Source: Bdellovibrio sp. KM01 (GTDB lineage Bacteria > Bdellovibrionota > Bdellovibrionia > Bdellovibrionales > Bdellovibrionaceae). Taken from it: 64,000 nt of DNA. The DNA is taken from positions 2,480,001-2,544,000 of the forward strand of contig NZ_CP058348.1 of assembly GCF_013752535.1 (NCBI RefSeq), given 5' to 3'. Shown here one piece after another: positions 1-64,000 of this stretch (the stretch's first letter is position 1; each line of letters opens with the position of its first letter). The translations under genes were made by a program, and so were the position numbers. A model generated the notes under the pieces. It saw nothing but the letters and a program-made list of their open reading frames with translations. It was not told the DNA's origin and did not search any database.

Positions 1-255
1 ACCGCCTTTGAATAACAACATCGCTGGAATACCGCGAATACCGTATTTTGAAGGAGTCGCTGGATTCTCATCCACGTTCACTTTTACGATTTTCACTTTT
101 CCAGACAACTCAGTCGCCACTTCCTCTAGCTTTGGAGCCAATGCGCGGCAAGGACCGCACCACTCTGCCCAGAAATCCACAAGAACTGGAGTTGAAGAAT
201 TCAAAACTTCTGTTTCAAAAGAACCGTCTGTTACTGCTGTTGTATTTACGCCCAT
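1..255 (-). CDS. trxA: Thioredoxin, 3' end cut by window edge
   Basis: Encodes the first 85 residues of a cytoplasmic thioredoxin, which reduces protein disulfides through a CXXC dithiol. The reverse-strand translation contains the active site [11 protein letters not shown] at about residues 29-39, preceded by the typical PVLVDFW strand. It is followed by VKVNVDENP and by the cis-proline segment [11 protein letters not shown] near the window edge. The ATG at 255 has a good ribosome binding site (GGAGG, about 5 bases upstream). Only the last 20-25 residues should be missing. The gene reads away from its neighbour at 335-1399, which lies upstream on the same strand 79 bases away. The family assignment is near certain; whether it is the main thioredoxin or a paralogue cannot be judged. 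Confidence 0.95.
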
Positions 256-334
256 AGAGGCCTCCGTATTAGAACAAATTACCATACTTAATTTGAGAAC
301 GGAAAAGATATAGTCAAGGTCCCCTAAGGAGCAA

Positions 335-1399
335 TCACTTTTTAAAAAGGGCTTTCGTGAACTGTTGGCGCAACTTATCGAGATCGTTAATGGATTCCTT
401 GTCCCACTCTGACGCGATGTCTTGTTGGCGTTTACGGGATTCCACACGGGTGATTGTGCTAACTGGAGCGACTTTCACATCCGACACCATGTTTGCGTAT
501 TTTTTCATTCGTTCCGCAAGCTTAGCCGTGGATTTTTCAAGCTCTTGACGAGCCTTGGATGGTGGAGTTTCTGGCTGAGGAGCCTCGTCCTTGCCTTTAA
601 CCGTCTTAGCATCTGCGGCTGGAGCACCTGCTCCAGACACGTTTTCGACCTTCTCCACTTCAGGCGCGCCGCCTCCAAGAAGCTCTCTTTCCAGAGCTTT
701 GAGGTCCACATCAGGAAAAGCCACTTCTTCAGGCGCGGCCTCTGCTTGTGCCTCAGAAACAGAGGCTTGAAACTTAGCGCCGATTTTAAAGCGCGGAGTT
801 TCTTTATCTTCTTCGTTATTTAGAGTGAACTCTGCACCCTCACCTTGAGGTTCTTGATCGATGTTAAAGCCCATTCCTGCCGGAACATTTTCGCCCTCTT
901 CAGGTGAAGTTCCTTTAACAAAGATGGCTTCATTTTCCGTGGTGAATTTTCCTTGTGCCGCCGCGGGCGAAAGTGGCTTCGCAGTCGGACTTTCCAGGTG
1001 ACTGGCTTTATTTAATTTCTCAAGCAAAGCGCTTTCATCCTGCCCTAAAAGTTTGGCCAGAACTTGTACGATTCGAAGAGGCGCCACTGGTGCTTCCAAA
1101 ATCATATCGACGCGCAACTTGATCAAATCTTGGGGACTTGGTTTAAAGCCTGCGGGAAAAATCAGCACGGCCTTACCACCCCAACGACTCATCTCTTTCA
1201 AACGCTTGCCGACTCCCAATGAGGAAACCTTAGCTCCTTTACCGGAACCAATAACCACATCAGGGTTGAAGCTAATAATTTGATCAGAGACGGCGTACTC
1301 ACTCGATAGACCAATGACGTCAAAACCCACTTTTTTCAATGTCGATTCGACGCTCATGAGATCAGCGTAGTCTTCATACACCAGAAGAACCTTACTCAT
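335..1399 (-). CDS. Receiver-like (pseudo-REC) protein with acidic/Ala-Pro-rich tail
   Basis: A 354-residue protein. Residues 1-120 look like a response-regulator receiver fold: an N-terminal [18 protein letters not shown] with the acidic pair E9-D10, then alternating hydrophobic strands and helices. The usual phospho-acceptor Asp after the third strand (PDVVLLD) is replaced in PDVVIGSG. The KP dipeptide expected near the end of the domain is AP in [10 protein letters not shown]. It therefore probably cannot be phosphorylated in the normal way and may act as a docking module. Residues 140-260 are low-complexity and acidic ([20 protein letters not shown]). The C-terminus is charged and helical ([30 protein letters not shown]). 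No output domain was recognised. It may be a scaffold or cytoplasmic regulator. Confidence 0.7.
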
Positions 1400-1451
1400 A
1401 TCCCTCTATTGTCAGATATGCGGAGCTTTCGGTCAAACTACAGACTGGACG

Positions 1452-2603
1452 ATGGGCGCGATGACTTACGATTTCCGCCCTACTACAATGAACCCCATGT
1501 TCAGTATCTTTAATGGCAAAAAAGCCGTGCAGTACATTTTTTTCGAGATGCTACCAAGTTTCGTCCTCGGTCTTTTGGTTTTCATTTCCATCATCCTCAT
1601 GTTCCAGGTTTTGCGTCTGACGGAGTTTGCACTTGTCCACGGCGTGGCCTTAAAAACCATTGGCGAAATCGTGGGATACGTCGTGATCTCACTTTTGCCC
1701 GTGCTGTTCCCGATGGCTTTGCTGTTCTCGGTTCTTCTTACATATGGTCGCTTAAGTCAGGACTCTGAAATCGTGGCGATGAAAGCCTCGGGTCTGGCAA
1801 TGGGGACTTTGATCATCCCGGCACTCCTGTTGGCTTTGATTGTCGGCATTGTCTCTGCACAGACATCGTTTGTGATCGCTCCTTGGGGAAATCGTCAATT
1901 CGAGGTTTTGTTCACGCGTTTGGCAAACACCAAAGCCACAGCCGTGATCAAAGAGGGAACTTTCGCAGAAGGCTTCTTTGACATGGTCGTTTACGCCAAT
2001 GAAGTTGATTCCAAAAACGGCAAACTTCGCAAAGTCTTTATTTACGACGAGAAAAATGGCGATGTGCCATTGACCGTTATTGCCAAAGAAGGAAGCCTTT
2101 TGCCAGATCCTGAGCGTCCCGGCCAGGAGGTTTTGCTGCGTTTACAAAACGGTGAAATTCACCGTCAGACAAAAACACACACCAAGATCAGCTTTGATAC
2201 GTACGACGTGCATTTTTCTGAACCGGATCAATATGAAGAGCGCGCTAAGTCCCCGCCTTCCTTGACGTTAGAAGAAGTAAAAAACCGCTTGAAACAAGAT
2301 TTCAAAGATCCAGAAGAACATCGCATTATGCAGACGGAGCTTCACAAACGCTGGGCGATTTCTATTCTTTGCGTCGTCTTTTCTTTGATTGGCGTGGGTT
2401 TAGGAACGACAACAAATCGTCGTGCGGCGAAAGCCGGGGGTATGATTCTTTGTATCGGTATCATTATTTTCTATTGGGTGCTTTATGTCGCGGCCGAAGG
2501 TGCAGCACGCAGTGGCTCACTTCCTGTCGCCATAGCAATCTGGGCACCAAATATCATTTTTGGTGCAATCGCGATTCAATCTTTAAGAAAAAATTGGAAT
2601 TAG
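1452..2603 (+). CDS. LptF/LptG-family LPS export permease
   Basis: A polytopic inner-membrane protein of the YjgP/YjgQ family (383 residues; E. coli LptF and LptG are about 360). In E. coli the LptB2FG ABC transporter extracts lipopolysaccharide from the inner membrane. Visible here are an N-terminal helix (MLPSFVLGLLVFISIILMFQVL), two further helices to about residue 145, a central periplasmic beta-rich stretch (FAEGFFDMVVYANEV, VLLRLQNGEIH), and three C-terminal helices ending IIFGAIAIQSLRKNWN. The segment LRLTEFALVHGVALKTIGEIVGYVVISLLPVLFPMALL is family-typical. Several in-frame ATGs lie close together (1452, 1461, 1488, 1497) and none has a strong ribosome binding site, so the exact start is unsure. 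Its LptF/LptG partner is not in the window. Confidence 0.88.
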   Translation: MGAMTYDFRPTTMNPMFSIFNGKKAVQYIFFEMLPSFVLGLLVFISIILMFQVLRLTEFALVHGVALKTIGEIVGYVVISLLPVLFPMALLFSVLLTYGRLSQDSEIVAMKASGLAMGTLIIPALLLALIVGIVSAQTSFVIAPWGNRQFEVLFTRLANTKATAVIKEGTFAEGFFDMVVYANEVDSKNGKLRKVFIYDEKNGDVPLTVIAKEGSLLPDPERPGQEVLLRLQNGEIHRQTKTHTKISFDTYDVHFSEPDQYEERAKSPPSLTLEEVKNRLKQDFKDPEEHRIMQTELHKRWAISILCVVFSLIGVGLGTTTNRRAAKAGGMILCIGIIIFYWVLYVAAEGAARSGSLPVAIAIWAPNIIFGAIAIQSLRKNWN

Positions 2604-2806
2604 AAGAGATCGTTTCGACTGGAGGTTGGGGCGGTCTTAAAATAAGAGCGATGCAGCAGCATCCTTACTACCACGGTCATCCTTGACCACATCGCCCCTC
2701 CCTTGAATCAAATGGTAAGAGCAACTCCCCACCCCTTGCAAAAGATTTTTTTAGATCATTTCACTTTTTTCAGTGCCGCTTTGCCATTCAAAACACGCCA
2801 CTATCC

Positions 2807-3748
2807 CTAGTGGGACTCGCTCGAAACACCCACAATACCTGCTGTTTTAAAATTGTCGGTCAATAACTCGGAGTGAAATAAGGTGGACAAATCTTGGGCA
2901 TCACGCACCATTTGCGCGCCATCCAACAGTAAATCCAGGCCGCCTAAAAAATGTGGATCCAGCGGATGACCCGGCACGACCCAAACTGGACGCGAAAGCT
3001 CTGCAGCCTGGTGTGCCGTGATCAAAGTTCCACTGCGACGTCTTGCCTCCACCAATAAAGTGGCACAACCAAGCGCCGCTATCAGACGATTGCGATGATG
3101 AAAAAGACGCTTATGCATCATCTGCTGCGGATCGTATTCACTGATGAAACAGCCTCCCCGATCAAGCACAGGAGTGATCCATTCCTGCAAGCTGCTGGGA
3201 TAAATTTCTCCCAGTCCCGAAGGCAGCACCACCGCCGTCGGAATGCTTTTACGCAAAGCCAAAGAGTGCGCTTTTTGATCTACACCACGGGCTCCACCAC
3301 TGATCACCAATGGCATTTGCTTTTCTAAAAATAACGCCAGCTCTTGCTCCATCCATTTTAATGAATCCGCACTGGGCTCGCGACTGCCGACAATGGAAAT
3401 GGAACGCTCTATCATCCAACAAGGCGCCCCCCGATAAGAAAGCGTCAAGGGTGGCTCAGCCATGCGATAACACTGCGCCGGGAACAACGGATCACCATAA
3501 CAGATGAACTGCATGCCCTGCATTTGCCAGCGCACAGTTTCTGCACACAGATCTTTAAACAAAGAAAAATTCTTTTCTAAAGAATCGCCAAGCTCTGGCA
3601 GATATTCCTGCATGGCCTGGCGGAGATAAAATTCTGTCAGACAACCGATCTGCGAAAGACGCAAATAAGTCTGATGGATCTCGTCGCGATGAACGCGATA
3701 AAGGGGATGGGATTTTATAAGTTGGGAGAGAGCATGGATTTCAGTCAT
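2807..3748 (-). CDS. dprA: DNA-processing protein DprA/Smf
   Basis: DprA binds incoming single-stranded DNA during natural transformation and loads RecA. The Rossmann-like core is clear: SISIVGSREPS (about 117-126), SGGARGVDQKAH (about 150-161), LPSGLGEIYP, FHHRNRLIAALG (about 216-227), and EARRRSGTLITAHQAAELSRPVWVVPGHP (about 234-262). About 110 residues precede the core, as in other DprA proteins. The C-terminal winged-helix DML1 domain of many homologues is absent; the protein ends at residue 313. The ATG at 3748 directly follows the T-tract of a terminator hairpin, with no clear Shine-Dalgarno sequence, so either a downstream start is used or expression depends on read-through. The two comEC genes lie 2.5 kb away. 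Confidence 0.93.
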   Translation of the reverse strand: MTEIHALSQLIKSHPLYRVHRDEIHQTYLRLSQIGCLTEFYLRQAMQEYLPELGDSLEKNFSLFKDLCAETVRWQMQGMQFICYGDPLFPAQCYRMAEPPLTLSYRGAPCWMIERSISIVGSREPSADSLKWMEQELALFLEKQMPLVISGGARGVDQKAHSLALRKSIPTAVVLPSGLGEIYPSSLQEWITPVLDRGGCFISEYDPQQMMHKRLFHHRNRLIAALGCATLLVEARRRSGTLITAHQAAELSRPVWVVPGHPLDPHFLGGLDLLLDGAQMVRDAQDLSTLFHSELLTDNFKTAGIVGVSSESH

Positions 3749-3750
3749 AA

Positions 3751-3781
3751 AAAAAGGCTCTGCAAATTGCAGAGCCTTTCC
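3751..3781 (-). terminator. Rho-independent terminator between LysM gene and dprA
   Basis: A perfect inverted repeat, GGCTCTGCA and TGCAGAGCC around a 3-base loop, is flanked by A and T runs, so it can work in both directions. On the minus strand it ends the LysM gene, and its T-tract runs directly into the dprA start codon. Confidence 0.85.
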
Positions 3782-3788
3782 TTAGTGA

Positions 3789-5438
3789 TTACAATTCAAG
3801 ATCAAGGTCTTCAGATCCGGACTCCGGCGAAACAGGAGGCGCGCCCTCTAAATCCAATTCTTCTTCAATTTGATCTTTGGATTCTGGTGCATGACTTTCA
3901 TGAACATCCGGACCTGCTGAAGCCGTTTTTGTTCCCACTCCGACATAGTCTCCCAACAAGATATCTTCGTTGGAAGTCGTCACATAAGCTGTGGCAAAGT
4001 TTGGCGTCACGTTGACGATTTTTAAGCTACCGATATTACGATCATTCAAAACCGCATTGGTCTGACGATTGCGAAGAGCACTGTCTGCAAAAATCGTCAG
4101 ATTTTGCCCCACCTGAAATCCGCGACCTGAACCGCCATCCAAGAACACCAAAGAGTTTGAACCAAAAAGCCCACGCTTTTTACCGAACTCCCCGCCCATG
4201 ATTTTCGCATTGGCAGAATTATTCACGGCCCCCGGACGCGGATCGATCATTGGAACTTCACCTGGAACCAGAACGGCGCCAACTTCCACCGGCTGAATCG
4301 CTTTTTTTACGATGGCGCGATAGATATTTTTTTCGGCGTTTACCTTTTCCAGAATCTCCAGGCCACCTTGAACTTCAACCATGCGGCCTTTACGACCTTT
4401 CACCGCAGGATCAAATACTTCGCCCATATTTTTTTGAACGATGTAGTTCTTTTCTTGGTTGCCATTTAATTTTACGTAAACGTATTGGAATTCGTTCGCC
4501 GTCTGCGAATCCAATTCCGTTGCAGTGATAGTTCCAGCGCCCGGCACTTCGTTATCCGCTACGAAATAAGTCAGATACTCGTAAGGGATCGGCATTTTAT
4601 TTTCTCTGAATTCAATTTCCACGGCAGAGCTGTCATCGAATACTCCGAAGCGACCTTTCGGTAAACTGTTCGGAAGTGAGCCCAACACGGGAGTGTGCTT
4701 ACGACGAGTCGGTGGCACTGGAGGCTCAGTGATGCTTGGTTCAACAATTTTATCGCCTTCAGATTCAGCAACGGTTTCACCTTCTTTACCGGCCACGGCA
4801 AGAGTCGGCGCATCCATCATCGTACCTGGATAGAATTTGATATTCATATCCGGAGTGATTTCGTGGGGATTTAAAATCGATCCATTATTCAATGACCAAA
4901 GTTTCGGCCAAAAGTTTGGATCCCCGAAGAAAGTGTTGGAAATATCCCAAAGAGTGTTGCCCTTTTCGACTTTGTAAACTTCGGATTTACGAGCCCCAAC
5001 AGCTTTGTCCCAAGCCTCATCTGAAGTGGGCTGTGCGTTGTACTTTTTGTAGATATTGTGAAAACGATTTTCTTTATTGAAATCCGGATCGCTGCTACCT
5101 GCATCTGAAAAACTTGACGATGCATCCGCATGAGTTGGCGCCGGCACATCATTCGGTGCAGAAATTTCTGGTGTGGGAACATCAGGTGCTGCTGGTGGAG
5201 GCGGAGTTTCAACACTTTGTCCCGATGAAGAGCCCGGTTGAATTTCTGTAAATTCAGGAACACTGGGCTCTACTGGAGCATCACTTTTTTTAGGTTCTAA
5301 TACATCCAATGGATCTGCATCCCAGGTTGTATCTGGTGGAGGTGCATCCTGACCATGCGCTGTTTGGAATTGCACCAAGAGCGCACAGAATATAATCGTC
5401 AATGAGACTGAGAACTTCTTGTTCTTCACTGTTTGCAT
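3789..5438 (-). CDS. Secreted LysM-domain protein, Pro-rich
   Basis: A 549-residue exported protein. It has a signal peptide (about 1-30: basic MQTVKNKKFS, hydrophobic core, cleavage near TAHGQ). A Pro/Ser/Asp-rich stretch (31-125) follows, then one LysM peptidoglycan-binding motif at about 155-205 (YKVEKGNTLWDISNTFFGDPNFWPKLWSLN, ending ITPDMNIKFYPG). The remaining 330 residues are beta-rich, with conserved-looking segments such as GRGFQVGQNLTIFADSALRNRQTNAVLNDRNIGSLKI, and the tail is acidic. LysM implies binding to peptidoglycan glycan strands in the periplasm. The gene starts 21 bases after the stop of the TPR gene (5460-5984), so the two probably form an operon ended by the hairpin at 3751-3781. 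The catalytic or structural role of the C-terminal part is not recognised. Confidence 0.85.
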   Translation of the reverse strand: MQTVKNKKFSVSLTIIFCALLVQFQTAHGQDAPPPDTTWDADPLDVLEPKKSDAPVEPSVPEFTEIQPGSSSGQSVETPPPPAAPDVPTPEISAPNDVPAPTHADASSSFSDAGSSDPDFNKENRFHNIYKKYNAQPTSDEAWDKAVGARKSEVYKVEKGNTLWDISNTFFGDPNFWPKLWSLNNGSILNPHEITPDMNIKFYPGTMMDAPTLAVAGKEGETVAESEGDKIVEPSITEPPVPPTRRKHTPVLGSLPNSLPKGRFGVFDDSSAVEIEFRENKMPIPYEYLTYFVADNEVPGAGTITATELDSQTANEFQYVYVKLNGNQEKNYIVQKNMGEVFDPAVKGRKGRMVEVQGGLEILEKVNAEKNIYRAIVKKAIQPVEVGAVLVPGEVPMIDPRPGAVNNSANAKIMGGEFGKKRGLFGSNSLVFLDGGSGRGFQVGQNLTIFADSALRNRQTNAVLNDRNIGSLKIVNVTPNFATAYVTTSNEDILLGDYVGVGTKTASAGPDVHESHAPESKDQIEEELDLEGAPPVSPESGSEDLDLEL

Positions 5439-5459
5439 CCTTGCAAGTGGTGATTATTC

Positions 5460-5984
5460 TTAGTTGAACTGTTTCAGTTCAGCATCTGCTCTGAATGACT
5501 CTGGACTGCCTGGATATTTAGCTCTCACTTCCACAAGGGAACGTTTCGCAAACTGTGGCAGATTCATTTTTTTATACGTCATAGCTTTCGCAAATCGTGC
5601 ACTCGCCGCTTTGTCACTGTTTGGATATTCTTTTTCAATGCGACCAAAATAGCGAATCGCCTCAGGGAAGTTGTTGTGCTCAACAGCCATTCTGCCCGCT
5701 AGGAACAACGCATTGTCCGCATATGTGCTTGCTGGAAAGCGCGTCAAAAGGCTTTGTAGACGGCTCTTCAAACCGATCTCATCATCGCGTTGAGAAGCGC
5801 TTACCATTTCAGCATACAGAGCTGTGTCAGATTGTTTCCTGAAATCTTGTCCCGTCAATTCCACCAACAACGCTTGCTGTTTCGGAGTTTGTGCGGCGCC
5901 TTTGATTGTGTTTGTTGACTTGGCTGCTGCAGCCAAAGGTAAGCTTAAAAGTAGTGTTGCTGCCAATCGTCCTAGTTGCTTCAT
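5460..5984 (-). CDS. Exported TPR protein, BamD/CpoB-like
   Basis: A 174-residue protein with a signal peptide (MKQLGRLAATLLLSLPLAAAA). It has about three tetratricopeptide-type helix pairs: SRLQSLLTRFPASTYADNALFLAGRMAVEHNNFPEAIRYFGRIEKEYPNSDKAASARFAKAMTYKKMNLPQFAKRSLVEVRAKYPGS. The pattern of FPASxxAxxALFLAG and YPNSDKAA matches the Outer_lipo/CpoB type of TPR found in BamD and the Tol-associated CpoB. There is no lipobox Cys, so it should be soluble in the periplasm. It precedes the LysM gene by 21 bases on the same strand, suggesting a shared job at the cell wall. Function beyond protein-protein interaction is unknown. Confidence 0.82.
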   Translation of the reverse strand: MKQLGRLAATLLLSLPLAAAAKSTNTIKGAAQTPKQQALLVELTGQDFRKQSDTALYAEMVSASQRDDEIGLKSRLQSLLTRFPASTYADNALFLAGRMAVEHNNFPEAIRYFGRIEKEYPNSDKAASARFAKAMTYKKMNLPQFAKRSLVEVRAKYPGSPESFRADAELKQFN

Positions 5985-6298
5985 CTCTCGACACTCCTTG
6001 ATCTTTTACTAGTATGACATGCAATCCAAAGTGCAAACAAGCAGACTTATCCACACAAAATGTTGAGTTATTGTAATGCTGGACCTTGGACCTGTTGAAT
6101 TTCAAGGGTTTCAGCGATTTGCATGAAATTTAAGCACATCATAAGCTCATGATTTTACTATCTTATTATTTAAAATCGCACTGTTTTTCAGCGCTGCAAT
6201 TTCAGATCTTACAATCCGACTTACACGGACGCAGAGGACTCACGACAGATTATTTTAGAATCCGCACCTGCAGCGCTTTTTGCTAAGTCCTCGATTTC
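5985..6298. other. Intergenic region with one DnaA-box-like site
   Basis: This 314-base spacer separates the divergent TPR and comEC genes. It contains a perfect 9-mer TTATCCACA at 6047-6055, the DnaA-box consensus, but only one copy, so there is no case for an origin. An in-frame stop (TAA at 6284) lies just upstream of the comEC ATG. A 45-codon open frame at 6149-6286 shows no recognisable family. No clear promoter was identified. Confidence 0.5.
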
Positions 6299-7213
6299 AT
6301 GATTATTCTTATTCTCCTTGCCTTGAGCTTGAGCAATTGCACGCAGGACACCATGCTGAATAATGCATCAAGCCTTTCTCAGAGTTATCAACAAAAGTGT
6401 CTTACATTCATCCCGCGCGAGTCAGAAAATTACTCTGCACTGACCTCAATAGTGTGTGGTGAAAAATTAAACGATCAGAACCTGAAACAGAATTTGGTGA
6501 AAACATCGCTCATTCATATATTCGTGATTTCCGGATCTCATCTTCTTTTGCTCGACGAACTTTTTGCGGTTTTAAGAATTCCATTTTTTGTAAGATTCTT
6601 AATTTTGAGCTTTTACTCCTTGATCGTCGGCTGGCAACCACCCGCCGTAAGAGCCTTATCTGCATTGGGTTTGCGAGGACTTTTTAAATCACGTGGTTGG
6701 AAATTTCCGCCGGATTTAATGACGATGATTGCGGGATGTTTCACGCTCGCACTTTTTCCTGCGTGGTGGAACTCACCATCTCTGCTGATGAGTTGGTGTG
6801 CCAGTTTGGCACTGGCATGGACATCGCTGTTAAAAATAAAAAAAGTTTTTCCTCGCTTGTTGTTCAATCAATGCGCAGTTTTTATTTTCATGTGTGCTCC
6901 TCTGTGGGGCCTGAGTTCACTGCACCCCCTCGCACTGCTTTACAATCTGTTATTAGGGCCCGTGGTTTCTTACATTTTACTACCGCTAGGGTTTGTAAGC
7001 GTAATCATTCCATCCGTAGTGGGAGTGTTTGATTTTGTAATGACGGGCTTCTCCCAAATCCTGAAATGGGCCTCTGAACCTGTTCCCGGTGTCTCTGCGA
7101 AACAGATTTCAATATCCACATTATGGTTTTGGATTTTTGCGTGGCACATCTTCTTTCACTTTTTTCGGTTACGACTCCGCCAAGGAAAGGATGCTGCGTG
7201 GAATGGGTTTTAA
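6299..7213 (+). CDS. comEC: ComEC/Rec2 DNA-uptake channel domain, stand-alone
   Basis: A 304-residue polytopic membrane protein corresponding to the Competence domain of ComEC, the inner-membrane channel that takes up transforming single-stranded DNA. Diagnostic motifs are IFVISGSHLLLL (about 74-85, family consensus VSGLH) and GWQPPAVRALSALGLRGLF (about 111-129, consensus G..PS..RA), followed by several long hydrophobic helices to the end. It is short: full ComEC is commonly 600-800 residues. The N-terminal OB-like DUF4131 part is missing, and the metallo-beta-lactamase part is encoded by the next gene. An in-frame TAA at 6284 rules out a longer N-terminus in this frame. The final codons overlap the next gene by 16 bases. 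It is named here for its domain; the gene is one half of a split comEC. Confidence 0.88.
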   Translation: MIILILLALSLSNCTQDTMLNNASSLSQSYQQKCLTFIPRESENYSALTSIVCGEKLNDQNLKQNLVKTSLIHIFVISGSHLLLLDELFAVLRIPFFVRFLILSFYSLIVGWQPPAVRALSALGLRGLFKSRGWKFPPDLMTMIAGCFTLALFPAWWNSPSLLMSWCASLALAWTSLLKIKKVFPRLLFNQCAVFIFMCAPLWGLSSLHPLALLYNLLLGPVVSYILLPLGFVSVIIPSVVGVFDFVMTGFSQILKWASEPVPGVSAKQISISTLWFWIFAWHIFFHFFRLRLRQGKDAAWNGF

Positions 7214-7956
7214 GATTTTCACTTTTCTCATTGGTGTTGATAACTTTCAGCGCTACGCCGGTGGCAAATAAATCTGTGTTCTCATATCTCGTGATATGGA
7301 ACGTCGGCCAAGGACAATGGGTGACTTCAGTTGACACCACCACCTGCCGACATTTTGACGTCGGTGGCGAACGATTTCCGTGGGCGAAAATCGCAAAGCT
7401 TTGCCGCGATAAAAATAACAAAATTTACCTCAGCCACTGGGATTGGGATCATATCGGTGCGTTAGCGAAATGGCCTTCCTCGTGGCAGAGCTGTCTGGCG
7501 ATGAGGCCACAGGGAATTTCTTCACCGGGAAAAATGCGCCTGCTGGAAAAGTTTTCTGATTGCCCCGACAAATTGGATATTCCCCACTGGCAGGGGTTAA
7601 CGGCTTTAAAAAAAACAAAAAAGTCTGAACGCAAAGCCGACACAAACGCGGCAAGCCAGATCACATCTTACAACGGCTTTTTATTCCCTGGCGATTCACC
7701 GGTAAAGGCGGAATTACTGTGGCAAAGTCTGCCTTGGGTGCGCGAAACTCGGGTTTTAGTGCTGGGCCATCACGGCTCTCGGACGAGCACATCAGATGAG
7801 CTATTAACTCACTTGCCACGTCTTACGATGGCTGTCGCATCCGCGCGCTATGCACGCTACAAGCATCCCCACGCCGAAGTGATTTATCGGCTAAAAAAGC
7901 GTCACATTCCCCTGCTAAAAACAGAGGATTGGGGAAATATTTGGTTTGAATATTAA
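7198..7956 (+). CDS. ComEC metallo-beta-lactamase domain, stand-alone exported protein
   Basis: A 252-residue protein carrying the C-terminal MBL-fold domain of ComEC. Seen motifs are NVGQGQW (consensus DVGQGD), SHWDWDHIGAL (the metal-binding HxDxDH), LVLGHHGSRTSTS (consensus VGHHGS.TS), YARYKHPHAEVIYRLKK and the terminal TEDWGNIWF, so the domain is complete. The start is placed at GTG 7198, because AAGGA lies 6 bases upstream and no ATG is available in this frame. It overlaps the channel gene by 16 bases, suggesting translational coupling. The start adds a hydrophobic segment (VLRFSLFSLVLITFSATPVA) that would serve as a signal peptide or anchor and place the domain in the periplasm. In fused ComEC proteins this domain is proposed to degrade the non-transported strand. 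Confidence 0.87.
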   Translation: MEWVLRFSLFSLVLITFSATPVANKSVFSYLVIWNVGQGQWVTSVDTTTCRHFDVGGERFPWAKIAKLCRDKNNKIYLSHWDWDHIGALAKWPSSWQSCLAMRPQGISSPGKMRLLEKFSDCPDKLDIPHWQGLTALKKTKKSERKADTNAASQITSYNGFLFPGDSPVKAELLWQSLPWVRETRVLVLGHHGSRTSTSDELLTHLPRLTMAVASARYARYKHPHAEVIYRLKKRHIPLLKTEDWGNIWFEY

Positions 7957-8417
7957 GGAGTGCATTTTTGAATGCCTTCGTTGTCGTTACGGCATTCTAA
8001 AGGTTTTTTACAGAAATCATATTGGGAAGCACAAAGCTGGTTTGCACTCCCCTGGCCGTATTCCCCACCGACGCAGGCTTTGACACCGTCTCCGCGGTCT
8101 TTACAGCGCGTTGGATATTTACAATAGGAGTTATTATCCCCGCAAAGATCGCCGTTATTACCGACATTCGGAGATGAATCCAGGCACAACATCACTTTGT
8201 CGCCGCGATCCTGACATCTTAACGGGTAGGAACACAGACCTGCGGCCCCGGCGCAGTTATCGCCTTTCTTACCCGCTCCCATCGTGGTTCCTACACAAAC
8301 GACCTTGCCATCGCCACGATCGCGGCAAACACCGCTGCCACGGCAATTGCAATCGATGCTGATGGCGAAACTGACGGAAGAAACCACAAGGCTGACGATA
8401 AAGACGAAATTTCTCAT
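7953..8417 (-). CDS. Secreted Cys-rich protein with four internal repeats
   Basis: A 154-residue protein with a signal peptide (MRNFVFIVSLVVSSVSFA). The mature part is almost entirely four imperfect repeats of about 35 residues, each with two or more Cys around an RDRGDG-like core: CRDRGDGKVVCVG, CQDRGDKVMLCL, CKDRGDGVKACVG and a degenerate CRNDNEGIQKCTP. Repeat starts resemble LCSYPLRC, YCKYPTRC and FCKKPLEC. The even spacing suggests paired disulfides in a small extracellular or periplasmic binding module. No known family was recognised. Its stop codon overlaps that of the convergent comEC MBL gene through a shared TTAA. The operon terminator at 8601-8637 lies upstream. Confidence 0.8.
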   Translation of the reverse strand: MRNFVFIVSLVVSSVSFAISIDCNCRGSGVCRDRGDGKVVCVGTTMGAGKKGDNCAGAAGLCSYPLRCQDRGDKVMLCLDSSPNVGNNGDLCGDNNSYCKYPTRCKDRGDGVKACVGGEYGQGSANQLCASQYDFCKKPLECRNDNEGIQKCTP

Positions 8418-8600
8418 TCTTAAATCTTAGGGGCATTTCAAACCAAGTTGCAACTCTCACATCGAATCAGCGTTTCCTCCCGCGCGCTTTATCTCCGCTT
8501 CGGTAACTGAATGCATCATTGGAATAAAAACTGCGCCGCGTAGAAAGCACAGTGCGCGGAAGCTCACCTCCCCATCGGCAATCGCATGCAGCACGGAAAT

Positions 8601-8637
8601 AAAAAAAGGCCTCCGTTTTTGGCGGAGGCCTTTTTTT
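8601..8637. terminator. Rho-independent terminator after the siderophore operon
   Basis: GGCCTCCG and CGGAGGCC arms around TTTTTGG-type loop bases, with seven A on one side and seven T on the other. It ends the minus-strand TonB receptor gene and can act in both directions. Confidence 0.88.
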
Positions 8638-8659
8638 GAGTTTCATTATTTCAAATCTG

Positions 8660-10741
8660 TTACCAGAAATACGTCACGCGTACACCGAACTCACGGGGTG
8701 AATTCACTTGGTAAACTTTTGTTCCATAGTAGGCGTTACTTGCATCGTATGTCACATATTTCTGATCAAGGACGTTACGGATATAGAACTCAGAGTTCAA
8801 TTTCCATTGCGCCATCAGGTACGCCAAAGACGTATCCAAGTACCATTGCTCAGGAGCCGACTTGGTATTCGCAGCATCGCCATAGCTTGAAGACAAGTAG
8901 CGAAGTGTATTATCCCAATTCCACATGTCTGTCGGTTTGAACGTGTAGTTTAAGCTTCCTGTCCATGGGCTTGCGAATGGGAACTCGTTACCGTCATAGT
9001 TTTGATTCAAAGGTCCTTTAAAGTCGATGAAGCGTGTATGATTGTAACCCACACCTGCAGTCAATGCATTGTGTGCATTGATATTGTAAGTCGCTTCCAA
9101 TTCCGCACCGTACACTTCAGAGCTTGCCGCATTCACGATCGCTGAATTGTAAGGGTTGTTCGCCGCATATTGCACCAGAACCTGCTGATCCACCCAGTGA
9201 GTGTAGAACACGTTCGCCGCAACTTTTAGCTGATCTTGGACACGCTTATAGCTTAATTCAAAGTTATGAGTCGTTTCTGGATCGTATTCGGCCACTGTGG
9301 ATGTCCAACGATTCACGCTGACACCACCTGTACGGTAGCCCTGAGTATAGGAAATACCGTAAGAACTGATACCTTCCGTCAGGATGTAACCGATTTTAGG
9401 AAGCAGGATACCGCCCTCTTCGTCACCGCTCGCCGTTCTGGTCGAGCCATACACGATATAAGAATCGTACTTGTTCTTCATGTACTCATAACGAAGACCC
9501 AAGTTCATCGCATGATTTTCATTGAACTTATAAAGCATGGAATCAAAGATCGCATACGTGTTTTGGTATTTCTCAGTTTTTTGACGAACCGGGATTGGAC
9601 CTGGAGCTAACACGTTAAAGTTATAGTCATCTTTGATGATGTAGTCGTGATAGTGCAAACCCAAAACGTTTTTAACTTTTTCGCTTTGGTATTTGTACAA
9701 GTTTTCAACGCTGAGGTAGCTGTCCGTGTGATCCTCATAACGAGTTCCAGCTGTTGCAGCTGAAGTTCCGTCTGCATCGGCGGTCGCGTCCTGGTCACTT
9801 TGCGAGTATGCCAGAATCGTTTCATTAGAGGAGTTTTCGTTGATTTTTTTAGTATAACGAAGGCTTGTCTGTTGATTATTCGTCAACGCACGGTTGTCGA
9901 CATCCTCATACACTTTATAATCAAAAGGATCTGTGGATTGCGAATAAGTTCCGCCAGCTTCATTGTTAAGAACTTTGATGTTCCAACGAATCTCATCAAA
10001 GGCGTTCAATCTATACACTAAATCCTGAGAGATATAGTTCTTATCCTGACGTCCCCAGCGTTCGTTACCCGTCGTGACGTTTTCGATGAAGCCATCATAA
10101 CGTTCCACGTTCACAGACGTACGACCGAACAGGTTTTCGCTTAATTTATAATTGGAAACCACGCCCACTTCTTTATATCCATAGCTACCCAGACCGGCTT
10201 TAACTGCGCCCTCTGTTGCATCGGACGCTTTACGGTGGAACAAAAGGATATTACCCGCAAGCGAGTTGATACCCTGAGTTGTGGATTGGGCACCACGATA
10301 GATTTCCACGTGATCCAAGTCCCAGAAATCAAACGCTCCGGCGGAAATTGCCAAGTCCGTCTGGAAAACATCGTCCACCAGGATCGATGCCAAATTGTCT
10401 TTTTGATATCCTGTTACGCCGATATTGTTAATACCGCGCAGACTGAAGGTGTTATCGTTCTTGTTCACTTGAACGTTGGGAAGACCATTGATGGATTTTA
10501 AGGAGTCGGCCTTAACCCCTTTATCATATGACTCGGCTTGGATAACAGTGATGGATTCTGTACTTTCCAAGTAGGACTTGTCTTCTTTATTACCCAGAAT
10601 CTGCACTTGTTGCAGTTTGTAGGTTTCTGCGGTTTTTTCAGTTGTCGCCGTCTCTGATGCCGTCTGTGGTGGTTGTTCCGCTGTCTGGGCATGCACCAAG
10701 CTTGCCTGGACCGTGAACAATGCTGCGATGAAAATTCTCAT
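8660..10741 (-). CDS. TonB-dependent siderophore receptor
   Basis: A 693-residue outer-membrane receptor. It has a signal peptide (MRIFIAALFTVQASLVHA), a TonB-box-like segment (YKLQQVQILGNK), a plug domain at about 55-165 (SITVIQAESYDKGVKADSLKSINGLPNVQVNKNDNTFSLRGINNIG, DHVEIYRGAQSTTQGINSLAGNI), and a 22-strand-type barrel ending in the aromatic RVTYFW. It is the last gene of the siderophore operon, 23 bases after the hydroxylase gene, in the position iutA holds in aerobactin loci (IutA is 733 residues). It most likely imports the ferric form of the siderophore made by this operon. Sequence alone does not prove the ligand. Expression should be repressed when iron is plentiful. Confidence 0.92.
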   Translation of the reverse strand: MRIFIAALFTVQASLVHAQTAEQPPQTASETATTEKTAETYKLQQVQILGNKEDKSYLESTESITVIQAESYDKGVKADSLKSINGLPNVQVNKNDNTFSLRGINNIGVTGYQKDNLASILVDDVFQTDLAISAGAFDFWDLDHVEIYRGAQSTTQGINSLAGNILLFHRKASDATEGAVKAGLGSYGYKEVGVVSNYKLSENLFGRTSVNVERYDGFIENVTTGNERWGRQDKNYISQDLVYRLNAFDEIRWNIKVLNNEAGGTYSQSTDPFDYKVYEDVDNRALTNNQQTSLRYTKKINENSSNETILAYSQSDQDATADADGTSAATAGTRYEDHTDSYLSVENLYKYQSEKVKNVLGLHYHDYIIKDDYNFNVLAPGPIPVRQKTEKYQNTYAIFDSMLYKFNENHAMNLGLRYEYMKNKYDSYIVYGSTRTASGDEEGGILLPKIGYILTEGISSYGISYTQGYRTGGVSVNRWTSTVAEYDPETTHNFELSYKRVQDQLKVAANVFYTHWVDQQVLVQYAANNPYNSAIVNAASSEVYGAELEATYNINAHNALTAGVGYNHTRFIDFKGPLNQNYDGNEFPFASPWTGSLNYTFKPTDMWNWDNTLRYLSSSYGDAANTKSAPEQWYLDTSLAYLMAQWKLNSEFYIRNVLDQKYVTYDASNAYYGTKVYQVNSPREFGVRVTYFW

Positions 10742-10764
10742 TACTCTCTCTTCCTTCTTTCCCT

Positions 10765-12042
10765 TTATAATCCTTTATAGCTAACAAAATTAGGAACCAT
10801 TTTCGATGTTTTATAGTGCTCTTTACCCAGCATATCGTTCAGGATGGTTGCGGATCTCCACGCCATCAAGCTCGTTTGCGGTTCAGAGATTCCATGTCCG
10901 TGACGGCTAAAGTTCATGGCATAGATCTTATTCTGCGAAGGCCCCTTCCATTTCACAGAGAAATTCTTCTGCAAAACAAAGCGACCTGTGTTGTCGAAAT
11001 CAATCAGGTGTTGAATCGGCTCAATGATGTGCGGAATGCGGGTTCTAAAGCCGGTGCTTAGGATCACGATATCCGCATGGTGCGTTTCAGTTTTGTTCGA
11101 GAACGTGCTGCTGACAGTCAGTTTATAGCCATTCCCCGCCTCTTCCAGGCGATCCATGCAACGGGAAGGCAGGATCTCCACGATCGCCTCACTTTGATGA
11201 ACGTGACGAAGTTGATAGATATCATTGTAAAGAGCTTCCAAATACTCTGGAGTATTCCCGTCAGAAGCCATTTTCTGATGGCGCACGATAGGATCTTTAA
11301 GGTTTTGATCTAAACCAAAGAATTCTTCCACGTAATAAGGTGTGAAGTATTCATTCACGAACGGAGAATTGTCCAACGGTTCCAAGTTCGCGCGGCTGGA
11401 AATCAGTCGCGTGCTGCATGGCTCTCCCCATTTGCCTTTAAAGCAATTGCGAAAGATCTCGATCCCCGTTTGCCCGCCACCAATAACAACTACGTTCTTA
11501 CCCGTGACATCCAAAGTTTTAAGATAAGGCGATTTTGCGTGGAATACTTTAGGACCGATGAAGTCTTTGGCAAAATCAGGAACGTTTGGAGTTAGCCCCG
11601 TTCCGATACAGATATTGTCGGATTTAGCGATGTTGTTACCAGAACGAACCTGGAATTGACCATCTTTGAAATTTACTTCGTCGATTTGCGCGCCAAAGTT
11701 CAAACGGTGGTTTAATTGCTTACTTACCCACTGGCAGTACATTTCAAATTCACGGCGAGTCACCACTTGGCGATTCGTGTTCATGAAAGAATAATACAAA
11801 CCATTTTGAACCAGATAGTTCATGAAGCTGTAAGGGTTTGTCGGGTCCGCCCCCATCACCAGGTCTTTGAGGAAAGACGTTTGCATTTCTGAATCTGCAA
11901 ACATGATTTCTGAGTGCCAGTCGAAACTTGGTTTGCCGTCAAAGAAAGCACTGTGGATCCCCGCAGTTTTATCTGCCAAGGCCGCAAGACTTAGATTGAA
12001 GACGCCGATACCAATTCCTATAAGATTGTATTTTTGTTCCAT
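10765..12042 (-). CDS. iucD: Lysine N6-hydroxylase, IucD-like
   Basis: A 425-residue flavin monooxygenase of the IucD/PvdA/SidA family (E. coli IucD is 445). It uses FAD, NADPH and O2 to hydroxylate the side-chain amine of lysine, the first step of aerobactin synthesis. Visible are the FAD motif GIGIGVFNLSLAALAD (about 8-23), the signature FFDGKPSFDWHSEIMFADSEMQTSFLKDLVMGADPTNPYSFMNYL, the NADPH motif VVVIGGGQTGIEIF (about 180), and the C-terminal IVILSTGFRTRIP. Ornithine or a diamine as substrate cannot be excluded from sequence, but the gene order favours lysine. It starts 1 base after the iucC stop and precedes the receptor gene. Confidence 0.9.
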   Translation of the reverse strand: MEQKYNLIGIGIGVFNLSLAALADKTAGIHSAFFDGKPSFDWHSEIMFADSEMQTSFLKDLVMGADPTNPYSFMNYLVQNGLYYSFMNTNRQVVTRREFEMYCQWVSKQLNHRLNFGAQIDEVNFKDGQFQVRSGNNIAKSDNICIGTGLTPNVPDFAKDFIGPKVFHAKSPYLKTLDVTGKNVVVIGGGQTGIEIFRNCFKGKWGEPCSTRLISSRANLEPLDNSPFVNEYFTPYYVEEFFGLDQNLKDPIVRHQKMASDGNTPEYLEALYNDIYQLRHVHQSEAIVEILPSRCMDRLEEAGNGYKLTVSSTFSNKTETHHADIVILSTGFRTRIPHIIEPIQHLIDFDNTGRFVLQKNFSVKWKGPSQNKIYAMNFSRHGHGISEPQTSLMAWRSATILNDMLGKEHYKTSKMVPNFVSYKGL

Positions 12043-12043
12043 C

Positions 12044-13822
12044 TTACAGTGCTCCTTTATTCAATCCCAACACAATGGGATTCATAAGTTCGTCACCGAC
12101 CATGGGGACCGGGCGTTCGTGGGAGTCGGCATAGCCGATCTTGAAACGCACCTTATTTACCAGCACACGAGGCATTTTTTCCGCCAGAAGGTTGACGCTG
12201 TCATCCACATTCAGGTTTTTCCCCGTAGTTGAAAGATAATCGCGAAGGACCTCACCCAGAATTCCGTAAAATTCGTATTCTGAGTATCCGTCGCACTCTT
12301 GTAAAACTTCAGAGATAAACCGTAGAACCGTGACAAAATGTCCCGTGAACAAATCGTGAATCAAATAATTGCGCGGAAGCTGCAACAAATGGCTCGCCAA
12401 GTTCGCAGACTCCTCTACCAGAACAGAACCCTTCGCCACACGAAGATCACCCTGGAAGTCTTTAATGATCAAACCCACCGGAGCGTGATCTTTAAGTTTC
12501 AAAACAATGTTTTGGCCGTGGGAAACCAGGCCGATGCCGTACTTCAATTGCAGATGGTACAACGGCACCACCACGACTTCGAAATACTTGCGAAGCCATT
12601 GGGACATGGTCAGCCCCGAAGACTTCACATAAGCACCCAGCAAAGAATCACCTTCTGTATCTTTATGAAAGAAACTACCAGTAAGAACTGAAAACTCACC
12701 GGCGCCGGTTTTGGATTCTGCGCACTCTCTCCAGATGGCGCCCAAATATTCGTGATAACGGTACGGCGCCAGGGCCACTTGTTTATAAATCGGATGTTGA
12801 AAGCTTACGCCGGCTTTTTCACTTAAGACTTGGACATTTTTAAGAACGTCGTCTTTCGCGCAAATGTCGTTCATCTTTTGGGACAGCTCACCACCCACCG
12901 GAATGTATTTCGCGGCAATTCCACGAATACTGGAAGTGTTTAGGATAGTAACTGGAAGTTTGATATCCCATAGCCCCGGACGACTGACGTTTGAAAGCGT
13001 ACGAATCGAAATTTGCGGTTGATATTGATCACCGAAAACTCCCAAAGCCTTGATAACGCCCGTGGAAAGCTCGCCGGCAAATTGAACCTGAATAAAACGA
13101 TCCCACTGCCATGGGTGAGCCGGAACAAAAACGTGTTCCGACTTGTTGATTTCAAGGTCAGTCAGTACTTGATTGAAACGCTTTAGTTCTGCTTCATCCA
13201 TGGACTGCGCCAAAATAATTTCCGTACTTACTCCTGGCATTTGTGCTGCCAAGGCGGAGTTTTTACGAACTGCCAACCACATCAAACGAAGCAAGGGCTG
13301 ACTTTCCGGAGCAAACTCTGCTAAATCCCCTTCACTCCACGTGATACGACCTTTATTAAGCAAAAGTTTCGGATGGCCATTGAGGATCGACTGAATTTTG
13401 AGGCCGGACCACTTCGTCATTTCAGTCGAAGTTTGTTCTGCTTGTTTTTGTTCGATCCGCAAATCCGAAAACAGCGTGTTGTGCATTTCTTCCAGGAAGT
13501 TTCCAAGAATAATGTCATCCATGCCGGTTTCTTTTTGGCAGTCGATAAAGAATTGACCAGCACTTTTCACCGGCATTTTAACGCCGTCAACAACGCGTAC
13601 GATGGAGTCGGATTCGACTTTGATATCGGTCCAGATCCCCTGCCAACCCTGACAGTGATATTCGATACCACTTTGCAATGCGAACACAAAGTTCTGGCCG
13701 TCTGTCGTCAATGGCTTCAGAATTTGCTCATAGCTCAGCTCCTGAAGGCTTTTCGCCACCAGGTTCTGATTCACCCGCACCCATGCAGATCCAGAATGAA
13801 GAGTGTTCGCTTTTAAATTCAC
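12044..13822 (-). CDS. iucC: NIS siderophore synthetase, IucC-like
   Basis: A 592-residue NRPS-independent siderophore (IucA/IucC) synthetase (E. coli IucC is 580). It should join a second hydroxamate to the citrate intermediate using ATP. Family landmarks are the N-terminal ILNGHPKLLLNKGRITW, FVPAHPWQWDRFIQ (about 235), the ATP-site TLSNVSRPGLWDIKLPVTIL, and YGIGLVSHGQNIVLKLKDHAPVGLIIKDFQGDLR. The start is placed at GTG 13822: it gives a GTGA overlap with the iucB stop and has AGGG about 8 bases upstream. The ATG at 13858 would add 12 residues, lacks a Shine-Dalgarno sequence and would overlap iucB by 40 bases. Assignment as C rather than A type rests mainly on position. Confidence 0.88.
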   Translation of the reverse strand: MNLKANTLHSGSAWVRVNQNLVAKSLQELSYEQILKPLTTDGQNFVFALQSGIEYHCQGWQGIWTDIKVESDSIVRVVDGVKMPVKSAGQFFIDCQKETGMDDIILGNFLEEMHNTLFSDLRIEQKQAEQTSTEMTKWSGLKIQSILNGHPKLLLNKGRITWSEGDLAEFAPESQPLLRLMWLAVRKNSALAAQMPGVSTEIILAQSMDEAELKRFNQVLTDLEINKSEHVFVPAHPWQWDRFIQVQFAGELSTGVIKALGVFGDQYQPQISIRTLSNVSRPGLWDIKLPVTILNTSSIRGIAAKYIPVGGELSQKMNDICAKDDVLKNVQVLSEKAGVSFQHPIYKQVALAPYRYHEYLGAIWRECAESKTGAGEFSVLTGSFFHKDTEGDSLLGAYVKSSGLTMSQWLRKYFEVVVVPLYHLQLKYGIGLVSHGQNIVLKLKDHAPVGLIIKDFQGDLRVAKGSVLVEESANLASHLLQLPRNYLIHDLFTGHFVTVLRFISEVLQECDGYSEYEFYGILGEVLRDYLSTTGKNLNVDDSVNLLAEKMPRVLVNKVRFKIGYADSHERPVPMVGDELMNPIVLGLNKGAL

Positions 13823-14748
13823 AGGAAGTTCCCTAAAAAGAACTTTTCGCGACGACATTCTAGGAGGGCTGCACGTTTATGAGGGAAATCAAATTCCTTC
13901 ACTTTTCTCCATGCTGGGAATGTCTCAACGTAACGAATAATACGCTGATTGTCTGAACGCGGCTCAGCCATGATCTTGCGCGTGCGTGGTTCTTCCAGGA
14001 ACAAGTAGTGGCTGGCTGATTTTAGAATGGCGTCGGTATTTTTGAAGCCCAGGTATTCCATGTTTCCAATCAATAGATGGAAACCACGATCAAAGGCTTC
14101 AGAGTCATAGTACGGGCCCAAGCGATCTTCCAAAGTCCAGTACATTTCAAAATAACCTACAGGAACACCATCGAATTCAACGAAAGTTGGAATGGAATGC
14201 AAATCCGCTAAACCTTTTTCAAGATATTCTTTAAGTTCAGCCTCTGGTTTTGCCAGTTCCCAGAATTCGTTGACATAAGGTTGATTGTGCCAGAAGTGAA
14301 AAGTCTTAAGATCAGTTTCAACGTCCACTACGCGGAAACTGATTGTCTTTCCGATGCTTGGAACGAAACGAGAATAAAGCAATTCTCCAGGATGTGGCTG
14401 TGGGCGAATCGGATGACGAACATCGCCGGAATACATCCACTGTTCGGCTTTCAAAGTTTGCGTCCCATACGTGCACCATAAAGCGGGATTTTGATAAAAG
14501 TCGGCACGATGAGTTGCGATCTGATTGAGCGAAATTGTTTTAAGCTCGGGCTTGTGGGCAAAAAGATGCTCCGTGGCAACTAACGATGCTGCCGAAGAAG
14601 ACTCCTGGGCATGCAGTTGAACTTTATCGCCACTGTCTTCGATATTATATTTCACTGCTGATTCTGGTCCTGAAACGGTCAGAACTCCGTCAGCCAATTC
14701 TGCTGTAAAGTTCTTCTTTTCTTGAACATGCAAGTAAGTTTGTTTCAT
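13819..14748 (-). CDS. iucB: N6-hydroxylysine acetyltransferase, IucB-like
   Basis: A 309-residue GNAT-family protein of the IucB/RhbD siderophore acetyltransferase type (E. coli IucB is 315). It should acetylate N6-hydroxylysine with acetyl-CoA to give the hydroxamate. The C-terminal half has the family pattern: TFHFWHNQPYVNEFWELA (about 150), FVEFDGVPVGYFEMYWTLEDRLGPYY (about 192-217), DRGFHLLIGNMEYLGF, and the CoA-site region RTRKIMAEPRSDNQRIIRYVE. The N-terminal 120 residues are the less conserved beta-rich part found in IucB-like proteins. The ATG at 14748 has AGGA upstream. It lies 8 bases after iucA and overlaps iucC by 4 bases. Confidence 0.88.
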   Translation of the reverse strand: MKQTYLHVQEKKNFTAELADGVLTVSGPESAVKYNIEDSGDKVQLHAQESSSAASLVATEHLFAHKPELKTISLNQIATHRADFYQNPALWCTYGTQTLKAEQWMYSGDVRHPIRPQPHPGELLYSRFVPSIGKTISFRVVDVETDLKTFHFWHNQPYVNEFWELAKPEAELKEYLEKGLADLHSIPTFVEFDGVPVGYFEMYWTLEDRLGPYYDSEAFDRGFHLLIGNMEYLGFKNTDAILKSASHYLFLEEPRTRKIMAEPRSDNQRIIRYVETFPAWRKVKEFDFPHKRAALLECRREKFFLGNFL

Positions 14749-14756
14749 AAATCGTC

Positions 14757-16535
14757 CTAAGCCTTTGCTGTTATTGCCGCAGCAATGGGGTTTTTAATCA
14801 GATTGTAAATAGCCAATGGATTGGCCGTCGTGTTTTCATTTAAATTTTGCAGGCTGCAAGTGAAGTTTCCTTTGTGCCAGATTTCCGCGTGATCCAAAAG
14901 ATAGTTCAAACAAGACAAATCCTGGGGATTCGAAGCACGAATAGCCAACAAAAAGTTACGCAAATCCGTTACCAACTGATCTTCACTGACCCAGCCATCA
15001 GCGGCGATCGCTGCAATAACATTAAAGGTTGAATTGATCATAAGGTAATAAGCAAACAGGATATTGCCCTTATCATCCAGAATATTTCCGTTTTCCATTT
15101 TTAGGCTGGAAACATCTTTGCCGTACAATGAGAAACCAAAGTGGCTGTATCCCGTCCCTTGGCAATCACGGAAGTAAGCTTTTTCTGGAAAATTAGCTTT
15201 TAGGCTTAAAATCAGATTTTGCTGGTGGGCACCCAAAAGAATTCCGTAATTGGCTTGAGCATGCACCAAGGGCTTAACAGCCACCTCAAGATAACGCGCA
15301 AACCACTGCTCAGAAATCTCGCGTAAAGAACGATGCGTTTTTTCGGCTTCTTTACGAATGGCCTTTTGAATCAGGTTTTCACCACCCAAAGGGTTATCCT
15401 GCGCCAATGTCGAAAGTACGACAGCTTCTTCATTGTTATTTTCTGTAAAGGGATTTTCACGGCAGACTACAATGGATTCCGTCAAAATTTCCCCCGCCGC
15501 ATCTTTGAGGGCCATAAATGCCGGCTCAAAAACGATGTGGAATTGAGGATGTTTACGAGAAAACTCCTGAGCCTTTGACGTCATAAAGACATCATAAACT
15601 TGCAGACCACGAACCACTTCGACCGGAGTCAGGTGACGAATGGAATTCGTCAAACGCAAGGTCAAAGAAAACTTCATCATGTACGGAGAGTGCGCGCCGT
15701 AAATCGAGCGCAATGAAGTCGTCGGATACCATTTTTTGTCGGCCGACCCCAAATCAAGCAGATCACCCTTTTGCAAATAACTTTGCACCACTGAATTTTT
15801 CAAGAGGTGCTGTTTTTGCCAGGGATGAACTGGAAATGGAATAAAACCAGCTTTTAATTTAGCAGAGGCCTGTTCTGAATTTTCAAAGTCTTTTAAGAAA
15901 GCATCCAAGGTCCATTGTTCAACCTGGAATTTGTCGGCTTTTTCATTGGCGAGGATTTCGGGTTTCGCCAGAAACCAGTTCAACGCAAAACTTCCCGCCA
16001 TTTCTGGAGAATACTGACGATAGTCGGCTTCATCGAAGCCTTCCCGCATTTTGGGATAGGGATGAAAATTATGACCGATCATCAGACCTTGTTCAGCCTG
16101 TTGAAAACTCATGGGCCCAGAGTAAATGCTTTTCAAGTCTTTCTGACGGTGTCCCAAAGCCAGCTCTATGTTTTCCACGCTGTTTTTTAGGCGCTCCATA
16201 AAGACGGCATCATTGCCAACGCTGTTCGGGAAAATGGTCGTTAAATGTTTCACCAACTCAGAAGCCACCGTCAAAAAGTCAGCTTCTGTCAGAACGCTGT
16301 CTTTTTGAATGAAGAATAAAGAATGATACTGATGGCGCCCCATCAAAGAACTGCGTGTCAGCGGCAAGAACATGGCCGCGCCATCATTCAGATTCACCAC
16401 CAAGGCTTGCTTACAACCCGTCTTAACAGAAATAGCTGCAGGTGCTTCGATAATGGAGTAATCAAACCACTCACGGAACAGAGAATTAAAGAAACAAGAA
16501 GCTGAATGACGAAGAGAAAGCTCGTGCAAATTCAT
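14757..16535 (-). CDS. iucA: NIS siderophore synthetase, IucA-like
   Basis: A 592-residue NRPS-independent siderophore synthetase (E. coli IucA is 574). It is expected to condense citrate with the first N6-acetyl-N6-hydroxylysine. Landmarks are MIGHNFHPYPKMREGF (about 150), FIPFPVHPWQKQHLL (about 230), TSLRSIYGAHSPYMMKFSLTLRLTNSIRHLTPVEVVRGLQVYDVF, ILLGAHQQNLILSL and FRDCQGTGYSHFGFS. The two Iuc-type genes are only distantly similar, as in aerobactin clusters, which fits two sequential condensations and not a single iterative DesD-type enzyme. It sits directly after the MFS gene (1-base gap). Confidence 0.89.
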   Translation of the reverse strand: MNLHELSLRHSASCFFNSLFREWFDYSIIEAPAAISVKTGCKQALVVNLNDGAAMFLPLTRSSLMGRHQYHSLFFIQKDSVLTEADFLTVASELVKHLTTIFPNSVGNDAVFMERLKNSVENIELALGHRQKDLKSIYSGPMSFQQAEQGLMIGHNFHPYPKMREGFDEADYRQYSPEMAGSFALNWFLAKPEILANEKADKFQVEQWTLDAFLKDFENSEQASAKLKAGFIPFPVHPWQKQHLLKNSVVQSYLQKGDLLDLGSADKKWYPTTSLRSIYGAHSPYMMKFSLTLRLTNSIRHLTPVEVVRGLQVYDVFMTSKAQEFSRKHPQFHIVFEPAFMALKDAAGEILTESIVVCRENPFTENNNEEAVVLSTLAQDNPLGGENLIQKAIRKEAEKTHRSLREISEQWFARYLEVAVKPLVHAQANYGILLGAHQQNLILSLKANFPEKAYFRDCQGTGYSHFGFSLYGKDVSSLKMENGNILDDKGNILFAYYLMINSTFNVIAAIAADGWVSEDQLVTDLRNFLLAIRASNPQDLSCLNYLLDHAEIWHKGNFTCSLQNLNENTTANPLAIYNLIKNPIAAAITAKA

Positions 16536-16536
16536 A

Positions 16537-17739
16537 TTATGCCTCCCCAGACACGACGGTGCGCTGACGGTATAAGACCACGATGCTGACCATCATCAAA
16601 ACAACCAATGAGACCAACAACATTTCCAACGAGAATATTTTAATTTTCAAAGTAAAAGCCGCAAGCGCCCCGCCAACCGCATAACCGATGGTGTTCGCAG
16701 CACTGACGATACCGGCTTTACGCCCCAAGCCCACGTGCTCAGGATCCACTGTCGTCATCAAAGTTAAGTAACAAGGTGGAACCAAAGCGATACCGACTGA
16801 CAAAAATACGATCGCAGTCCAAAGCTGTGATTCCATGTTCATCACTTGTAAAAGAACCGAGCCCGCAAGCAAGGTCAACGCTCCCAAAACCAAAGCCCCC
16901 TGCCATGGATTCTTAAAGAACATACGTCCTAAAAATTGGGTTGCGACAGCAATGACAGCACTCACCAATAACAATTTAGCCATCAAGACACCGGAGTCCT
17001 GACTGGATAAAGAAAAGCTGTGCTTCAAGATGACTGCCAATGAAGAATTTAAAATGCCGATGAAACTTGTGAACAAAACTGCCAACAAGAAAACCCAGCG
17101 CATACGATTAAATGCCAAGCCCCACGCGGAGACCCCGGATTCTATAGCGGCAGCTGTTTTCATTTGTGGCGCTGGCTGACGAAGAGCCCACACGTTGACT
17201 GCCAACAAAGCCACAATCCAAAATAAGAATCCCACCAAAACCTGATCCATATTTTGGCCCCCACTGACCAAAACATAAATCGGCCCTAAAGAGCGACCCA
17301 CATTCAAGCTCATTGAATTTGAAATCATCGCCTTCATCGCCGATTGGGATTCAGACAAATCTACTTGCAATGCTTGGGCAACAGGAACCACAGCGGAAGC
17401 CAGCAAACCATAAATCAGGCGACTGATGATCAAAACCACCAGCACCGCAACCGATCCGATTTTTTCGCCCCACTGAGTAAGCGCCCACAACATCAAAGTG
17501 GAAATGCCAAGCCCCATAAGACCGGCCAGCAAAATTGGCTGACGGCCGACCTTATCACTTTTTGCAGCCCAATAAGGTGAAGACCACAAGAACAGGAACG
17601 ACCCGGCACTGAATGTCGCCACGACAGAGGACAGACTGACATGCATCGTTTCTGCCAAATAAGGCAAAAGCGTGAACAGCAGAATCTGCAGCGCACTGAA
17701 CGTGATCGTATTAAGGTTTGCCAGGATCTCCAAATTCAC
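16537..17739 (-). CDS. MFS transporter, probable siderophore exporter
   Basis: A 400-residue major facilitator protein with about 12 hydrophobic helices. The MFS motif-A-like loop between helices 2 and 3 reads YWAAKSDKVGRQPILLAGLMGLG (about 57-79). It overlaps the PepSY gene by 4 bases (ATGA) and is followed by iucA after 1 base. In enterobacterial aerobactin loci an MFS gene, shiF, occupies the same place upstream of iucA and is linked to siderophore export. By position it is the likely exporter of the newly made siderophore across the inner membrane. Substrate is inferred only from context. Confidence 0.87.
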   Translation of the reverse strand: MNLEILANLNTITFSALQILLFTLLPYLAETMHVSLSSVVATFSAGSFLFLWSSPYWAAKSDKVGRQPILLAGLMGLGISTLMLWALTQWGEKIGSVAVLVVLIISRLIYGLLASAVVPVAQALQVDLSESQSAMKAMISNSMSLNVGRSLGPIYVLVSGGQNMDQVLVGFLFWIVALLAVNVWALRQPAPQMKTAAAIESGVSAWGLAFNRMRWVFLLAVLFTSFIGILNSSLAVILKHSFSLSSQDSGVLMAKLLLVSAVIAVATQFLGRMFFKNPWQGALVLGALTLLAGSVLLQVMNMESQLWTAIVFLSVGIALVPPCYLTLMTTVDPEHVGLGRKAGIVSAANTIGYAVGGALAAFTLKIKIFSLEMLLVSLVVLMMVSIVVLYRQRTVVSGEA

Positions 17740-19058
17740 GATTTGCCTCTTTTACCACGCAGGACAACGACTCCCGTTAAAATCAACGGAATCAAAAGAA
17801 CGTAACCTGACACCACGGCAAATGTGCCGCCCAAAATAAAGGCGCCAATGATCATGACCGCGGTCACAACAAATAAAGCTAAAGGAGTTGTAAAACGGTT
17901 TTTAAACAATGCGCTTTCAGACAGCTTGCGAGTTTCCATGGAAACCCCTTTGACCTGAGTGGCTTTTTTACGTTTATACCAAATCACCAAACCAAAAATC
18001 GGTAGCAACAACGAGAAGAGCGAAAAGCCCAACCAGACGATTTTCAAAAACAGACCGCCATAATTTCCAAAATGCAACGGCTCTGAAGCCAACGTGATCT
18101 TCATGTACCAAGGAAGCTCGCGCACTTCACCTTGGGTTCCAGTTGCGGCATCCACCACCACCAACTGAGTCATGCGTTCTGTTTGTGGCGTGTTACCCAC
18201 CATCACCACTAAGAAATGATTCGGTGGAGAAAACTGAGTATCCGGCATCGCGATATAATCAACCTTTGCGTCCGGCAAAGCTTGCTCGGATGTTTTAATC
18301 ACTTGATCCAAAACAGAAGCGTTGTGGGCGTGATCATTCTCTCCGTGAATATCTTTGTACTGCTGATTGATTTCTTTCAGCTCCTGATACTGGTAAACCT
18401 TGATCAACGTCGAACTGATTCCCAGAAAGAAACCCGTCGCCCCGATAATCAATCCCCATGCGAAGACACCGATACCGATGTAACGATGCATGTCTGAAAA
18501 CCAATGACGAGGTGATTTGATACGCACTTCACCGAAGGCGACTTTTTTGGCAAAGTTGCCATATATGAAAAACCCCGAAAGCATCACAAAGAAATAAAGC
18601 AGACCAATAAAGCCCACGTAAATTTTCCCGTAAGAACCCAAAAAGAACTCGCGGTGAAGTTTAAGCATCCAATCCATGAAAGAACTTTTGCCGGCTTCCG
18701 CGTTTAACTCCGCCCCCGTGTGCGAATCAAACATCAGCTTGCGAGCTCCACGGAACATTTTGGAATCGTTCATCCCCAGACGCACGTTCACGATGTTTTC
18801 GTGTTCATCGTCTTTGAAAACTGCAAGAGGTCTTTCGCCAGGAAATTTCTTAAGAACATCCGACAACAAAGTCGAATACGACATTGAAGTCTGATCCGCA
18901 GTCACGGCGACCGCATCATGAACGGAGCCTTCGACTTCTTCTTTGAAGAGCAAAATGGAACCACTGATGCTGAGGAAAATAAAATGCACGGCCACGAATA
19001 GACCGAGATAAATATGGGCTTTGTAAAAGAATCGGAAGGCTTTTGTTTTTAATGTCAT
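17736..19058 (-). CDS. PepSY-associated membrane protein, probable ferric-siderophore reductase
   Basis: A 440-residue PepSY_TM-family protein, first gene of the siderophore operon. It has an N-terminal TM helix (IYLGLFVAVHFIFLSISGSILLF), a periplasmic PepSY-like region containing the conserved MFDSHTGAEL, a helix at FVGFIGLLYFFVMLSGFFIYG, a central pair around MHRYIGIGVFAWGLIIGATGFFLGI, a further periplasmic segment (YKDIHGENDHAHNAS), and C-terminal helices. Several His residues in or near the helices (HIYLG, LHREFF, MHRYIG) could bind haem. Members next to TonB receptors are thought to reduce ferric siderophores in the periplasm or inner membrane. The ATG at 19058 is 163 bases from a divergent gene. 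Confidence 0.82.
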   Translation of the reverse strand: MTLKTKAFRFFYKAHIYLGLFVAVHFIFLSISGSILLFKEEVEGSVHDAVAVTADQTSMSYSTLLSDVLKKFPGERPLAVFKDDEHENIVNVRLGMNDSKMFRGARKLMFDSHTGAELNAEAGKSSFMDWMLKLHREFFLGSYGKIYVGFIGLLYFFVMLSGFFIYGNFAKKVAFGEVRIKSPRHWFSDMHRYIGIGVFAWGLIIGATGFFLGISSTLIKVYQYQELKEINQQYKDIHGENDHAHNASVLDQVIKTSEQALPDAKVDYIAMPDTQFSPPNHFLVVMVGNTPQTERMTQLVVVDAATGTQGEVRELPWYMKITLASEPLHFGNYGGLFLKIVWLGFSLFSLLLPIFGLVIWYKRKKATQVKGVSMETRKLSESALFKNRFTTPLALFVVTAVMIIGAFILGGTFAVVSGYVLLIPLILTGVVVLRGKRGKS

Positions 19059-19221
19059 ACGTATTGGGTGAAATAGGTATCACACAGAGTGAAAAACCAC
19101 AAAAATTTGACCTTTGTGAGGAGTTGTTGAAAACCTATTGGGAAGATATTTTCCGAGTGTCAAAATACCTGACAGCGCGACATAAATTGCCAAACATTTG
19201 TGAACTTGATTTACTTTAAAA
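19059..19221. promoter_or_regulatory. Divergent promoter region of the siderophore operon
   Basis: This 163-base space must hold the promoter of the seven-gene siderophore operon (minus) and of the AlkZ-related gene (plus). On the minus strand a TTGACA at 19163-19158 could be a -35 element, but the matching -10 (CAATAG) is poor. An inverted pair AATAGGT (19072-19078) and ACCTATT (19133-19139) is a candidate operator. No sequence resembling the classic GATAATGATAATCATTATC Fur box is present, so the iron control element is unknown. Confidence 0.45.
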
Positions 19222-19863
19222 ATGAAGAAGCAAAAGGCTATTCAGGCCATCGAAAAAGAAGGAATTTTGCTCGTGTATCCCATCAAAAACAGTCCCGAAC
19301 CGGACTCGTTATGGGCTCATCTGTGGCCTCGCTCCAAGATGGTTTGGGAGTGGGATGCTGATGCCGATCACAAAGTTTCTGACCTGTGGCTTCTGAAAGA
19401 AGAGCTGTCGCGATCAGGCAAAGTCGTCTATGCGAAATGGTATCAGAACCGTGCGACGTTTTTCTCTCGGGAAACTTTTGTAAACATGCTGGCCTTTCAA
19501 CGCAGCGACACCCCTCTTCCATCCCACAGCCAAATCATTTTGGAGGCTTTAGAGATGGATTCCCCCTTGTCGACGAAGCAACTGAAGGAAATCGCCGACC
19601 TGCAGGGTCGGGATATGGAATCCACCTACAACCGCGCGATGAAGACCTTGTGGCAACGCCTTTTGATCGTAGCTTTTGGTGAAATTGAGGACTCGAGTTT
19701 TCCATCTACCGCTGTGGGCGCAACTCAAACCCTGTTTGAGCCTCTTTGGGAGCAGTCTTTGGCGATTTCCCCTGCAAATGCAGAGGCTTACTTAATCAAG
19801 AAGTTAGGCGTCGAAAACAAATTTTGGAAGTTCGCCAAGAAAATTCAAGCTACTAAAACGTAA
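19222..19863 (+). CDS. AlkZ-related winged-helix protein
   Basis: A 213-residue protein with no signal peptide. The N-terminal half (GILLVYPIKNSPEPDSLWAHLWPR, then WLLKEELSRSGKVVYAKWYQNRATFFSRETFVNMLAF) resembles small proteins annotated as AlkZ-related, which share the winged-helix-like fold of the AlkZ/YcaQ DNA glycosylases but are shorter. A second part (QIILEALEMDSPLSTKQLKEIADLQGRDMESTYNRAMKTLWQRLLIVAFGEI) is a typical winged helix. The catalytic QxQ motif of true AlkZ is not seen, so glycosylase activity should not be assumed. It is divergent from the siderophore operon, so a regulatory link is possible but unproven. Confidence 0.6.
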   Translation: MKKQKAIQAIEKEGILLVYPIKNSPEPDSLWAHLWPRSKMVWEWDADADHKVSDLWLLKEELSRSGKVVYAKWYQNRATFFSRETFVNMLAFQRSDTPLPSHSQIILEALEMDSPLSTKQLKEIADLQGRDMESTYNRAMKTLWQRLLIVAFGEIEDSSFPSTAVGATQTLFEPLWEQSLAISPANAEAYLIKKLGVENKFWKFAKKIQATKT

Positions 19864-19929
19864 TGTATACTAAAGATGCCATGAAAGTTCTGCAAATCAA
19901 CAAATCCGAGTGAGTTTCCAGAGCCAAAA

Positions 19930-19978
19930 TCCATAGTTCGCGCTATAAACGGGCCCTCTTTTTCCTTTGCGAACTATG
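19930..19978 (+). promoter_or_regulatory. Leader hairpin abutting the RBS of the NlpC/P60-like gene
   Basis: A perfect 11-base inverted repeat, CCATAGTTCGC (19930-19940) and GCGAACTATGG (19968-19978), encloses 27 bases. Its 3' arm overlaps the first G residues of the GGAG ribosome binding site (19977-19980) just before the ATG at 19987. Folding would partly hide the ribosome binding site. No known riboswitch class was recognised. Confidence 0.55.
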
Positions 19979-19986
19979 GAGTCAAA

Positions 19987-21645
19987 ATGAAATCAACATT
20001 AGCATTGTTCTTACTCGTGTTGGGATCTACCGCCACAACATCAGCGCTGGCTGGTGCCCGCGACTGGCGCATTACTCAGCCTGCCTGGACTGAAGAACAC
20101 GAATACCAATTTGGCCAATTCGTTACTAAATTGGGAAATGCTGTTGAGAATCGCCGCTGTGCGACCGTGACTGAATGTTTAAACAGCCCTGCGAATATGT
20201 TTTACGGAACAGATCCGGGCGGACTTAAATTTTTCGCAGATTGCGCTGATCTTCCTTACTACCTTCGTGCTTACTTTGCCTGGAAAAGTGGTTTGCCATT
20301 TTCTCAAGCGACAGGTTTTTCTGCAAACCCTGCAGGACCAGAGGACTTCAACAAAGACATTCGCTATTCCACAAACGGCAACACCGTTAAATATCGCAAA
20401 GATCTTTTGACGAAAAAAAATGCCTTACGCCGTCCCGTTTATCCTGACGCTGTGAGCTTTTTAAATTCTGATTTGATCAATACCGTATCGACAGCGGCTT
20501 ACCGCATGATCGGTGATGTTCAGGGTGCGACATATTCTGATTTTTATCCTGCTCGCTTGGACCGCGTGGGTATCCGCCCAGGGACTGTGATCTATGATCC
20601 GAACGGTCACGTGGCGATCGTTTACCGTGTGACGGAGGCGGGTCGTGTTTTATACATCGATGCTCACCCTGACAATACTTTGACGATGGGTCTTTATACT
20701 TCCAAATTTATGCGTTCGATTCCTGGTCAAGGCGCTGGTTTTAAAAACTTCCGCCCTTTGCAATTGGTAGGCGCTGATATGGATAACGGCACTTTCATTG
20801 GTGGCCGTATTGAGGCCGCTGACAACAGGAACCTTGCGGCATATGGAACTGAACAATACTACGGAAACGCTCCGGATCCAGGTGGCGATTGGAAAAAAGG
20901 CCAGTTTGTTTTCAAAGGCCAAGTGACGAATTATTTCGAGTACGTTCAGTTGAAACTGACAAATGGTGAACCGGTTATCGATCCTCTTTTGGATATGAAA
21001 TTCGAAGTGATTGATATTTGTTCTTCATTGAAGGACCGCGTGGCTGCTGTGGAAATGGCAAGACGCGAAGGCATTCCTTTGAAGCAACATCCGGATCGTC
21101 TGCCTGTAAATATCTTTGGTGCGACTGGTGAGTGGGAATCTTATGCCACACCTTCCCGTGACGCTCGTTTGAAAACATCTTTCGTGGATATTTTGAATCA
21201 AGCGCAAAAAGCGATGAAGAAATATCGCGCGGGCGATCGCACTCTTCGCTACAACGGAGGCAACCTGGCGAAAGACCTTTTTGCAGTCTATGCGCAGGAA
21301 GCAACGATGTGTAAGTTCTCTTACACGACTTCCAATGGCCAAACTTTGTTGATGAATCTGGAGGCCGCACGCCAAAGACTTTTCAACATGAGCTTTGACC
21401 CGTACCACTGCCCGGAAATGCGCTGGGGTGCTCGCAAACCTCAAGAGCTTCAATCCTGCACGGATGATCAAAACAAACGCGCTTGGTTCGATGCTGAAAG
21501 ATGGCTCCGCAACCAAACGGATCGTCGCTATGACGTGCGCATGGATTACACCGTTGAGCAATTAGGTGCAGGTCCGAAACCTGGAGTGGGTGCGCAAACT
21601 GCGCCAGACATCGACATCGTCACTTACCTGAAATCCCAAATGTAA
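19987..21645 (+). CDS. Exported NlpC/P60-like papain-fold protein
   Basis: A 552-residue secreted protein with a signal peptide (MKSTLALFLLVLGSTATTSALAG). A papain-like/NlpC-P60-type catalytic arrangement is visible: Cys in FFADCADLPYYLRAYFAWKSGLPF (about 82-105), His in GTVIYDPNGHVAIVYRV (about 200-216), and a polar third residue in VLYIDAHPDNT (about 221-231). This points to a cell-wall peptidase or amidase, but no exact family could be named. About 300 residues follow, with Cys pairs and LRN, FNM and HCPEMRWG segments. The gene is followed by an L,D-transpeptidase gene, so both may act on peptidoglycan. The translation start is fixed by GGAG 6 bases upstream, itself in a hairpin. Confidence 0.72.
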   Translation: MKSTLALFLLVLGSTATTSALAGARDWRITQPAWTEEHEYQFGQFVTKLGNAVENRRCATVTECLNSPANMFYGTDPGGLKFFADCADLPYYLRAYFAWKSGLPFSQATGFSANPAGPEDFNKDIRYSTNGNTVKYRKDLLTKKNALRRPVYPDAVSFLNSDLINTVSTAAYRMIGDVQGATYSDFYPARLDRVGIRPGTVIYDPNGHVAIVYRVTEAGRVLYIDAHPDNTLTMGLYTSKFMRSIPGQGAGFKNFRPLQLVGADMDNGTFIGGRIEAADNRNLAAYGTEQYYGNAPDPGGDWKKGQFVFKGQVTNYFEYVQLKLTNGEPVIDPLLDMKFEVIDICSSLKDRVAAVEMARREGIPLKQHPDRLPVNIFGATGEWESYATPSRDARLKTSFVDILNQAQKAMKKYRAGDRTLRYNGGNLAKDLFAVYAQEATMCKFSYTTSNGQTLLMNLEAARQRLFNMSFDPYHCPEMRWGARKPQELQSCTDDQNKRAWFDAERWLRNQTDRRYDVRMDYTVEQLGAGPKPGVGAQTAPDIDIVTYLKSQM

Positions 21646-21996
21646 GACACTTTTAAAATCCCCGGTTGTTGGTACGCGGGGATTTGGCGAAAGCGGAGTG
21701 GAGCCCTCTGCATTCCGCTTTCGCCAAATTTCGGTTTCGAGCTGGGGACATTTTTTTAAAAGGTGTGAGTTGCTTAAAGTTTGATGACGCTTTGCTTTGT
21801 TTACGGTGGGTGTGAGATGGCATTTAGACGTTTTGAGGGGCGTTTCATTGAGTGTTCTTGCACGTGTGCAATTAAAGTCGTGGAAAGTAAGAGTATTTTG
21901 CAGAAATTACTTTGCGTGGTTGATTCTTCGTTCTTTCACTTCTATATCCTCGAATAACGCATCCAATTTGAACACTCAGAATATCCGGGGGGATCT
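21646..21996 (+). other. Intergenic region with two overlapping hairpins
   Basis: A 351-base gap. Hairpin 1 is AAATCCCCG (21656-21664) with CGGGGATTT (21677-21685). Hairpin 2 is a perfect 16-base stem (21682-21697 with 21714-21729; GGCGAAAGCGGA/TCCGCTTTCGCC core). The two share ATTT at 21682-21685, so they compete partially. A T7 run follows at 21751-21757. The rest, up to the GTG of the next gene, has no recognisable gene and would be its leader. Confidence 0.6.
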
Positions 21997-22785
21997 GTGA
22001 AAGTACAATTCGCTCTTGTAAGTGCATTAGTGTCTCTAGCGACAGCGACTGCGGTGGCGGCACCTTCTTCAGCAGTAATGGCTAAAATTGTTTCTCAGGG
22101 TGTTCCAACGGATGCATTGGATCGCATGGTTCGCTTCTTAGATGAAAACCACGGTCGCTCCTTCCAACAAAGCACTTATGATTGTGCAAAGTGGCCTGAC
22201 AGCATCAGACCTTGTGACGATTCTGAACGTCGCCCGTCGACCTCTGTGGTGACGTTGGAATATCCGGAACTAGTATCCATCATTGATTTCACACAGCCCT
22301 CCACGTCTCGTCGTTTCTTTTTAATTAATTTGAAATCTGGCGACGTGATTCGTTACTACGTGGCTCACGGCAAGGGTTCGGGCAGCAGCAACTACGCGAC
22401 TAAGTTTTCAAACATCAAAGATTCCAAACAAACATCGTTGGGCTTTTACCTGGCAGGGGGAATTTATTCCGGTTCATATGGCAGAACTATGCGCATGTAC
22501 GGCCTGCAGCCTTCAAACGATCAAGCCTATAACCGCGACATCGTTTTACACGGCGCCTGGTACGTGGGTGAAGACTTCATCAACTCTAAAAATCCTAAAA
22601 CGGGCCAACCCTTTGGTCGCTTGGGAGTGAGCTGGGGATGCCCTGCCCTTTCATTGGCGATGGCTTCTAAAGTAATTCCACAACTGCAACAAGGCAGTGT
22701 GATCCTGCACTACCATAAAGACTTGATGGAAGCCGCAATGACCGGCAACGAAGTCTCAGTAAACGAACCTTCCCGAAAAAAATAA
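21997..22785 (+). CDS. Murein L,D-transpeptidase, YkuD_2 type
   Basis: A 262-residue exported enzyme with a signal peptide (MKVQFALVSALVSLATATAVAAP). The catalytic domain belongs to the murein L,D-transpeptidase catalytic-domain family (YkuD_2). It shows YYVAHGKGSGSS (about 121-132), IVLHGAWYVGEDF (about 180-192) and the Cys motif GRLGVSWGCPALSL (about 207-220). Such enzymes form or exchange 3-3 peptide crosslinks in peptidoglycan. In predatory Bdellovibrio, L,D-transpeptidases are known to modify prey and self wall, so a predation-stage role is plausible but inferred. The start is GTG at 21997 with a strong GGGGGGA ribosome binding site 4 bases upstream. Confidence 0.9.
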   Translation: MKVQFALVSALVSLATATAVAAPSSAVMAKIVSQGVPTDALDRMVRFLDENHGRSFQQSTYDCAKWPDSIRPCDDSERRPSTSVVTLEYPELVSIIDFTQPSTSRRFFLINLKSGDVIRYYVAHGKGSGSSNYATKFSNIKDSKQTSLGFYLAGGIYSGSYGRTMRMYGLQPSNDQAYNRDIVLHGAWYVGEDFINSKNPKTGQPFGRLGVSWGCPALSLAMASKVIPQLQQGSVILHYHKDLMEAAMTGNEVSVNEPSRKK

Positions 22786-22787
22786 AT

Positions 22788-22819
22788 AAAAAAGGCGCTC
22801 TTAAAAGCGCCTTTTTTAT
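22788..22819 (+). terminator. Rho-independent terminator after the L,D-transpeptidase gene
   Basis: AAGGCGCT and AGCGCCTT arms around a short CTTAAA loop, followed by a T run, just after the stop codon at 22785. Confidence 0.88.
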
Positions 22820-22878
22820 TATCAAATCTCAAATTTTTCTTCCGCCCCACATGCATCACGGCAAAACCCGAAAACCAA

Positions 22879-22999
22879 GGTCGGTCAAAAAGGTCCATAT
22901 GCAAGGCGGAGGATCTTCCCGCAGCGCAGGCGTGCTCCTAGCACGTCGGAGCGAGGACAAGGTCCGACAACGCAGTCAGATGGGCCTTTTTCACCGACC
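22879..22999. repeat. Structured repeat element, copy A
   Basis: A 121-base element with imperfect terminal arms: GGTCGGTCAAAAAGGTCCAT at 22879-22898 pairs with 22980-22999 (18 of 20 positions). Inside are an ATGCAAGGCG box, a variable hairpin CGTGC-TCCTA-GCACG (22931-22945), and a CAACGCAGTCAGATGG box. The same two boxes in the same order occur in copy B at 27995-28098, with unrelated terminal and inner stems. It lies between convergent genes, 5 bases past the lpxC stop, and may act as a terminator for lpxC. Confidence 0.65.
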
Positions 23000-23003
23000 G
23001 CCC

Positions 23004-23915
23004 TTAGCGAGCGTCTAGGGTCCATCCGGAAAATCTTTGTACTTCTTCGCTGATGTCGGCGCCAAGTTCGACGTGACGATATGATGTTGGGGAATCCCAG
23101 ATCTTTTTAACCAGCTTGTTCATAACGTCGTGGCCTGCTTTGTAAAGCACCACATGACCCATCAATGGCATTTCCAAAGTCACTAGGTCTCCCAGAGCAT
23201 CCAAGGCTTTGTGACGGACGAATTCATCGGCCCAGCGAAGCCCCTCGGGGTTCACCACGGCCCCATCATCCAGAACTACGCAGTTATCCAAACTGCCGCC
23301 TTTGGCTAAACCACGGGCTTGCAAAGCTTCGACATCTTTTAAAAAACCAAATGTGCGGGCACTGGCAATATCACGGCCGAAAGATTGCTCGTTGATATCC
23401 AGATCAATAGTCTGTTTGCCAATAAGTGGATGAGCGAAATCGATCGTCACGGTCACACGCAAGCCGTGGTAAGGAACCACATACGCGTGCTTTTCGCCTT
23501 CGCTGAAATAGATCGGTTCTGTGATATAGCAATATTTGCGTGGCTGATCTTGCTCGACAATGCCAACTTCCAAAAGTGCTTTTAGGAATTCCCCCGCACT
23601 GCCATCGCAGATTGGAATTTCCGGGCCATCAAGTTCGATAAATAAATTATCAATACGAAGGGCCGACAAAGCCGACAAACAGTGTTCAATTGTAGCTACC
23701 GAAAATGCCTCGCCACCGATTGTCGTTTGATGACTGGTTGCTTGAACATTTTTAGCAGTGACTTTAAGTGATGGCGAACCGGGCAAGTCCTTACGAATAA
23801 AATAAACGCCAGTATCTGGTGGAGCCGGGCGGAACGTCAGAGTGCACGCATCCCCGGAGTGGATACCAATACCGTTCACCATTGTTTTTTTGCGAATCGT
23901 TTTTTGTAAGAACAT
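23004..23915 (-). CDS. lpxC: UDP-3-O-acyl-N-acetylglucosamine deacetylase LpxC
   Basis: A 303-residue zinc amidase (E. coli LpxC is 305) that performs the committed step of lipid A synthesis in the cytoplasm. Motifs are IRKKTMVNGIGIHSGD (about 7-22), TIEHCLSALSALRIDNLFIELDGPEIPICDGSA (zinc His in IEHCLSAL, about 78), ARTFGFLKDVEALQARGLAKGGSLDNCVVLDD (about 180-211), FVRHKALDALGDL (zinc His and Asp, about 231-243) and LYKAGHDVMNKL (catalytic His). It is complete. It is the last gene of a minus-strand run ruvC-ruvA-ruvB-asparaginase-lpxC, 20 bases after the asparaginase stop. Confidence 0.97.
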   Translation of the reverse strand: MFLQKTIRKKTMVNGIGIHSGDACTLTFRPAPPDTGVYFIRKDLPGSPSLKVTAKNVQATSHQTTIGGEAFSVATIEHCLSALSALRIDNLFIELDGPEIPICDGSAGEFLKALLEVGIVEQDQPRKYCYITEPIYFSEGEKHAYVVPYHGLRVTVTIDFAHPLIGKQTIDLDINEQSFGRDIASARTFGFLKDVEALQARGLAKGGSLDNCVVLDDGAVVNPEGLRWADEFVRHKALDALGDLVTLEMPLMGHVVLYKAGHDVMNKLVKKIWDSPTSYRHVELGADISEEVQRFSGWTLDAR

Positions 23916-23934
23916 GAGACTAGTTTATCACTAG

Positions 23935-24939
23935 CTACTGGGGCTTAGCAATGCGTAAGGTGCCGACAGTATCACCCTTCCAATTGGTGATATGAGGTTG
24001 AGTGAATTTCGAGAGAGCCTTGCCTTCATCCAGATTCATTCCGCCCAAATGCAATAAAACCTGCGAGGCCGCAAACTGAGCCGCGCGACCCGCGCCATCA
24101 GCGACTTTCAGGGCGAAGGCGACTTTTTTATCAGGTAAGAAACCTGCAAAAACACCCTCTGCTCCACCTTTTATAATGGCACGACCCTGTGTCTTTTGAA
24201 TCACACTTGTGGCGAAATCGTCACTACCAGCGATAAAGAAAGGATTGCTAGCCACCACGCGAGTCAGACGTTGGGCCGCTTGTTTTCGGCGCTCGTTTGC
24301 GTGGTTATTAATGAATATCGACATGCCGATAGCAATCGCTTGCAATGGCACTGCATAGGTTTGAATCCCGCAGCCGTCAATGCCTTCAGGAATTTTTCCG
24401 TGATCGACTTTCATCGTTTCAGTCAAAATATTGCGCAGCCTTTTTTGAGCCGCGTGATCATGTTTTTCATAGCCATGATAGTCCTCGCCCAAATGCAGAC
24501 ATGTCGAAATCAGCGCGAGATGTTTTCCGGCACAGTTATTACAAAATGCCGTGGGCTTTTTATTATGACGGATGAATTCGTGAGCAGCAGTCTCGTTATA
24601 GGGCAGATGCGGACCACAGGCCAACGCGCTTTCTGCAACACCAATTTTATGAGCCCACGCGGACAAGGCTTCCAAATGCTTGGGTTCACCTCGATGAGAA
24701 GCACAAGCCAATGCCAACCATTCGTCTTTTAATTCAAATTTATCTGCAGCCCCAGATTCGATCAAAGGCAATGCTTGAAGCATCTTGATCGCGCTGCGCG
24801 GATAGGTGGCGTAATTGGTATTACCCCACCCGTGCAAAAGATGACCAGCCTCATTCACCACAGCCACCATGACTTGATGAACACTCTCGACCACATGTCC
24901 TCTGAGGACTTCGACGACGAGAGGCTGTCTTGTAAGCAT
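23935..24939 (-). CDS. Asparaginase of the PF06089 (L-asparaginase II) family
   Basis: A 334-residue protein hydrolysing L-asparagine to aspartate and ammonia by family resemblance. Typical stretches are PLVVEVLRGHVVESVHQVMVAVVNEAGHLLHGWGN (1-40), YPRSAIKMLQALPLIESGAAD (about 46-66), LALACASHRGEPKHL, FCNNCAGKHLALISTC (paired Cys, about 132-147) and GIDGCGIQTYAVPL. This family is unrelated to E. coli AnsA/AnsB and resembles the Rhizobium ReAV type, which carries a zinc site with Cys and Lys. No signal peptide, so cytoplasmic. It begins 1 base after ruvB ends and is likely cotranscribed with it. Its position between recombination and lipid A genes is unusual. Confidence 0.85.
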   Translation of the reverse strand: MLTRQPLVVEVLRGHVVESVHQVMVAVVNEAGHLLHGWGNTNYATYPRSAIKMLQALPLIESGAADKFELKDEWLALACASHRGEPKHLEALSAWAHKIGVAESALACGPHLPYNETAAHEFIRHNKKPTAFCNNCAGKHLALISTCLHLGEDYHGYEKHDHAAQKRLRNILTETMKVDHGKIPEGIDGCGIQTYAVPLQAIAIGMSIFINNHANERRKQAAQRLTRVVASNPFFIAGSDDFATSVIQKTQGRAIIKGGAEGVFAGFLPDKKVAFALKVADGAGRAAQFAASQVLLHLGGMNLDEGKALSKFTQPHITNWKGDTVGTLRIAKPQ

Positions 24940-24940
24940 A

Positions 24941-25975
24941 TTAATTCTCCGCTTGGATGATTTCTAAAACTGATTTTTTTGCAGATTCAGTGATCACGCG
25001 ACCGCGTTGAGTTTTTTGAATGAATCCTTCCTGGATTAGGAATGGCTCATACACTTCCTCAAGAGTGTCACGCTCTTCACTGAGCGCAGCAGCTATTGTA
25101 TCAATACCTACAGGCCCACCGGAATACTTTTCTTGGATCAGGCTCAAAATACGACGATCCATGAGATCCAAGCCGTGCTTATCAACCCCTAGCTGATCCA
25201 GAGCATATATCGCAATTTCTTGAGTGACGACGCCATTGCCTTTTACTTGTGCATAATCACGAACACGCTTTAACAGGCGATTCGCAATACGAGGCGTTCC
25301 GCGCGCACGACGAGCCACTTCTTCGGCTCCATCATTGTCAATTTCCACATTCAGTTTGCGAGCCGATCTGATCAAGATTTTTTGAAGAGCGGTTTTGTCA
25401 TAAAACTGAAGTCTTTCTACAATCCCAAAACGATCACGGAACGGAGGATTTAAAAGTCCTGCTCGAGTTGTCGCCCCCACCAATGTGAAAGGTGCTAACT
25501 GAAATTTCATTGATCGCGCACCCAGACCGTCACCAGTTACGATGTCGATGTAGTAGTCTTCCATCGCCGTGTAAAGATACTCTTCCACATGACGACTTAA
25601 ACGGTGGATCTCGTCGATAAAAAGGACAGAGTTTGGTTTAAGAGATGTCAAGATCGCAGCCAAATCACCTTTTTTATCGATCGCCGGCGCCGATGTCATT
25701 TTGATGTCAGAACCCATGTCGTTCGCGATGATTTGCGCCAGTGTCGTTTTACCAAGCCCCGGAGGCCCCGATAGCAAAACGTGATCTAAAGGTTCGCCAC
25801 GGAATTTTGCAGCCGCCACGAAAACTTTGATTTTATCTTTAACAATGTCTTGTCCGGAAAACTCTGCGAAATCCTGGGGACGTAATTCGTTTTCCCAAGC
25901 CTTCTCGCCGCCGCCACCGCTGCTGCTTTCAGTGATTTCGTCCTCTAAAATGCTGCCTTCGATAATGCGACTCAT
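24941..25975 (-). CDS. ruvB: Holliday junction branch migration ATPase RuvB
   Basis: A 344-residue AAA+ helicase subunit (usual length about 335-345) that drives branch migration with RuvA. Seen are [55 protein letters not shown] (Walker A, about 68-77), [24 protein letters not shown] (Walker B), [27 protein letters not shown] (sensor and arginine finger region), and the C-terminal winged helix [21 protein letters not shown]. An unusual Gly run ([11 protein letters not shown]) lies in the N-terminal extension. It overlaps ruvA by 4 bases. Confidence 0.97.
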
Positions 25976-26553
25976 GACAAGTTTCCTGACAATGTTTGGA
26001 AGCCTTTTTTCACACCCTCTTCAACCGTGATCGTCATCGGCAGAGTGGAAACAAATTGATCAACCAATTGAGATTTGTAACCCAAGTTTAAAAGTGCCGA
26101 AGTGATTTGCGTCAAGGATTCAGACTTGGCTTTGCTGCCTTCATCGATGGAAACCAATTTGCCTTTTAATGTCAGAATGATTTGCTCTGCAGTTTTCTTA
26201 CCGACTTTAGGCAAACCAGAAAGAGCTTTGGCATTTCCAGCTTCGATCATTTCCTGAATCTGTGCGGGACGACCGCCAGACAAAATACTCAAAGCCATTT
26301 TTGGACCAACGCCATTTACTTTTAACAAAGACAAAAACAGATGTTTTTCTTCTTTGTCGTGAAAACCAAAAAGAGTCAGAGCGTCTTCGCGCACGTGAGT
26401 GTGAATCCATACGATGATGTCTTTACCCAACAAGGTGGTAAAGTCGCCCAATGTACTGGCAGAAGCCAACACTTCATAACCCACACCTTGAACGTCAATC
26501 AGAGCTGAATCATTCAATACTTCAATAATTTTACCGCGCAAATAACCGATCAT
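25972..26553 (-). CDS. ruvA: Holliday junction DNA-binding protein RuvA
   Basis: A 193-residue protein (E. coli 203) that binds four-way junctions as a tetramer and recruits RuvB. The N-terminal OB domain is [31 protein letters not shown], with the acidic pin and [32 protein letters not shown]. The helix-hairpin-helix part is [23 protein letters not shown]. The C-terminal domain ([28 protein letters not shown]) binds RuvB in known homologues. The gene overlaps both ruvC and ruvB by 4 bases. Confidence 0.97.
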
Positions 26554-27056
26554 ATACTCACCGCTCTTTGTATAACTGCGTTCTTTTTCATTTCAAAGGC
26601 ATGGTAACAAGCCATAGCCAGGGCATCCGAGGCGTCGATGCGATTGATCGCTTTAATATTCAGCATCGCTTTCAACACGGCCTGCACGTCTTCTTTCGTG
26701 GCAGCACCGGTCCCGGTAATTCCTTTTTTGACGGATCTTGTGGCATACTCGGCAACTGTGGCTTTACCCAGGCCCGCTTCATACATCACCACTCCCCTGG
26801 CGTGCCCTAATTTAAAAGCACTGTCAGCATTTTTTCCCAGGAAGATTTTTTCGATCACGACTTGATGAGGACGATACTTTTCCATCACTTCACGAAACGC
26901 TGAACCAAGTTCCGTCATACGCAGGGGAAAATCCTGATCCGCATCCAACAAAATGACACCGTGATTGATATGTTCAATCTTGCCATTGTTGATGCGAACC
27001 ACGCCGAAACCTGTAATGCGGGAACCGGGGTCGACCCCAAGAATCGTCAAACTCAT
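26550..27056 (-). CDS. ruvC: Holliday junction resolvase RuvC
   Basis: A 168-residue endonuclease (E. coli 173) that cuts Holliday junctions symmetrically. The RNase H-like acidic residues are visible: Asp in ILGVDPGSRITGFG (about 9), Glu in HQVVIEKIFLGKNADSAFKLGHARGVVMYEA (about 69), and the C-terminal RIDASDALAMACYHA Asp pair (about 141-144). It is the first gene of the ruvC-ruvA-ruvB run. Its promoter would lie in the 60-base gap to the divergent TPR gene at 27117. Confidence 0.97.
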   Translation of the reverse strand: MSLTILGVDPGSRITGFGVVRINNGKIEHINHGVILLDADQDFPLRMTELGSAFREVMEKYRPHQVVIEKIFLGKNADSAFKLGHARGVVMYEAGLGKATVAEYATRSVKKGITGTGAATKEDVQAVLKAMLNIKAINRIDASDALAMACYHAFEMKKNAVIQRAVSI

Positions 27057-27116
27057 ACTTTTAATTTCATTCCGAACGTATTGCTAAGTCAATGAATGTG
27101 CACTAGAATCTGACGT

Positions 27117-27947
27117 ATGCCGAAGATTGAAGCAAGCGCGATCGAAAAATATCAGAACATCCTCGCAAAGGATCCGACTTCTCAGGTGTTCGCCCCTCTG
27201 GCGGAAGCTTATAGAGAAATGGGACTGATGAAAGAAGCGCTGCAAGTTGTGACTGCGGGCGTTCAACGCCATCCGCAATTTGTCGGAGGATTGGTCACAT
27301 ACGCTAAAATTTTGCGCGACGCAGGCCAAATCAGTCGCGCCATTGAAGCCTTGAAAAAGGCCACAGGCTTGGCTTCCGAAAACATTTTGGCGCATCAACT
27401 TTTGGCAGAACTGCAACTGACGAACAAAAATCCCAAGGAAGCTTTGAAAGCTTTTAAGATGGTTTTGTTCTTAAATCCCAACTCTCAATCAGCACAAAAA
27501 GCCGTACAAAAACTGGAATCTCTGACAGCGGACGAGTATGACGAAGAAGTGTTTTCGATGGAAAAACTTCCAGCCGTGAACTTGGACGCTCCCGTTATTG
27601 AAGCCACTTATCCCGGCACTAAAACTGGTGCGGCCACTGAGGTTTTCAAACCACAACCGGTGCCTAGAAATAAGGCTTTCGAGCGCATGCTGTCGTTAAT
27701 TGACGCATTCATTGTGCGTAACGATCTTGAAAAAGCGCACGCACTTTTAAAGGACACGCGCGTGGAATTTGGTGATCATCCTGAAATTCAACGCCGAATG
27801 AAAACCCTGCAAGTTCGTTATAATGAACCTGACGAGCCAGTTCCCCTTAAACCACTTCTTCCCCGCGACGAAATGGTTCGCCAAAGAAAGATCGAAACCC
27901 TTCAGATGATGCTTCGCAAAATCGAAGACTACCGCTCCCTTATTTGA
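27117..27947 (+). CDS. Cytoplasmic TPR protein
   Basis: A 276-residue protein without a signal peptide. The N-terminal 145 residues hold about four tetratricopeptide repeats: AIEKYQNILAKDPTSQVFAPLAEAYREMGLMKEALQVVTAGVQRHPQFVGGLVTYAKILRDAGQISRAIEALKKATGLASENILAHQLLAEL and NPKEALKAFKMVLFLNPNSQSAQKAVQKL. A linker of 50 residues is followed by two more helix pairs (FERMLSLIDAFIVRNDLEKAHALLKDTRVEFGDHPEIQRRMKTL). The C-terminus is basic and helical (RDEMVRQRKIETLQMMLRKIEDYRSLI). It probably mediates protein-protein contacts; the partner is unknown. No strong ribosome binding site precedes the ATG. Confidence 0.8.
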   Translation: MPKIEASAIEKYQNILAKDPTSQVFAPLAEAYREMGLMKEALQVVTAGVQRHPQFVGGLVTYAKILRDAGQISRAIEALKKATGLASENILAHQLLAELQLTNKNPKEALKAFKMVLFLNPNSQSAQKAVQKLESLTADEYDEEVFSMEKLPAVNLDAPVIEATYPGTKTGAATEVFKPQPVPRNKAFERMLSLIDAFIVRNDLEKAHALLKDTRVEFGDHPEIQRRMKTLQVRYNEPDEPVPLKPLLPRDEMVRQRKIETLQMMLRKIEDYRSLI

Positions 27948-27994
27948 CATTTCCTAAGTGAATTAGGCATATTAACGTCTTTGCATCGCAAAAC

Positions 27995-28098
27995 AGAAGC
28001 GATATCAAGAGTGCCAATGCAAGGCGCGAGGAGAAGGCATACTTCCTGTATGCCGCCGACGAGCAACGCCGTCAGTGGCAGTCTTGAGATCGCTTCCT
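27995..28098. repeat. Structured repeat element, copy B, in the efp leader
   Basis: A 104-base element with terminal arms AGAAGCGATATCAAGAGTGCCA (27995-28016) against 28076-28098, about 19 pairs with two or three mismatches. It contains ATGCAAGGCG, an inner hairpin GGCATA-CTTCCTG-TATGCC (28036-28054), and CAACGCCGTCAGTGG. The ATGCAAGGCG and CAACGC-GTCAG boxes match copy A at 22879-22999, while both stems differ in sequence, so pairing and boxes are conserved but not the stems. It ends 21 bases before the efp ATG and may be part of the efp mRNA. Confidence 0.7.
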
Positions 28099-28119
28099 AG
28101 CTTTAAAAAGAGGTATTAA

Positions 28120-28686
28120 ATGTACGAAACGTCGGATTTTAGAAAGAACTTGAAAGTAATGGTTGAGGGCAAACCTTACGTAATCGTGGATTTCCAACAC
28201 GTGAAACCAGGTAAAGGCAATCAATTCACTCGCACTAAATTGAGAAACATGCTGACAGGTCAAAACCTTGAAGTAACTTTCAAATCTGGCGAGAAATTCG
28301 AAGTACCTAACGTTGAGAACAAAGAAATGAACTTCTTGTACAAAGACGACACTGGTTACAACTTCATGTCGAACGAGACATACGAACAAATCGCAATGTC
28401 TGATGAAGACCTTGGCGACTCTAAATACTATCTGACTGAAGGCCTTAAAGTTGTCGTTCTTTTCTACAATGAAAAAGCCGTTGCAGTAGACGTTCCTAAA
28501 GCTGTGAATTTGACAGTTGCTAAAACTGATCCAGGTATCAAAGGTGACCGCGTAACTGGTGCAACTAAGCCCGCTGTCATGGAGACTGGATTGTCTGTTG
28601 GCGTTCCTTTGCACATCAATGAAGGCGATGTTTTACGCATCGATACTTCAACTGGTGACTACGTAGAACGCGTCAGCCAAAAATAG
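28120..28686 (+). CDS. efp: Translation elongation factor P
   Basis: EF-P, 188 residues (E. coli 188), rescues ribosomes stalled at proline runs. The KOW-like N-terminal domain has VIVDFQHVKPGKGNQFTRTKLRNMLTG with the lysine at position 32 in PGKGNQF, the residue modified by beta-lysylation in E. coli. OB domains follow, with the C-terminal signature GDRVTGATKPAVMETGLSVGVPLHINEGDVLRIDTSTGDYVERV. Codons are strongly biased toward those of highly expressed genes. The EpmA/EpmB modification enzymes are not in this window. Copy B of the repeat lies just upstream. Confidence 0.98.
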   Translation: MYETSDFRKNLKVMVEGKPYVIVDFQHVKPGKGNQFTRTKLRNMLTGQNLEVTFKSGEKFEVPNVENKEMNFLYKDDTGYNFMSNETYEQIAMSDEDLGDSKYYLTEGLKVVVLFYNEKAVAVDVPKAVNLTVAKTDPGIKGDRVTGATKPAVMETGLSVGVPLHINEGDVLRIDTSTGDYVERVSQK

Positions 28687-28709
28687 TTTCTAACGCAAGA
28701 TATTAAGTC

Positions 28710-28778
28710 TCCGCAAACACTCGTTTTTATTTCAAACTAGACGAGTAATTCTGTTAATTCAGAGCGGAGGCTTTTTTT
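28710..28778 (+). terminator. efp terminator overlapping the next gene's RBS and start
   Basis: The arms are GTCTCCGC (28710-28717) and GCGGAGGC (28764-28771, one G-U type mismatch), with an inner pair ACTCGT/ACGAGT, followed by T7. The GGAGG of the 3' arm is also the ribosome binding site of the next gene, and its TTG start codon begins at 28777 within the T run. Confidence 0.65.
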
Positions 28779-29829
28779 GTCTATTTTTGTTGAGTTGGAA
28801 ATTCAAAATTTACTCAACGAGACCAGCGATCTCGACGAAGTCGCTGTACGATTGATCTCTAGTTTAGAGTCCTCCCCAGATCAAATTTCCTTGGACAACA
28901 TCAATGCCCTGGCTCGATTTTTAAATCACAGCGGTCGCTATTTGCAGCTCGCAGAATTCGTGATCAAAAATATCGACAATGAAAACTTTCCGATTCCTTG
29001 GCCGTACTTTATGGAAGCTTTGGGCCATGCGACCATCACCCTGGATGAAAAAATCATCAACGCATTGATCGAAGGTATTCAGGAAAGTGAAGCTGAAAAC
29101 GAAGCGGCACGTTCGGCCGCTTTAAATAAATACTCTCCGTTGTTGGGCGAATGGCGTTCGAATCGCAAATACCGTATTCACAAAGATTTCCTAAGCAATA
29201 AAAAAAATCTTTTAGATCAACTGATAACTTTGCGCACGCAACAGTTGTACGAACAGGAAAAAGTTTTACTGGCTCGCCTGCAAAAACTTTATCCTGGCGA
29301 CAGTGATGTGGCGAATGAGGTGCGCGAGCATCGGCAACGTCATGCTCTGGAAATTTTAGCGCGCAGATCGCCGCGTGCGCGGGACCCAAAACCTGAGGAG
29401 CTTTCTCCAAAAGATCCTGAAGTCGAAAAGGTGCTTTTGATCCTGTTGCAATCACTACGTGATCACGCGGAAGAAATGCCGGAGATGGCTTTTGATTTTG
29501 CTATCGCCGCTTTTATGTTTGAGGGCTTTGAGACCGCGCTTGATATTTTACAGTTCTGTGAAAATTCAGCAAGTGTCGCATGGTTTCGACTGGAAGTTCT
29601 GCTACAGTGCCGCCGCTTTATTGAACTCTTAAATGAAATTGCCCATGTGGAACTGGCTTACGCCCACGAACCAGAAACATTCTTTGCGACCGCGTATTTG
29701 CGTGCTCAAGCAATGTGGGGAATCGGACAAAAACATACCGCAGTTGAAATCCTGGAAGGCTTGCTTGCCTCGCGTCCGCACTATCGTGCTGGCAGTGCAC
29801 TCTTAAGCATTTGGAGTGGTGGCCAGTGA
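28777..29829 (+). CDS. Helical-repeat (TPR-like) protein of unknown function
   Basis: A 350-residue, mostly helical, acidic, soluble protein with no signal peptide. Start is TTG at 28777, supported by GGAGG 6 bases upstream and by the lack of any upstream ATG in frame. The C-terminal region (AFDFAIAAFMFEGFETALDILQFCENSASVAWFRLEVLLQCRRFIELLNEIAHVELAYAHEPETFFATAYLRAQAMWGIGQKHTAVEILEGLLASRPHYRAGSALLSIW) has TPR-like spacing. A charged central helix (LRTQQLYEQEKVLLARLQKLYPGDSDVANEVREHRQRHALEILARRSPRAR) may form a coiled coil. No family was recognised. It overlaps tamB by 4 bases (GTGA), so it belongs to the same operon and may be a cytoplasmic companion of that system. Confidence 0.78.
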   Translation: MSIFVELEIQNLLNETSDLDEVAVRLISSLESSPDQISLDNINALARFLNHSGRYLQLAEFVIKNIDNENFPIPWPYFMEALGHATITLDEKIINALIEGIQESEAENEAARSAALNKYSPLLGEWRSNRKYRIHKDFLSNKKNLLDQLITLRTQQLYEQEKVLLARLQKLYPGDSDVANEVREHRQRHALEILARRSPRARDPKPEELSPKDPEVEKVLLILLQSLRDHAEEMPEMAFDFAIAAFMFEGFETALDILQFCENSASVAWFRLEVLLQCRRFIELLNEIAHVELAYAHEPETFFATAYLRAQAMWGIGQKHTAVEILEGLLASRPHYRAGSALLSIWSGGQ

Positions 29830-32800
29830 AGCGTGTCTTTTGGATTCTTATCACTCCGACTTTAGGTTTTCTGATTCTTTGGGGTCTGGGGAATTGGTTT
29901 ATCATTCCCCGCCTGGAAGTCTGGGCTTTGCAAGAACTGCAAAACTATTCCAAAACTTCTTTACCCGTGGAAGTGCAAGCAGATCGCTTGCGCATCCGTG
30001 TCTTAAGACCGTCTTTAGCTTTAGAAAATATCCGCATCCGGCCTAAAGGAGAATTCGCCAAAGTGACTGAAGTGGTTCGCGTTACCCGCGCGAGCATTCA
30101 CCTGGATTTCTTTTCGCTTTTAGGTGGCCGCTTGAATCTGTCGGCTTTGATGATTGATGCCCCTGAGGCCGCAATCGATATCGATCCACTGATGAAAAAG
30201 GATTCAAAACCTGAACCTTTGCCATTGGACGATATCTTTGCGATCACGGAAAAAATTCCTCTACAAAAAATACTACTGAACAACGTGCATGTTCTGGTGA
30301 CCTCTGAAAAGCTGGGCTTCAACATCGAAGCAAGCAACAGCGGATTGCTCCTGACGAACATGGGCCGCAATATCACAGCCAAACTTGATACTCCGACCTT
30401 GGCTGTGTCTTTGAAAAAAGTTGGCCAGTTCTCGGGTTCCCTGGATTCGCATCTTTACCTGACTCGCCAGTCCTTGCGCGTTCTGCAACTCGGTGTACGC
30501 CTGGATGAATCGGAATTTGTCGCTCGGGGTGAGTTGACAGACTTCAAAAACGTGACACTGAAACCTTCGGGCGTCATCAATTTGTCAGCGAAAGTCTCGT
30601 TGGCAGATATTTATAAAGAATTGCAGGATTTAAAACCGACAGTTTCTGTTCCAAAACTTGCCGGGACTTTGGATACCGAGATTGAAACGCGCTTTAATGG
30701 CCTGTCTGATATCAGCGCCCAAGCGGACATCACGACTCACAGCCTAAACGTTGGAAAATTTGAATTGGGCGACGCCCATATTGAAGGCGAATATAAAAAC
30801 AAAGCTTTCACGTTCTCTGAAGTCACCGTTAACCATCCCGCTGGAAAAGCGCTCTTGAATAAATCCCAGTTTCAGTTGAATGAAAACTACGATTTCAAAT
30901 CCGTCGTTAAAGTTGAAACTTTGGACTTACAAAAACTTTTCGCTTCGCTGGACTTAAAAAGCATTCCAGTGGGCTTGCAAATGCAAGGCGTGCTTCCGTG
31001 CTCGGGTCGCATTCTGCCTTCCTTCCAGGTGACATGCGAAGATGGTGAACTGACAGGTCAAAACCTTTGGGTGAAATCAGAGAACAGCTCCAAAGGAATG
31101 GAAATCGTGAACCTTAAAAACTTTAAGGTGACGGGCAAAACTCAAGTAACGATGGATGCGGTGACTTACGATACGAACCTTGCCATCGGCAGCAGTGTTG
31201 GTACCAGCGACGGCGTGATCGATTTCCACAAAGGCTTTAAGATCAATTATAAAACCAAAAAGCTGGATATGAAAGATATCCAAAATCTGGCGCACTTAAG
31301 AATGATAGGTAATGCCAGCATCGAGGGCTCGACTCAAGGTGACTCGAATACAGCCACCATGGACATGAGCCTTAATGTTCGTGATTTTATTTTTGAAGAT
31401 TTCAATCTGGGTAACGTGATCAGCAACGTGAAACTGAAAAAAGGCCACCTGCTGTTTGAAAATATCGCGGGCGCTCAGAATAAAACCCAGTATATCGGCG
31501 ATTTGGATATTGATTTAAGTCACGACCATCTGGTGGGAACTTTCAGTGCTCCGACCGCGGATCTGGATGATATCGCGACGATCCTCGAAAGCATCTATAG
31601 ATTTCCACTGACAGTTGCAGGCACGGGAGCGGCTAAAGCCACGGTTGAAGGTCCATTGAATTTCTGGAGACTGAATTACTCTCTGGATTCAGCTTTCAAA
31701 AATGTTTCTGCGGGCGGCGAAAACTTTGATCAATTGCACTTTAATGTGGATGCCAAGAACGGCAATATTAAGACCCGCAAAGTTCAGCTTTTAAAAAACA
31801 ACTCGATAGCAACAGTGACTGGTGGAATCAGCAACGACAAGATTCTAAACCTGATCGTTGATGCGAAAAACTGGCGCCTGGAAGAATCCGACACGATCAA
31901 TCGTATCACGACGAACATGTACGGTTCCTTAAATGCCTCTGCAGAAATTAAGAACTCCTTTAAAGACGCCCGCGTGAACGTTAAAGGAGCTTTGACGGAA
32001 ACTGTTCTGGAAGATCAGGAATTGGAAAATTCAGCTTTCCAAATGAGCTTGGATGCAAAAAGCCTGGGTGGTCAGTTAAGTCTGTTTGGCGATAAAGTTC
32101 AGGGGGAATTCCAATATCCTTTTGAAAATGCCACGCCACTAAAAATCCAAATGAAGACCAATCAATGGACTTTCTCGTCCCTGCTGGCTTTAATCGGTGG
32201 AGCAAATCTGGCGAACGAGTACGAGTCCTCTTTGACTTCGACGATAGATCTGCGTTCCGAATCTGGTGATCTGTTTAAATCCACGGGCAAAATTCTGATT
32301 CAGAACTTCTACCTGAAGCGTGGGAACTCCAGTGTTTCAAATACAGGGCCGATTGAAATTATCGCAGATAATGGCGTGACTTCCTTTAAAAACTTCATGC
32401 TGCGTGGCCCGCACAACACGATTAAAATCACTGGCACGAATTTCACCGCAGACCGCTTAAATATGAATATCGATGCCAAAGCGGACTTGCGCCTATTGCA
32501 AATCTTTACTCCCTTCCTGGATGATTTGGGCGGACCGCTGCGCATGTCTGCAGGTGTCTCTGGAAAAGTGACGAAGCCCGAGATTTTGGGTACGGCAAAC
32601 TTAAACAATGCCTTTGTGAAACTGAAAGGTTTCCCTCACCCACTGGAAAGATTGCAGGCGAATGTTTCTTTCTCGCAAACGCGTATCATCATCAACGAAA
32701 TCAAAGGTCAATTGGCTGGCGGATCTGTCACGGGTGATGGCAGTGTGATTATAAATGGCGTCAGGGATTTGCCGACATCAGTACGTGCCCACCTTGAGAA

Positions 32801-33788
32801 TGTCTCGATGAATGTACCCGACCGCGTGCACACAACAGGTGATGCGGATCTTTTGTTCTCTGGAAAATGGTTCCCGTTTGTATTGTCCGGAACTTACCGC
32901 GTGAATGGCGGGATTTTTGAAAAAGAATTTATCGAAGGCGGCGCCAGCGTTTCCAGCATCCAACAAAGTGCCTACCTGCCTAAGGTTTTGCGCGAAACTC
33001 AGTTCGAACCTGTTTTATTGGATTTGCAAATCAATCTGGAAAGACCACTGCCTGTGAAAAACTCCATGTTTGATGGAACTGTCACGGGGAATATCGCTGT
33101 GAAAGGACCGCCAACCAATCCGGTTCTTTTAGGTAAAATCACAACCGAAAGACGTTCTAAAATTATCTTTAAAGACCGTCAGTTTGATATCTTAACTGCG
33201 AATGTGGATTTCACCGATCCAACGCAGATCAATCCGAATCTGTATGTGTCGGCAACGTCTCGTATCAACGAATACGACGTGCAGTTATTTGCTCAGGGGT
33301 CAGCTAAAAATCCTACGATCAAACTAACCAGTATCCCTCCCCTTTCCGAACAAGACATCGTTTCTTTGATTGCCTTGGGCGTGACATCTCAAAGCATGGC
33401 AACCACGGGTCAGTCGAAAGCCCTGGCCGACCAAGCAGGCTTGGAAGTTGCTGGTGGAATCTTGGCTGGTGAAATCAATAAACCGCTTGAAGCCACAGGT
33501 TTCAAATTCGGCGTAAGTTCCCAATACGATTCTACTCGCAATATCAGCGTACCTAAGATCACTTTGACCCGTCGTTTGACGGATAAAATGAAAGTGTCTG
33601 GCAGCCGTCAGGTGGGTGACGTTTCCGGTTACGACGTAAAGCTTGAATATCTTTTGAATCCGAACTGGACAGCCGTCGGTTCATTCGAAAATAAAAACAT
33701 GTACGATAATAATACTTTGCAAAATACTCCTTCAGAAACTGAAAGTATTTTCGGACTTGATCTTGAATTTAAACGGGAGTTCAAATGA
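29826..33788 (+). CDS. tamB: TamB-like AsmA-family translocation/lipid-transport protein
   Basis: A 1320-residue protein (E. coli TamB is 1259) anchored in the inner membrane by an N-terminal helix (VFWILITPTLGFLILWGLGNWFI). A long repetitive beta-strand region spans the periplasm (patterns such as LDTPTLAVSLKKVGQFSGSLDSHLYL), and a C-terminal DUF490 domain follows: VTGDGSVIINGV, FDGTVTGNIAVKGPPTNPVLLGKITTERRSKIIFKDRQFDILTANVDFTDPTQINPNLYVSATSRINEYDVQLFAQGSAKNPTIKLTSIPPLSEQDIVSLIALGVTS. TamB-type proteins carry phospholipids to, or help assemble proteins in, the outer membrane. Start is GTG at 29826, overlapping the previous stop, with GGAG 9 bases upstream. It overlaps the Omp85 gene by 4 bases. 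Confidence 0.93.
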   Translation: MKRVFWILITPTLGFLILWGLGNWFIIPRLEVWALQELQNYSKTSLPVEVQADRLRIRVLRPSLALENIRIRPKGEFAKVTEVVRVTRASIHLDFFSLLGGRLNLSALMIDAPEAAIDIDPLMKKDSKPEPLPLDDIFAITEKIPLQKILLNNVHVLVTSEKLGFNIEASNSGLLLTNMGRNITAKLDTPTLAVSLKKVGQFSGSLDSHLYLTRQSLRVLQLGVRLDESEFVARGELTDFKNVTLKPSGVINLSAKVSLADIYKELQDLKPTVSVPKLAGTLDTEIETRFNGLSDISAQADITTHSLNVGKFELGDAHIEGEYKNKAFTFSEVTVNHPAGKALLNKSQFQLNENYDFKSVVKVETLDLQKLFASLDLKSIPVGLQMQGVLPCSGRILPSFQVTCEDGELTGQNLWVKSENSSKGMEIVNLKNFKVTGKTQVTMDAVTYDTNLAIGSSVGTSDGVIDFHKGFKINYKTKKLDMKDIQNLAHLRMIGNASIEGSTQGDSNTATMDMSLNVRDFIFEDFNLGNVISNVKLKKGHLLFENIAGAQNKTQYIGDLDIDLSHDHLVGTFSAPTADLDDIATILESIYRFPLTVAGTGAAKATVEGPLNFWRLNYSLDSAFKNVSAGGENFDQLHFNVDAKNGNIKTRKVQLLKNNSIATVTGGISNDKILNLIVDAKNWRLEESDTINRITTNMYGSLNASAEIKNSFKDARVNVKGALTETVLEDQELENSAFQMSLDAKSLGGQLSLFGDKVQGEFQYPFENATPLKIQMKTNQWTFSSLLALIGGANLANEYESSLTSTIDLRSESGDLFKSTGKILIQNFYLKRGNSSVSNTGPIEIIADNGVTSFKNFMLRGPHNTIKITGTNFTADRLNMNIDAKADLRLLQIFTPFLDDLGGPLRMSAGVSGKVTKPEILGTANLNNAFVKLKGFPHPLERLQANVSFSQTRIIINEIKGQLAGGSVTGDGSVIINGVRDLPTSVRAHLENVSMNVPDRVHTTGDADLLFSGKWFPFVLSGTYRVNGGIFEKEFIEGGASVSSIQQSAYLPKVLRETQFEPVLLDLQINLERPLPVKNSMFDGTVTGNIAVKGPPTNPVLLGKITTERRSKIIFKDRQFDILTANVDFTDPTQINPNLYVSATSRINEYDVQLFAQGSAKNPTIKLTSIPPLSEQDIVSLIALGVTSQSMATTGQSKALADQAGLEVAGGILAGEINKPLEATGFKFGVSSQYDSTRNISVPKITLTRRLTDKMKVSGSRQVGDVSGYDVKLEYLLNPNWTAVGSFENKNMYDNNTLQNTPSETESIFGLDLEFKREFK

Positions 33789-36586
33789 TCCGGACTCTCG
33801 TAATGGCTTTGACCTTCTTTTTGTTTATCCAGTCCTCCCCGGCCTGGGCGAAAAAAGCTTTGGACATTTCAAGCTTGCCGCCAGAAATTCAAACGGATCT
33901 GGTCCGTCGCTATCCGCAAATCAACAAGGACTTCATCGCCCTGGATGTCGTGGACGATATTTTGCGTTACTTGCAACCGAAACCTCAATTTGACCGTTTG
34001 GTCGTCACCGAGGGAGCCGCAGGCTCTTATAAGCTTGATTACATTCATGCGAAACGCATTGGAGAAGTAAACTTTATCGGCAATAACTTTCTGTCGAACT
34101 CGGAAACCTCGGCGATCTTTGCGGTGAAATCTGGAGATGTTTTTGATCAGCAAAGTTTGGCAGAGCTGGGTGAAAAGCTGCGTCTGCATTACCGCGATCA
34201 GGGCTTCTTAAACACAGTTGTCGATATTGAGATGCCGCCTGGCAAAAACGAAACTGTCGACATCAATCTAAAGATCACGGAAAACAAGCGCACTTTGATT
34301 CACAACCTGATCGTGCAAAGCCCGAATGGGAAATTGAATAAAGACCTGGTGAATAAGCTTGATTCGCGAATTGATGATCCCCTGACGGACAAATATTTGG
34401 CAGATATTCTAAAAACTGCGCGCAGTTTCCTGAATAAAGAGCGCTATGTTCGTGCTGACTTTGTCGGACCTAAGATCACTTATAACTCTGACGAATCAGA
34501 AGCCACCTTAAGTTATCGTGTGGATCGCCCTGAAGCCTATGAATTTGATTTCAAAGGTCAGCGAATTTTCGGTGCCCGCAAACTTAGAAATGCTTTGGAT
34601 CTGGACAACTATTACTCTGCCAATCCTAATATTGGAACGGAGCTGGCTGCGAAGTTGCGCAACCACTATCTGGCGGAAGGCTATGCCCGTGCCGAAGTTA
34701 CGGCGACCGAAGACGATAAGGGAAATCAATTTTTACGCAAGATCACTTTCGAAGTGGAAGAGGGTCCCCGCGTAAAAATTCAGGCGATCAATATCAGCGG
34801 TAAATTTAGCCGTAATCCAAAACACTACTCCGATATTATCCGCAACTATAGCTCCGTCACAGTTTCCGACGGCTACTACAACAAAGATGATATCGATACG
34901 GGTTTGAAAAATCTGATATTGGCGCTGCAGAACGAAGGTTACCTGCAATCCAAGATCGTTTCGACTCGGCTGACTTATAATAAAGAAAAAGATCAGGTTA
35001 ACTTGTATGTGAATCTGGATGAAGGTCCTTTGACTTTGATTCAGTCCGTTTCCTTCCTGGGGAACGAAGCTTATAAGAATGAAGAGCTTTTGAAAGTCAC
35101 CGGTTTGCAGCCGGGCCCTTTAAAGCTCAGCCAAATTGAAGAAGCCGTTAAGAATATTAAAAATTTCTATCAGAAAAACGGTTATATCGAGATGCTTCTG
35201 CTGAACGAGCGTGAAGATCTGGTGACTTACGATGAGACCAATACCAAAGCGATTTTAAACTTTAAAATTTTTGAGGGCCCACAGGTTCGCACTGCCAGCA
35301 TTATTTTAGAGGGCAATACTTTCACTCGCGATTACGTTCTATATCAAGAGTTGGAAGTTAAAAAAGGGGAATTGATTACTCCCCAAAAAATTGAGGATTC
35401 GATCTCTCACCTGCAAAGAACCGGTTTCTTTGGCACGGTGGAAGTCAAAACCCTGGAAGAAAAAACCAATATTGCGGATCGCACAGTCATTGTTCGCGTA
35501 ACAGAGCGTGAACCGGGAACGTTTAACATCGGTGCCGGTGCGACCAATGAGCGTCAACTGACGTTGCGTGGTTATACGGGTATCTCGTATCGCAACTTGC
35601 TGGGCACCGGCCGTGGGGTTTCGTTACGCCTGGAAGGTAATTACAATATCGCGGACGTTAAGTATCTTGAGCACAAAGTTGTGGCGGGTTACTTGGAGCC
35701 GTATCTGTTTGGCTCCCATATCCGTGGCCGCGTGAATATCACTTTATCCAGTCAGATCACTGATTTTAACATCAAACAGGTCACGGACCTGAATCAGTAC
35801 ACCTATACGATCGAAAAAGATCTGACGTCAAAAATCCTGGGAACTTGGGATATCTATTCGTTGGCGCAAGTACGAGACTCCGGTTTGGATGAGACGTACC
35901 CGTACGCCCCGACTCAACAAGATATCGTCACGACCGGTCCCAATATTGACTTCGACTTCCGTGACAATCCTTTCAACCCGACAGCAGGTACTTTCACTCG
36001 CGTGAATGCTGAGTATTCAGATCCGGTATTTGGCGGTACCGAGACGATTAAGTACTGGCGTGCGGTTGCGGGTATTACTTTTTATAGCAAACTGGGCACG
36101 GCTCAAAAGCAGCCCGTTGTTTGGGCGAATAACTTCCGTGGCGGTTACATCAAAAACTTAAGTCAATTGCCCGATACAGCGGATCGCCAAAACGGTATTC
36201 CTTGGGATAAAAAAGGTTTCACTCTGGGGGGGATCTCGACGGTTCGCGGTTACGAAGCCGGGACTGAGTATTTCCCGAATAACAATGACCTGGGAATTGC
36301 CGGCGGCAATAAAAAGTACTATCTGACGACGGATTCAACCATGGGTCTCATCAAGTCTGAACTTCGCTTTCCTATTTACGGGTCTGTTGGTGGCGCTCTG
36401 TTTTACGACGGTGGAATCGTGCAAATTCAAGGACTGGAAATCAACGAACCTTACCGTGCGGCGACCGGTGGCGGCTTCCGATATAACACTCCAGTGGGTC
36501 CATTGAGTGTGGATCTGGCTTGGAAACTGAATATGCAACCCGGCGAATCCCCTTGGCGCGTGCATATTTCCATCGGTACTTTCTAG
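33785..36586 (+). CDS. tamA: Omp85-family outer-membrane protein (TamA/BamA-like) with six POTRA-like units
   Basis: A 933-residue outer-membrane protein with a signal peptide (MIRTLVMALTFFLFIQSSPAWA). After residues 25-90, six consecutive POTRA-like units can be read, beginning at IGEVNFIGNNFL, TLIHNLIVQSPNGK, EFDFKGQRIFGARK, VKIQAINISGKFS, TLIQSVSFLGNEAY and VRTASIILEGNTFTRDYVL. A 16-strand barrel follows from about 580 (GTFNIGAGATNERQ, GISYRNLLGTGRG) with the lid-lock motif TVRGYEAG and a terminal Phe. TamA usually has three POTRA and BamA five, so this is a larger form. The 4-base overlap with tamB argues that it is the TamB partner; the symbol rests on that context. Confidence 0.88.
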   Translation: MIRTLVMALTFFLFIQSSPAWAKKALDISSLPPEIQTDLVRRYPQINKDFIALDVVDDILRYLQPKPQFDRLVVTEGAAGSYKLDYIHAKRIGEVNFIGNNFLSNSETSAIFAVKSGDVFDQQSLAELGEKLRLHYRDQGFLNTVVDIEMPPGKNETVDINLKITENKRTLIHNLIVQSPNGKLNKDLVNKLDSRIDDPLTDKYLADILKTARSFLNKERYVRADFVGPKITYNSDESEATLSYRVDRPEAYEFDFKGQRIFGARKLRNALDLDNYYSANPNIGTELAAKLRNHYLAEGYARAEVTATEDDKGNQFLRKITFEVEEGPRVKIQAINISGKFSRNPKHYSDIIRNYSSVTVSDGYYNKDDIDTGLKNLILALQNEGYLQSKIVSTRLTYNKEKDQVNLYVNLDEGPLTLIQSVSFLGNEAYKNEELLKVTGLQPGPLKLSQIEEAVKNIKNFYQKNGYIEMLLLNEREDLVTYDETNTKAILNFKIFEGPQVRTASIILEGNTFTRDYVLYQELEVKKGELITPQKIEDSISHLQRTGFFGTVEVKTLEEKTNIADRTVIVRVTEREPGTFNIGAGATNERQLTLRGYTGISYRNLLGTGRGVSLRLEGNYNIADVKYLEHKVVAGYLEPYLFGSHIRGRVNITLSSQITDFNIKQVTDLNQYTYTIEKDLTSKILGTWDIYSLAQVRDSGLDETYPYAPTQQDIVTTGPNIDFDFRDNPFNPTAGTFTRVNAEYSDPVFGGTETIKYWRAVAGITFYSKLGTAQKQPVVWANNFRGGYIKNLSQLPDTADRQNGIPWDKKGFTLGGISTVRGYEAGTEYFPNNNDLGIAGGNKKYYLTTDSTMGLIKSELRFPIYGSVGGALFYDGGIVQIQGLEINEPYRAATGGGFRYNTPVGPLSVDLAWKLNMQPGESPWRVHISIGTF

Positions 36587-36624
36587 TTCCGTTTTCCGAA
36601 TCCTACGACATTTGAAACTCACTC

Positions 36625-36652
36625 TAAAGGCCCTATATCAGGGCCTTTTTTA
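36625..36652 (+). terminator. Rho-independent terminator of the tamB operon
   Basis: AAAGGCCCT and AGGGCCTTT arms around ATATC, followed by a T run, 40 bases after the stop of the Omp85 gene. Confidence 0.9.
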
Positions 36653-36668
36653 TGCAATTTAGTCCTTC

Positions 36669-36704
36669 TTGAAAAAGTATATACATTGTATTACAATTAA
36701 GGAG
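36669..36704 (+). promoter_or_regulatory. brnTA promoter with palindromic operator and RBS
   Basis: TTGAAA (36669-36674) and TACAAT (36692-36697) are 17 bases apart. The -10 half lies in a perfect 13-base palindrome ATTGTA-T-TACAAT (36685-36697), a likely BrnA autoregulation site. AAGGAG (36699-36704) is the ribosome binding site 5 bases before the ATG. Because transcription from this -10 would begin almost at the ribosome binding site, an upstream -10 (TATATA or TATACA near 36678-36685) may be used instead. Confidence 0.55.
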
Positions 36705-36709
36705 TAACT

Positions 36710-36991
36710 ATGGACTTCGAATGGGATTCTTTGAAAGAACGAATCAACTTTCGAAAGCACGGAGTTTGGTTTGATGAGGCAAAAACTATTTGGGCCGATA
36801 CAAGGTCCCTCGAATTTTATGACGACGACCACAGCTCAAAAGAAGAACGCTTTATCAGAATCGGATTTTCGATAAGACATCGCTTGCTGCTGGTGGTTTA
36901 TTGCGAAAAGGACGACGGGGAAACGGTCCGAATCATCTCAGCCCGTAAAGCGACCTCAAGGGAAAGGAATTTCTATGAAGAAAGAATATGA
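36710..36991 (+). CDS. brnT: BrnT-family ribonuclease toxin
   Basis: A 93-residue type II toxin with the RelE-like fold. The family pattern is clear: FEWDSLKERINFRKHGVWFDEAKTIWADTRSLEFYDDDHSSKEERFIRIGFSIRHRLLLVVYCEKDDGETVRIISARKATSRERNFYEE. It keeps the N-x-x-KHGV helix start, the IRIG.S...RLL.V.Y strands, and the RIISARKAT-ERR-type active region. In Brucella, BrnT blocks translation by RNA cleavage and is neutralised by BrnA. The downstream brnA overlaps it by 17 bases, the standard toxin-first order. Confidence 0.93.
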   Translation: MDFEWDSLKERINFRKHGVWFDEAKTIWADTRSLEFYDDDHSSKEERFIRIGFSIRHRLLLVVYCEKDDGETVRIISARKATSRERNFYEERI

Positions 36992-37226
36992 TCTTAAGAA
37001 ATTGAAAAAGAAACCCGCCAAATCCATTCCTAAAGAGGACGTTAACAAGACACTTTTGAGTGTTCGTCTTAACACGAATGACTTGATTGACATCAAAACC
37101 GAGGCGGAGCGCCTGGGGATCCCCTATCAGACTTTAATTGGAAGCATCTTACATAGATTTATAAATGGCGAGCTGATTGACCGTAAAAGTGCTGAATTCT
37201 TGAAATTGATAAGTGAGGTTTCTTAA
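36975..37226 (+). CDS. brnA: BrnA-family antitoxin
   Basis: An 83-residue antitoxin. The N-terminal part (MKKEYDLKKLKKKPAKSIPKEDVNKTLLSVRL) is the Lys-rich toxin-binding region plus a strand. The C-terminal half is a ribbon-helix-helix (LLSVRLNTNDLIDIKTEAERLGIPYQTLIGSILHRFINGELI), with the GIPYQTLI motif common to BrnA/CopG-type antitoxins. It should neutralise BrnT and repress its own promoter at the palindrome upstream of brnT. A terminator follows within 5 bases. Confidence 0.92.
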   Translation: MKKEYDLKKLKKKPAKSIPKEDVNKTLLSVRLNTNDLIDIKTEAERLGIPYQTLIGSILHRFINGELIDRKSAEFLKLISEVS

Positions 37227-37230
37227 ATAG

Positions 37231-37258
37231 AAAAAGCCCGGGAGAACCGGGCTTTTTT
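37231..37258. terminator. Bidirectional terminator between brnA and the XRE gene
   Basis: AAAAAGCCCGG and CCGGGCTTTTTTT around GAGAA, placed between convergent genes. Confidence 0.9.
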
Positions 37259-37284
37259 TATTTATTTAGCTTGGGATTTCGAAA

Positions 37285-37563
37285 TTAGCGAGCTTTGGAG
37301 CTTGCAAATTTACGGCGTAGATCCTGAGTTACGTCTTGGATCGTTGCATTCAAAGTCACTTCGAAGAGGTCTTCCGCAGACACTTTATAGAGCTCGCCCA
37401 GTTTTTTTAAAGCATTGATCGGCGGATGAGAAACACCACGCTCCCAGTTAGAAATGAACTGAGGAGTTGAGTAACCTAGTTTATCAGAAACGTCTCTTTG
37501 GGATAAACCCGCAGCAACGCGTTTTGTTTTAAGAAAATCAGCTAACATATTTTTTTGTCTCAT
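37285..37563 (-). CDS. XRE-family HTH regulator
   Basis: A 92-residue DNA-binding protein. The Cro/C1-type helix-turn-helix covers about residues 8-68: LADFLKTKRVAAGLSQRDVSDKLGYSTPQFISNWERGVSHPPINALKKLGELYKVSAEDLFEV. The tail (TLNATIQDVTQDLRRKFASSKAR) is short and basic. Either Met1 or Met6 could start translation. It is convergent with brnTA and divergent from the thioesterase gene; the 185-base gap to the latter contains TTGATT/AATCAA and other short dyads that may be its operator. No antitoxin-like partner toxin is adjacent. Confidence 0.85.
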   Translation of the reverse strand: MRQKNMLADFLKTKRVAAGLSQRDVSDKLGYSTPQFISNWERGVSHPPINALKKLGELYKVSAEDLFEVTLNATIQDVTQDLRRKFASSKAR

Positions 37564-37748
37564 ATACCCGCCTGAAGATAATAAAGCATAAACAACTTTT
37601 CAGAATGTGACAAATTGATTTGATGAAAGAATCAAACCATACACTAAAAACAGTATACATCACTTGTGATAAATTCCGTCCTGTTTTTTCGCATAAGTTG
37701 TGTAAAATAACAAAATAATCCCGCAAAAAAAGGGAGGATGCCTCAAGT

Positions 37749-38507
37749 ATGAACACTAATGCCTGGAACGAAACATTCAAAATCTCAAGCCAAAGCGTCA
37801 ACGCCAGAGGGGTTTTGGGGCTTTTTGGACTCCTCAACCTCATTCAAGAAACCGCTTGGCTGCATGCCTCCCGCATTGGATTTGGAGCCGATCAGATGGC
37901 CCGAGACAACATGTACTGGGTTCTGACTCGCCAGCACACCCAAATGAATCGCTGGCCCGATTTTGGCGAAACTATTCGAATTCAGACATGGCTTCGCCCA
38001 CCCGAAGGTGCCTTTGTTTTACGCGGATTTAAAATTTTCGACTCTCAAGATGAGTGCATTGGGCATTGTACGACCACTTTTTTGGCGCTGGAGCAAGGCA
38101 GCGGTAAAATCCTGGCGGTGGATAAAATGCGCCCGTGGGAAGACGTGATTTCGACCGAGCCCCTGACTTTAGAAACTGAGAAAATTCCGGTTCGCGGTGA
38201 ATACCAAAAACTTGCCCAATTTGCCGTCAGAAACTCCGACCTTGATATCAACCAGCACGTGAACAATGCGAAGTATGCCCAGTGGATTTTAGATTCTATA
38301 CCGTTTGAGCTTCATAAGGTCTTGAAACTAAATTCGTACTCGGTAAACTTTTTGGCAGAGACTTATCTGGGTGATACCGTAGAAATCGAGAAAAGTCTGA
38401 GTGATTCCTCACAATCAGATTTAAGTGGTTCGACTGTTTATCGCGGAGTTCGCACCTCTGATGGAAAGAATCTTTTTACTGCTCGATTGAACTGGGAGAG
38501 ACGTTAG
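37749..38507 (+). CDS. Acyl-ACP thioesterase family protein
   Basis: A 252-residue double hotdog-fold protein of the acyl-ACP thioesterase family, which releases fatty acids from acyl carrier protein. The N-terminal hotdog has VLGLFGLLNLIQETAWLHASRIGFGADQMARDNMYWVLTRQHTQMNRWPDFGETIRIQTWLRPPEGAFVLRGF. The second begins with the diagnostic DLDINQHVNNAKYAQWILDSIP (about 164-185), in which Asn and His are the catalytic-type residues. The sequence reads like typical bacterial members and is complete. GGGAGG lies 11 bases upstream of the ATG. The next gene overlaps the stop by 1 base. Confidence 0.88.
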   Translation: MNTNAWNETFKISSQSVNARGVLGLFGLLNLIQETAWLHASRIGFGADQMARDNMYWVLTRQHTQMNRWPDFGETIRIQTWLRPPEGAFVLRGFKIFDSQDECIGHCTTTFLALEQGSGKILAVDKMRPWEDVISTEPLTLETEKIPVRGEYQKLAQFAVRNSDLDINQHVNNAKYAQWILDSIPFELHKVLKLNSYSVNFLAETYLGDTVEIEKSLSDSSQSDLSGSTVYRGVRTSDGKNLFTARLNWERR

Positions 38508-39046
38508 TGCTTCAGCTGAAACCGTACACCGAAACTGATTTCACGAAATTATTTAAAGTAGAATCTGAAGTTTACGTCACGTCCGATGATGAAGTTATTC
38601 TTGAATATATCCTGATAGGCCCCACTCGCCACTTACACTTCCCGCCTTTGCATGAAGGTGAAGACGTTGTTCGCCGGGATGAACTTTGGAAGACCACGTG
38701 CCTGGAAGCATTTTTCAGTTTCGATCTTGCCGCTGACTCACCTTATCTGGAAATGAACTGCTCCCCTAACGGCGATTGGAATGCCTATGCCTTTACCGGA
38801 TACCGCCAAGGTATGCGCGCGGATGGAACCGCATCCGTCGTTTTAAGTCACCGTACTTTGGAGACTGATCAGGCCATTTTCCGGGTTAAAGTTCAGTCGC
38901 CCGCATTAAAACATTTCAAACAATTGGGCATCACTGCGGTGGTGGAGTTTTCCGACGGCTCGAAAGCCTATTATGCCCTGACTCACCCAGGTCCTCAGGC
39001 TGATTTTCATAACAAAAGCGCCTTTACGCACTCTCTCGTTTCTTGA
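38507..39046 (+). CDS. DOMON-like domain protein
   Basis: A 179-residue protein resembling the DOMON-like family of beta-sandwich proteins of unknown role. The typical stretch is VILEYILIGPTRHLHFPPLHEGEDVVRRDELWKTTCLEAFFSF, then SPYLEMNCSPNGDWNAYAFTGYRQGMR (conserved E-x-N-x-S-P-x-G-x-W-N-x-Y-x-F). Related proteins are thought to bind sugars or haem, but no ligand can be inferred here. Start is GTG at 38507, overlapping the thioesterase stop by 1 base, so translation is likely coupled. No signal peptide. A hairpin (CTTGACCC/GGGTCAAG, 39042-39064) covers its stop codon. Confidence 0.78.
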   Translation: MLQLKPYTETDFTKLFKVESEVYVTSDDEVILEYILIGPTRHLHFPPLHEGEDVVRRDELWKTTCLEAFFSFDLAADSPYLEMNCSPNGDWNAYAFTGYRQGMRADGTASVVLSHRTLETDQAIFRVKVQSPALKHFKQLGITAVVEFSDGSKAYYALTHPGPQADFHNKSAFTHSLVS

Positions 39047-39132
39047 CCCTATTCTGGGGTCAAGTTAGCCTTGCTTGCTTTCATTTAATCATTAAATAAC
39101 GCGTTAAGTCTTAGAGACTTAGGGCAAGCAAG
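39042..39132 (+). promoter_or_regulatory. Nested inverted repeats in the prpD leader
   Basis: Three dyads lie between the DOMON-like gene and prpD: CTTGACCC/GGGTCAAG (39042-39049, 39057-39064), CTTGCTTGC/GCAAGCAAG (39070-39078, 39124-39132), and inside that TAAGTCT-TAG-AGACTTA (39105-39121). The first may be a terminator without a T tract. The inner and outer pairs could be operators or an RNA fold, with AAAGGA before the prpD ATG just outside. Confidence 0.5.
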
Positions 39133-39150
39133 AGTCTTGAAAGGATTCCC

Positions 39151-40659
39151 ATGAAAAAACACACAGTGCGTGTTTATCCATCTAAAGAAAAATTGGATCG
39201 CAAAGATCAATTGGCTTGGAAGATTGCAGAGATCGCTTCTGACAATGCTCCAATCAAAGCTGACGTTGTCGATATGGTTATCAATCGTATCATCGACAAT
39301 GCTTCTGTTGCCATCGCTGCAGCAAACCGCCGTCCAGTAGCTTCTGCTCGTGCAATGGCTATTGCTCACCCTCGCAATGGTGGTGCAACTGTATTCGGTA
39401 TGCCGAACGATCAAAAATTTGACTGTGAATGGGCCGCGTGGGCCAACGGAACTGCAGTTCGTGAATTGGATTTCCATGACACTTACTTGGCTGCTGACTA
39501 CTCTCACCCTGGTGACAACATTCCAGCTATCTTGGCGGTTGCTCAACAAATGGGTAAAAACGGTAAAGAACTTTTGAAAGGTATCGTGACTGGTTACGAA
39601 GTTCACGTAGACCTGGTGAAAGCTATCTGCCTTCACATGCACAAAAAAGACCATATCGCTCACTTGTGCCCAGCTCAAGCAGCTGGTATCGGTACTTTGC
39701 TGTCTCTTCCAACTGAAACTATTTTCCAGGCAGTTCAACAAGCGGTTCACGTGTCTTTCACGACTCGTCAATCTCGTAAAGGTGAAATCTCTTCTTGGAA
39801 AGCTTACGCTCCGGCGCACGCTGGTAAACTAGCTGTTGAAGCAGTAGACCGTGTTATGCGTGGCGAAGGCGCTCCATCTCCAATCTACGAAGGTGAAGAT
39901 TCTGTTATCGCTTACATGCTTGATGGCAAAAACGGTAAATACGAAGTTCCACTTCCAGAAGTTGGCGAAGAAAAACGCGCGATCCTTGAGACTTACACTA
40001 AAGAACACTCTGCAGAGTATCAGTCTCAGGCATTGATCGATCTAGCTCGCAAAATGAAGCCAATGATCAAAAACTTCGACGATATCAAAGATATCGTAAT
40101 CCACACTTCTCACCACACTCACTACGTCATCGGTACGGGTGCGAACGATCCACAAAAAATGGATCCAAATGCTTCCCGCGAGACTCTTGATCACTCGATC
40201 ATGTACATCTTCGCAGTGGCTCTTCAAGACGGCACTTGGCACCACGTTAACTCGTACGCTCCAGAGCGCGCGAAACGTCCTGACACTGTGGCATTGTGGC
40301 ACAAAATTTCAACTATCGAAGACAAACAATGGACTGCTTGGTACCACGAGACAGATCCAGATAAAAAACGCTTCGGTGGCCGCGTAGAAATCACAATGAA
40401 AGACGGTTCTAAAATCGTTGATGAATTAGGTGTGGCTGATGCGCATCCAGCGGGTGCTCGTCCATTCAAACGTGCTGACTACATCCGTAAGTTCGACACT
40501 TTGACTGAAGGAATCATCACTAAAGCTGAGCGTGATCGTTTCATCGGTCTTTGTGAGAATTTGGAAAATCTAACTGCTGAACAAGTTCAACAGTTGAACG
40601 TACAAATTCCTATCGAGAAATTGACTAACAATAAGAGAGATACAAAAGGTATCTTCTAA
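39151..40659 (+). CDS. prpD: 2-methylcitrate dehydratase PrpD
   Basis: A 502-residue MmgE/PrpD-family enzyme (E. coli PrpD is 483). It dehydrates 2-methylcitrate in the methylcitrate cycle that oxidises propionyl-CoA. Family stretches are [120 protein letters not shown], and [46 protein letters not shown]. Codon choice (GCT, GTT, CGT, AAA) is that of highly expressed genes. prpB follows after a 352-base gap with a large hairpin. A prpC gene is not in the window. Confidence 0.95.
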
Positions 40660-41011
40660 TTGCGAAGTCCGTCGGCGGTGAGCCTGGGCTTGGTCTTTAC
40701 GAGACCCGGCCTTCCTGGCCTCACCGCTTCGCCTTCGGCGAGGGCCGTCCGGGCCCCGCGGAGGTCTCTACAAGACCAAGCCCAGTCTCACCACCGACTC
40801 CTTGGTAATTTAGACACTTTTGATTTCTTTATGGTGAGATCAATTTTGGTTTGGAAGTGGTACTTTTAATATTGATCTGGTTCATGGGCCTTCTTTTCAA
40901 ATTTCATTAAGCCTTGAATCGTAGATTTTGATTTTATTTTTTAATTCCGTTGCCCTGGTTTCACTCTTAGGATTTCGTTGAGATGGCCAGAGGTTTTTTT
41001 GGAGGTTCTGT
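40660..41011 (+). other. prpD-prpB intergenic region
   Basis: A 352-base gap. Its first third is the 128-base hairpin element at 40671-40798 (separate entry). Beyond it there is an 8-base dyad AGATCAAT (40837-40844) and ATTGATCT (40871-40878), then AT-rich leader with GGAGGT before the prpB ATG. No gene was seen. Confidence 0.6.
40671..40798. repeat. Large GC-rich hairpin element between prpD and prpB
   Basis: A 128-base cruciform-like element. The left arm at 40671-40706 (GTCGGCGGTGAGCCTGGGC then TTGGTCTTTACGAGACC) pairs with 40763-40798 (GGTCTCTACAAGACC then AAGCCCAGTCTCACCACCGAC), with only a few mismatches over about 36 pairs. The centre folds again around CGCC-TTC-GGCG (in 40700-40760). 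It is far more GC-rich than its surroundings and is flanked by TCC on both sides. It may be a mobile palindromic unit, or a transcription or mRNA-stability element in the prp operon. Confidence 0.65.
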
Positions 41012-41911
41012 ATGTTGTTTCCTGAAATCACTCCGGCTCAGAAGCGTAAGAATTTTCGTGAGGCTTTGAAGACTGGTAAGCTTTTGCAGATGCCGGGGTC
41101 TTGGTCTCCATTGGCTTCGATGGCTATTGAAAAAGCTGGGTTTGATGGCGTTTACATTTCGGGTTCGGTTTTGTCGAACGATCTTGGTTACCCAGACATC
41201 GGTTTGACTTCTTTGACTGAAGTTGCGCAACGTGGTCGTCAGATTGCTCGTACGACTTCTTTGCCGACTATCATCGACATCGACACTGGTTTCGGTGAGC
41301 CGATGAGTGCAACTCGCACAGTTCAAGAGATGATTGAGATGGGTCTTGCTGGTTGCCATATTGAAGACCAGGTAAATCCTAAGCGTTGTGGTCACCTTGA
41401 TGGTAAATCATTGGTAGGCCGTGATGAGGCTGCTCGTAAAGTTGCGGCGGCGGCTCGTGGTAAAAAATTGGATGAGAACTTCCTTTTGATCGCTCGTACG
41501 GATGCTCGTGCTTCTGAAGGTTTGGATGCGGCAATTGATCGCGCAAAGGCTTATATTGATGCGGGTGCAGATTGTATCTTTACTGAAGCCCTTGAGAATG
41601 AAGCGGAGTTTGAAAAATTCCGTAAAGCCGTTTCTGTTCCTTTGCTTGCGAACATGACTGAGTTCGGTAAAGGTCGTTTGTTCACTTATGCTGAGCTTTC
41701 TAACTTGGGCTACAATATCGTGATCTATCCTGTGACAACTTTCCGTCTGGCGATGGGTGCGACTGTTGCGGGCTTGGCTGAAATTAAAGCTAAAGGCACA
41801 CAAGAAGGTTTGCTTGAAAAAATGCAAACTCGTAAGGATCTTTATGCATTGACTCGTTATGATGAGTACAACAGCTTCGACCAGAACATCTTTAACTTCA
41901 CTTTGAAGTAG
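41012..41911 (+). CDS. prpB: Methylisocitrate lyase PrpB
   Basis: A 299-residue enzyme of the isocitrate lyase/PEP mutase superfamily (E. coli PrpB is 296). It cleaves 2-methylisocitrate to pyruvate and succinate. Motifs are LQMPGSWSPLASMAIEKAGFDGVYISGSVLSNDLGYPDIGLTSLTEV, IIDIDTGFGEP (metal-binding Asp pair, about 85-95), the catalytic HIEDQVNPKRCGHLDGKSLV (about 115-134, Cys in KRCGH), LIARTDARASEGLDAAIDRAKAYIDAGAD and NMTEFGKG. GGAGGT sits 7 bases before the ATG. Codon use indicates high expression, as for prpD. A strong terminator follows. Confidence 0.96.
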   Translation: MLFPEITPAQKRKNFREALKTGKLLQMPGSWSPLASMAIEKAGFDGVYISGSVLSNDLGYPDIGLTSLTEVAQRGRQIARTTSLPTIIDIDTGFGEPMSATRTVQEMIEMGLAGCHIEDQVNPKRCGHLDGKSLVGRDEAARKVAAAARGKKLDENFLLIARTDARASEGLDAAIDRAKAYIDAGADCIFTEALENEAEFEKFRKAVSVPLLANMTEFGKGRLFTYAELSNLGYNIVIYPVTTFRLAMGATVAGLAEIKAKGTQEGLLEKMQTRKDLYALTRYDEYNSFDQNIFNFTLK

Positions 41912-41934
41912 GTTTTGGTTTTTTAGTTTAAATG

Positions 41935-41966
41935 AAAAGAGCAGGTTTTGACCTGCTCTTTTTTTT
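41935..41966 (+). terminator. Rho-independent terminator after prpB
   Basis: AAAAGAGCAGGT and ACCTGCTCTTTT with a 4-base loop and a T run. The stem is 12 bases and perfect. Confidence 0.93.
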
Positions 41967-41981
41967 GATTTAGCTCTTCAT

Positions 41982-42149
41982 TTACTTTCTAAGATTTCTA
42001 TACTGCGCTAAGAATTGCTCAAGCTTTTCGCCGGTGTAAATTGATACGCACGCGCCGCCGACCAAGACACAGGATATACCATGTTTTTCAAGTTGGCTGA
42101 CAACTGCCGCCGCGAATTGCTTGCGACTCATTTCGTTGGATATTTTCAT
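41982..42149 (-). pseudogene. Truncated MNT/AbiEii-type nucleotidyltransferase remnant
   Basis: A 55-residue open frame starting 2 bases after the stop of the winged-helix gene. It reads MKISNEMSRKQFAAAVVSQL then EKHGISCVLVGGACVSIYTG. The VLVGGACVSIYT segment is the start of a minimal nucleotidyltransferase domain (GG-x-x-x-S-x-Y motif before the catalytic Asp pair), as in antitoxin/toxin nucleotidyltransferases paired with winged-helix proteins. After residue 40 it diverges and stops at AQYRNLRK. The catalytic Asp residues and the remaining 150 or more residues are missing, so it cannot be an active transferase. It may still be translated with its neighbour. Confidence 0.6.
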
Positions 42150-42151
42150 GG

Positions 42152-42481
42152 CTAAACTACTTTATTCTTTTTTCTTGGCCGCTTTCTTTTCATAAAGTAT
42201 TTCTCCTGCTCCACTAGCGGCATGTTCAGAAGAACTTTATCCAACATTGCTTTCAATTCCTTGGCCAGCATCCAAGATGAGTTTAAAGAATACATGCGTA
42301 ATCTTCCCATCTCTTTTCCGACTAATATATCCGCCTGTTCAAGCTTGTTGAGGGTGCGGATCACTTGGGTATTACTAATTCCGAATGCCTTTGCGATCTC
42401 AAGCGGATAGGCCTCGCCCTGTCCCGCCAGGAATATCAGGCACTTTTCTGTGGTTTTACTTCCGACTAAATCTGCAAGCAT
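42152..42481 (-). CDS. Winged-helix transcription regulator
   Basis: A 109-residue regulator with an ArsR/MarR-like winged helix at about 5-70: LVGSKTTEKCLIFLAGQGEAYPLEIAKAFGISNTQVIRTLNKLEQADILVGKEMGRLRMYSLN. A helix follows (SWMLAKELKAMLDKVLLNM) and then a very basic tail (KRKRPRKKNKVV). Small winged-helix proteins of this type usually precede an MNT-type nucleotidyltransferase gene; here only a remnant remains. Its own upstream region holds four copies of a palindrome, one touching the start codon, so autoregulation is very likely. The ribosome binding site is weak (AGGT within the first operator). Confidence 0.82.
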   Translation of the reverse strand: MLADLVGSKTTEKCLIFLAGQGEAYPLEIAKAFGISNTQVIRTLNKLEQADILVGKEMGRLRMYSLNSSWMLAKELKAMLDKVLLNMPLVEQEKYFMKRKRPRKKNKVV

Positions 42482-42483
42482 AA

Positions 42484-42583
42484 TTACCTATTTTAGGTAA
42501 TTATCGACCTAAATTAGGTAAAACTCAAGAGGGAGAAAGCGGCATTTACCTAAATTAGGTAATTTATATCCTATTTTAGGTAA
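42484..42583 (-). promoter_or_regulatory. Promoter with four palindromic operators
   Basis: Four copies of a 17-base palindrome, consensus TTACCTAWWTTAGGTAA: 42484-42500, 42505-42521, 42546-42562 and 42567-42583. Two have one degenerate arm (42505, 42567). Centre-to-centre distances are 21, 41 and 21 bases, close to whole helical turns. On the minus strand TTGAGT (42528-42523) and GATAAT (42505-42500) are exactly 17 bases apart. Operator 2 fills the promoter spacer and operator 1 covers the start site and ribosome binding site. Confidence 0.85.
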
Positions 42584-42600
42584 ATCTAGACCAGGACCGG

Positions 42601-42891
42601 TTAACGCTTTCCAAAGAAATGGTGCGCGCGTTGTTTGAACTGCACCTCAAGACTGAGTTCTTCAGTCAAGGCTTCGATCAATGGTTCTTTGTGAGCGACA
42701 TCCAAAGTTTCACCGGGACGATAAATCAAATCCTGGGAGCATTTAAATGTCACCCACCCGATGCCACTTGCGACTTTGACAGAGATATCCGTTACGCCTT
42801 CTTTTAGAAGATCGGGACGCCACAACTCACCTTTATGAAGCTTAATCATATAAACCATATGACTCATTTTACCGAATAGTGTTAGGCTCAT
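42601..42891 (-). CDS. DUF2917-like small protein
   Basis: A 96-residue, probably cytoplasmic protein. The central part (ISVKVASGIGWVTFKCSQDLIYRPGETLDVAHKEPLIEAL) has the DUF2917 pattern: a G-x-x-W-V-T strand, a Y/R-P-G-E-x-L turn and a final EAL strand, suggesting a small cupin-like beta barrel. The function of this family is not known. Three possible Met starts lie close together (positions 1, 9 and 12). It is divergent from the Lrp-type gene (61-base gap) and upstream of the winged-helix gene on the same strand, separated by the operator array. Confidence 0.6.
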   Translation of the reverse strand: MSLTLFGKMSHMVYMIKLHKGELWRPDLLKEGVTDISVKVASGIGWVTFKCSQDLIYRPGETLDVAHKEPLIEALTEELSLEVQFKQRAHHFFGKR

Positions 42892-42952
42892 ACAGTGAAA
42901 ACCTAGGGTTCCATAAATATCGAATGGCGTTCAGCCAAAACCGGGAGAGACC

Positions 42953-43399
42953 ATGTTGCTCGACGAGACGGACAGAAAAATATTAAGCTTGCTGAAAGAA
43001 GACTCGCGTATGCAGTTCGCGGAGATCGGAAAAAAGGTCAATCTCTCGGCTCCCGCCGTTCATGCCCGCGTGAAGAAAATGGAAGCGGCGAAGATCATTC
43101 AGGGATACTCGATCGCGATTGATCCAGTGGCTGTGAATTCGGGGTTGTGTGCGTTTGTGCGTATTGCGATTAACAAGGGAACTTCTTCGGGACTAGCGAA
43201 GGATCTTAAAAAGTTTAAGCAGATCGAAGAATGCCATGGAGTTGCTGGCGAAGACTGCGTGATGGTGAAGTTGCGGGTCGGTACGACTTTGGAGTTGTCG
43301 CGATTGATTGATCAGATTCGCGGAATTGAAAACATCGAAAGAACTTTAACGGTTGTAGTGCTAGAAACCCACTTCGAACGCGGACTACAACCCGCTTAA
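42953..43399 (+). CDS. Lrp/AsnC-family regulator
   Basis: A 148-residue regulator. The N-terminal HTH is LLDETDRKILSLLKEDSRMQFAEIGKKVNLSAPAVHARVKKMEAAKIIQGYSIAIDPVAVN. The C-terminal RAM effector-binding domain follows: CAFVRIAINKGTSSGLAKDLKKFKQIEECHGVAGEDCVMVKLRVGTTLELSRLIDQIRGIENIERTLTVVVLETHFERG. The conserved CHGVAGEDCVMVKL segment corresponds to the ligand-binding loop of Lrp-like proteins. Ligand and targets are not visible; the divergent DUF2917-like gene is one candidate. Confidence 0.92.
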   Translation: MLLDETDRKILSLLKEDSRMQFAEIGKKVNLSAPAVHARVKKMEAAKIIQGYSIAIDPVAVNSGLCAFVRIAINKGTSSGLAKDLKKFKQIEECHGVAGEDCVMVKLRVGTTLELSRLIDQIRGIENIERTLTVVVLETHFERGLQPA

Positions 43400-43417
43400 A
43401 TTTCATTGCTGCAATCC

Positions 43418-43438
43418 CCACCTCCGCTGCGGAGGTGG
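43418..43438. terminator. Hairpin between convergent genes
   Basis: A perfect CCACCTCCGC-T-GCGGAGGTGG stem with a single-base loop, between the lrp-type gene and the convergent secreted-protein gene. There is no T tract, so terminator function is uncertain. Confidence 0.5.
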
Positions 43439-43455
43439 AAATTGCCGCTTTGAAA

Positions 43456-43836
43456 CTATTTAGGAAAATGTTTGTAGTAAAGGTCCCATGAATCGATCAT
43501 GGAATTGTCATCGAAGACGCAGAAGTCGTATTCGTCGTTGTTTTGCGCTTTTAGAATTCTGTTTTTTGCGCCGACATCCCAGCAGTAATTCGCAGCTGGG
43601 TTTCCAGCTAACGGAGTTTTACTTTTCGTTCTTTCTTTAGATTTACCATTGAATGTAGCCCATGCTTTGCAACTAGGCTTACCAGTCTTAAAGCAGGATT
43701 CGTTCATGTTCGCCTTTTGGAACGTTTTGATTTTTATCTGTTCGTACTTGTCGTTGTTGAAGTACTTTAGGGTTTGGTCGGCGTGTGCCGTATTAAATAT
43801 AAATAGAATTGCTGCAAAATTTAAAATGTTAATCAT
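43456..43836 (-). CDS. Small exported Cys-containing protein
   Basis: A 126-residue protein with a signal peptide (MINILNFAAILFIFNTAHA). The mature part has four Cys (NESCFKTGKPSCKAW, NYCWDVG, YDFCVFDD) and ends in aromatic residues (SWDLYYKHFPK). The start at 43836 is chosen because it gives an ATGA overlap with the stop of the protease gene upstream; the longer frame adds MDRGRK before this Met without a better signal. Tight coupling to the protease gene suggests the two proteins work together, for example as a protease and an inhibitor or chaperone. That is inference; no family was recognised. Confidence 0.7.
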   Translation of the reverse strand: MINILNFAAILFIFNTAHADQTLKYFNNDKYEQIKIKTFQKANMNESCFKTGKPSCKAWATFNGKSKERTKSKTPLAGNPAANYCWDVGAKNRILKAQNNDEYDFCVFDDNSMIDSWDLYYKHFPK

Positions 43837-44939
43837 TTTACGTCCTCGATCCACGTTAGAGATTTTTCCTTATAGCCTGTTGAATCAAGTAACGCTTTAG
43901 CATCAATCCAACCATCATTATTGGCCTTCTGCCAACTTGCTCCCCAGCTATTTTGAATTTTCAAATCAAAGGCTTCCCCATTTGGACAATCCTTACTTGG
44001 AACAACCGATCCTTTAGCCGATACTTTTACCGATGACACACAATATCGACGAAAACCTGTAATGACGACGGAATGCAGCTCATTGCATTTATCCCCGACT
44101 TTATATTTTTCCATAGAACAGAAGTCGATCCCGATTGGGTGCTTTGGCTCAGCCGTCAAAACCTCCGCTACCTTACTTATTAAGTCAGTGTAGGAAGATT
44201 TTGTACTAGCTTGGGGGTATTCCTTTACCGCATAATTCTTTCCGAACTCGATGAGGTTCTCAGGCTGACTGCATTTCTTTGGATATAGAAGCTCGTAAAG
44301 TGCCTTGCCATACGAATCTTGGCTAAATGCACTTAGCGATCGAGGCTTACCACTGTCATCCGGTGGCAAATTTAAGTCTTCTTTGCCAACTGCCGTAGCC
44401 CACGTGTCAGCAGTGCAAGCATCACATTTTTTTTGTTTCGAATATTTCGCTTTAAGATCATCCCAAATCTTATATTGAGCCTTTTCAATTTCAGGATTGG
44501 AATTATTAGCCCCCCCGTATTTAGAGAGCACTTTATCAAGCGAAACGCAAGACTCAGCAGGCGTCTTACCTGTTTGTTTTAGTGAAGACAAAATTACAGA
44601 TGAAAATCCACCGTCGTTAATTTCATTCCAATCACTGTCTTCGTCTCCAAAGTTTTCGCTGTGACCACCATATCTAGCGACGCCTAAAGGAGAAATCAGT
44701 TGATCATCATTTAAACTCCGGCAATCCAGATTTCCACGGCGACAACGTTCAATATTAAGCATGGTGGCTGCCGTAAACGCATAACATAGACCTAATCCAT
44801 CCTGTGACATCGATCGAGGAACATTCTCTATGGTTTTCGATACCGAATACTTTGAAGTCAAGTCTACTGGGGGACGCGCCCATCGTTCCGCTAAGCTAAA
44901 CTGAGGAAGCACTAATATGCCGATTATAAGTAATCTCAT
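43833..44939 (-). CDS. Secreted papain-like (C1) cysteine protease
   Basis: A 368-residue exported protease with a signal peptide (MRLLIIGILVLPQFSLA). The papain triad motifs are present: Cys in SQDGLGLCYAFTAATMLN (near residue 53), His in NELHSVVITGF (about 293), and Asn in LKIQNSWGASWQ (about 333). The oxyanion Gln position before the Cys reads SQDG. A large insertion with extra Cys (RCRRGNLDCRSL, KKCDACTADTWA) lies between the Cys and His motifs, and no obvious propeptide of the ERFNIN type is seen. Start at ATG 44939 is preferred to TTG 44954. Such an enzyme could digest prey or host proteins. It is coupled to the small Cys-containing gene downstream. Confidence 0.85.
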   Translation of the reverse strand: MRLLIIGILVLPQFSLAERWARPPVDLTSKYSVSKTIENVPRSMSQDGLGLCYAFTAATMLNIERCRRGNLDCRSLNDDQLISPLGVARYGGHSENFGDEDSDWNEINDGGFSSVILSSLKQTGKTPAESCVSLDKVLSKYGGANNSNPEIEKAQYKIWDDLKAKYSKQKKCDACTADTWATAVGKEDLNLPPDDSGKPRSLSAFSQDSYGKALYELLYPKKCSQPENLIEFGKNYAVKEYPQASTKSSYTDLISKVAEVLTAEPKHPIGIDFCSMEKYKVGDKCNELHSVVITGFRRYCVSSVKVSAKGSVVPSKDCPNGEAFDLKIQNSWGASWQKANNDGWIDAKALLDSTGYKEKSLTWIEDVK

Positions 44940-45053
44940 ATTGATATTATGCAATTGGTTTATTGGATCTCAAAACAAAACAATATCGCCCATCAAAGGT
45001 CCAAAAGAAAAAATACCCTAAAACTTTCAAGACCTTCGTCCGATGAGTCTCAT

Positions 45054-46985
45054 ATGAAGACCGTTTTAGCACTCTGGTTCACATTGCAACAGGCTGCAGC
45101 TGCATCCGTAGGTTTGCCAAAACAAGTTATTGTGAATCCGGGCGCATCCAGCACGATCGCGTCAGGAACATATGAAGATATAAGAATTGACGCTGATTCG
45201 AACGGACTAATTGATCTTTGGTACTTGAAGGATCAAAACCGCACTATAAAAATCAGATTTACTGGAAGAGCCGTAGCTTCTATCGAAATCCATTACAAAC
45301 GACCTTCGTCAAACTCCGTTGCTGTAAATAAAATCGTTTTTGATTCTAGTGGCCCTTCGTTCGCCTACATCCGTCCTTTAAAAGTCATGAATGGAGAAGT
45401 TTGCACAACAAAAGATGCAGAATCAGAAATCGATAAGCTAACTAAAGCAGTTAGCAATTTATCCAAGAAAGAAATCATCTCTCAGTCTATCGACTGTCCC
45501 GACGAAAAATTTCAGAATACAAATAGACAACTACTCAATGCTATCTACGAGGTCTCAAAACCTGATTTCAGCAATTCTTTCGCTACTTGCATGAAGGGCG
45601 AAACAATTAGATCGCAATTCACAGACAAAAATGTTCAAACTGATTTGGCATTTGTTGCAAGCAAAATGAGACTTCAATTGATGCAAATTTCAACTGGCGA
45701 TGCATCTGCAAATAAACTATTTTCGTGCTCTTCAAGCTCTTCTCCAAATCTAAAAGCAAAGTATTCAGAGAAGGGAAAAATAACTTTAGAAATTCCTTCT
45801 TCACAGTCCGTAGCCGTTAAGAACTTTAAGGATTTAATTGTTCATGAACTTGTTCACAAAGCGGGAATTGAAGACGAAGACCAAGTTGAGATGATGGTTT
45901 CAATTTGCCTAAATAATCAGCAACCCCAAACAACGGCAAGACATTCCAACTTGAAAGAAATAGAAGATACCAATGATAAGCTTGCGGCATCGACACCCGC
46001 TTCAACAAAAACCGAAACCCCAGTGAAAACAAACTCGGAGAAGTCAAAATCCCGCCTTCCTTCGAGTACAGCTAATGAAAATAATGGAGAAGGTGTAAAC
46101 ATCGCCAAGGAAGTTTCCGTCGCGGAAGTTAAGCAAGCAGTTCCATCTGCTGATAAGTTAGCGGTGAATTCAGTTAACATGACCGATGAAGGCAAAGCGA
46201 AGGCCGTGGCTGCAAGCCAACGCCAATCGGCGCCAGTGTTTGCTATGGCCGATCGTGCGATGGGGGTTATGAATACTCCGGCACTCGCTAGCAACGATGA
46301 TTCTTCATCCTCTTCCCGCTCTTCTTCTTCTCGTTCCAGCTCCGATCAGCGTTACCAAGCTCGCCATGAAGGATACGAGAGCAAATCTGTGGCTGACACC
46401 AACAACAATTATGATGCACAAAAAGGCATCTATGTACCTAGTTCTAAAAATGGTATGAAGGTTGTTGAGGAAGTAGACCTCACCAGACAAACGAATGCTG
46501 CTGATCGCACGGGCGGACCAACCGCTACGGCTGCAAACTCGCGTAATGTAGCTTCGACCGGTCGAGGGACAACAGCTCCGCGTGGCTCGCAGGCTACCGG
46601 CGAGGAACAAGCTGACTTCAATGAAGTGAATGCGGCTTCTCCTAGTGGCGGCTCTGGCGTTAGCTCAGGTTCAGGCAGTGGCAGCGGTACATTCTATTCC
46701 GGTGGTGCCTCTGACAGAAAAACCAATGCAAATACTCGCAGAGGAGTGGCTTCCGGGTCCTCTGGCACTGCTTCGTCTGACTCCCGAGAAGAAGTTCTTT
46801 CCCGCATTACGGGAACAAGCTACAAAGAAGTAAAATCAAAGCTTAGCACTTCGGAGTTTAAGAACTCTCTGGTGCAAAACCAGATCAAGATCGTTGATAC
46901 CTATGGCAACGAAATCGGCGCTTCACAAGCTCGTACGATCTTTCTGGATGATGGCAGCCGCTTTATTATGCAGCGAAGAAAATAA
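45054..46985 (+). CDS. Secreted HExxH protein with long Ser/Ala/Gly-rich region
   Basis: A 643-residue exported protein. ATG 45054 gives a signal peptide (MKTVLALWFTLQQAAAASVG); the frame is open further upstream but encodes a charged stretch with no signal. The N-terminal 290 residues look folded, with Cys pairs and a zinc-protease-like motif LIVHELVHKAGIEDEDQVEMMVSIC (HELVH at 264-268), where a nearby Glu could be the third ligand. Residues 290-560 are low-complexity (Ser/Arg/Gly runs such as SSSSSRSSSSRSSSD and SGGSGVSSGSGSGSG). A compact C-terminal part (EEVLSRITGTSYKEVKSKLS) follows. Divergent from the protease gene with 114 bases between the chosen starts. Peptidase activity is possible but unproven. 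Confidence 0.72.
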   Translation: MKTVLALWFTLQQAAAASVGLPKQVIVNPGASSTIASGTYEDIRIDADSNGLIDLWYLKDQNRTIKIRFTGRAVASIEIHYKRPSSNSVAVNKIVFDSSGPSFAYIRPLKVMNGEVCTTKDAESEIDKLTKAVSNLSKKEIISQSIDCPDEKFQNTNRQLLNAIYEVSKPDFSNSFATCMKGETIRSQFTDKNVQTDLAFVASKMRLQLMQISTGDASANKLFSCSSSSSPNLKAKYSEKGKITLEIPSSQSVAVKNFKDLIVHELVHKAGIEDEDQVEMMVSICLNNQQPQTTARHSNLKEIEDTNDKLAASTPASTKTETPVKTNSEKSKSRLPSSTANENNGEGVNIAKEVSVAEVKQAVPSADKLAVNSVNMTDEGKAKAVAASQRQSAPVFAMADRAMGVMNTPALASNDDSSSSSRSSSSRSSSDQRYQARHEGYESKSVADTNNNYDAQKGIYVPSSKNGMKVVEEVDLTRQTNAADRTGGPTATAANSRNVASTGRGTTAPRGSQATGEEQADFNEVNAASPSGGSGVSSGSGSGSGTFYSGGASDRKTNANTRRGVASGSSGTASSDSREEVLSRITGTSYKEVKSKLSTSEFKNSLVQNQIKIVDTYGNEIGASQARTIFLDDGSRFIMQRRK

Positions 46986-47219
46986 TCCCGCGCGCTCCAC
47001 TGCTCGCTCGCGCTCATTCTATCAATCCAGCATTGAGACATTCCCAACAACTCCATGAAAACCAATTGGACAGGGTTCATTCACTGTCTAAATTTTGGTT
47101 TACACTTCACCCTCTCGTGGAAATTCAGTGTCGAACAGTTTGCAGTTGGTGCCGTTTTTGGGTGGGCACGATTTTGCAATACGAACATTCTGTGTCTCTT
47201 ATAACTCTGGGGAGGGTTG

Positions 47220-48482
47220 ATGAGAAATCTTCGTGGGAATCTGGCCAAACTATTCATCCTGATCGGTTCGGCGGTTACGATTGTCTCATTTCAAAACTGC
47301 TCTAAAGCAGCCTTTAATATCGATGCAAAGGCCAAGCAGTCCGCTCTTGATAACGGTACTGTGTTCGGCGCTACAGACAGTGCCGAGTATCCAGACGAGG
47401 GTACAAACACTCCAGACAGCTCGGAAGACGACGGCACGAATGTGCCAGACGATTCCGCCTATTCGAAAATCAGCGTAACGCCAAACCCGGTTTGCGGACC
47501 AAAAGTTGGCGACACGTCTAAGCTTTCCATCCTTTCAACGACGAACAAAATTGTCGGTGTTCTTTATAAATCGACTATGGGTTCGATCGCGGCCGGCGCT
47601 ACAGTTGTGCAAGTTTATGACTCAGAAGCTTATTCAAAAAGCTTTAAAGATCAGCTAACGACTTCGAAAAACATCGAACTTCCTATCAGCGCTCCGCTGA
47701 CGGAAGGTGTTTACTCTGTGGTGTTCTATGATGGCGCTAAGGCTTCCTCTCCATATAAGTACTCAATGGATGGAGGCGCTAAAGCCGTCGCTCCTATCCT
47801 TGATTCCGTGGCTGCGATGTTAGATGTGAACTCTGCATTCAGAATCGGTAAAGACGGCAAGCTTCAAGGCAAAGTTCAAATTGCAAACGTCCTGGTTGGT
47901 TTTGAAGGCGACGCTGCTTGTGCGAACGCTGATAAAATTGACCCATTGTTGTTGCAATTGAACACGAAATCACCAAAACCAATCTCTCTGACTTCTCCAG
48001 AGAACGGTGTGATGTTTGACCTTCTGGGCGCATTAAACAACCACAAACCTGTGAAATCAGCTTGGTTCGCCTCTGCTGACACTGAAGACTACTTCCTGGT
48101 TCTGCCAAATGGCCAAGGCAAGGTTCTAGGTATCAACGAATTATTCGGTGATGCGACACTGGGCCCAGATAAAAAGTTTGCTAAACAAGGTTTCGCGGCT
48201 CTGGCTAAGTACGATGACGACAAAGACAAAATCATCACGGGCGCAGACTCTGTGTTCAGCTCACTGAAACTTTGGAAAGACGACAATCTGGATGGTATCG
48301 CTCAAGCTGCTGAGCTGCACTCTCTGGATGAAAAAGGTGTGATCGCGATCGACCTTCGCTACGACCGCCGTTACAAAGAAGTCGACCAACACGGTAACAT
48401 GGTTCGCTACAAATCAGTCGTGGTCATGAAAGATAACAGCTACGGATTGGTTTACGACTTGTACTTAAGATTTATTAAATAA
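47220..48482 (+). CDS. Lipoprotein with EF-hand-like calcium-binding module
   Basis: A 420-residue lipoprotein. The signal (LFILIGSAVTIVSFQNC) ends in a lipobox-type Cys at position 27. An Asp/Thr-rich linker (DSAEYPDEGTNTPDSSEDDGTNVPDDS) follows. The C-terminal region has two EF-hand-type loops in LAKYDDDKDKIITGADSVFSSLKLWKDDNLDGIAQAAELHSLDEKGV (about 328-375), a pattern also seen in RTX-type secreted proteins and adhesins, then IDLRYDRRYKEVDQHGN. GGAGGG lies 3 bases before ATG 47220; TTG 47217 is the alternative. The 234-base gap upstream contains no recognisable gene. Confidence 0.75.
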   Translation: MRNLRGNLAKLFILIGSAVTIVSFQNCSKAAFNIDAKAKQSALDNGTVFGATDSAEYPDEGTNTPDSSEDDGTNVPDDSAYSKISVTPNPVCGPKVGDTSKLSILSTTNKIVGVLYKSTMGSIAAGATVVQVYDSEAYSKSFKDQLTTSKNIELPISAPLTEGVYSVVFYDGAKASSPYKYSMDGGAKAVAPILDSVAAMLDVNSAFRIGKDGKLQGKVQIANVLVGFEGDAACANADKIDPLLLQLNTKSPKPISLTSPENGVMFDLLGALNNHKPVKSAWFASADTEDYFLVLPNGQGKVLGINELFGDATLGPDKKFAKQGFAALAKYDDDKDKIITGADSVFSSLKLWKDDNLDGIAQAAELHSLDEKGVIAIDLRYDRRYKEVDQHGNMVRYKSVVVMKDNSYGLVYDLYLRFIK

Positions 48483-48530
48483 GACTCGAAAGAGAGAACA
48501 AAAACAACAAACCGAATTAACCCTAAAAGC

Positions 48531-48562
48531 AAAAAGCCCGGTGATGAACCGGGCTTTTTCTT
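48531..48562. terminator. Bidirectional terminator between lipoprotein gene and glnS
   Basis: AAAAAGCCCGGT and ACCGGGCTTTTT around GATGA, between convergent genes. Confidence 0.9.
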
Positions 48563-48598
48563 TATAATGCGGTGTACACGTAAACAGGACCTGGCACC

Positions 48599-50311
48599 CT
48601 AGTGGGAGCTGGCTAGGTCTACCACTTGGTTGAAGACGAGGCTTTCTGGCTTGGAGTCTTTGTTGTCCAAGCAGAAATAACCCACGCGTTCGAATTGGTA
48701 GCGGTTTTCTAGAGTGGCTTTTGCCAGGCTCTTTTCTAGTTTTGCGCTTTTGATTACTTTCAAAGAGTCCGGGTTCAAATTAGATTTGAAGTCTTTGCCC
48801 TCTGGTACGTCCTCAGGGTGGGCTACTTTGAATAAGCGACCATACAAGCGTACTTCAGCGTCCACGCAATCAGTTGCGGAAACCCAGTGAACGATACCTT
48901 TTACTTTGCGACCGTCAGCCAAAGGCTTACCACCCAAAGTTTCAACGAAGTATTCACAGCGAAGTTCTTTGATTTTGCCAGAAGCATCTTTGATCACTTC
49001 ATTGCATTTAATCACATAGGCATTACGCAAACGCACTTCTTTACCAGGCCCCAGACGGAAGAAATCTTCTGTTGGATTTTCCATAAAGTCAGAAGCGTCG
49101 ATGTAAACTTCTTTCGTGAATGACAATTCACGTTTGCCCAAGTCAGCATTTTTCGGATGTACAGACGACAAGATCGTTTCTTTGTGACCTTCCGGAAGAT
49201 TTGTGATCACTACTTTGATTGGATCAAGAACGGCCATCGCACGGTGAGAAACCTCGTCCAAATGATCGCGCACGCAAGCTTCTAAAATATCAAACTCAAT
49301 CAAGCTTTCAGCTTTAGAGACACCGATACGTTTTGCGAAACGACGGATTGATTCTGGAGTATAACCACGTCTGCGAGCGGCAGAGATCGTCGGCATACGA
49401 GGGTCATCCCAACCGTTCACCAAACCTTCCTTCACTAATTGCAAAAGCTTACGTTTACTCATTACGAAGTAAGTCATATTCATACGAGCGAATTCGTATT
49501 GGTGGGGTTCGCCTGGTACATCCACGTTTTCCACACACCAGTCATAGAACGGACGGTGATCTTGGAACTCAAGTGTACAGATCGAGTGCGTGATCATCTC
49601 TTTCGCATCTGACAGCGGATGAGCATAGTCGTACATTGGATAAATGCACCACTTATCACCAGTTCTGTGATGATGAGCTTTACGGATACGATACATCAAA
49701 GGATCGCGCATGTTCATGTTCGGAGAAGCCATGTCGATTTTCGCACGAAGGATGTGCTCTCCTTCTGCGAACTCACCCGCGCGCATGCGACGGAATAGGT
49801 CCAAGTTTTCCTCAACCGAGCGCTCGCGGAAAGGAGAGTTTTTGCCCGGGTGAGTGAAATCACCGCGATTCAAACGAACTTCTTCTTCATTTTGAGAATC
49901 AACATAGGCTTTACCGTCTTTGATCAGTTGTTCAGCCCATTGATAGATCTCTTCGAAATAATCAGATGCATAGAAAAGATTTTTGCCCCAATCATAACCC
50001 AACCACTTAACGTCGTTCATGATGGATTCAACGTACTCAGTGTCTTCTGTCTCTGGATTTGTATCATCGAAACGAAGATGGCAACGACCGCCGTATTCCT
50101 GAGCCAATCCAAAGTTCAAACAAATCGATTTCGCATGACCCAAATGAAGGTAACCATTTGGTTCCGGTGGAAAGCGAGTCACCACTTCTTTCACCTTGCC
50201 TGATTCAAGATCTTTCTCGATGATTTGTTTTAGAAAATTAGCGCCTTCGGCAGGTGCTTTTTCGTGGGTCTTTGGAGCGGCTTTATTATTGGAATTATTG
50301 GGCTTATTCAT
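48599..50311 (-). CDS. glnS: Glutaminyl-tRNA synthetase
   Basis: A 570-residue class I aminoacyl-tRNA synthetase (E. coli GlnS is 554) charging tRNA-Gln. Signatures are [28 protein letters not shown] (HIGH-type HLGH, about 45-72), [70 protein letters not shown], and the KMSKS-type [11 protein letters not shown] (about 272). The C-terminal anticodon-binding beta barrels follow. The N-terminal 25 residues are a polar extension ([20 protein letters not shown]). The presence of GlnRS suggests direct glutaminylation and not only the GatCAB route. Confidence 0.97.
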
Positions 50312-50374
50312 AATCCATTAAGTACACTCCCCGCCCCCCAGACTGTCAAGTCCAGCCCCAGAAATGCGGTGCTT

Positions 50375-51490
50375 CTAATGGCAAGCCTGATATCCGAGCA
50401 ATGCTCCGTCACGATAGCGTTGTGTGTCTTGTTTGAAATTAGCCACAGAAGAGTTCCAGGAGATCCCCTGTCGTAAATGTGCAATAAAATCCTTGGACTC
50501 GTAGCCGAGACCGATGCGGGAGACGTTCGCAACAACCTGTTCCTCAGCCCCCTGCTCTCTGCACCCCAAATAAGCAGCAATCACGTTATGGCGGTTCCAT
50601 TTATCAAATGAATTCCCGAAAAGAGTGAGTTTTAGTTTTTTCTCGTCAGAAATTTGGCGGAAAACCTGATAACTCATTTTCGCGGCCTGCAAAAACTTAA
50701 AGTTGCTGTAAACTTCCGTCGCCGACAAGGCTCTGTCGTTGAGGTCTTTAACTAAAGCAGCGTCTTCAACACCTTGAAGCCAACCGGTTAAACCCGAATT
50801 ACCACTGGTCGAGAATGCCGCCAGCAGTGTGAACATCTTTTTCACATCAGGGCGGGCTACTTTTAAATAAACATTGAAAAGATCGATCGAATCTTGAGAT
50901 TTCGCTGTGTTGGCGGTAAGAAAAAGTTCATTGGCAAATTTCAAAGTATCAGCGTGAACTGACAGAGATTGCTGTTCAAGATCTTTCATAATCATGCGAT
51001 CACCTGCGAAACAGGCGTTGTTTTCTTTTTCCTGAAATGAACCTTTACTGGCCACCGGAAAACATGCGGGACTGAGCTCTTTGTAAAAGCGCAGAGTGTC
51101 TCCATTCAATGAGGGCGGCACCAAAAGAAGCTTTCTCACAGATGAAACTTTTTGCGAAGGAATCGCTTTTAAACAAGCTACGGGAACAGAGCGGGACTGC
51201 TGAATAGCGGAGATGAGCTTAATAATACCATCACGGCGCTCCTGATCCGTTGCGGACTCCACCAAGTCAGATTGTAAAAGAGGATAGGTTTGCCACAAGA
51301 ATTGAGCAGAAAGACTGCTTTGTTTCTCACAAGCCGCAATAAGCTGATACTGAATGATTAACGTGCGCTGTAAACGATCCGCGAGTGCGACATCTTCCAT
51401 TTTATCCAGGTCACGCAATGAAATCGAAGCCGCAGAAAGCGACCCCGAAATCATCACCACCAACAAAAGGAGGATTCGCACTCCCTTCAT
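50375..51490 (-). CDS. Exported protein of unknown function
   Basis: A 371-residue protein with a signal peptide (MKGVRILLLLVVMISGSLSAA). The mature part is mostly helical with scattered Cys (QLIAACEKQSS, VPVACLKAIPS, LSPACFPVASKG, NNACFAGDR, YLGCREQGAEE, LLGYQACH). No known domain was recognised. It begins 2 bases after the stop of the 153-residue gene at 51493-51954, so both are likely made from one transcript. It lies 63 bases upstream of glnS. Confidence 0.72.
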   Translation of the reverse strand: MKGVRILLLLVVMISGSLSAASISLRDLDKMEDVALADRLQRTLIIQYQLIAACEKQSSLSAQFLWQTYPLLQSDLVESATDQERRDGIIKLISAIQQSRSVPVACLKAIPSQKVSSVRKLLLVPPSLNGDTLRFYKELSPACFPVASKGSFQEKENNACFAGDRMIMKDLEQQSLSVHADTLKFANELFLTANTAKSQDSIDLFNVYLKVARPDVKKMFTLLAAFSTSGNSGLTGWLQGVEDAALVKDLNDRALSATEVYSNFKFLQAAKMSYQVFRQISDEKKLKLTLFGNSFDKWNRHNVIAAYLGCREQGAEEQVVANVSRIGLGYESKDFIAHLRQGISWNSSVANFKQDTQRYRDGALLGYQACH

Positions 51491-51492
51491 GC

Positions 51493-51954
51493 TTATCTTT
51501 CGCCCTCTTCAACGGCGCCTGCTGTAATGGCGGCGGCACCGACAGCCACCGCACCACCAACAGCTACGGCTGTCGCTTTATCTTCAGCGGCTTTTCTTTC
51601 GCTCGCAGCAGCACTTGCAACCGCAGAAGCATCCACGTTCAAAACCACAACCTCTGAATCAGTTGTGCCATCAACGATGATCGCCACTTGTTTACCAAGG
51701 GCTTTAGGGTTGATACGGATATTCAAGCCTTCATTGGGGATACGTTTATTAACGCCCAAAGATGAAACTTTAACGTTTTCGCACGTTGAATTGCGGCCCA
51801 CGCGTGTGACAGACAAAACACCGGAATTGCTGCTTTGAATATCAACGGCGATCAAACCACCGCATTTTAAAGATTGCGCCGCGATTGTCGTCGCATTCGC
51901 CACTGTCGTTGCCAGCACAAGGCCTGCAACCAATGCACACTTCACTGATTTCAT
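51493..51954 (-). CDS. Small exported protein with hydrophobic Ala/Gly C-terminus
   Basis: A 153-residue protein with a signal peptide (MKSVKCALVAGLVLATTVANA). A beta-rich central part (LKCGGLIAVDIQSSNSGVLSVTRVGRNSTCENVKVSSLGVNKR) contains two Cys that could form a disulfide. The C-terminus is an Ala/Val/Gly stretch (DKATAVAVGGAVAVGAAAITAGAVEEGER) that may insert in the membrane. No family was recognised. The downstream exported gene follows after 2 bases. Confidence 0.7.
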   Translation of the reverse strand: MKSVKCALVAGLVLATTVANATTIAAQSLKCGGLIAVDIQSSNSGVLSVTRVGRNSTCENVKVSSLGVNKRIPNEGLNIRINPKALGKQVAIIVDGTTDSEVVVLNVDASAVASAAASERKAAEDKATAVAVGGAVAVGAAAITAGAVEEGER

Positions 51955-52093
51955 AAATTCTCCTATATGATTTACTGTTTAAACCTATGACTCCCTCAGA
52001 ATTGCAAGAGGTCTGCCGTAATAACAAGCAATATAGAAGAGATACGATATCCAAAATTTCGACAGCGCCACCAAAAGACACTATCGGTTACAT

Positions 52094-54175
52094 TTAGTTG
52101 AATACTTGGGAACAGGACATTTTCACCGAAGGCTTCGGCGCAGGAGGGAGAGGCCTACTCAAGAAAGCACGGCGTCCCGATTCAATAAGCTCCAAAGTAG
52201 AAAGACGATCCTTACCCACCAGAGTGCTTATAGTCTGACGCGGTCTTTGTATTGCCACTTTGGACATGATTTGAGTTAAATCTTTCTTACTGCCACTATC
52301 TTCCAATAGCTTTTTTAGAATCGTCAAACCACGATTTATATTAATAAAGTCATACGGCAAACGTAGGCCATTATTAAGCGCCCACTTCGTCCACTCATCT
52401 GCGGAAGCATCTTCCTTAGTTTTAAAACCAAGTTTTACTTTTGCTGAAACCAAGGATTTAAACTTAGCTTCTGTCACAGCGTTTGCAGATTTACTACTGA
52501 TATCCCACAAAGTTTGCCCAATCAATTTCGCGTCTCTTAATGTCAATGCTGTCTCAAGCAATAGAAGATTTTCTTGTAACTCCCGAGTGATTTTTCCACC
52601 CATGCCGAAATCAAGTAAGTTTACGCGAATCTTTTCATCACCAAATTGCACCAGGAAGTTTCCCTGATGAAGATCGGAGTGATAAAAGCCTTCACCGAAC
52701 AGAGTTTCGGTCCCCCACAAACGAACCAGCGCTTCAACAACACCTTGCTTAAGTTGAGGTGCAACGTCATTCCACTGCTTAGCTTCTTTATCAAGCTTTT
52801 GACCTAAGACCATTTCCTGAACCATGAGTTTCGTTTTAGAGCCCACGGGTGGATAGATTTCGGGGACGTGAAATTCGATAACGTTTTTATGATCAGGAGT
52901 TTCCATGAAAACTTCCTGGTTATAACGAGTGGCTGCAAACTTTTGACGGGCCACGGTGTCTTCCTGACTAAGTTCTGCCGTCACCGTCGCAGTCACATCG
53001 GAAACCAAAGGCGAAATCTTTGGCATACCTGACTTGATCAATTCAGGATTCGCATCCAAAATTTCCGCTACTTCTTTAAGGATGCGTGAGTCTTCTTGCA
53101 CACGCATTTCGATATCGGGTTTAATAAAGCGAACGACAACATCTTGACGACGACCATTGAAGAGAATCTTTGCACGGTGAACCTGCGCCATTGTTCCGAC
53201 ACCTAGGGCTTTTTGCTCAAAATAGACGAATTCGTAATTCTGTCTTTCCGCTTTTAACAGCTCTTCAACCTGACGGTAAGGAACTGGGCGAACGGCGTCT
53301 TCCAGCCGCTTAAACACGGTTGTCATCTCGGGGCTGAGATCCCCCTGGCGCGCCACGATTTGCAAAAGTTTTTGTAACTGAGGGCCAGAATTTTGAACCA
53401 TGACCTCGAATTTCTGCATATCACCGACGCGCAGATCTCCACCAAGGAACGATGACACGATAAGTTTCTTGGAATTCAAAGAAAGTCTTGCGAAGTATTC
53501 AGAGAGCATCGTCTGCATAACGATTTTTACTGCCGGATCTTGCGTGGATGCCAGCCCTGACGTCGCGATTTTTTCACCGATACGATCAAACTCTTTCAAA
53601 TGCCCTTGAAAAAGCTTATCGCTGTTTTGCAAAAACATATGCTTCAAAGCCTTGTGGCCCTCACTGCTTTTATTAAGCATCGCCATCGCGCGAGACATGA
53701 TCAAAGGACTTACCAGGGCTTCTTTGCCACCCGCGGCCTTTTCAGCGATAGATTTCAATTGATCAAGCTGCCAATCGATATAGTCATCGATTTGTCTTTG
53801 CACGCGGTAACTTGTCGCTCGAAAGATATGCATCGGACGAGGACCATCTTTTTCAATCAAATCCAAATCCAGGTTCACACTTTGTGTATCTGGCCACTGT
53901 CCCCGGAAGGCCGCTAAGAATTCATTAAAGCTTTTAACTTCGATCTCCTGAACAGGTTTTTGGGAAACTGCTTGAAAGTATTTAATTCCGCGATCCAGGG
54001 TTTTTTCCTGTTGCTCGGTCGTTTCACCGGAAGCCATCAGGGCATAAGTCACTGCAAGTCTTTGCTCGAAAGAAAGATAAAGACCTGTGTCCTTGGGTGC
54101 GGCATTCGCCGACAGCCCCAGTGACATTAAGATCACAATTAAAGTGGTTTTCAAAAACTTATTCAACATATACAC
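52094..54175 (-). CDS. Exported ABC1/UbiB-like kinase homologue
   Basis: A 693-residue protein. The C-terminal two thirds match the ABC1/AarF/UbiB atypical kinase family: a KxGQ-region variant KLLQ (269-272) in GPQLQKLLQIVARQGDLSPEM, ALGVGTMAQVHRAKI (about 323-337) in place of the Ala-rich loop, VVVRFIKPDIE (strand-3 Lys region, about 347), MVQEMVLGQKL, the catalytic loop YHSDLHQGNFLV (498-509) and LLDFGMGGK (520-528). The first 26 residues are a typical cleavable signal peptide (MLNKFLKTTLIVILMSLGLSANA-APKD), which would put the kinase fold in the periplasm, where ATP is not expected. Residues 30-260 are a helical region without known family. Confidence 0.8.
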   Translation of the reverse strand: MYMLNKFLKTTLIVILMSLGLSANAAPKDTGLYLSFEQRLAVTYALMASGETTEQQEKTLDRGIKYFQAVSQKPVQEIEVKSFNEFLAAFRGQWPDTQSVNLDLDLIEKDGPRPMHIFRATSYRVQRQIDDYIDWQLDQLKSIAEKAAGGKEALVSPLIMSRAMAMLNKSSEGHKALKHMFLQNSDKLFQGHLKEFDRIGEKIATSGLASTQDPAVKIVMQTMLSEYFARLSLNSKKLIVSSFLGGDLRVGDMQKFEVMVQNSGPQLQKLLQIVARQGDLSPEMTTVFKRLEDAVRPVPYRQVEELLKAERQNYEFVYFEQKALGVGTMAQVHRAKILFNGRRQDVVVRFIKPDIEMRVQEDSRILKEVAEILDANPELIKSGMPKISPLVSDVTATVTAELSQEDTVARQKFAATRYNQEVFMETPDHKNVIEFHVPEIYPPVGSKTKLMVQEMVLGQKLDKEAKQWNDVAPQLKQGVVEALVRLWGTETLFGEGFYHSDLHQGNFLVQFGDEKIRVNLLDFGMGGKITRELQENLLLLETALTLRDAKLIGQTLWDISSKSANAVTEAKFKSLVSAKVKLGFKTKEDASADEWTKWALNNGLRLPYDFININRGLTILKKLLEDSGSKKDLTQIMSKVAIQRPRQTISTLVGKDRLSTLELIESGRRAFLSRPLPPAPKPSVKMSCSQVFN

Positions 54176-54395
54176 ACTTTCAGCAAAAACGAAAAATAAG
54201 GAATGATCTTATTCATTTAGTGCAGGTTTTACGCCGCCCCCTTCCTTATATATAGTCGTCGTTGGATGTTCATGGGCTTTGCACCAGCCAACGATTGTCA
54301 CTGGAATCTGAACTCTATGACTCCTTAAGAATGCTAAGGTCACGATCTTGCAATGTTGCTGTCTTCGGAATCAAATTTTCAAAGGAGTCTACGAA

Positions 54396-55520
54396 ATGAA
54401 GGCTGTTCTTCGATATATTACATTTGGGGTGGCGGCACTTCAGGTTAGCGCGGCGATGGCTGGCAATTTTGCGTCTTTGCCTAAAACTCAGACATCTACA
54501 GCAGCCTCTTCCTCTATCGATTGGAACAAAAGCTCCCTCGATTATGTGACCCAAGGAAACGCTCAGAAAAACTCTGTTGAAGACCTGATGAACCGTCGCA
54601 AACACTACAACCAAGAAGACATCGAGCGTGTGACTCGCGCGAAAATGCAGGACGATCAAAAGCGCATGATGCTTAAAGGTCAGGTTATCAGTATCGACAC
54701 CCGTGACCAGGAAGCATGTCTGGCGATTCAAAAAGAGCTGCAAGCCAATAAAACTTTAAAAGCGATGAACGATGTCAGCGGCCTTTGCATTCAGGACAAT
54801 CAAAAGCCTATCGCAACAGTCACGGTTCTAAGCCAGTCCAACGAAGTTCAATGGCAACGTGAACTGAACATTAGCAAGTACACTTCAACAGACAAGAACA
54901 TCATCACTTCCACTCGTAACGTGGCTTTGGCAGCATTGGGTGTTGCCGGTGTTTTGTACTTGATGCCTGAGAGTGTCTCAAAATGGGACAAGTCTAAAAT
55001 GAAGAACCTTCCTAAGAATTGGGAAGAGAACGTTAAAGCGGGCCCCCACATGGATAAAGACGACTGGATGATCAATTACATCGGGCACCCTTACTCTGGT
55101 GCTGCCTACTACCAAGTGGCACGTAATGAGGGTTTAAGCATGATGCAATCCTTCGGTTATTCGGTTCTGATGTCGACGTTCTTCTGGGAGTTTGGTGTGG
55201 AGGCTTTTGCTGAACAACCATCGATTCAAGACTTGTTCGCAACACCGATCGTGGGCTCTATCCTGGGTGAGATCTTTTATCGTGCAGAGCTAAAAATCAA
55301 AGCCAACAACGGCGAGCTTTTGGGTTCCAAACGCTTGGGTGCTTTTGCGATGATCGTGATGAATCCTATGGGTGTGGTGGCTGATAAGATCAATGACCTT
55401 ATTGGAACAGATGTGGTTCAAGATGCACGAGCTCACCTGACGGTACGCAAAGCTCCAACAACCAACGCCGAAATCGAGCGTGGCAATGTTTGGGGTATCG
55501 AGATGCAGTTTAGATTTTAA
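54396..55520 (+). CDS. DUF3943-type envelope protein
   Basis: A 374-residue exported protein. ATG 54396 has AAAGGAG upstream and gives a signal peptide (MKAVLRYITFGVAALQVSAAMA); the longer frame from 54348 is not supported. The C-terminal half matches the DUF3943 pattern: DDWMINYIGHPYSGAAYYQVARNEGLSMMQSFGYSVLMSTFFWEFGVEAFAEQPSIQDLFATPIVGSILGEIFYR, followed by LGAFAMIVMNPMGVVADKINDLIG. Family members are thought to sit in the outer membrane, with no known function. The N-terminal half has two Cys (DQEACLAIQ, VSGLCIQD). A strong terminator follows. Confidence 0.8.
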   Translation: MKAVLRYITFGVAALQVSAAMAGNFASLPKTQTSTAASSSIDWNKSSLDYVTQGNAQKNSVEDLMNRRKHYNQEDIERVTRAKMQDDQKRMMLKGQVISIDTRDQEACLAIQKELQANKTLKAMNDVSGLCIQDNQKPIATVTVLSQSNEVQWQRELNISKYTSTDKNIITSTRNVALAALGVAGVLYLMPESVSKWDKSKMKNLPKNWEENVKAGPHMDKDDWMINYIGHPYSGAAYYQVARNEGLSMMQSFGYSVLMSTFFWEFGVEAFAEQPSIQDLFATPIVGSILGEIFYRAELKIKANNGELLGSKRLGAFAMIVMNPMGVVADKINDLIGTDVVQDARAHLTVRKAPTTNAEIERGNVWGIEMQFRF

Positions 55521-55540
55521 TATAGATTGAAAATTGAAAC

Positions 55541-55571
55541 AAAAAAGCCCGGATGCAACCGGGCTTTTTTT
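55541..55571. terminator. Bidirectional terminator
   Basis: AAAAAAGCCCGGA-type and CCGGGCTTTTTT arms around ATGCAA, between convergent genes. Confidence 0.9.
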
Positions 55572-55572
55572 A

Positions 55573-58089
55573 TTATTCTGCAGGCAGAACGCAACGAAGT
55601 TCGCCCTGAACTGTGTCATTGCTGACGGCAAAGTCATAACGAGCATTCCAGCGACCACTCGACAAGAACATTTTAGTTCCTGAACCAGATCCTGATACCG
55701 GTCCTGTTTGACCGAAGTTATACGGTTGAATTATCAACGCCTTCGCCAAATATTCAGATGAAGGATTCGCAGTCACAATTGGTAACCCCAGTGCTGGAAT
55801 CAAGGCCGTTAAGTTTGTTGAATTATAAGAGATACCGCCAGATGTGTACTTGGTCACGTCGATCACATAACCTGTTTGACCACCTGTAATATCAGAAAGG
55901 AAATCTCTGTTACCGTTGTCATAAGGCGACATCAAACCCGTCGTAAGCTGCGTTGAGGTACTATATGAAATGATATCGCTGGTAAATCTTCGCGTATTGA
56001 AGTCCTGAACACCATATCGGGAAACGCAATCGATGGTTGCAAGAGCTCCCGGCATGTACGTCCTAAAGCCATAACTTGTACCACCAGAACCATCTGTAAA
56101 ACGAATCATTTCCTTATACGTACCCGACAAGTTTAACATGTCAGCAAAAGTTGTGGGTAAGGTATCAACTGCTGATGCGGCATCACAACCCGCATAGGTT
56201 CCGTGATTCTGATTTCCCTGGAAGTAATTGGCATAGAAAGTTGCATAGCTAGAGTGCGCATACGGCTCCCCCGAAAGCAGTGCTGGCGCGGCAATAACCA
56301 CGTTTTCTCTCTGACGAACCAATCGCTTCGTTCCGTAATAGGCATCCGTGTTCGCGGAGCACATATAAGCTGCAGAAATTTGATTCAATTTATATGAAAT
56401 CTTCCCGCGCTTACCTGGCAAGGAGCGATCCAGATTTCCGTTCGTGTCATAATAGCCTGGATCGTTGGTCAACATTTTGTTTGCCAATGTCACCCCACTA
56501 ACCGAGGTGTAAACATCAGAGGCTCTCATCCAATTGATATTTCCGCTGCCGTCCGCTGACTCAGCGATAAAACATTCATTGTTACCATTTGAACTTGTGC
56601 CCAAATAGTAATAGACGTCACCGACTTTACCAATATCCGGTTGAGGGGCCTTTGTTGTTAGGTTAGCCCCATAGCCAATACAGTCACCGTCAGTATGGTT
56701 CGGACCACACTTACCACCTTGAGAAGCCATCGTCCAATTACAAGCAGTCTCCCAACGATCAACGAAAAGGTTGTAACCAAAGTCATAGTAACCCGTTGGC
56801 AAATTCAAAGGAGACTTGTTATGACCCGAACTGTAAGGCTGACCGCCAATACCAGAATACACGCAGCGGTTGTTGTTCACGGGATCAGATGTTTTATTCA
56901 TTTGAATACACATCTCATAGTTCGCAGCATCGCGCTGAACCAGGACCATGTTCTTGGGCGGAATTGGAACCAGCACGGAATAGCTTTCCAATTGATCCAA
57001 GTTCGATGGTAATGGTTCAACCCACGTTTCGTTCGTTGCAGTATCCGTGTGTGACAAAGCCATAGAATATCTATAGCGAGCCGGAGACGCGGCCACGTTC
57101 GTATCACGACAATAAACAACACCATTTGTTGGCGTCACCATGCTGCAAACAACACAGCTTGATTGGGAGGTGTCGGTACAAGCCGCAGTGACAGAACTAT
57201 CTAATGTTTTACCGTCAACCGTTCTTACCACGACATATTTTGCAGCGGTTCCTTGTGAACTGAATGCATTAAAGGTCAGCTCAACAGTGCGAGCCGAAGG
57301 CGACTGGTTGCTGCCCGATGGATGCACCGGAGCCGCAGGAGCTTCACCAAATGCGCGAACCGACATGACGTTTCTCCATTGAGAAGAATCTGATCCATCA
57401 TTGTCATAGCCGACGGTCATGGTAGGAACTTTGAAGGTCACATCATTGCCATCTTCTTTACCCAGTGAAGATATATATCCCTGAGCACTAATAATATAAT
57501 TATACCCAGTACGAAGCCCTGTCACTTCGACGCTTGTATCGGACCCGCTAATAGTGGCGACAAGAGTTTTATTCCCACCCACTCCCAATTGCGCATAGAT
57601 ACGAATTTCATCGATAACCGTCGCCAGATTTGCGAAAGACACTACTAAAGAAGTACGGGAAGAAGCTTGTACTGAACTAATTCCCGACCAAGACACCGCC
57701 TTGACAGTTTTAGTATTGCTATCTTCGATTCCGTTTTGGTCGACAGCATTAACCTGATAAGCATATATTGAACCCCAAGTCACGGTACCATCCATGAAGG
57801 AATTCAGTGACGGAGCTAGAGTGGTAAGCAAAGTCTTTTTAGAACCGGACACACGATACACACGGTATGCTTTTACTAAACTCACATCAGTAACGCCAGG
57901 CCAAGAAATCAAGATCCCCGTCACTTTGTTGACGGCCGTGCTTACACCCGTGAACTGAGCACTCGTAATCGCACTCGTCGTAGAGGTTGAGGAAGCCACT
58001 CTGTTTGATGAACTCAAACTGTCAAAACAACCCGCCAACATCAACATCGACGAAATGACCAACAGAGAAGAAAGCTTAGATGTTTTCAT
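55573..58089 (-). CDS. Fn3-containing surface lipoprotein, paralogue 1
   Basis: An 838-residue lipoprotein with the lipobox MLMLAGC (Cys at about 21). Two fibronectin-type-III-like units follow (ILISWPGVTDVSLVKAYRVYRVSG to YAYQVNAVDQNGIEDSNTKTV; IYAQLGVGGNKTLVATISG to YNYIISAQGYISSLGKEDGN). A larger C-terminal region contains NMVLVQRDAANYEMCIQMNKTSDPVNNNRCVY, YYDFGYNLFVDRWETACNWT, the KRLVRQRENVVIAAP segment and FAVSNDTVQGELRCVLPAE. Multiple Cys suggest disulfides outside the cell or in the periplasm. It directly follows paralogue 2 with no gap and GGAGG in that gene's end. Likely a cell-surface adhesion or recognition protein; no function is known. Confidence 0.8.
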   Translation of the reverse strand: MKTSKLSSLLVISSMLMLAGCFDSLSSSNRVASSTSTTSAITSAQFTGVSTAVNKVTGILISWPGVTDVSLVKAYRVYRVSGSKKTLLTTLAPSLNSFMDGTVTWGSIYAYQVNAVDQNGIEDSNTKTVKAVSWSGISSVQASSRTSLVVSFANLATVIDEIRIYAQLGVGGNKTLVATISGSDTSVEVTGLRTGYNYIISAQGYISSLGKEDGNDVTFKVPTMTVGYDNDGSDSSQWRNVMSVRAFGEAPAAPVHPSGSNQSPSARTVELTFNAFSSQGTAAKYVVVRTVDGKTLDSSVTAACTDTSQSSCVVCSMVTPTNGVVYCRDTNVAASPARYRYSMALSHTDTATNETWVEPLPSNLDQLESYSVLVPIPPKNMVLVQRDAANYEMCIQMNKTSDPVNNNRCVYSGIGGQPYSSGHNKSPLNLPTGYYDFGYNLFVDRWETACNWTMASQGGKCGPNHTDGDCIGYGANLTTKAPQPDIGKVGDVYYYLGTSSNGNNECFIAESADGSGNINWMRASDVYTSVSGVTLANKMLTNDPGYYDTNGNLDRSLPGKRGKISYKLNQISAAYMCSANTDAYYGTKRLVRQRENVVIAAPALLSGEPYAHSSYATFYANYFQGNQNHGTYAGCDAASAVDTLPTTFADMLNLSGTYKEMIRFTDGSGGTSYGFRTYMPGALATIDCVSRYGVQDFNTRRFTSDIISYSTSTQLTTGLMSPYDNGNRDFLSDITGGQTGYVIDVTKYTSGGISYNSTNLTALIPALGLPIVTANPSSEYLAKALIIQPYNFGQTGPVSGSGSGTKMFLSSGRWNARYDFAVSNDTVQGELRCVLPAE

Positions 58090-60594
58090 CTATTCAGCCT
58101 CCACTGCACAGAACAAGTTACTGTAGTAACTGCGAGTCGTTGAGCCAGCCCAGAATGTCGAATAACGGGAATTCAATCCCGAATGCGTTGAATAAGTGGT
58201 AGCGATCATATGAACGTTATACTGGATAGAATCCCCGGTACCGTTTACAGGATAAGTCCCCATCTGACCCGTCAACTGATACTCAGACATTTTTCTCATG
58301 TTTTGGGTTGAGCTGAGTGTCCAAGCGCAAACCGGAAGTCCCATTGCCGGAATGAAGTACCCCGTCGCAGCAGTACCTCCGCAAGGAATACCCCATGTTG
58401 CATAACCGAAGTAAGCATACCAGCCAGCACTGTTCGTCGTATAGAAATAAGGACCTAGTGTCCCATTAAAATGGAAGGAGCCGTGATCTGAGTTTCCGGC
58501 ATCCAACGTCGATGTGGTTGCCTGAATCGTAATCGGAGTCGAACTGCCACTTGTTCTAACAAATGTATCCGAGAATACGGTTCCTACACCCAATGGATCC
58601 TGAATGCCGAATCTTGACACGCACTCTTTAGTCGCCGTGCTACCAATAAATGGCTTTAAGTTCGCGTAATTGTCCCAAGCGTTCAATGAGTTTCCGCCGA
58701 CATTCATTGAAATATAGGAATTCGTTCCAGCCAACCACTCTGTGATAGTCGTCGCACGAGTCACCGGAGTATAGGAGTCTGGATCACAAAGGTTATTTTT
58801 AGGCGCAGCCCCCGCCATCAAAGAACTCATATAACCCGCTTCACCTGGAATATATGGCAACGGTGATGCCACCAAATACTCACGACGGCGCATCAAACGT
58901 TTCGTGCCATACGCGGTAGATTGAACATTGCACATTTTGCTTCCAGCGGACTGAGTAAATACAGAAACCGGCGGTCTGTGTTTAGCATTCGTAGGGCCTG
59001 GGTCATTCGTGATTGCAGAAGAGATTTCTGCATCAGTTAAAGACGTCGTACTGCTTAAGCCAACCCAAGCACCACCGGATTTTACGTAACAAGAATCCTG
59101 AAGCCACCATCCTTTGTGATGACCATAGAAGATGTTCCCGTTGCTTCCGACAGAATTACTCGGAGGTGTTACTGAGTTGTCTACTGAATTCAAAACGTCT
59201 ACGCACCCATTCGGCCCACACGTCGCTGATGTCTTAGTCCAATTACACGCAACACGGTAACGGTCAATCATGACATTATAGCCAAAGTCATAGTAACCAC
59301 TGTCATACGTCTTAGCGGGTTTTGACGGACCCGTCGTTGCTGGAACTGCCCCCAGTCCATAGTACACGCAACGCTGATTGCGGCGTGGGTCACTGGATGC
59401 GTTGATGTTCATGCACATTTCATAATTGGCAGCATCACGTTGCACCAACACCATGTAATCTGGAGGCACGTGAGCTTTCACTGTATAAAGAGCCATGTTT
59501 GAACAATCAGTCGAGTTTTGGCACGGCAATTCCTCAGCATATGTCGCTCCTGAGGAATCGGTTTTGATAACAGAAATCGCATAGTAATAAGTTTGAGGAG
59601 GTGCTGCTAAGTTCGTATCTTCGCAGTACGGAGAACCTGTCACTTCACAAACCTTACAAGAGGAAGTCGTCGTAGAAGTGCAGGCCGTCGTCGCCGTCAT
59701 ATCAATGGACGTCGTTGTTGAGCGCACAATTTTATACTTAGTAGCGCCTGTTGCGTTACTGAATGGCAACCACGTCATGCTAAACTGGCGGCCCGTAGGA
59801 CCGCTTGTTGCGTTCGGTGCAAGACCAAATCCACGGAAATTCAAAACCCCGCGATAGTAATAAGTCGTATCACTTGTTTTACCGCTACCGAAACTATCTG
59901 AATACGTTTGACCCAGCACGAAGGATTCATTGCCATCTTCTGCTGCCAAGTAACTCATGTAAGCTCTTGCCGAAAATTTATAGTTCACACCCGAGCGCAA
60001 ACCGGTGATGTCGATGTTTTCGATATTGCCGTTAGCAGTCGCCACCAAGGTCGCTGTGCCATTGCCATTTTTTGGTTGGGCATAAATATGAATGGAATCA
60101 AACGCACCCGTGCTACCGTTCAAGGAAACAGTCGCCGTCGTCTTACCCGTGATCGTCACTCCTGCGATACCATAGAAGGTCACAGTGGAAACTTGCTTGG
60201 TATTCCCGTCTTCAGCGCCCGAGGTTGCATCGATAGCTTGAACTTTGTAAGTGTAAACCTGTCCTTCGGATAAACTGTCTGAATCTGTATAGGAAGTCTG
60301 GTCTGCATCGACTGCGCCCACCAGTGTCCACTCGTTGGCTCCCGTAGAAGAATTCGCACGAAGAGAATAAATATTATAACCCAGAGTCGAACGATCTGCG
60401 CGAGCCCAGGAAACCTTCACTGCCGATGGATAACCACCTAAGTTTTTTGCGGAAGTTGCACCCGCAAACCATGCACTTGTTGATGCTGCAGTCCCCGTGC
60501 TCTCGCGTTCCTTAAGACAACCGGAAATAAAAACCGAAACCGTTACCAAGAACGAAATCGCAACAATCCTAAACATATTGTATTGAGATTTCAT
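58090..60594 (-). CDS. Fn3-containing surface lipoprotein, paralogue 2
   Basis: An 834-residue lipoprotein and tandem paralogue of the next gene. ATG 60594 is preferred to TTG 60612 because GGAG lies 5 bases upstream. The signal (MFRIVAISFLVTVSVFISGC) ends in a lipobox. Fn3-like units are VSWARADRSTLGYNIYSLRANSST to YTYKVQAIDATSGAEDGNTKQV, and IYAQPKNGNGTATLVATANG to YKFSARAYMSYLAAEDGN. The shared C-terminal part is DYMVLVQRDAANYEMCMNINASSDPRRNQRCVYYGLG, YYDFGYNVMIDRYRVACNWT, AYGTKRLMRRREYLVASP and FCAVEAE. Conservation of the Cys, YEMC and DFGYN segments against divergent flanks suggests a conserved core domain. Confidence 0.8.
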   Translation of the reverse strand: MKSQYNMFRIVAISFLVTVSVFISGCLKERESTGTAASTSAWFAGATSAKNLGGYPSAVKVSWARADRSTLGYNIYSLRANSSTGANEWTLVGAVDADQTSYTDSDSLSEGQVYTYKVQAIDATSGAEDGNTKQVSTVTFYGIAGVTITGKTTATVSLNGSTGAFDSIHIYAQPKNGNGTATLVATANGNIENIDITGLRSGVNYKFSARAYMSYLAAEDGNESFVLGQTYSDSFGSGKTSDTTYYYRGVLNFRGFGLAPNATSGPTGRQFSMTWLPFSNATGATKYKIVRSTTTSIDMTATTACTSTTTSSCKVCEVTGSPYCEDTNLAAPPQTYYYAISVIKTDSSGATYAEELPCQNSTDCSNMALYTVKAHVPPDYMVLVQRDAANYEMCMNINASSDPRRNQRCVYYGLGAVPATTGPSKPAKTYDSGYYDFGYNVMIDRYRVACNWTKTSATCGPNGCVDVLNSVDNSVTPPSNSVGSNGNIFYGHHKGWWLQDSCYVKSGGAWVGLSSTTSLTDAEISSAITNDPGPTNAKHRPPVSVFTQSAGSKMCNVQSTAYGTKRLMRRREYLVASPLPYIPGEAGYMSSLMAGAAPKNNLCDPDSYTPVTRATTITEWLAGTNSYISMNVGGNSLNAWDNYANLKPFIGSTATKECVSRFGIQDPLGVGTVFSDTFVRTSGSSTPITIQATTSTLDAGNSDHGSFHFNGTLGPYFYTTNSAGWYAYFGYATWGIPCGGTAATGYFIPAMGLPVCAWTLSSTQNMRKMSEYQLTGQMGTYPVNGTGDSIQYNVHMIATTYSTHSGLNSRYSTFWAGSTTRSYYSNLFCAVEAE

Positions 60595-60734
60595 AGCACT
60601 CCAAGCTGGCAAAAATCATCCGTGTTAAAAAGAATTCACAAGGACTTATCGGCATTTCTTGAGTACTTTTTGAGCTTTAAAACGATTTTAAACAAAAATG
60701 AGGTCAATGTTTCTCTGGAAGAGACAAGCAAAAG

Positions 60735-63700
60735 TTATAAGCAACTCGAAGCAGCTGCTGCATTTTGGAACTTCATGATGATCTCACGTTGATATGTTCC
60801 ACCACGACCATCTTGAACTTTCAAATAGTAGGTTCGCGAGACTGTTCCGGTGCCTGCGTTAAGACATGAGGGAAGCTTGATAGTCCAGACGTTCGACGTG
60901 GTATTAATACTTCCTGGAGCTGATGTCGTCGTGAATCCCAACGAATAGGAATCATTTGTACCGTCGGCATCTACATAAGAAAGTGTATTCGTATAGGATT
61001 TCTGCCACGAATTTCCTGACTTAGAATTCTGTGCCAAATTGATACAAATAGTGAAGGCCGTCGTTAATGAGTTCGCAGTACTTCCCGTACATCCGTTGCT
61101 TCCCGAAGTCAGGCCAATGCTCGTTGGAGCCCGATTCGTGTTATCCACCTGGACCGTCACTGCAACCTGACTATATATAGTCGGATCGTCTGTTTTGGTC
61201 ACCGTGAAATTCAAAATGTAGGTTTTGCTGGTCCCAGGTAAAGGATTGTCTCCGTCCGTAAAATTCGTAACAATATTATAGATGAAGTCCTGATCACCCG
61301 AACCTTCCACCGTGGAAGGCGCCTTAATCATGGCTGCGCGGCAAGAACCTCCACCGATCGTCACATAACAAGTTGGACCAGAAACGATATAAGAATAAAT
61401 ATTTTGCGCGTCCTGAGTTTTCGCGACAGCATGAAGCGTGATTGGCGTCGTCACTCCTTCAGATGTCGTCACCATAGTTGTATCCATACCACCTTGTTGC
61501 ACAGTCACAACCATAGGAGCCGGACTTGGGGCGATCACCATTTTGAATTTATGAGACGCTGAAACTCCGCCCACATCCGTTGCCGTTAACTGAACATAAT
61601 AGGTTCCTGCGGTACCGAAATCAGGATTCCAAGCCCCCGTCAAAGCTCCCGAGGACAACTTGAATTTGATATTCATACTAAGACAAGTATCCGTATATGG
61701 TGATCCCAAGCCCGTTGTATTCACCATACAGGTCCAAGTGATGTCCTCTCTGGAGTCTTGTATATCCAAGTCAGGATCACTGAACATTTCCGCCACAGGA
61801 ATCGACATCGTTTGATTTTCCGTACCGTCAATTTCATCGACGTTCGGAGATGTGATCTCTGTAATAGGGCGATTTGTATTAACGGTATCAAAATAGAAAA
61901 CCTGTGATTTTGTCGCCATCAAGTTTTGATCTGTCGCCACAACTTGGAAGGAACAAGTATTTTCCGAGTCAAAGGCTGGATATCCGTCCAAACGCACTTC
62001 CCCGGTTGAACTATTAAATGAAATTGTCGTTGTACCGCTCCAGTCACATGAACCGTCACTTGACTGCAATGCAAAGCTCATCGCGGTTGGATTAGGATTC
62101 GGATCGCGCGCCACGCCTAAAGAAACCGAGAATGTAGTTCCTTCGATAAAACTGCCACCTTGGGCATTCACATCCCAAACTGGCGGGTCATCTGTATTGG
62201 TTAAGTTAAATACGACCGTTTGGGTCGCCAAAATCATGGTTCCATCCAGATTTGAATCTGCTGATGTATTGTATTTCAATCTAAATGTAACCGAGAACGA
62301 ACCATCACTACCAATCATCTGCAGATAGCTCGGGATAAAGCTCCATACGAAATTAGGCGCAATAGGATTCGTAAAATCAGATGTATAGTTTGTTAAATTT
62401 CCAGCACCACTTGGCGTTCCATTTTTGATTGTCGTGACTCCAACCACCGACAGAATCAATGGGTCCCCTTCTGGATTTGTGACAGGGATGTTGATGTCGG
62501 AAGAAATCCCCTCTGTAAATGCGCCCGTAATTGTCGAAGCAAATACAGGAATCTGCACAGAGTTCACCGTGATCGTTCCTTTGGCTACGTGAGTGGCCGA
62601 CGTCATCGTCGTCACCAGAACTTCAAAGTTATACGTATTACCAGCAAGAGCATTCGTCGGTGACCAACGTAAAACCCCTGAAGAATTGATAGTCATACCT
62701 GAAGGGCCCGACACCAGAGAATACGTAACTCCCAAATTCGGAGTCGCAACTGGATTATCCAGGTCACGGCAATATGCCGTCAGACTAAAGGAGTTAATGC
62801 GATTAGCTTTCATCGTCAACTGAATCGGTTCATTACAAACTGGGTCACGATTTGCGCGCGCGACTTCATAATGAATTTTGATTCTGGAACTTAGATCTGC
62901 ACTGTCTGCAAACGTCGGATTGAAATCGACAGACTCTTGGTCTTCATTCGTGAACGTATAAATCAATGGCGAGCCAGTCACCGTTTCAGTGGAACTGTCA
63001 TTTCTTGTCAACAACCAGGAAGTCGGCTGTATGCGCGCCGTCGAATTCAAGGGGTTGACAGCCACAACGTCCGCGGAAATTGTTTCTAACTGTTTCGAAG
63101 ATTTTGCACCGTAACCACTCGTCGTTAAAACCGGGCTGCTCCATACATAGTAAAGAACAGCAGGAGCCCAGTTATAAGAAATGCTGAGGGAAGGATTTTC
63201 GGTCGCCAGAGTGTTGGCGATTCTAGCAATGATGTCGTTACGGCTGAGCAAGAATGTAAGAACTTGAGAGTTCGTTTGACTGCGGCAGTTTTGACAAACC
63301 AACTCCACGCTACTTGCGATGGAATTGAAGGTATTCTGAGAAACTTTGATGTTAGGAATATTAAATCCCCACTTTAACAACCAAAACACCGCCGTAGTTA
63401 CATTGGTCACAGTCACCTGTGACGATAGCAAGGGTGCTTCAAAGATAAAATCGCCAGATGGATGGGACTCACGATACACTTTCACGGTCAGATCCAATGG
63501 TTGAGGAACCGCTGGATCTGTGCGCACGCCGTAATCACCTTTCGTCAATGTCGAGGGAATCACCAGGCTTCCATTTTCAGCACCTAACTCGGTGACGAAA
63601 GTCCCCAAACCATAGGCATCCGTTGGAGCATTATAAAATACGCGCGTGTTGGCAGTTCCCGAAACATAGTACTCAGAACTCGACAATGAGTTCTGTGTTC

Positions 63701-63776
63701 CCGAACTACTCAGTTCACTTTTTGAGCATCCCTGAATGAGACACATCGATAGAATTGTTAGCAAATACGCGCGCAT
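60735..63776 (-). CDS. Large Ig/cadherin-like surface lipoprotein
   Basis: A 1013-residue lipoprotein with signal MRAYLLTILSMCLIQGC. The body is a string of Ig-like or cadherin-like beta-sandwich units, including an He_PIG-type unit (PNLGVTYSLVSGPSGMTINSSGVLRWSPTNALAGNTYNFEVLVTT) and repeated DxNxxP/TNxDDPP joints: NLTNTDDPPVWDVNAQGG, FDTVNTNRPITEI, VTKTDDPTIYSQVAVTVQVDNTNRAPTSIGL. Paired Cys such as LVCQNCRSQ occur in the N-terminal third. Such stacks usually mediate adhesion or binding at the cell surface. The same-strand gap to the Fn3 lipoprotein pair is 140 bases, so the three may be expressed together, but there is no overlap. Ligand unknown. Confidence 0.78.
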   Translation of the reverse strand: MRAYLLTILSMCLIQGCSKSELSSSGTQNSLSSSEYYVSGTANTRVFYNAPTDAYGLGTFVTELGAENGSLVIPSTLTKGDYGVRTDPAVPQPLDLTVKVYRESHPSGDFIFEAPLLSSQVTVTNVTTAVFWLLKWGFNIPNIKVSQNTFNSIASSVELVCQNCRSQTNSQVLTFLLSRNDIIARIANTLATENPSLSISYNWAPAVLYYVWSSPVLTTSGYGAKSSKQLETISADVVAVNPLNSTARIQPTSWLLTRNDSSTETVTGSPLIYTFTNEDQESVDFNPTFADSADLSSRIKIHYEVARANRDPVCNEPIQLTMKANRINSFSLTAYCRDLDNPVATPNLGVTYSLVSGPSGMTINSSGVLRWSPTNALAGNTYNFEVLVTTMTSATHVAKGTITVNSVQIPVFASTITGAFTEGISSDINIPVTNPEGDPLILSVVGVTTIKNGTPSGAGNLTNYTSDFTNPIAPNFVWSFIPSYLQMIGSDGSFSVTFRLKYNTSADSNLDGTMILATQTVVFNLTNTDDPPVWDVNAQGGSFIEGTTFSVSLGVARDPNPNPTAMSFALQSSDGSCDWSGTTTISFNSSTGEVRLDGYPAFDSENTCSFQVVATDQNLMATKSQVFYFDTVNTNRPITEITSPNVDEIDGTENQTMSIPVAEMFSDPDLDIQDSREDITWTCMVNTTGLGSPYTDTCLSMNIKFKLSSGALTGAWNPDFGTAGTYYVQLTATDVGGVSASHKFKMVIAPSPAPMVVTVQQGGMDTTMVTTSEGVTTPITLHAVAKTQDAQNIYSYIVSGPTCYVTIGGGSCRAAMIKAPSTVEGSGDQDFIYNIVTNFTDGDNPLPGTSKTYILNFTVTKTDDPTIYSQVAVTVQVDNTNRAPTSIGLTSGSNGCTGSTANSLTTAFTICINLAQNSKSGNSWQKSYTNTLSYVDADGTNDSYSLGFTTTSAPGSINTTSNVWTIKLPSCLNAGTGTVSRTYYLKVQDGRGGTYQREIIMKFQNAAAASSCL

Positions 63777-63896
63777 ATTATCTTTTCGGTTCCCATTTAC
63801 CGGTTCTTTAAGAAAAAACTGAATTCTGTTGACCTCATGAAGTAAGTTTTCACTACTGGTCTACCCAATTGGATTAGACGAATCTATAGTTTCATC

Positions 63897-64000
63897 ATGA
63901 TATGGGCTTTAACTTTCTTTTTGACGTTTTTCATCTGCTGGGATTCATTCGCCCAGCAAACGACCGCTCCTACGTCGAATGAAAAACCAAAATTAACAGA
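63897..64000 (+). CDS. Exported protein, partial
   Basis: The first 34 codons of a gene cut by the window edge. It reads as a signal peptide (MIWALTFFLTFFICWDSFA, cleavage before QQTTAP) and the start of a polar mature region. It is divergent from the large lipoprotein gene. There is no obvious ribosome binding site and no family can be judged from this length. Confidence 0.4.
   Translation, partial: MIWALTFFLTFFICWDSFAQQTTAPTSNEKPKLT

Follow-up and report, generated by a model that had tools for sequence, protein, structure and literature searches.

Canonical ComEC/Rec2, as known from B. subtilis and L. pneumophila (PDB 9vc6, 30bt, 9ic4), is a single chain with the domain order OB - Competence - MBL. 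In the ComECs that have been studied, the OB fold binds DNA and speeds the nuclease only when it is on the same chain, and both nuclease activity and transformation need residues H598, D600, D602, H603, D700 and H725, and in part S728 (PMC12455585; M. glycerini numbering). Some accepted ComECs are nevertheless also without OB/DUF4131 (PMC6299819), and nearly half of the ComECs in sequenced genomes are recorded without a nuclease, the degradation of the second strand being an open question there (PMC8579336). The survey of these domains counts what lies inside one protein, and MBL-less ComECs accordingly appear in it as domain gains and losses (PMC6299819). H. pylori is the documented case of a channel-only ComEC, with no such MBL relative in its genome (PMC5031224); in Chlamydia, a neighbouring RNase Z has only been proposed as the nuclease, and competence-domain genes were noted to lie often near genes of the lactamase superfamily (PMC6686042). 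ComA of Neisseria, which a preliminary description of the DNA analysed here had named as a further channel-only form, does not belong in this group: a list of lineages that gained Lactamase_B includes the Neisseriales (PMC6299819), and an alignment of ComEC MBL motifs contains the N. gonorrhoeae protein (PMC8579336).

In Bdellovibrio sp. KM01, ComEC is encoded by two genes, both on the forward strand and between genes of the opposite strand in the window (the whole stretch of 64,000 nucleotides that was analysed). We consider it very probable that this arrangement goes back to an ancient fission of ComEC in the ancestor of the Bdellovibrio class, which would have yielded a two-subunit, OB-less DNA importer. 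The first gene (6299-7213, + strand) runs from an ATG at 6299 to a stop at 7211-7213 and encodes the channel subunit, a protein of 304 residues that matches the Competence domain (PF03772; E 1.3e-15, 57.9 bits against a cut-off of 23) and TIGR00360 (E 1.7e-12, 47.9 bits against a cut-off of 36.5), and that is modelled by AlphaFold2 with a pLDDT of 91.0. It is the single PF03772 match in the whole genome (G000; 3.96 Mb in a single contig), and no fused ComEC was found anywhere in this genome; the OB domain (DUF4131) is absent from the channel protein and reaches at best 15.2 bits in the genome, against a cut-off of 31.6. The metal motif of the channel, HIFVISGSH (residues 73-81; 6515-6541), has an S and not a hydrophobic residue in position eight of the motif as defined in PMC6686042 (H73-IFVI-S78-G79-S-H81); in the 72 split sequences aligned, H73 and S78 are invariant, and H81 is kept in 70. 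The GWQPPAVRAL motif covers residues 111-120, C34 and C53 (present in 70/72) are typical of the split clade, and the chain closes, by helix comparison and in the model, with a last helix (residues 273-302) and the positively charged tail RLRLRQGK, together 7115-7210. A fold search with the channel model returned nothing significant in the PDB set, the full-length ComEC entries known from the sequence comparison (9vc6 and others) likewise not being returned, and is hence uninformative.

The second gene (7198-7956, + strand) starts with a GTG at 7198 in a different frame, overlaps the first by 16 nucleotides and ends with a stop at 7954-7956; profile and structure comparison, together with the junctions of relatives, identify its product of 252 residues as a ComEC-type MBL subunit. 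Of the 663 positions in the ComEC/Rec2 model, this protein covers 492-661 (E 5.4e-17), while scoring below the cut-off for Lactamase_B. By profile, channel and MBL align to separate parts of one ComEC chain, 241-468 versus 602-793 of 9vc6, and TIGR00361, the model of one-chain ComEC/Rec2, gives the two proteins 27.5 and 61.2 bits over different parts of its length, below its cut-off of 190. The predicted structure of the MBL (pLDDT 89.7) has the crystal structure of a ComEC MBL domain, 9ic4, as its top structural match (Foldseek E 1.4e-12; Z 22.2, rmsd 2.8 over 219 residues). Its metal motif HWDWDH (H80-H85; 7435-7452), its PGDS motif (residues 164-167; 7687-7698) with the metal ligand D166, and its GHHGS motif (residues 190-194; 7765-7779) provide H80, D82, D84, H85, D166, H191 and S194, the equivalents of the residues required in the ComECs studied, which are 96-100% conserved; the loop RYKHPH (R220, Y221, H223; 7855-7872) aligns by position to the strand-guiding R688/F689/F691 of L. 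pneumophila (PMC12455585). From the kept catalytic residues, the subunit is predicted to be a Mn-dependent DNase. Four further residues, C50 and C69 (72/72) and C99 and C122 (69/72), are near-invariant cysteines that most fused relatives lack at these places and that, judged by the alignment, are a gain of the split clade; together with C34 and C53 of the channel, they suggest disulphides in the periplasm.

Upstream of the GTG, at a distance of 6 nucleotides, stands AAGGAAAGGA (7182-7191), which contains AGGA and is a plausible Shine-Dalgarno sequence for the MBL gene. A longer in-frame start, ATG 7123, is unsupported, since in many relatives the open frame starts just a short distance, a few nucleotides, ahead of the stop of the channel gene. 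The N-terminal hydrophobic helix predicted for residues 2-18 (7201-7251) is the counterpart of the helix that precedes the MBL in fused ComEC and is a putative anchor; it could also be a cleaved signal peptide. On all these points, open reading frames, profiles and predictions agree with the preliminary description, which had placed the end of the channel and the start of the MBL at these positions, in different frames, had assigned to the two proteins the motifs ISGSHL, GWQPPAVRAL, HxDxDH and GHHGS, had given the MBL a ribosome binding site and an N-terminal helix of its own, and had noted that the OB part was missing.

Two other features of the window lie downstream of the pair. A gene at 7953-8417, convergent with the MBL gene and overlapping its 3' end by 4 nucleotides, encodes a cysteine-rich protein of 154 residues with a signal-like N-terminus, repeats of the type C-x-DRGD-x-C and no Pfam match, and 8660-14748 (- strand) holds a hydroxamate-type siderophore cluster with a TonB receptor, a Lys/Orn monooxygenase, an IucA/IucC synthetase and a GNAT acetyltransferase.

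Bdellovibrio is a predator of bacteria and meets much prey DNA, and most members of its class are predatory as well. It is conceivable, though in our view unlikely, that the pair imports DNA chiefly as a nutrient and less for transformation, its hosts being predators that degrade prey DNA; the search for ComEA in the genome points the same way, since the only match to PF12836 (HHH_3) is Tex, a diverged ComEA being possible. DprA speaks for transformation; its gene lies 2.5 kb from the pair (2807-3748, - strand; PF02481, E 3.2e-60). The nutrient reading is in any case compatible with the split and concerns only its use. The preliminary description had taken dprA as support for a role in DNA uptake: the gene is indeed present nearby, but it is a weak sign of such a role because it is very widespread. 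The genome further has four matches to the secretin domain PF00263, among which those of pili and of type II secretion are not told apart.

The split extends far beyond this genome. In the family, the channel is present in 63 of 66 genomes and the MBL in 51, as separate frames of about 300 and 250-300 residues; across the order, a Competence match occurs in 123 of 141 genomes, almost always in a frame of about 280-340 residues; and one further family of the same class is also split. Neither the genus nor the family yielded a fused frame, and the two-gene arrangement is seen in 73 species of the class whose junction was examined. The preliminary description had named a fused frame in close relatives as what would refute it; the outcome is the opposite, a split conserved class-wide. 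The phylum's other classes mostly have a fused ComEC, in frames of 500-950 residues. All split MBLs share a common descent, forming one clade with a support of 1.0 in the MBL tree. Within this clade nests the only fused relative in the order, a 650-residue ComEC, likewise without an OB domain, from a different family (G078; L129, 1001-2950); since it also pairs with a split genome (G088) in the concatenated tree, with a support of 0.98, and keeps the class-specific cysteines, the best reading is that the split pair was fused again, an assembly error in this fragmented MAG being possible. A second split is found in another class, in families f13 and f14 (G244, G245, G251, G256; L185-L192): as in the Bdellovibrio class, the channel and the C-terminal half of ComEC, which has a hydrophobic N-terminus of its own, are separate genes, but they lie on different contigs, and their MBLs branch apart from the Bdellovibrio-class clade (0.86); this is probably an independent fission.

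Several lineages of the order have the channel without an adjacent MBL (for example G030, G031, G033, G035, G038, G040 and G058-G063, and also G079-G083, G089 and G102-G105), which indicates that the nuclease is dispensable in those lineages. An MBL overlooked beside these channels was considered, but the profile found none adjacent, and the genomes listed gave no match or a weak one (G058). The channel-only loci of the order are L160-L168, L130, L131, L134, L203, L204 and L208-L218. Three genomes that were candidates for the opposite case, an MBL without a channel (G132, G133, G140), have a diverged channel at their loci.

That the two parts can be uncoupled in this way, that the near-invariant cysteines point to a stable domain in the periplasm, and that the genus is predatory would all suit an MBL that loses its helix by cleavage and acts as a free periplasmic nuclease, apart from the channel, for example in the digestion of prey DNA. 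We regard this as improbable: the two genes are strictly adjacent throughout the class, the pair appears to have been re-fused in G078, and the strand-guiding loop is kept; furthermore, an MBL without a channel is never seen where the locus is complete, and a conserved cleavage site was not seen among the sequences of the relatives.

The place of the cut can be read from the junctions of the 73 species. In the fused ComECs of the phylum's other classes and of G078, a helix is followed by a short basic loop, a second helix and the MBL. In the split proteins, the first of these helices closes the channel, followed by a tail that is net positive in 70/73, and the MBL starts with the second, which is a clear hydrophobic stretch in 57/73; the fission thus lies in the basic cytoplasmic loop, and the nuclease would retain an anchor helix. 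The positive-inside rule predicts for the MBL a position on the outer side of the inner membrane, like that in fused ComEC. Relative to the channel, the MBL frame is 2 in 48 species, 1 in 22 and 0 in 3, and a few species have true gaps, of 3 to >70 nucleotides, between the open frames. In 32 of the 48 frame-2 species, the channel stop TGA directly overlaps the MBL start (A/G/T-TGA). Overlap of stop and start is a common arrangement in translational coupling, and it suggests that the pair is probably coupled in this way.

The same junctions bear on programmed ribosomal frameshifting, which the preliminary description had entertained and which would join both frames into a single ComEC. Both window frames are open across the 133 nucleotides before the channel stop, and canonical ComEC is one chain, as frameshifting would have it; but the variable frame relation and the gaps are explained neither by one frameshift signal nor by a sequencing indel, the MBL has a start and a putative ribosome binding site of its own, and a slippery heptamer is not apparent, so that frameshifting is refuted as a general mechanism and is highly improbable here. 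Split frames are also the usual sign of sequencing error and of pseudogene decay of a fused comEC, which can be dismissed with near certainty, as the same arrangement recurs in independent genomes, of which 13 are assembled into a single contig (among them that of B. bacteriovorus strain kdesi, L094), and as selection on both genes is purifying (dN/dS 0.04-0.20, taken only from pairs with measurable dS); with the catalytic residues retained, this upholds the view of a working split already taken in the preliminary description. The dS of the MBL gene against the closest relative, G016, is 0.62, over twofold that of the adjoining channel gene (0.25).

We propose that ComEC was cut in the class ancestor, in the loop between its last two transmembrane helices, into a channel protein and an MBL nuclease that would keep the last helix as an N-terminal anchor in N-in/C-out orientation. 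Their overlapping, probably coupled genes would let the subunits be produced together; on the outer side of the inner membrane, the subunits would then probably come together again, the nuclease degrading one strand of the incoming DNA and the channel passing the other. Separate chains without an OB domain count against a two-subunit importer, given the role of the OB fold (PMC12455585), as do the lack of a ComEA match and the lineages with a channel but no adjacent MBL. The missing OB domain and the unmatched ComEA imply either a reassembly of channel and MBL close enough to make both dispensable, or another protein that feeds the DNA, or a role other than transformation. We lean towards a working two-subunit ComEC that dispenses with the single chain and with the OB domain, being held together by the anchor helix and stabilised by the class-specific disulphides. 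If this is true, it would overturn the view that strand selection requires a single chain carrying the OB domain, the channel and the nuclease.

As surveys count domains per protein, a split ComEC is scored in them as absence of the nuclease. The nuclease gene lies next door in the Bdellovibrio class and elsewhere in the genome in the class of f13 and f14, and some ComECs considered nuclease-less may have their nuclease in the adjoining gene; if the reading of a working two-subunit ComEC is true, some share of the bacteria scored as nuclease-less would carry the ComEC nuclease as a separate gene. Full-length ComEC is hard to produce, and the natural split allows the nuclease and the 304-residue channel to be expressed, deleted and mutated independently, while the sister lineages without the nuclease offer a natural comparison for what the nuclease is for. 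In the literature covered, which is incomplete and mostly lacks subscription papers, no description was found of a ComEC whose own channel and MBL domains are separate proteins, or of competence in Bdellovibrio; a natural two-subunit, OB-less ComEC kept across a class is apparently new.

Among the known systems, the pair of EndA and ComEC in S. pneumoniae resembles the Bdellovibrio pair in that the strand-degrading nuclease is likewise separate and membrane-bound (PMC12455585); EndA, however, is not a domain of ComEC itself, and the ComEC of S. pneumoniae still has an MBL domain that is probably inactive (PMC5031224), whereas the putative nuclease of Bdellovibrio is ComEC's own MBL domain. In the MBL-less ComECs (of H. 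pylori, of Liberibacter crescens, with an OB domain, and Chlamydia CT339), the channel chain likewise stops before the MBL; unlike in these, a ComEC-type MBL is encoded in the Bdellovibrio class by the next, overlapping gene. From canonical ComEC, the Bdellovibrio-class system differs in its two polypeptides, in the lack of OB (DUF4131) and in its extra cysteines (C50/C69/C99/C122 in the MBL and C34/C53 in the channel); it shares with it the HxxxxSGxH motif of the channel, the two-metal site of the MBL, the PGD and HHGS motifs, the R-aromatic-x-H loop, and the helix before the MBL.
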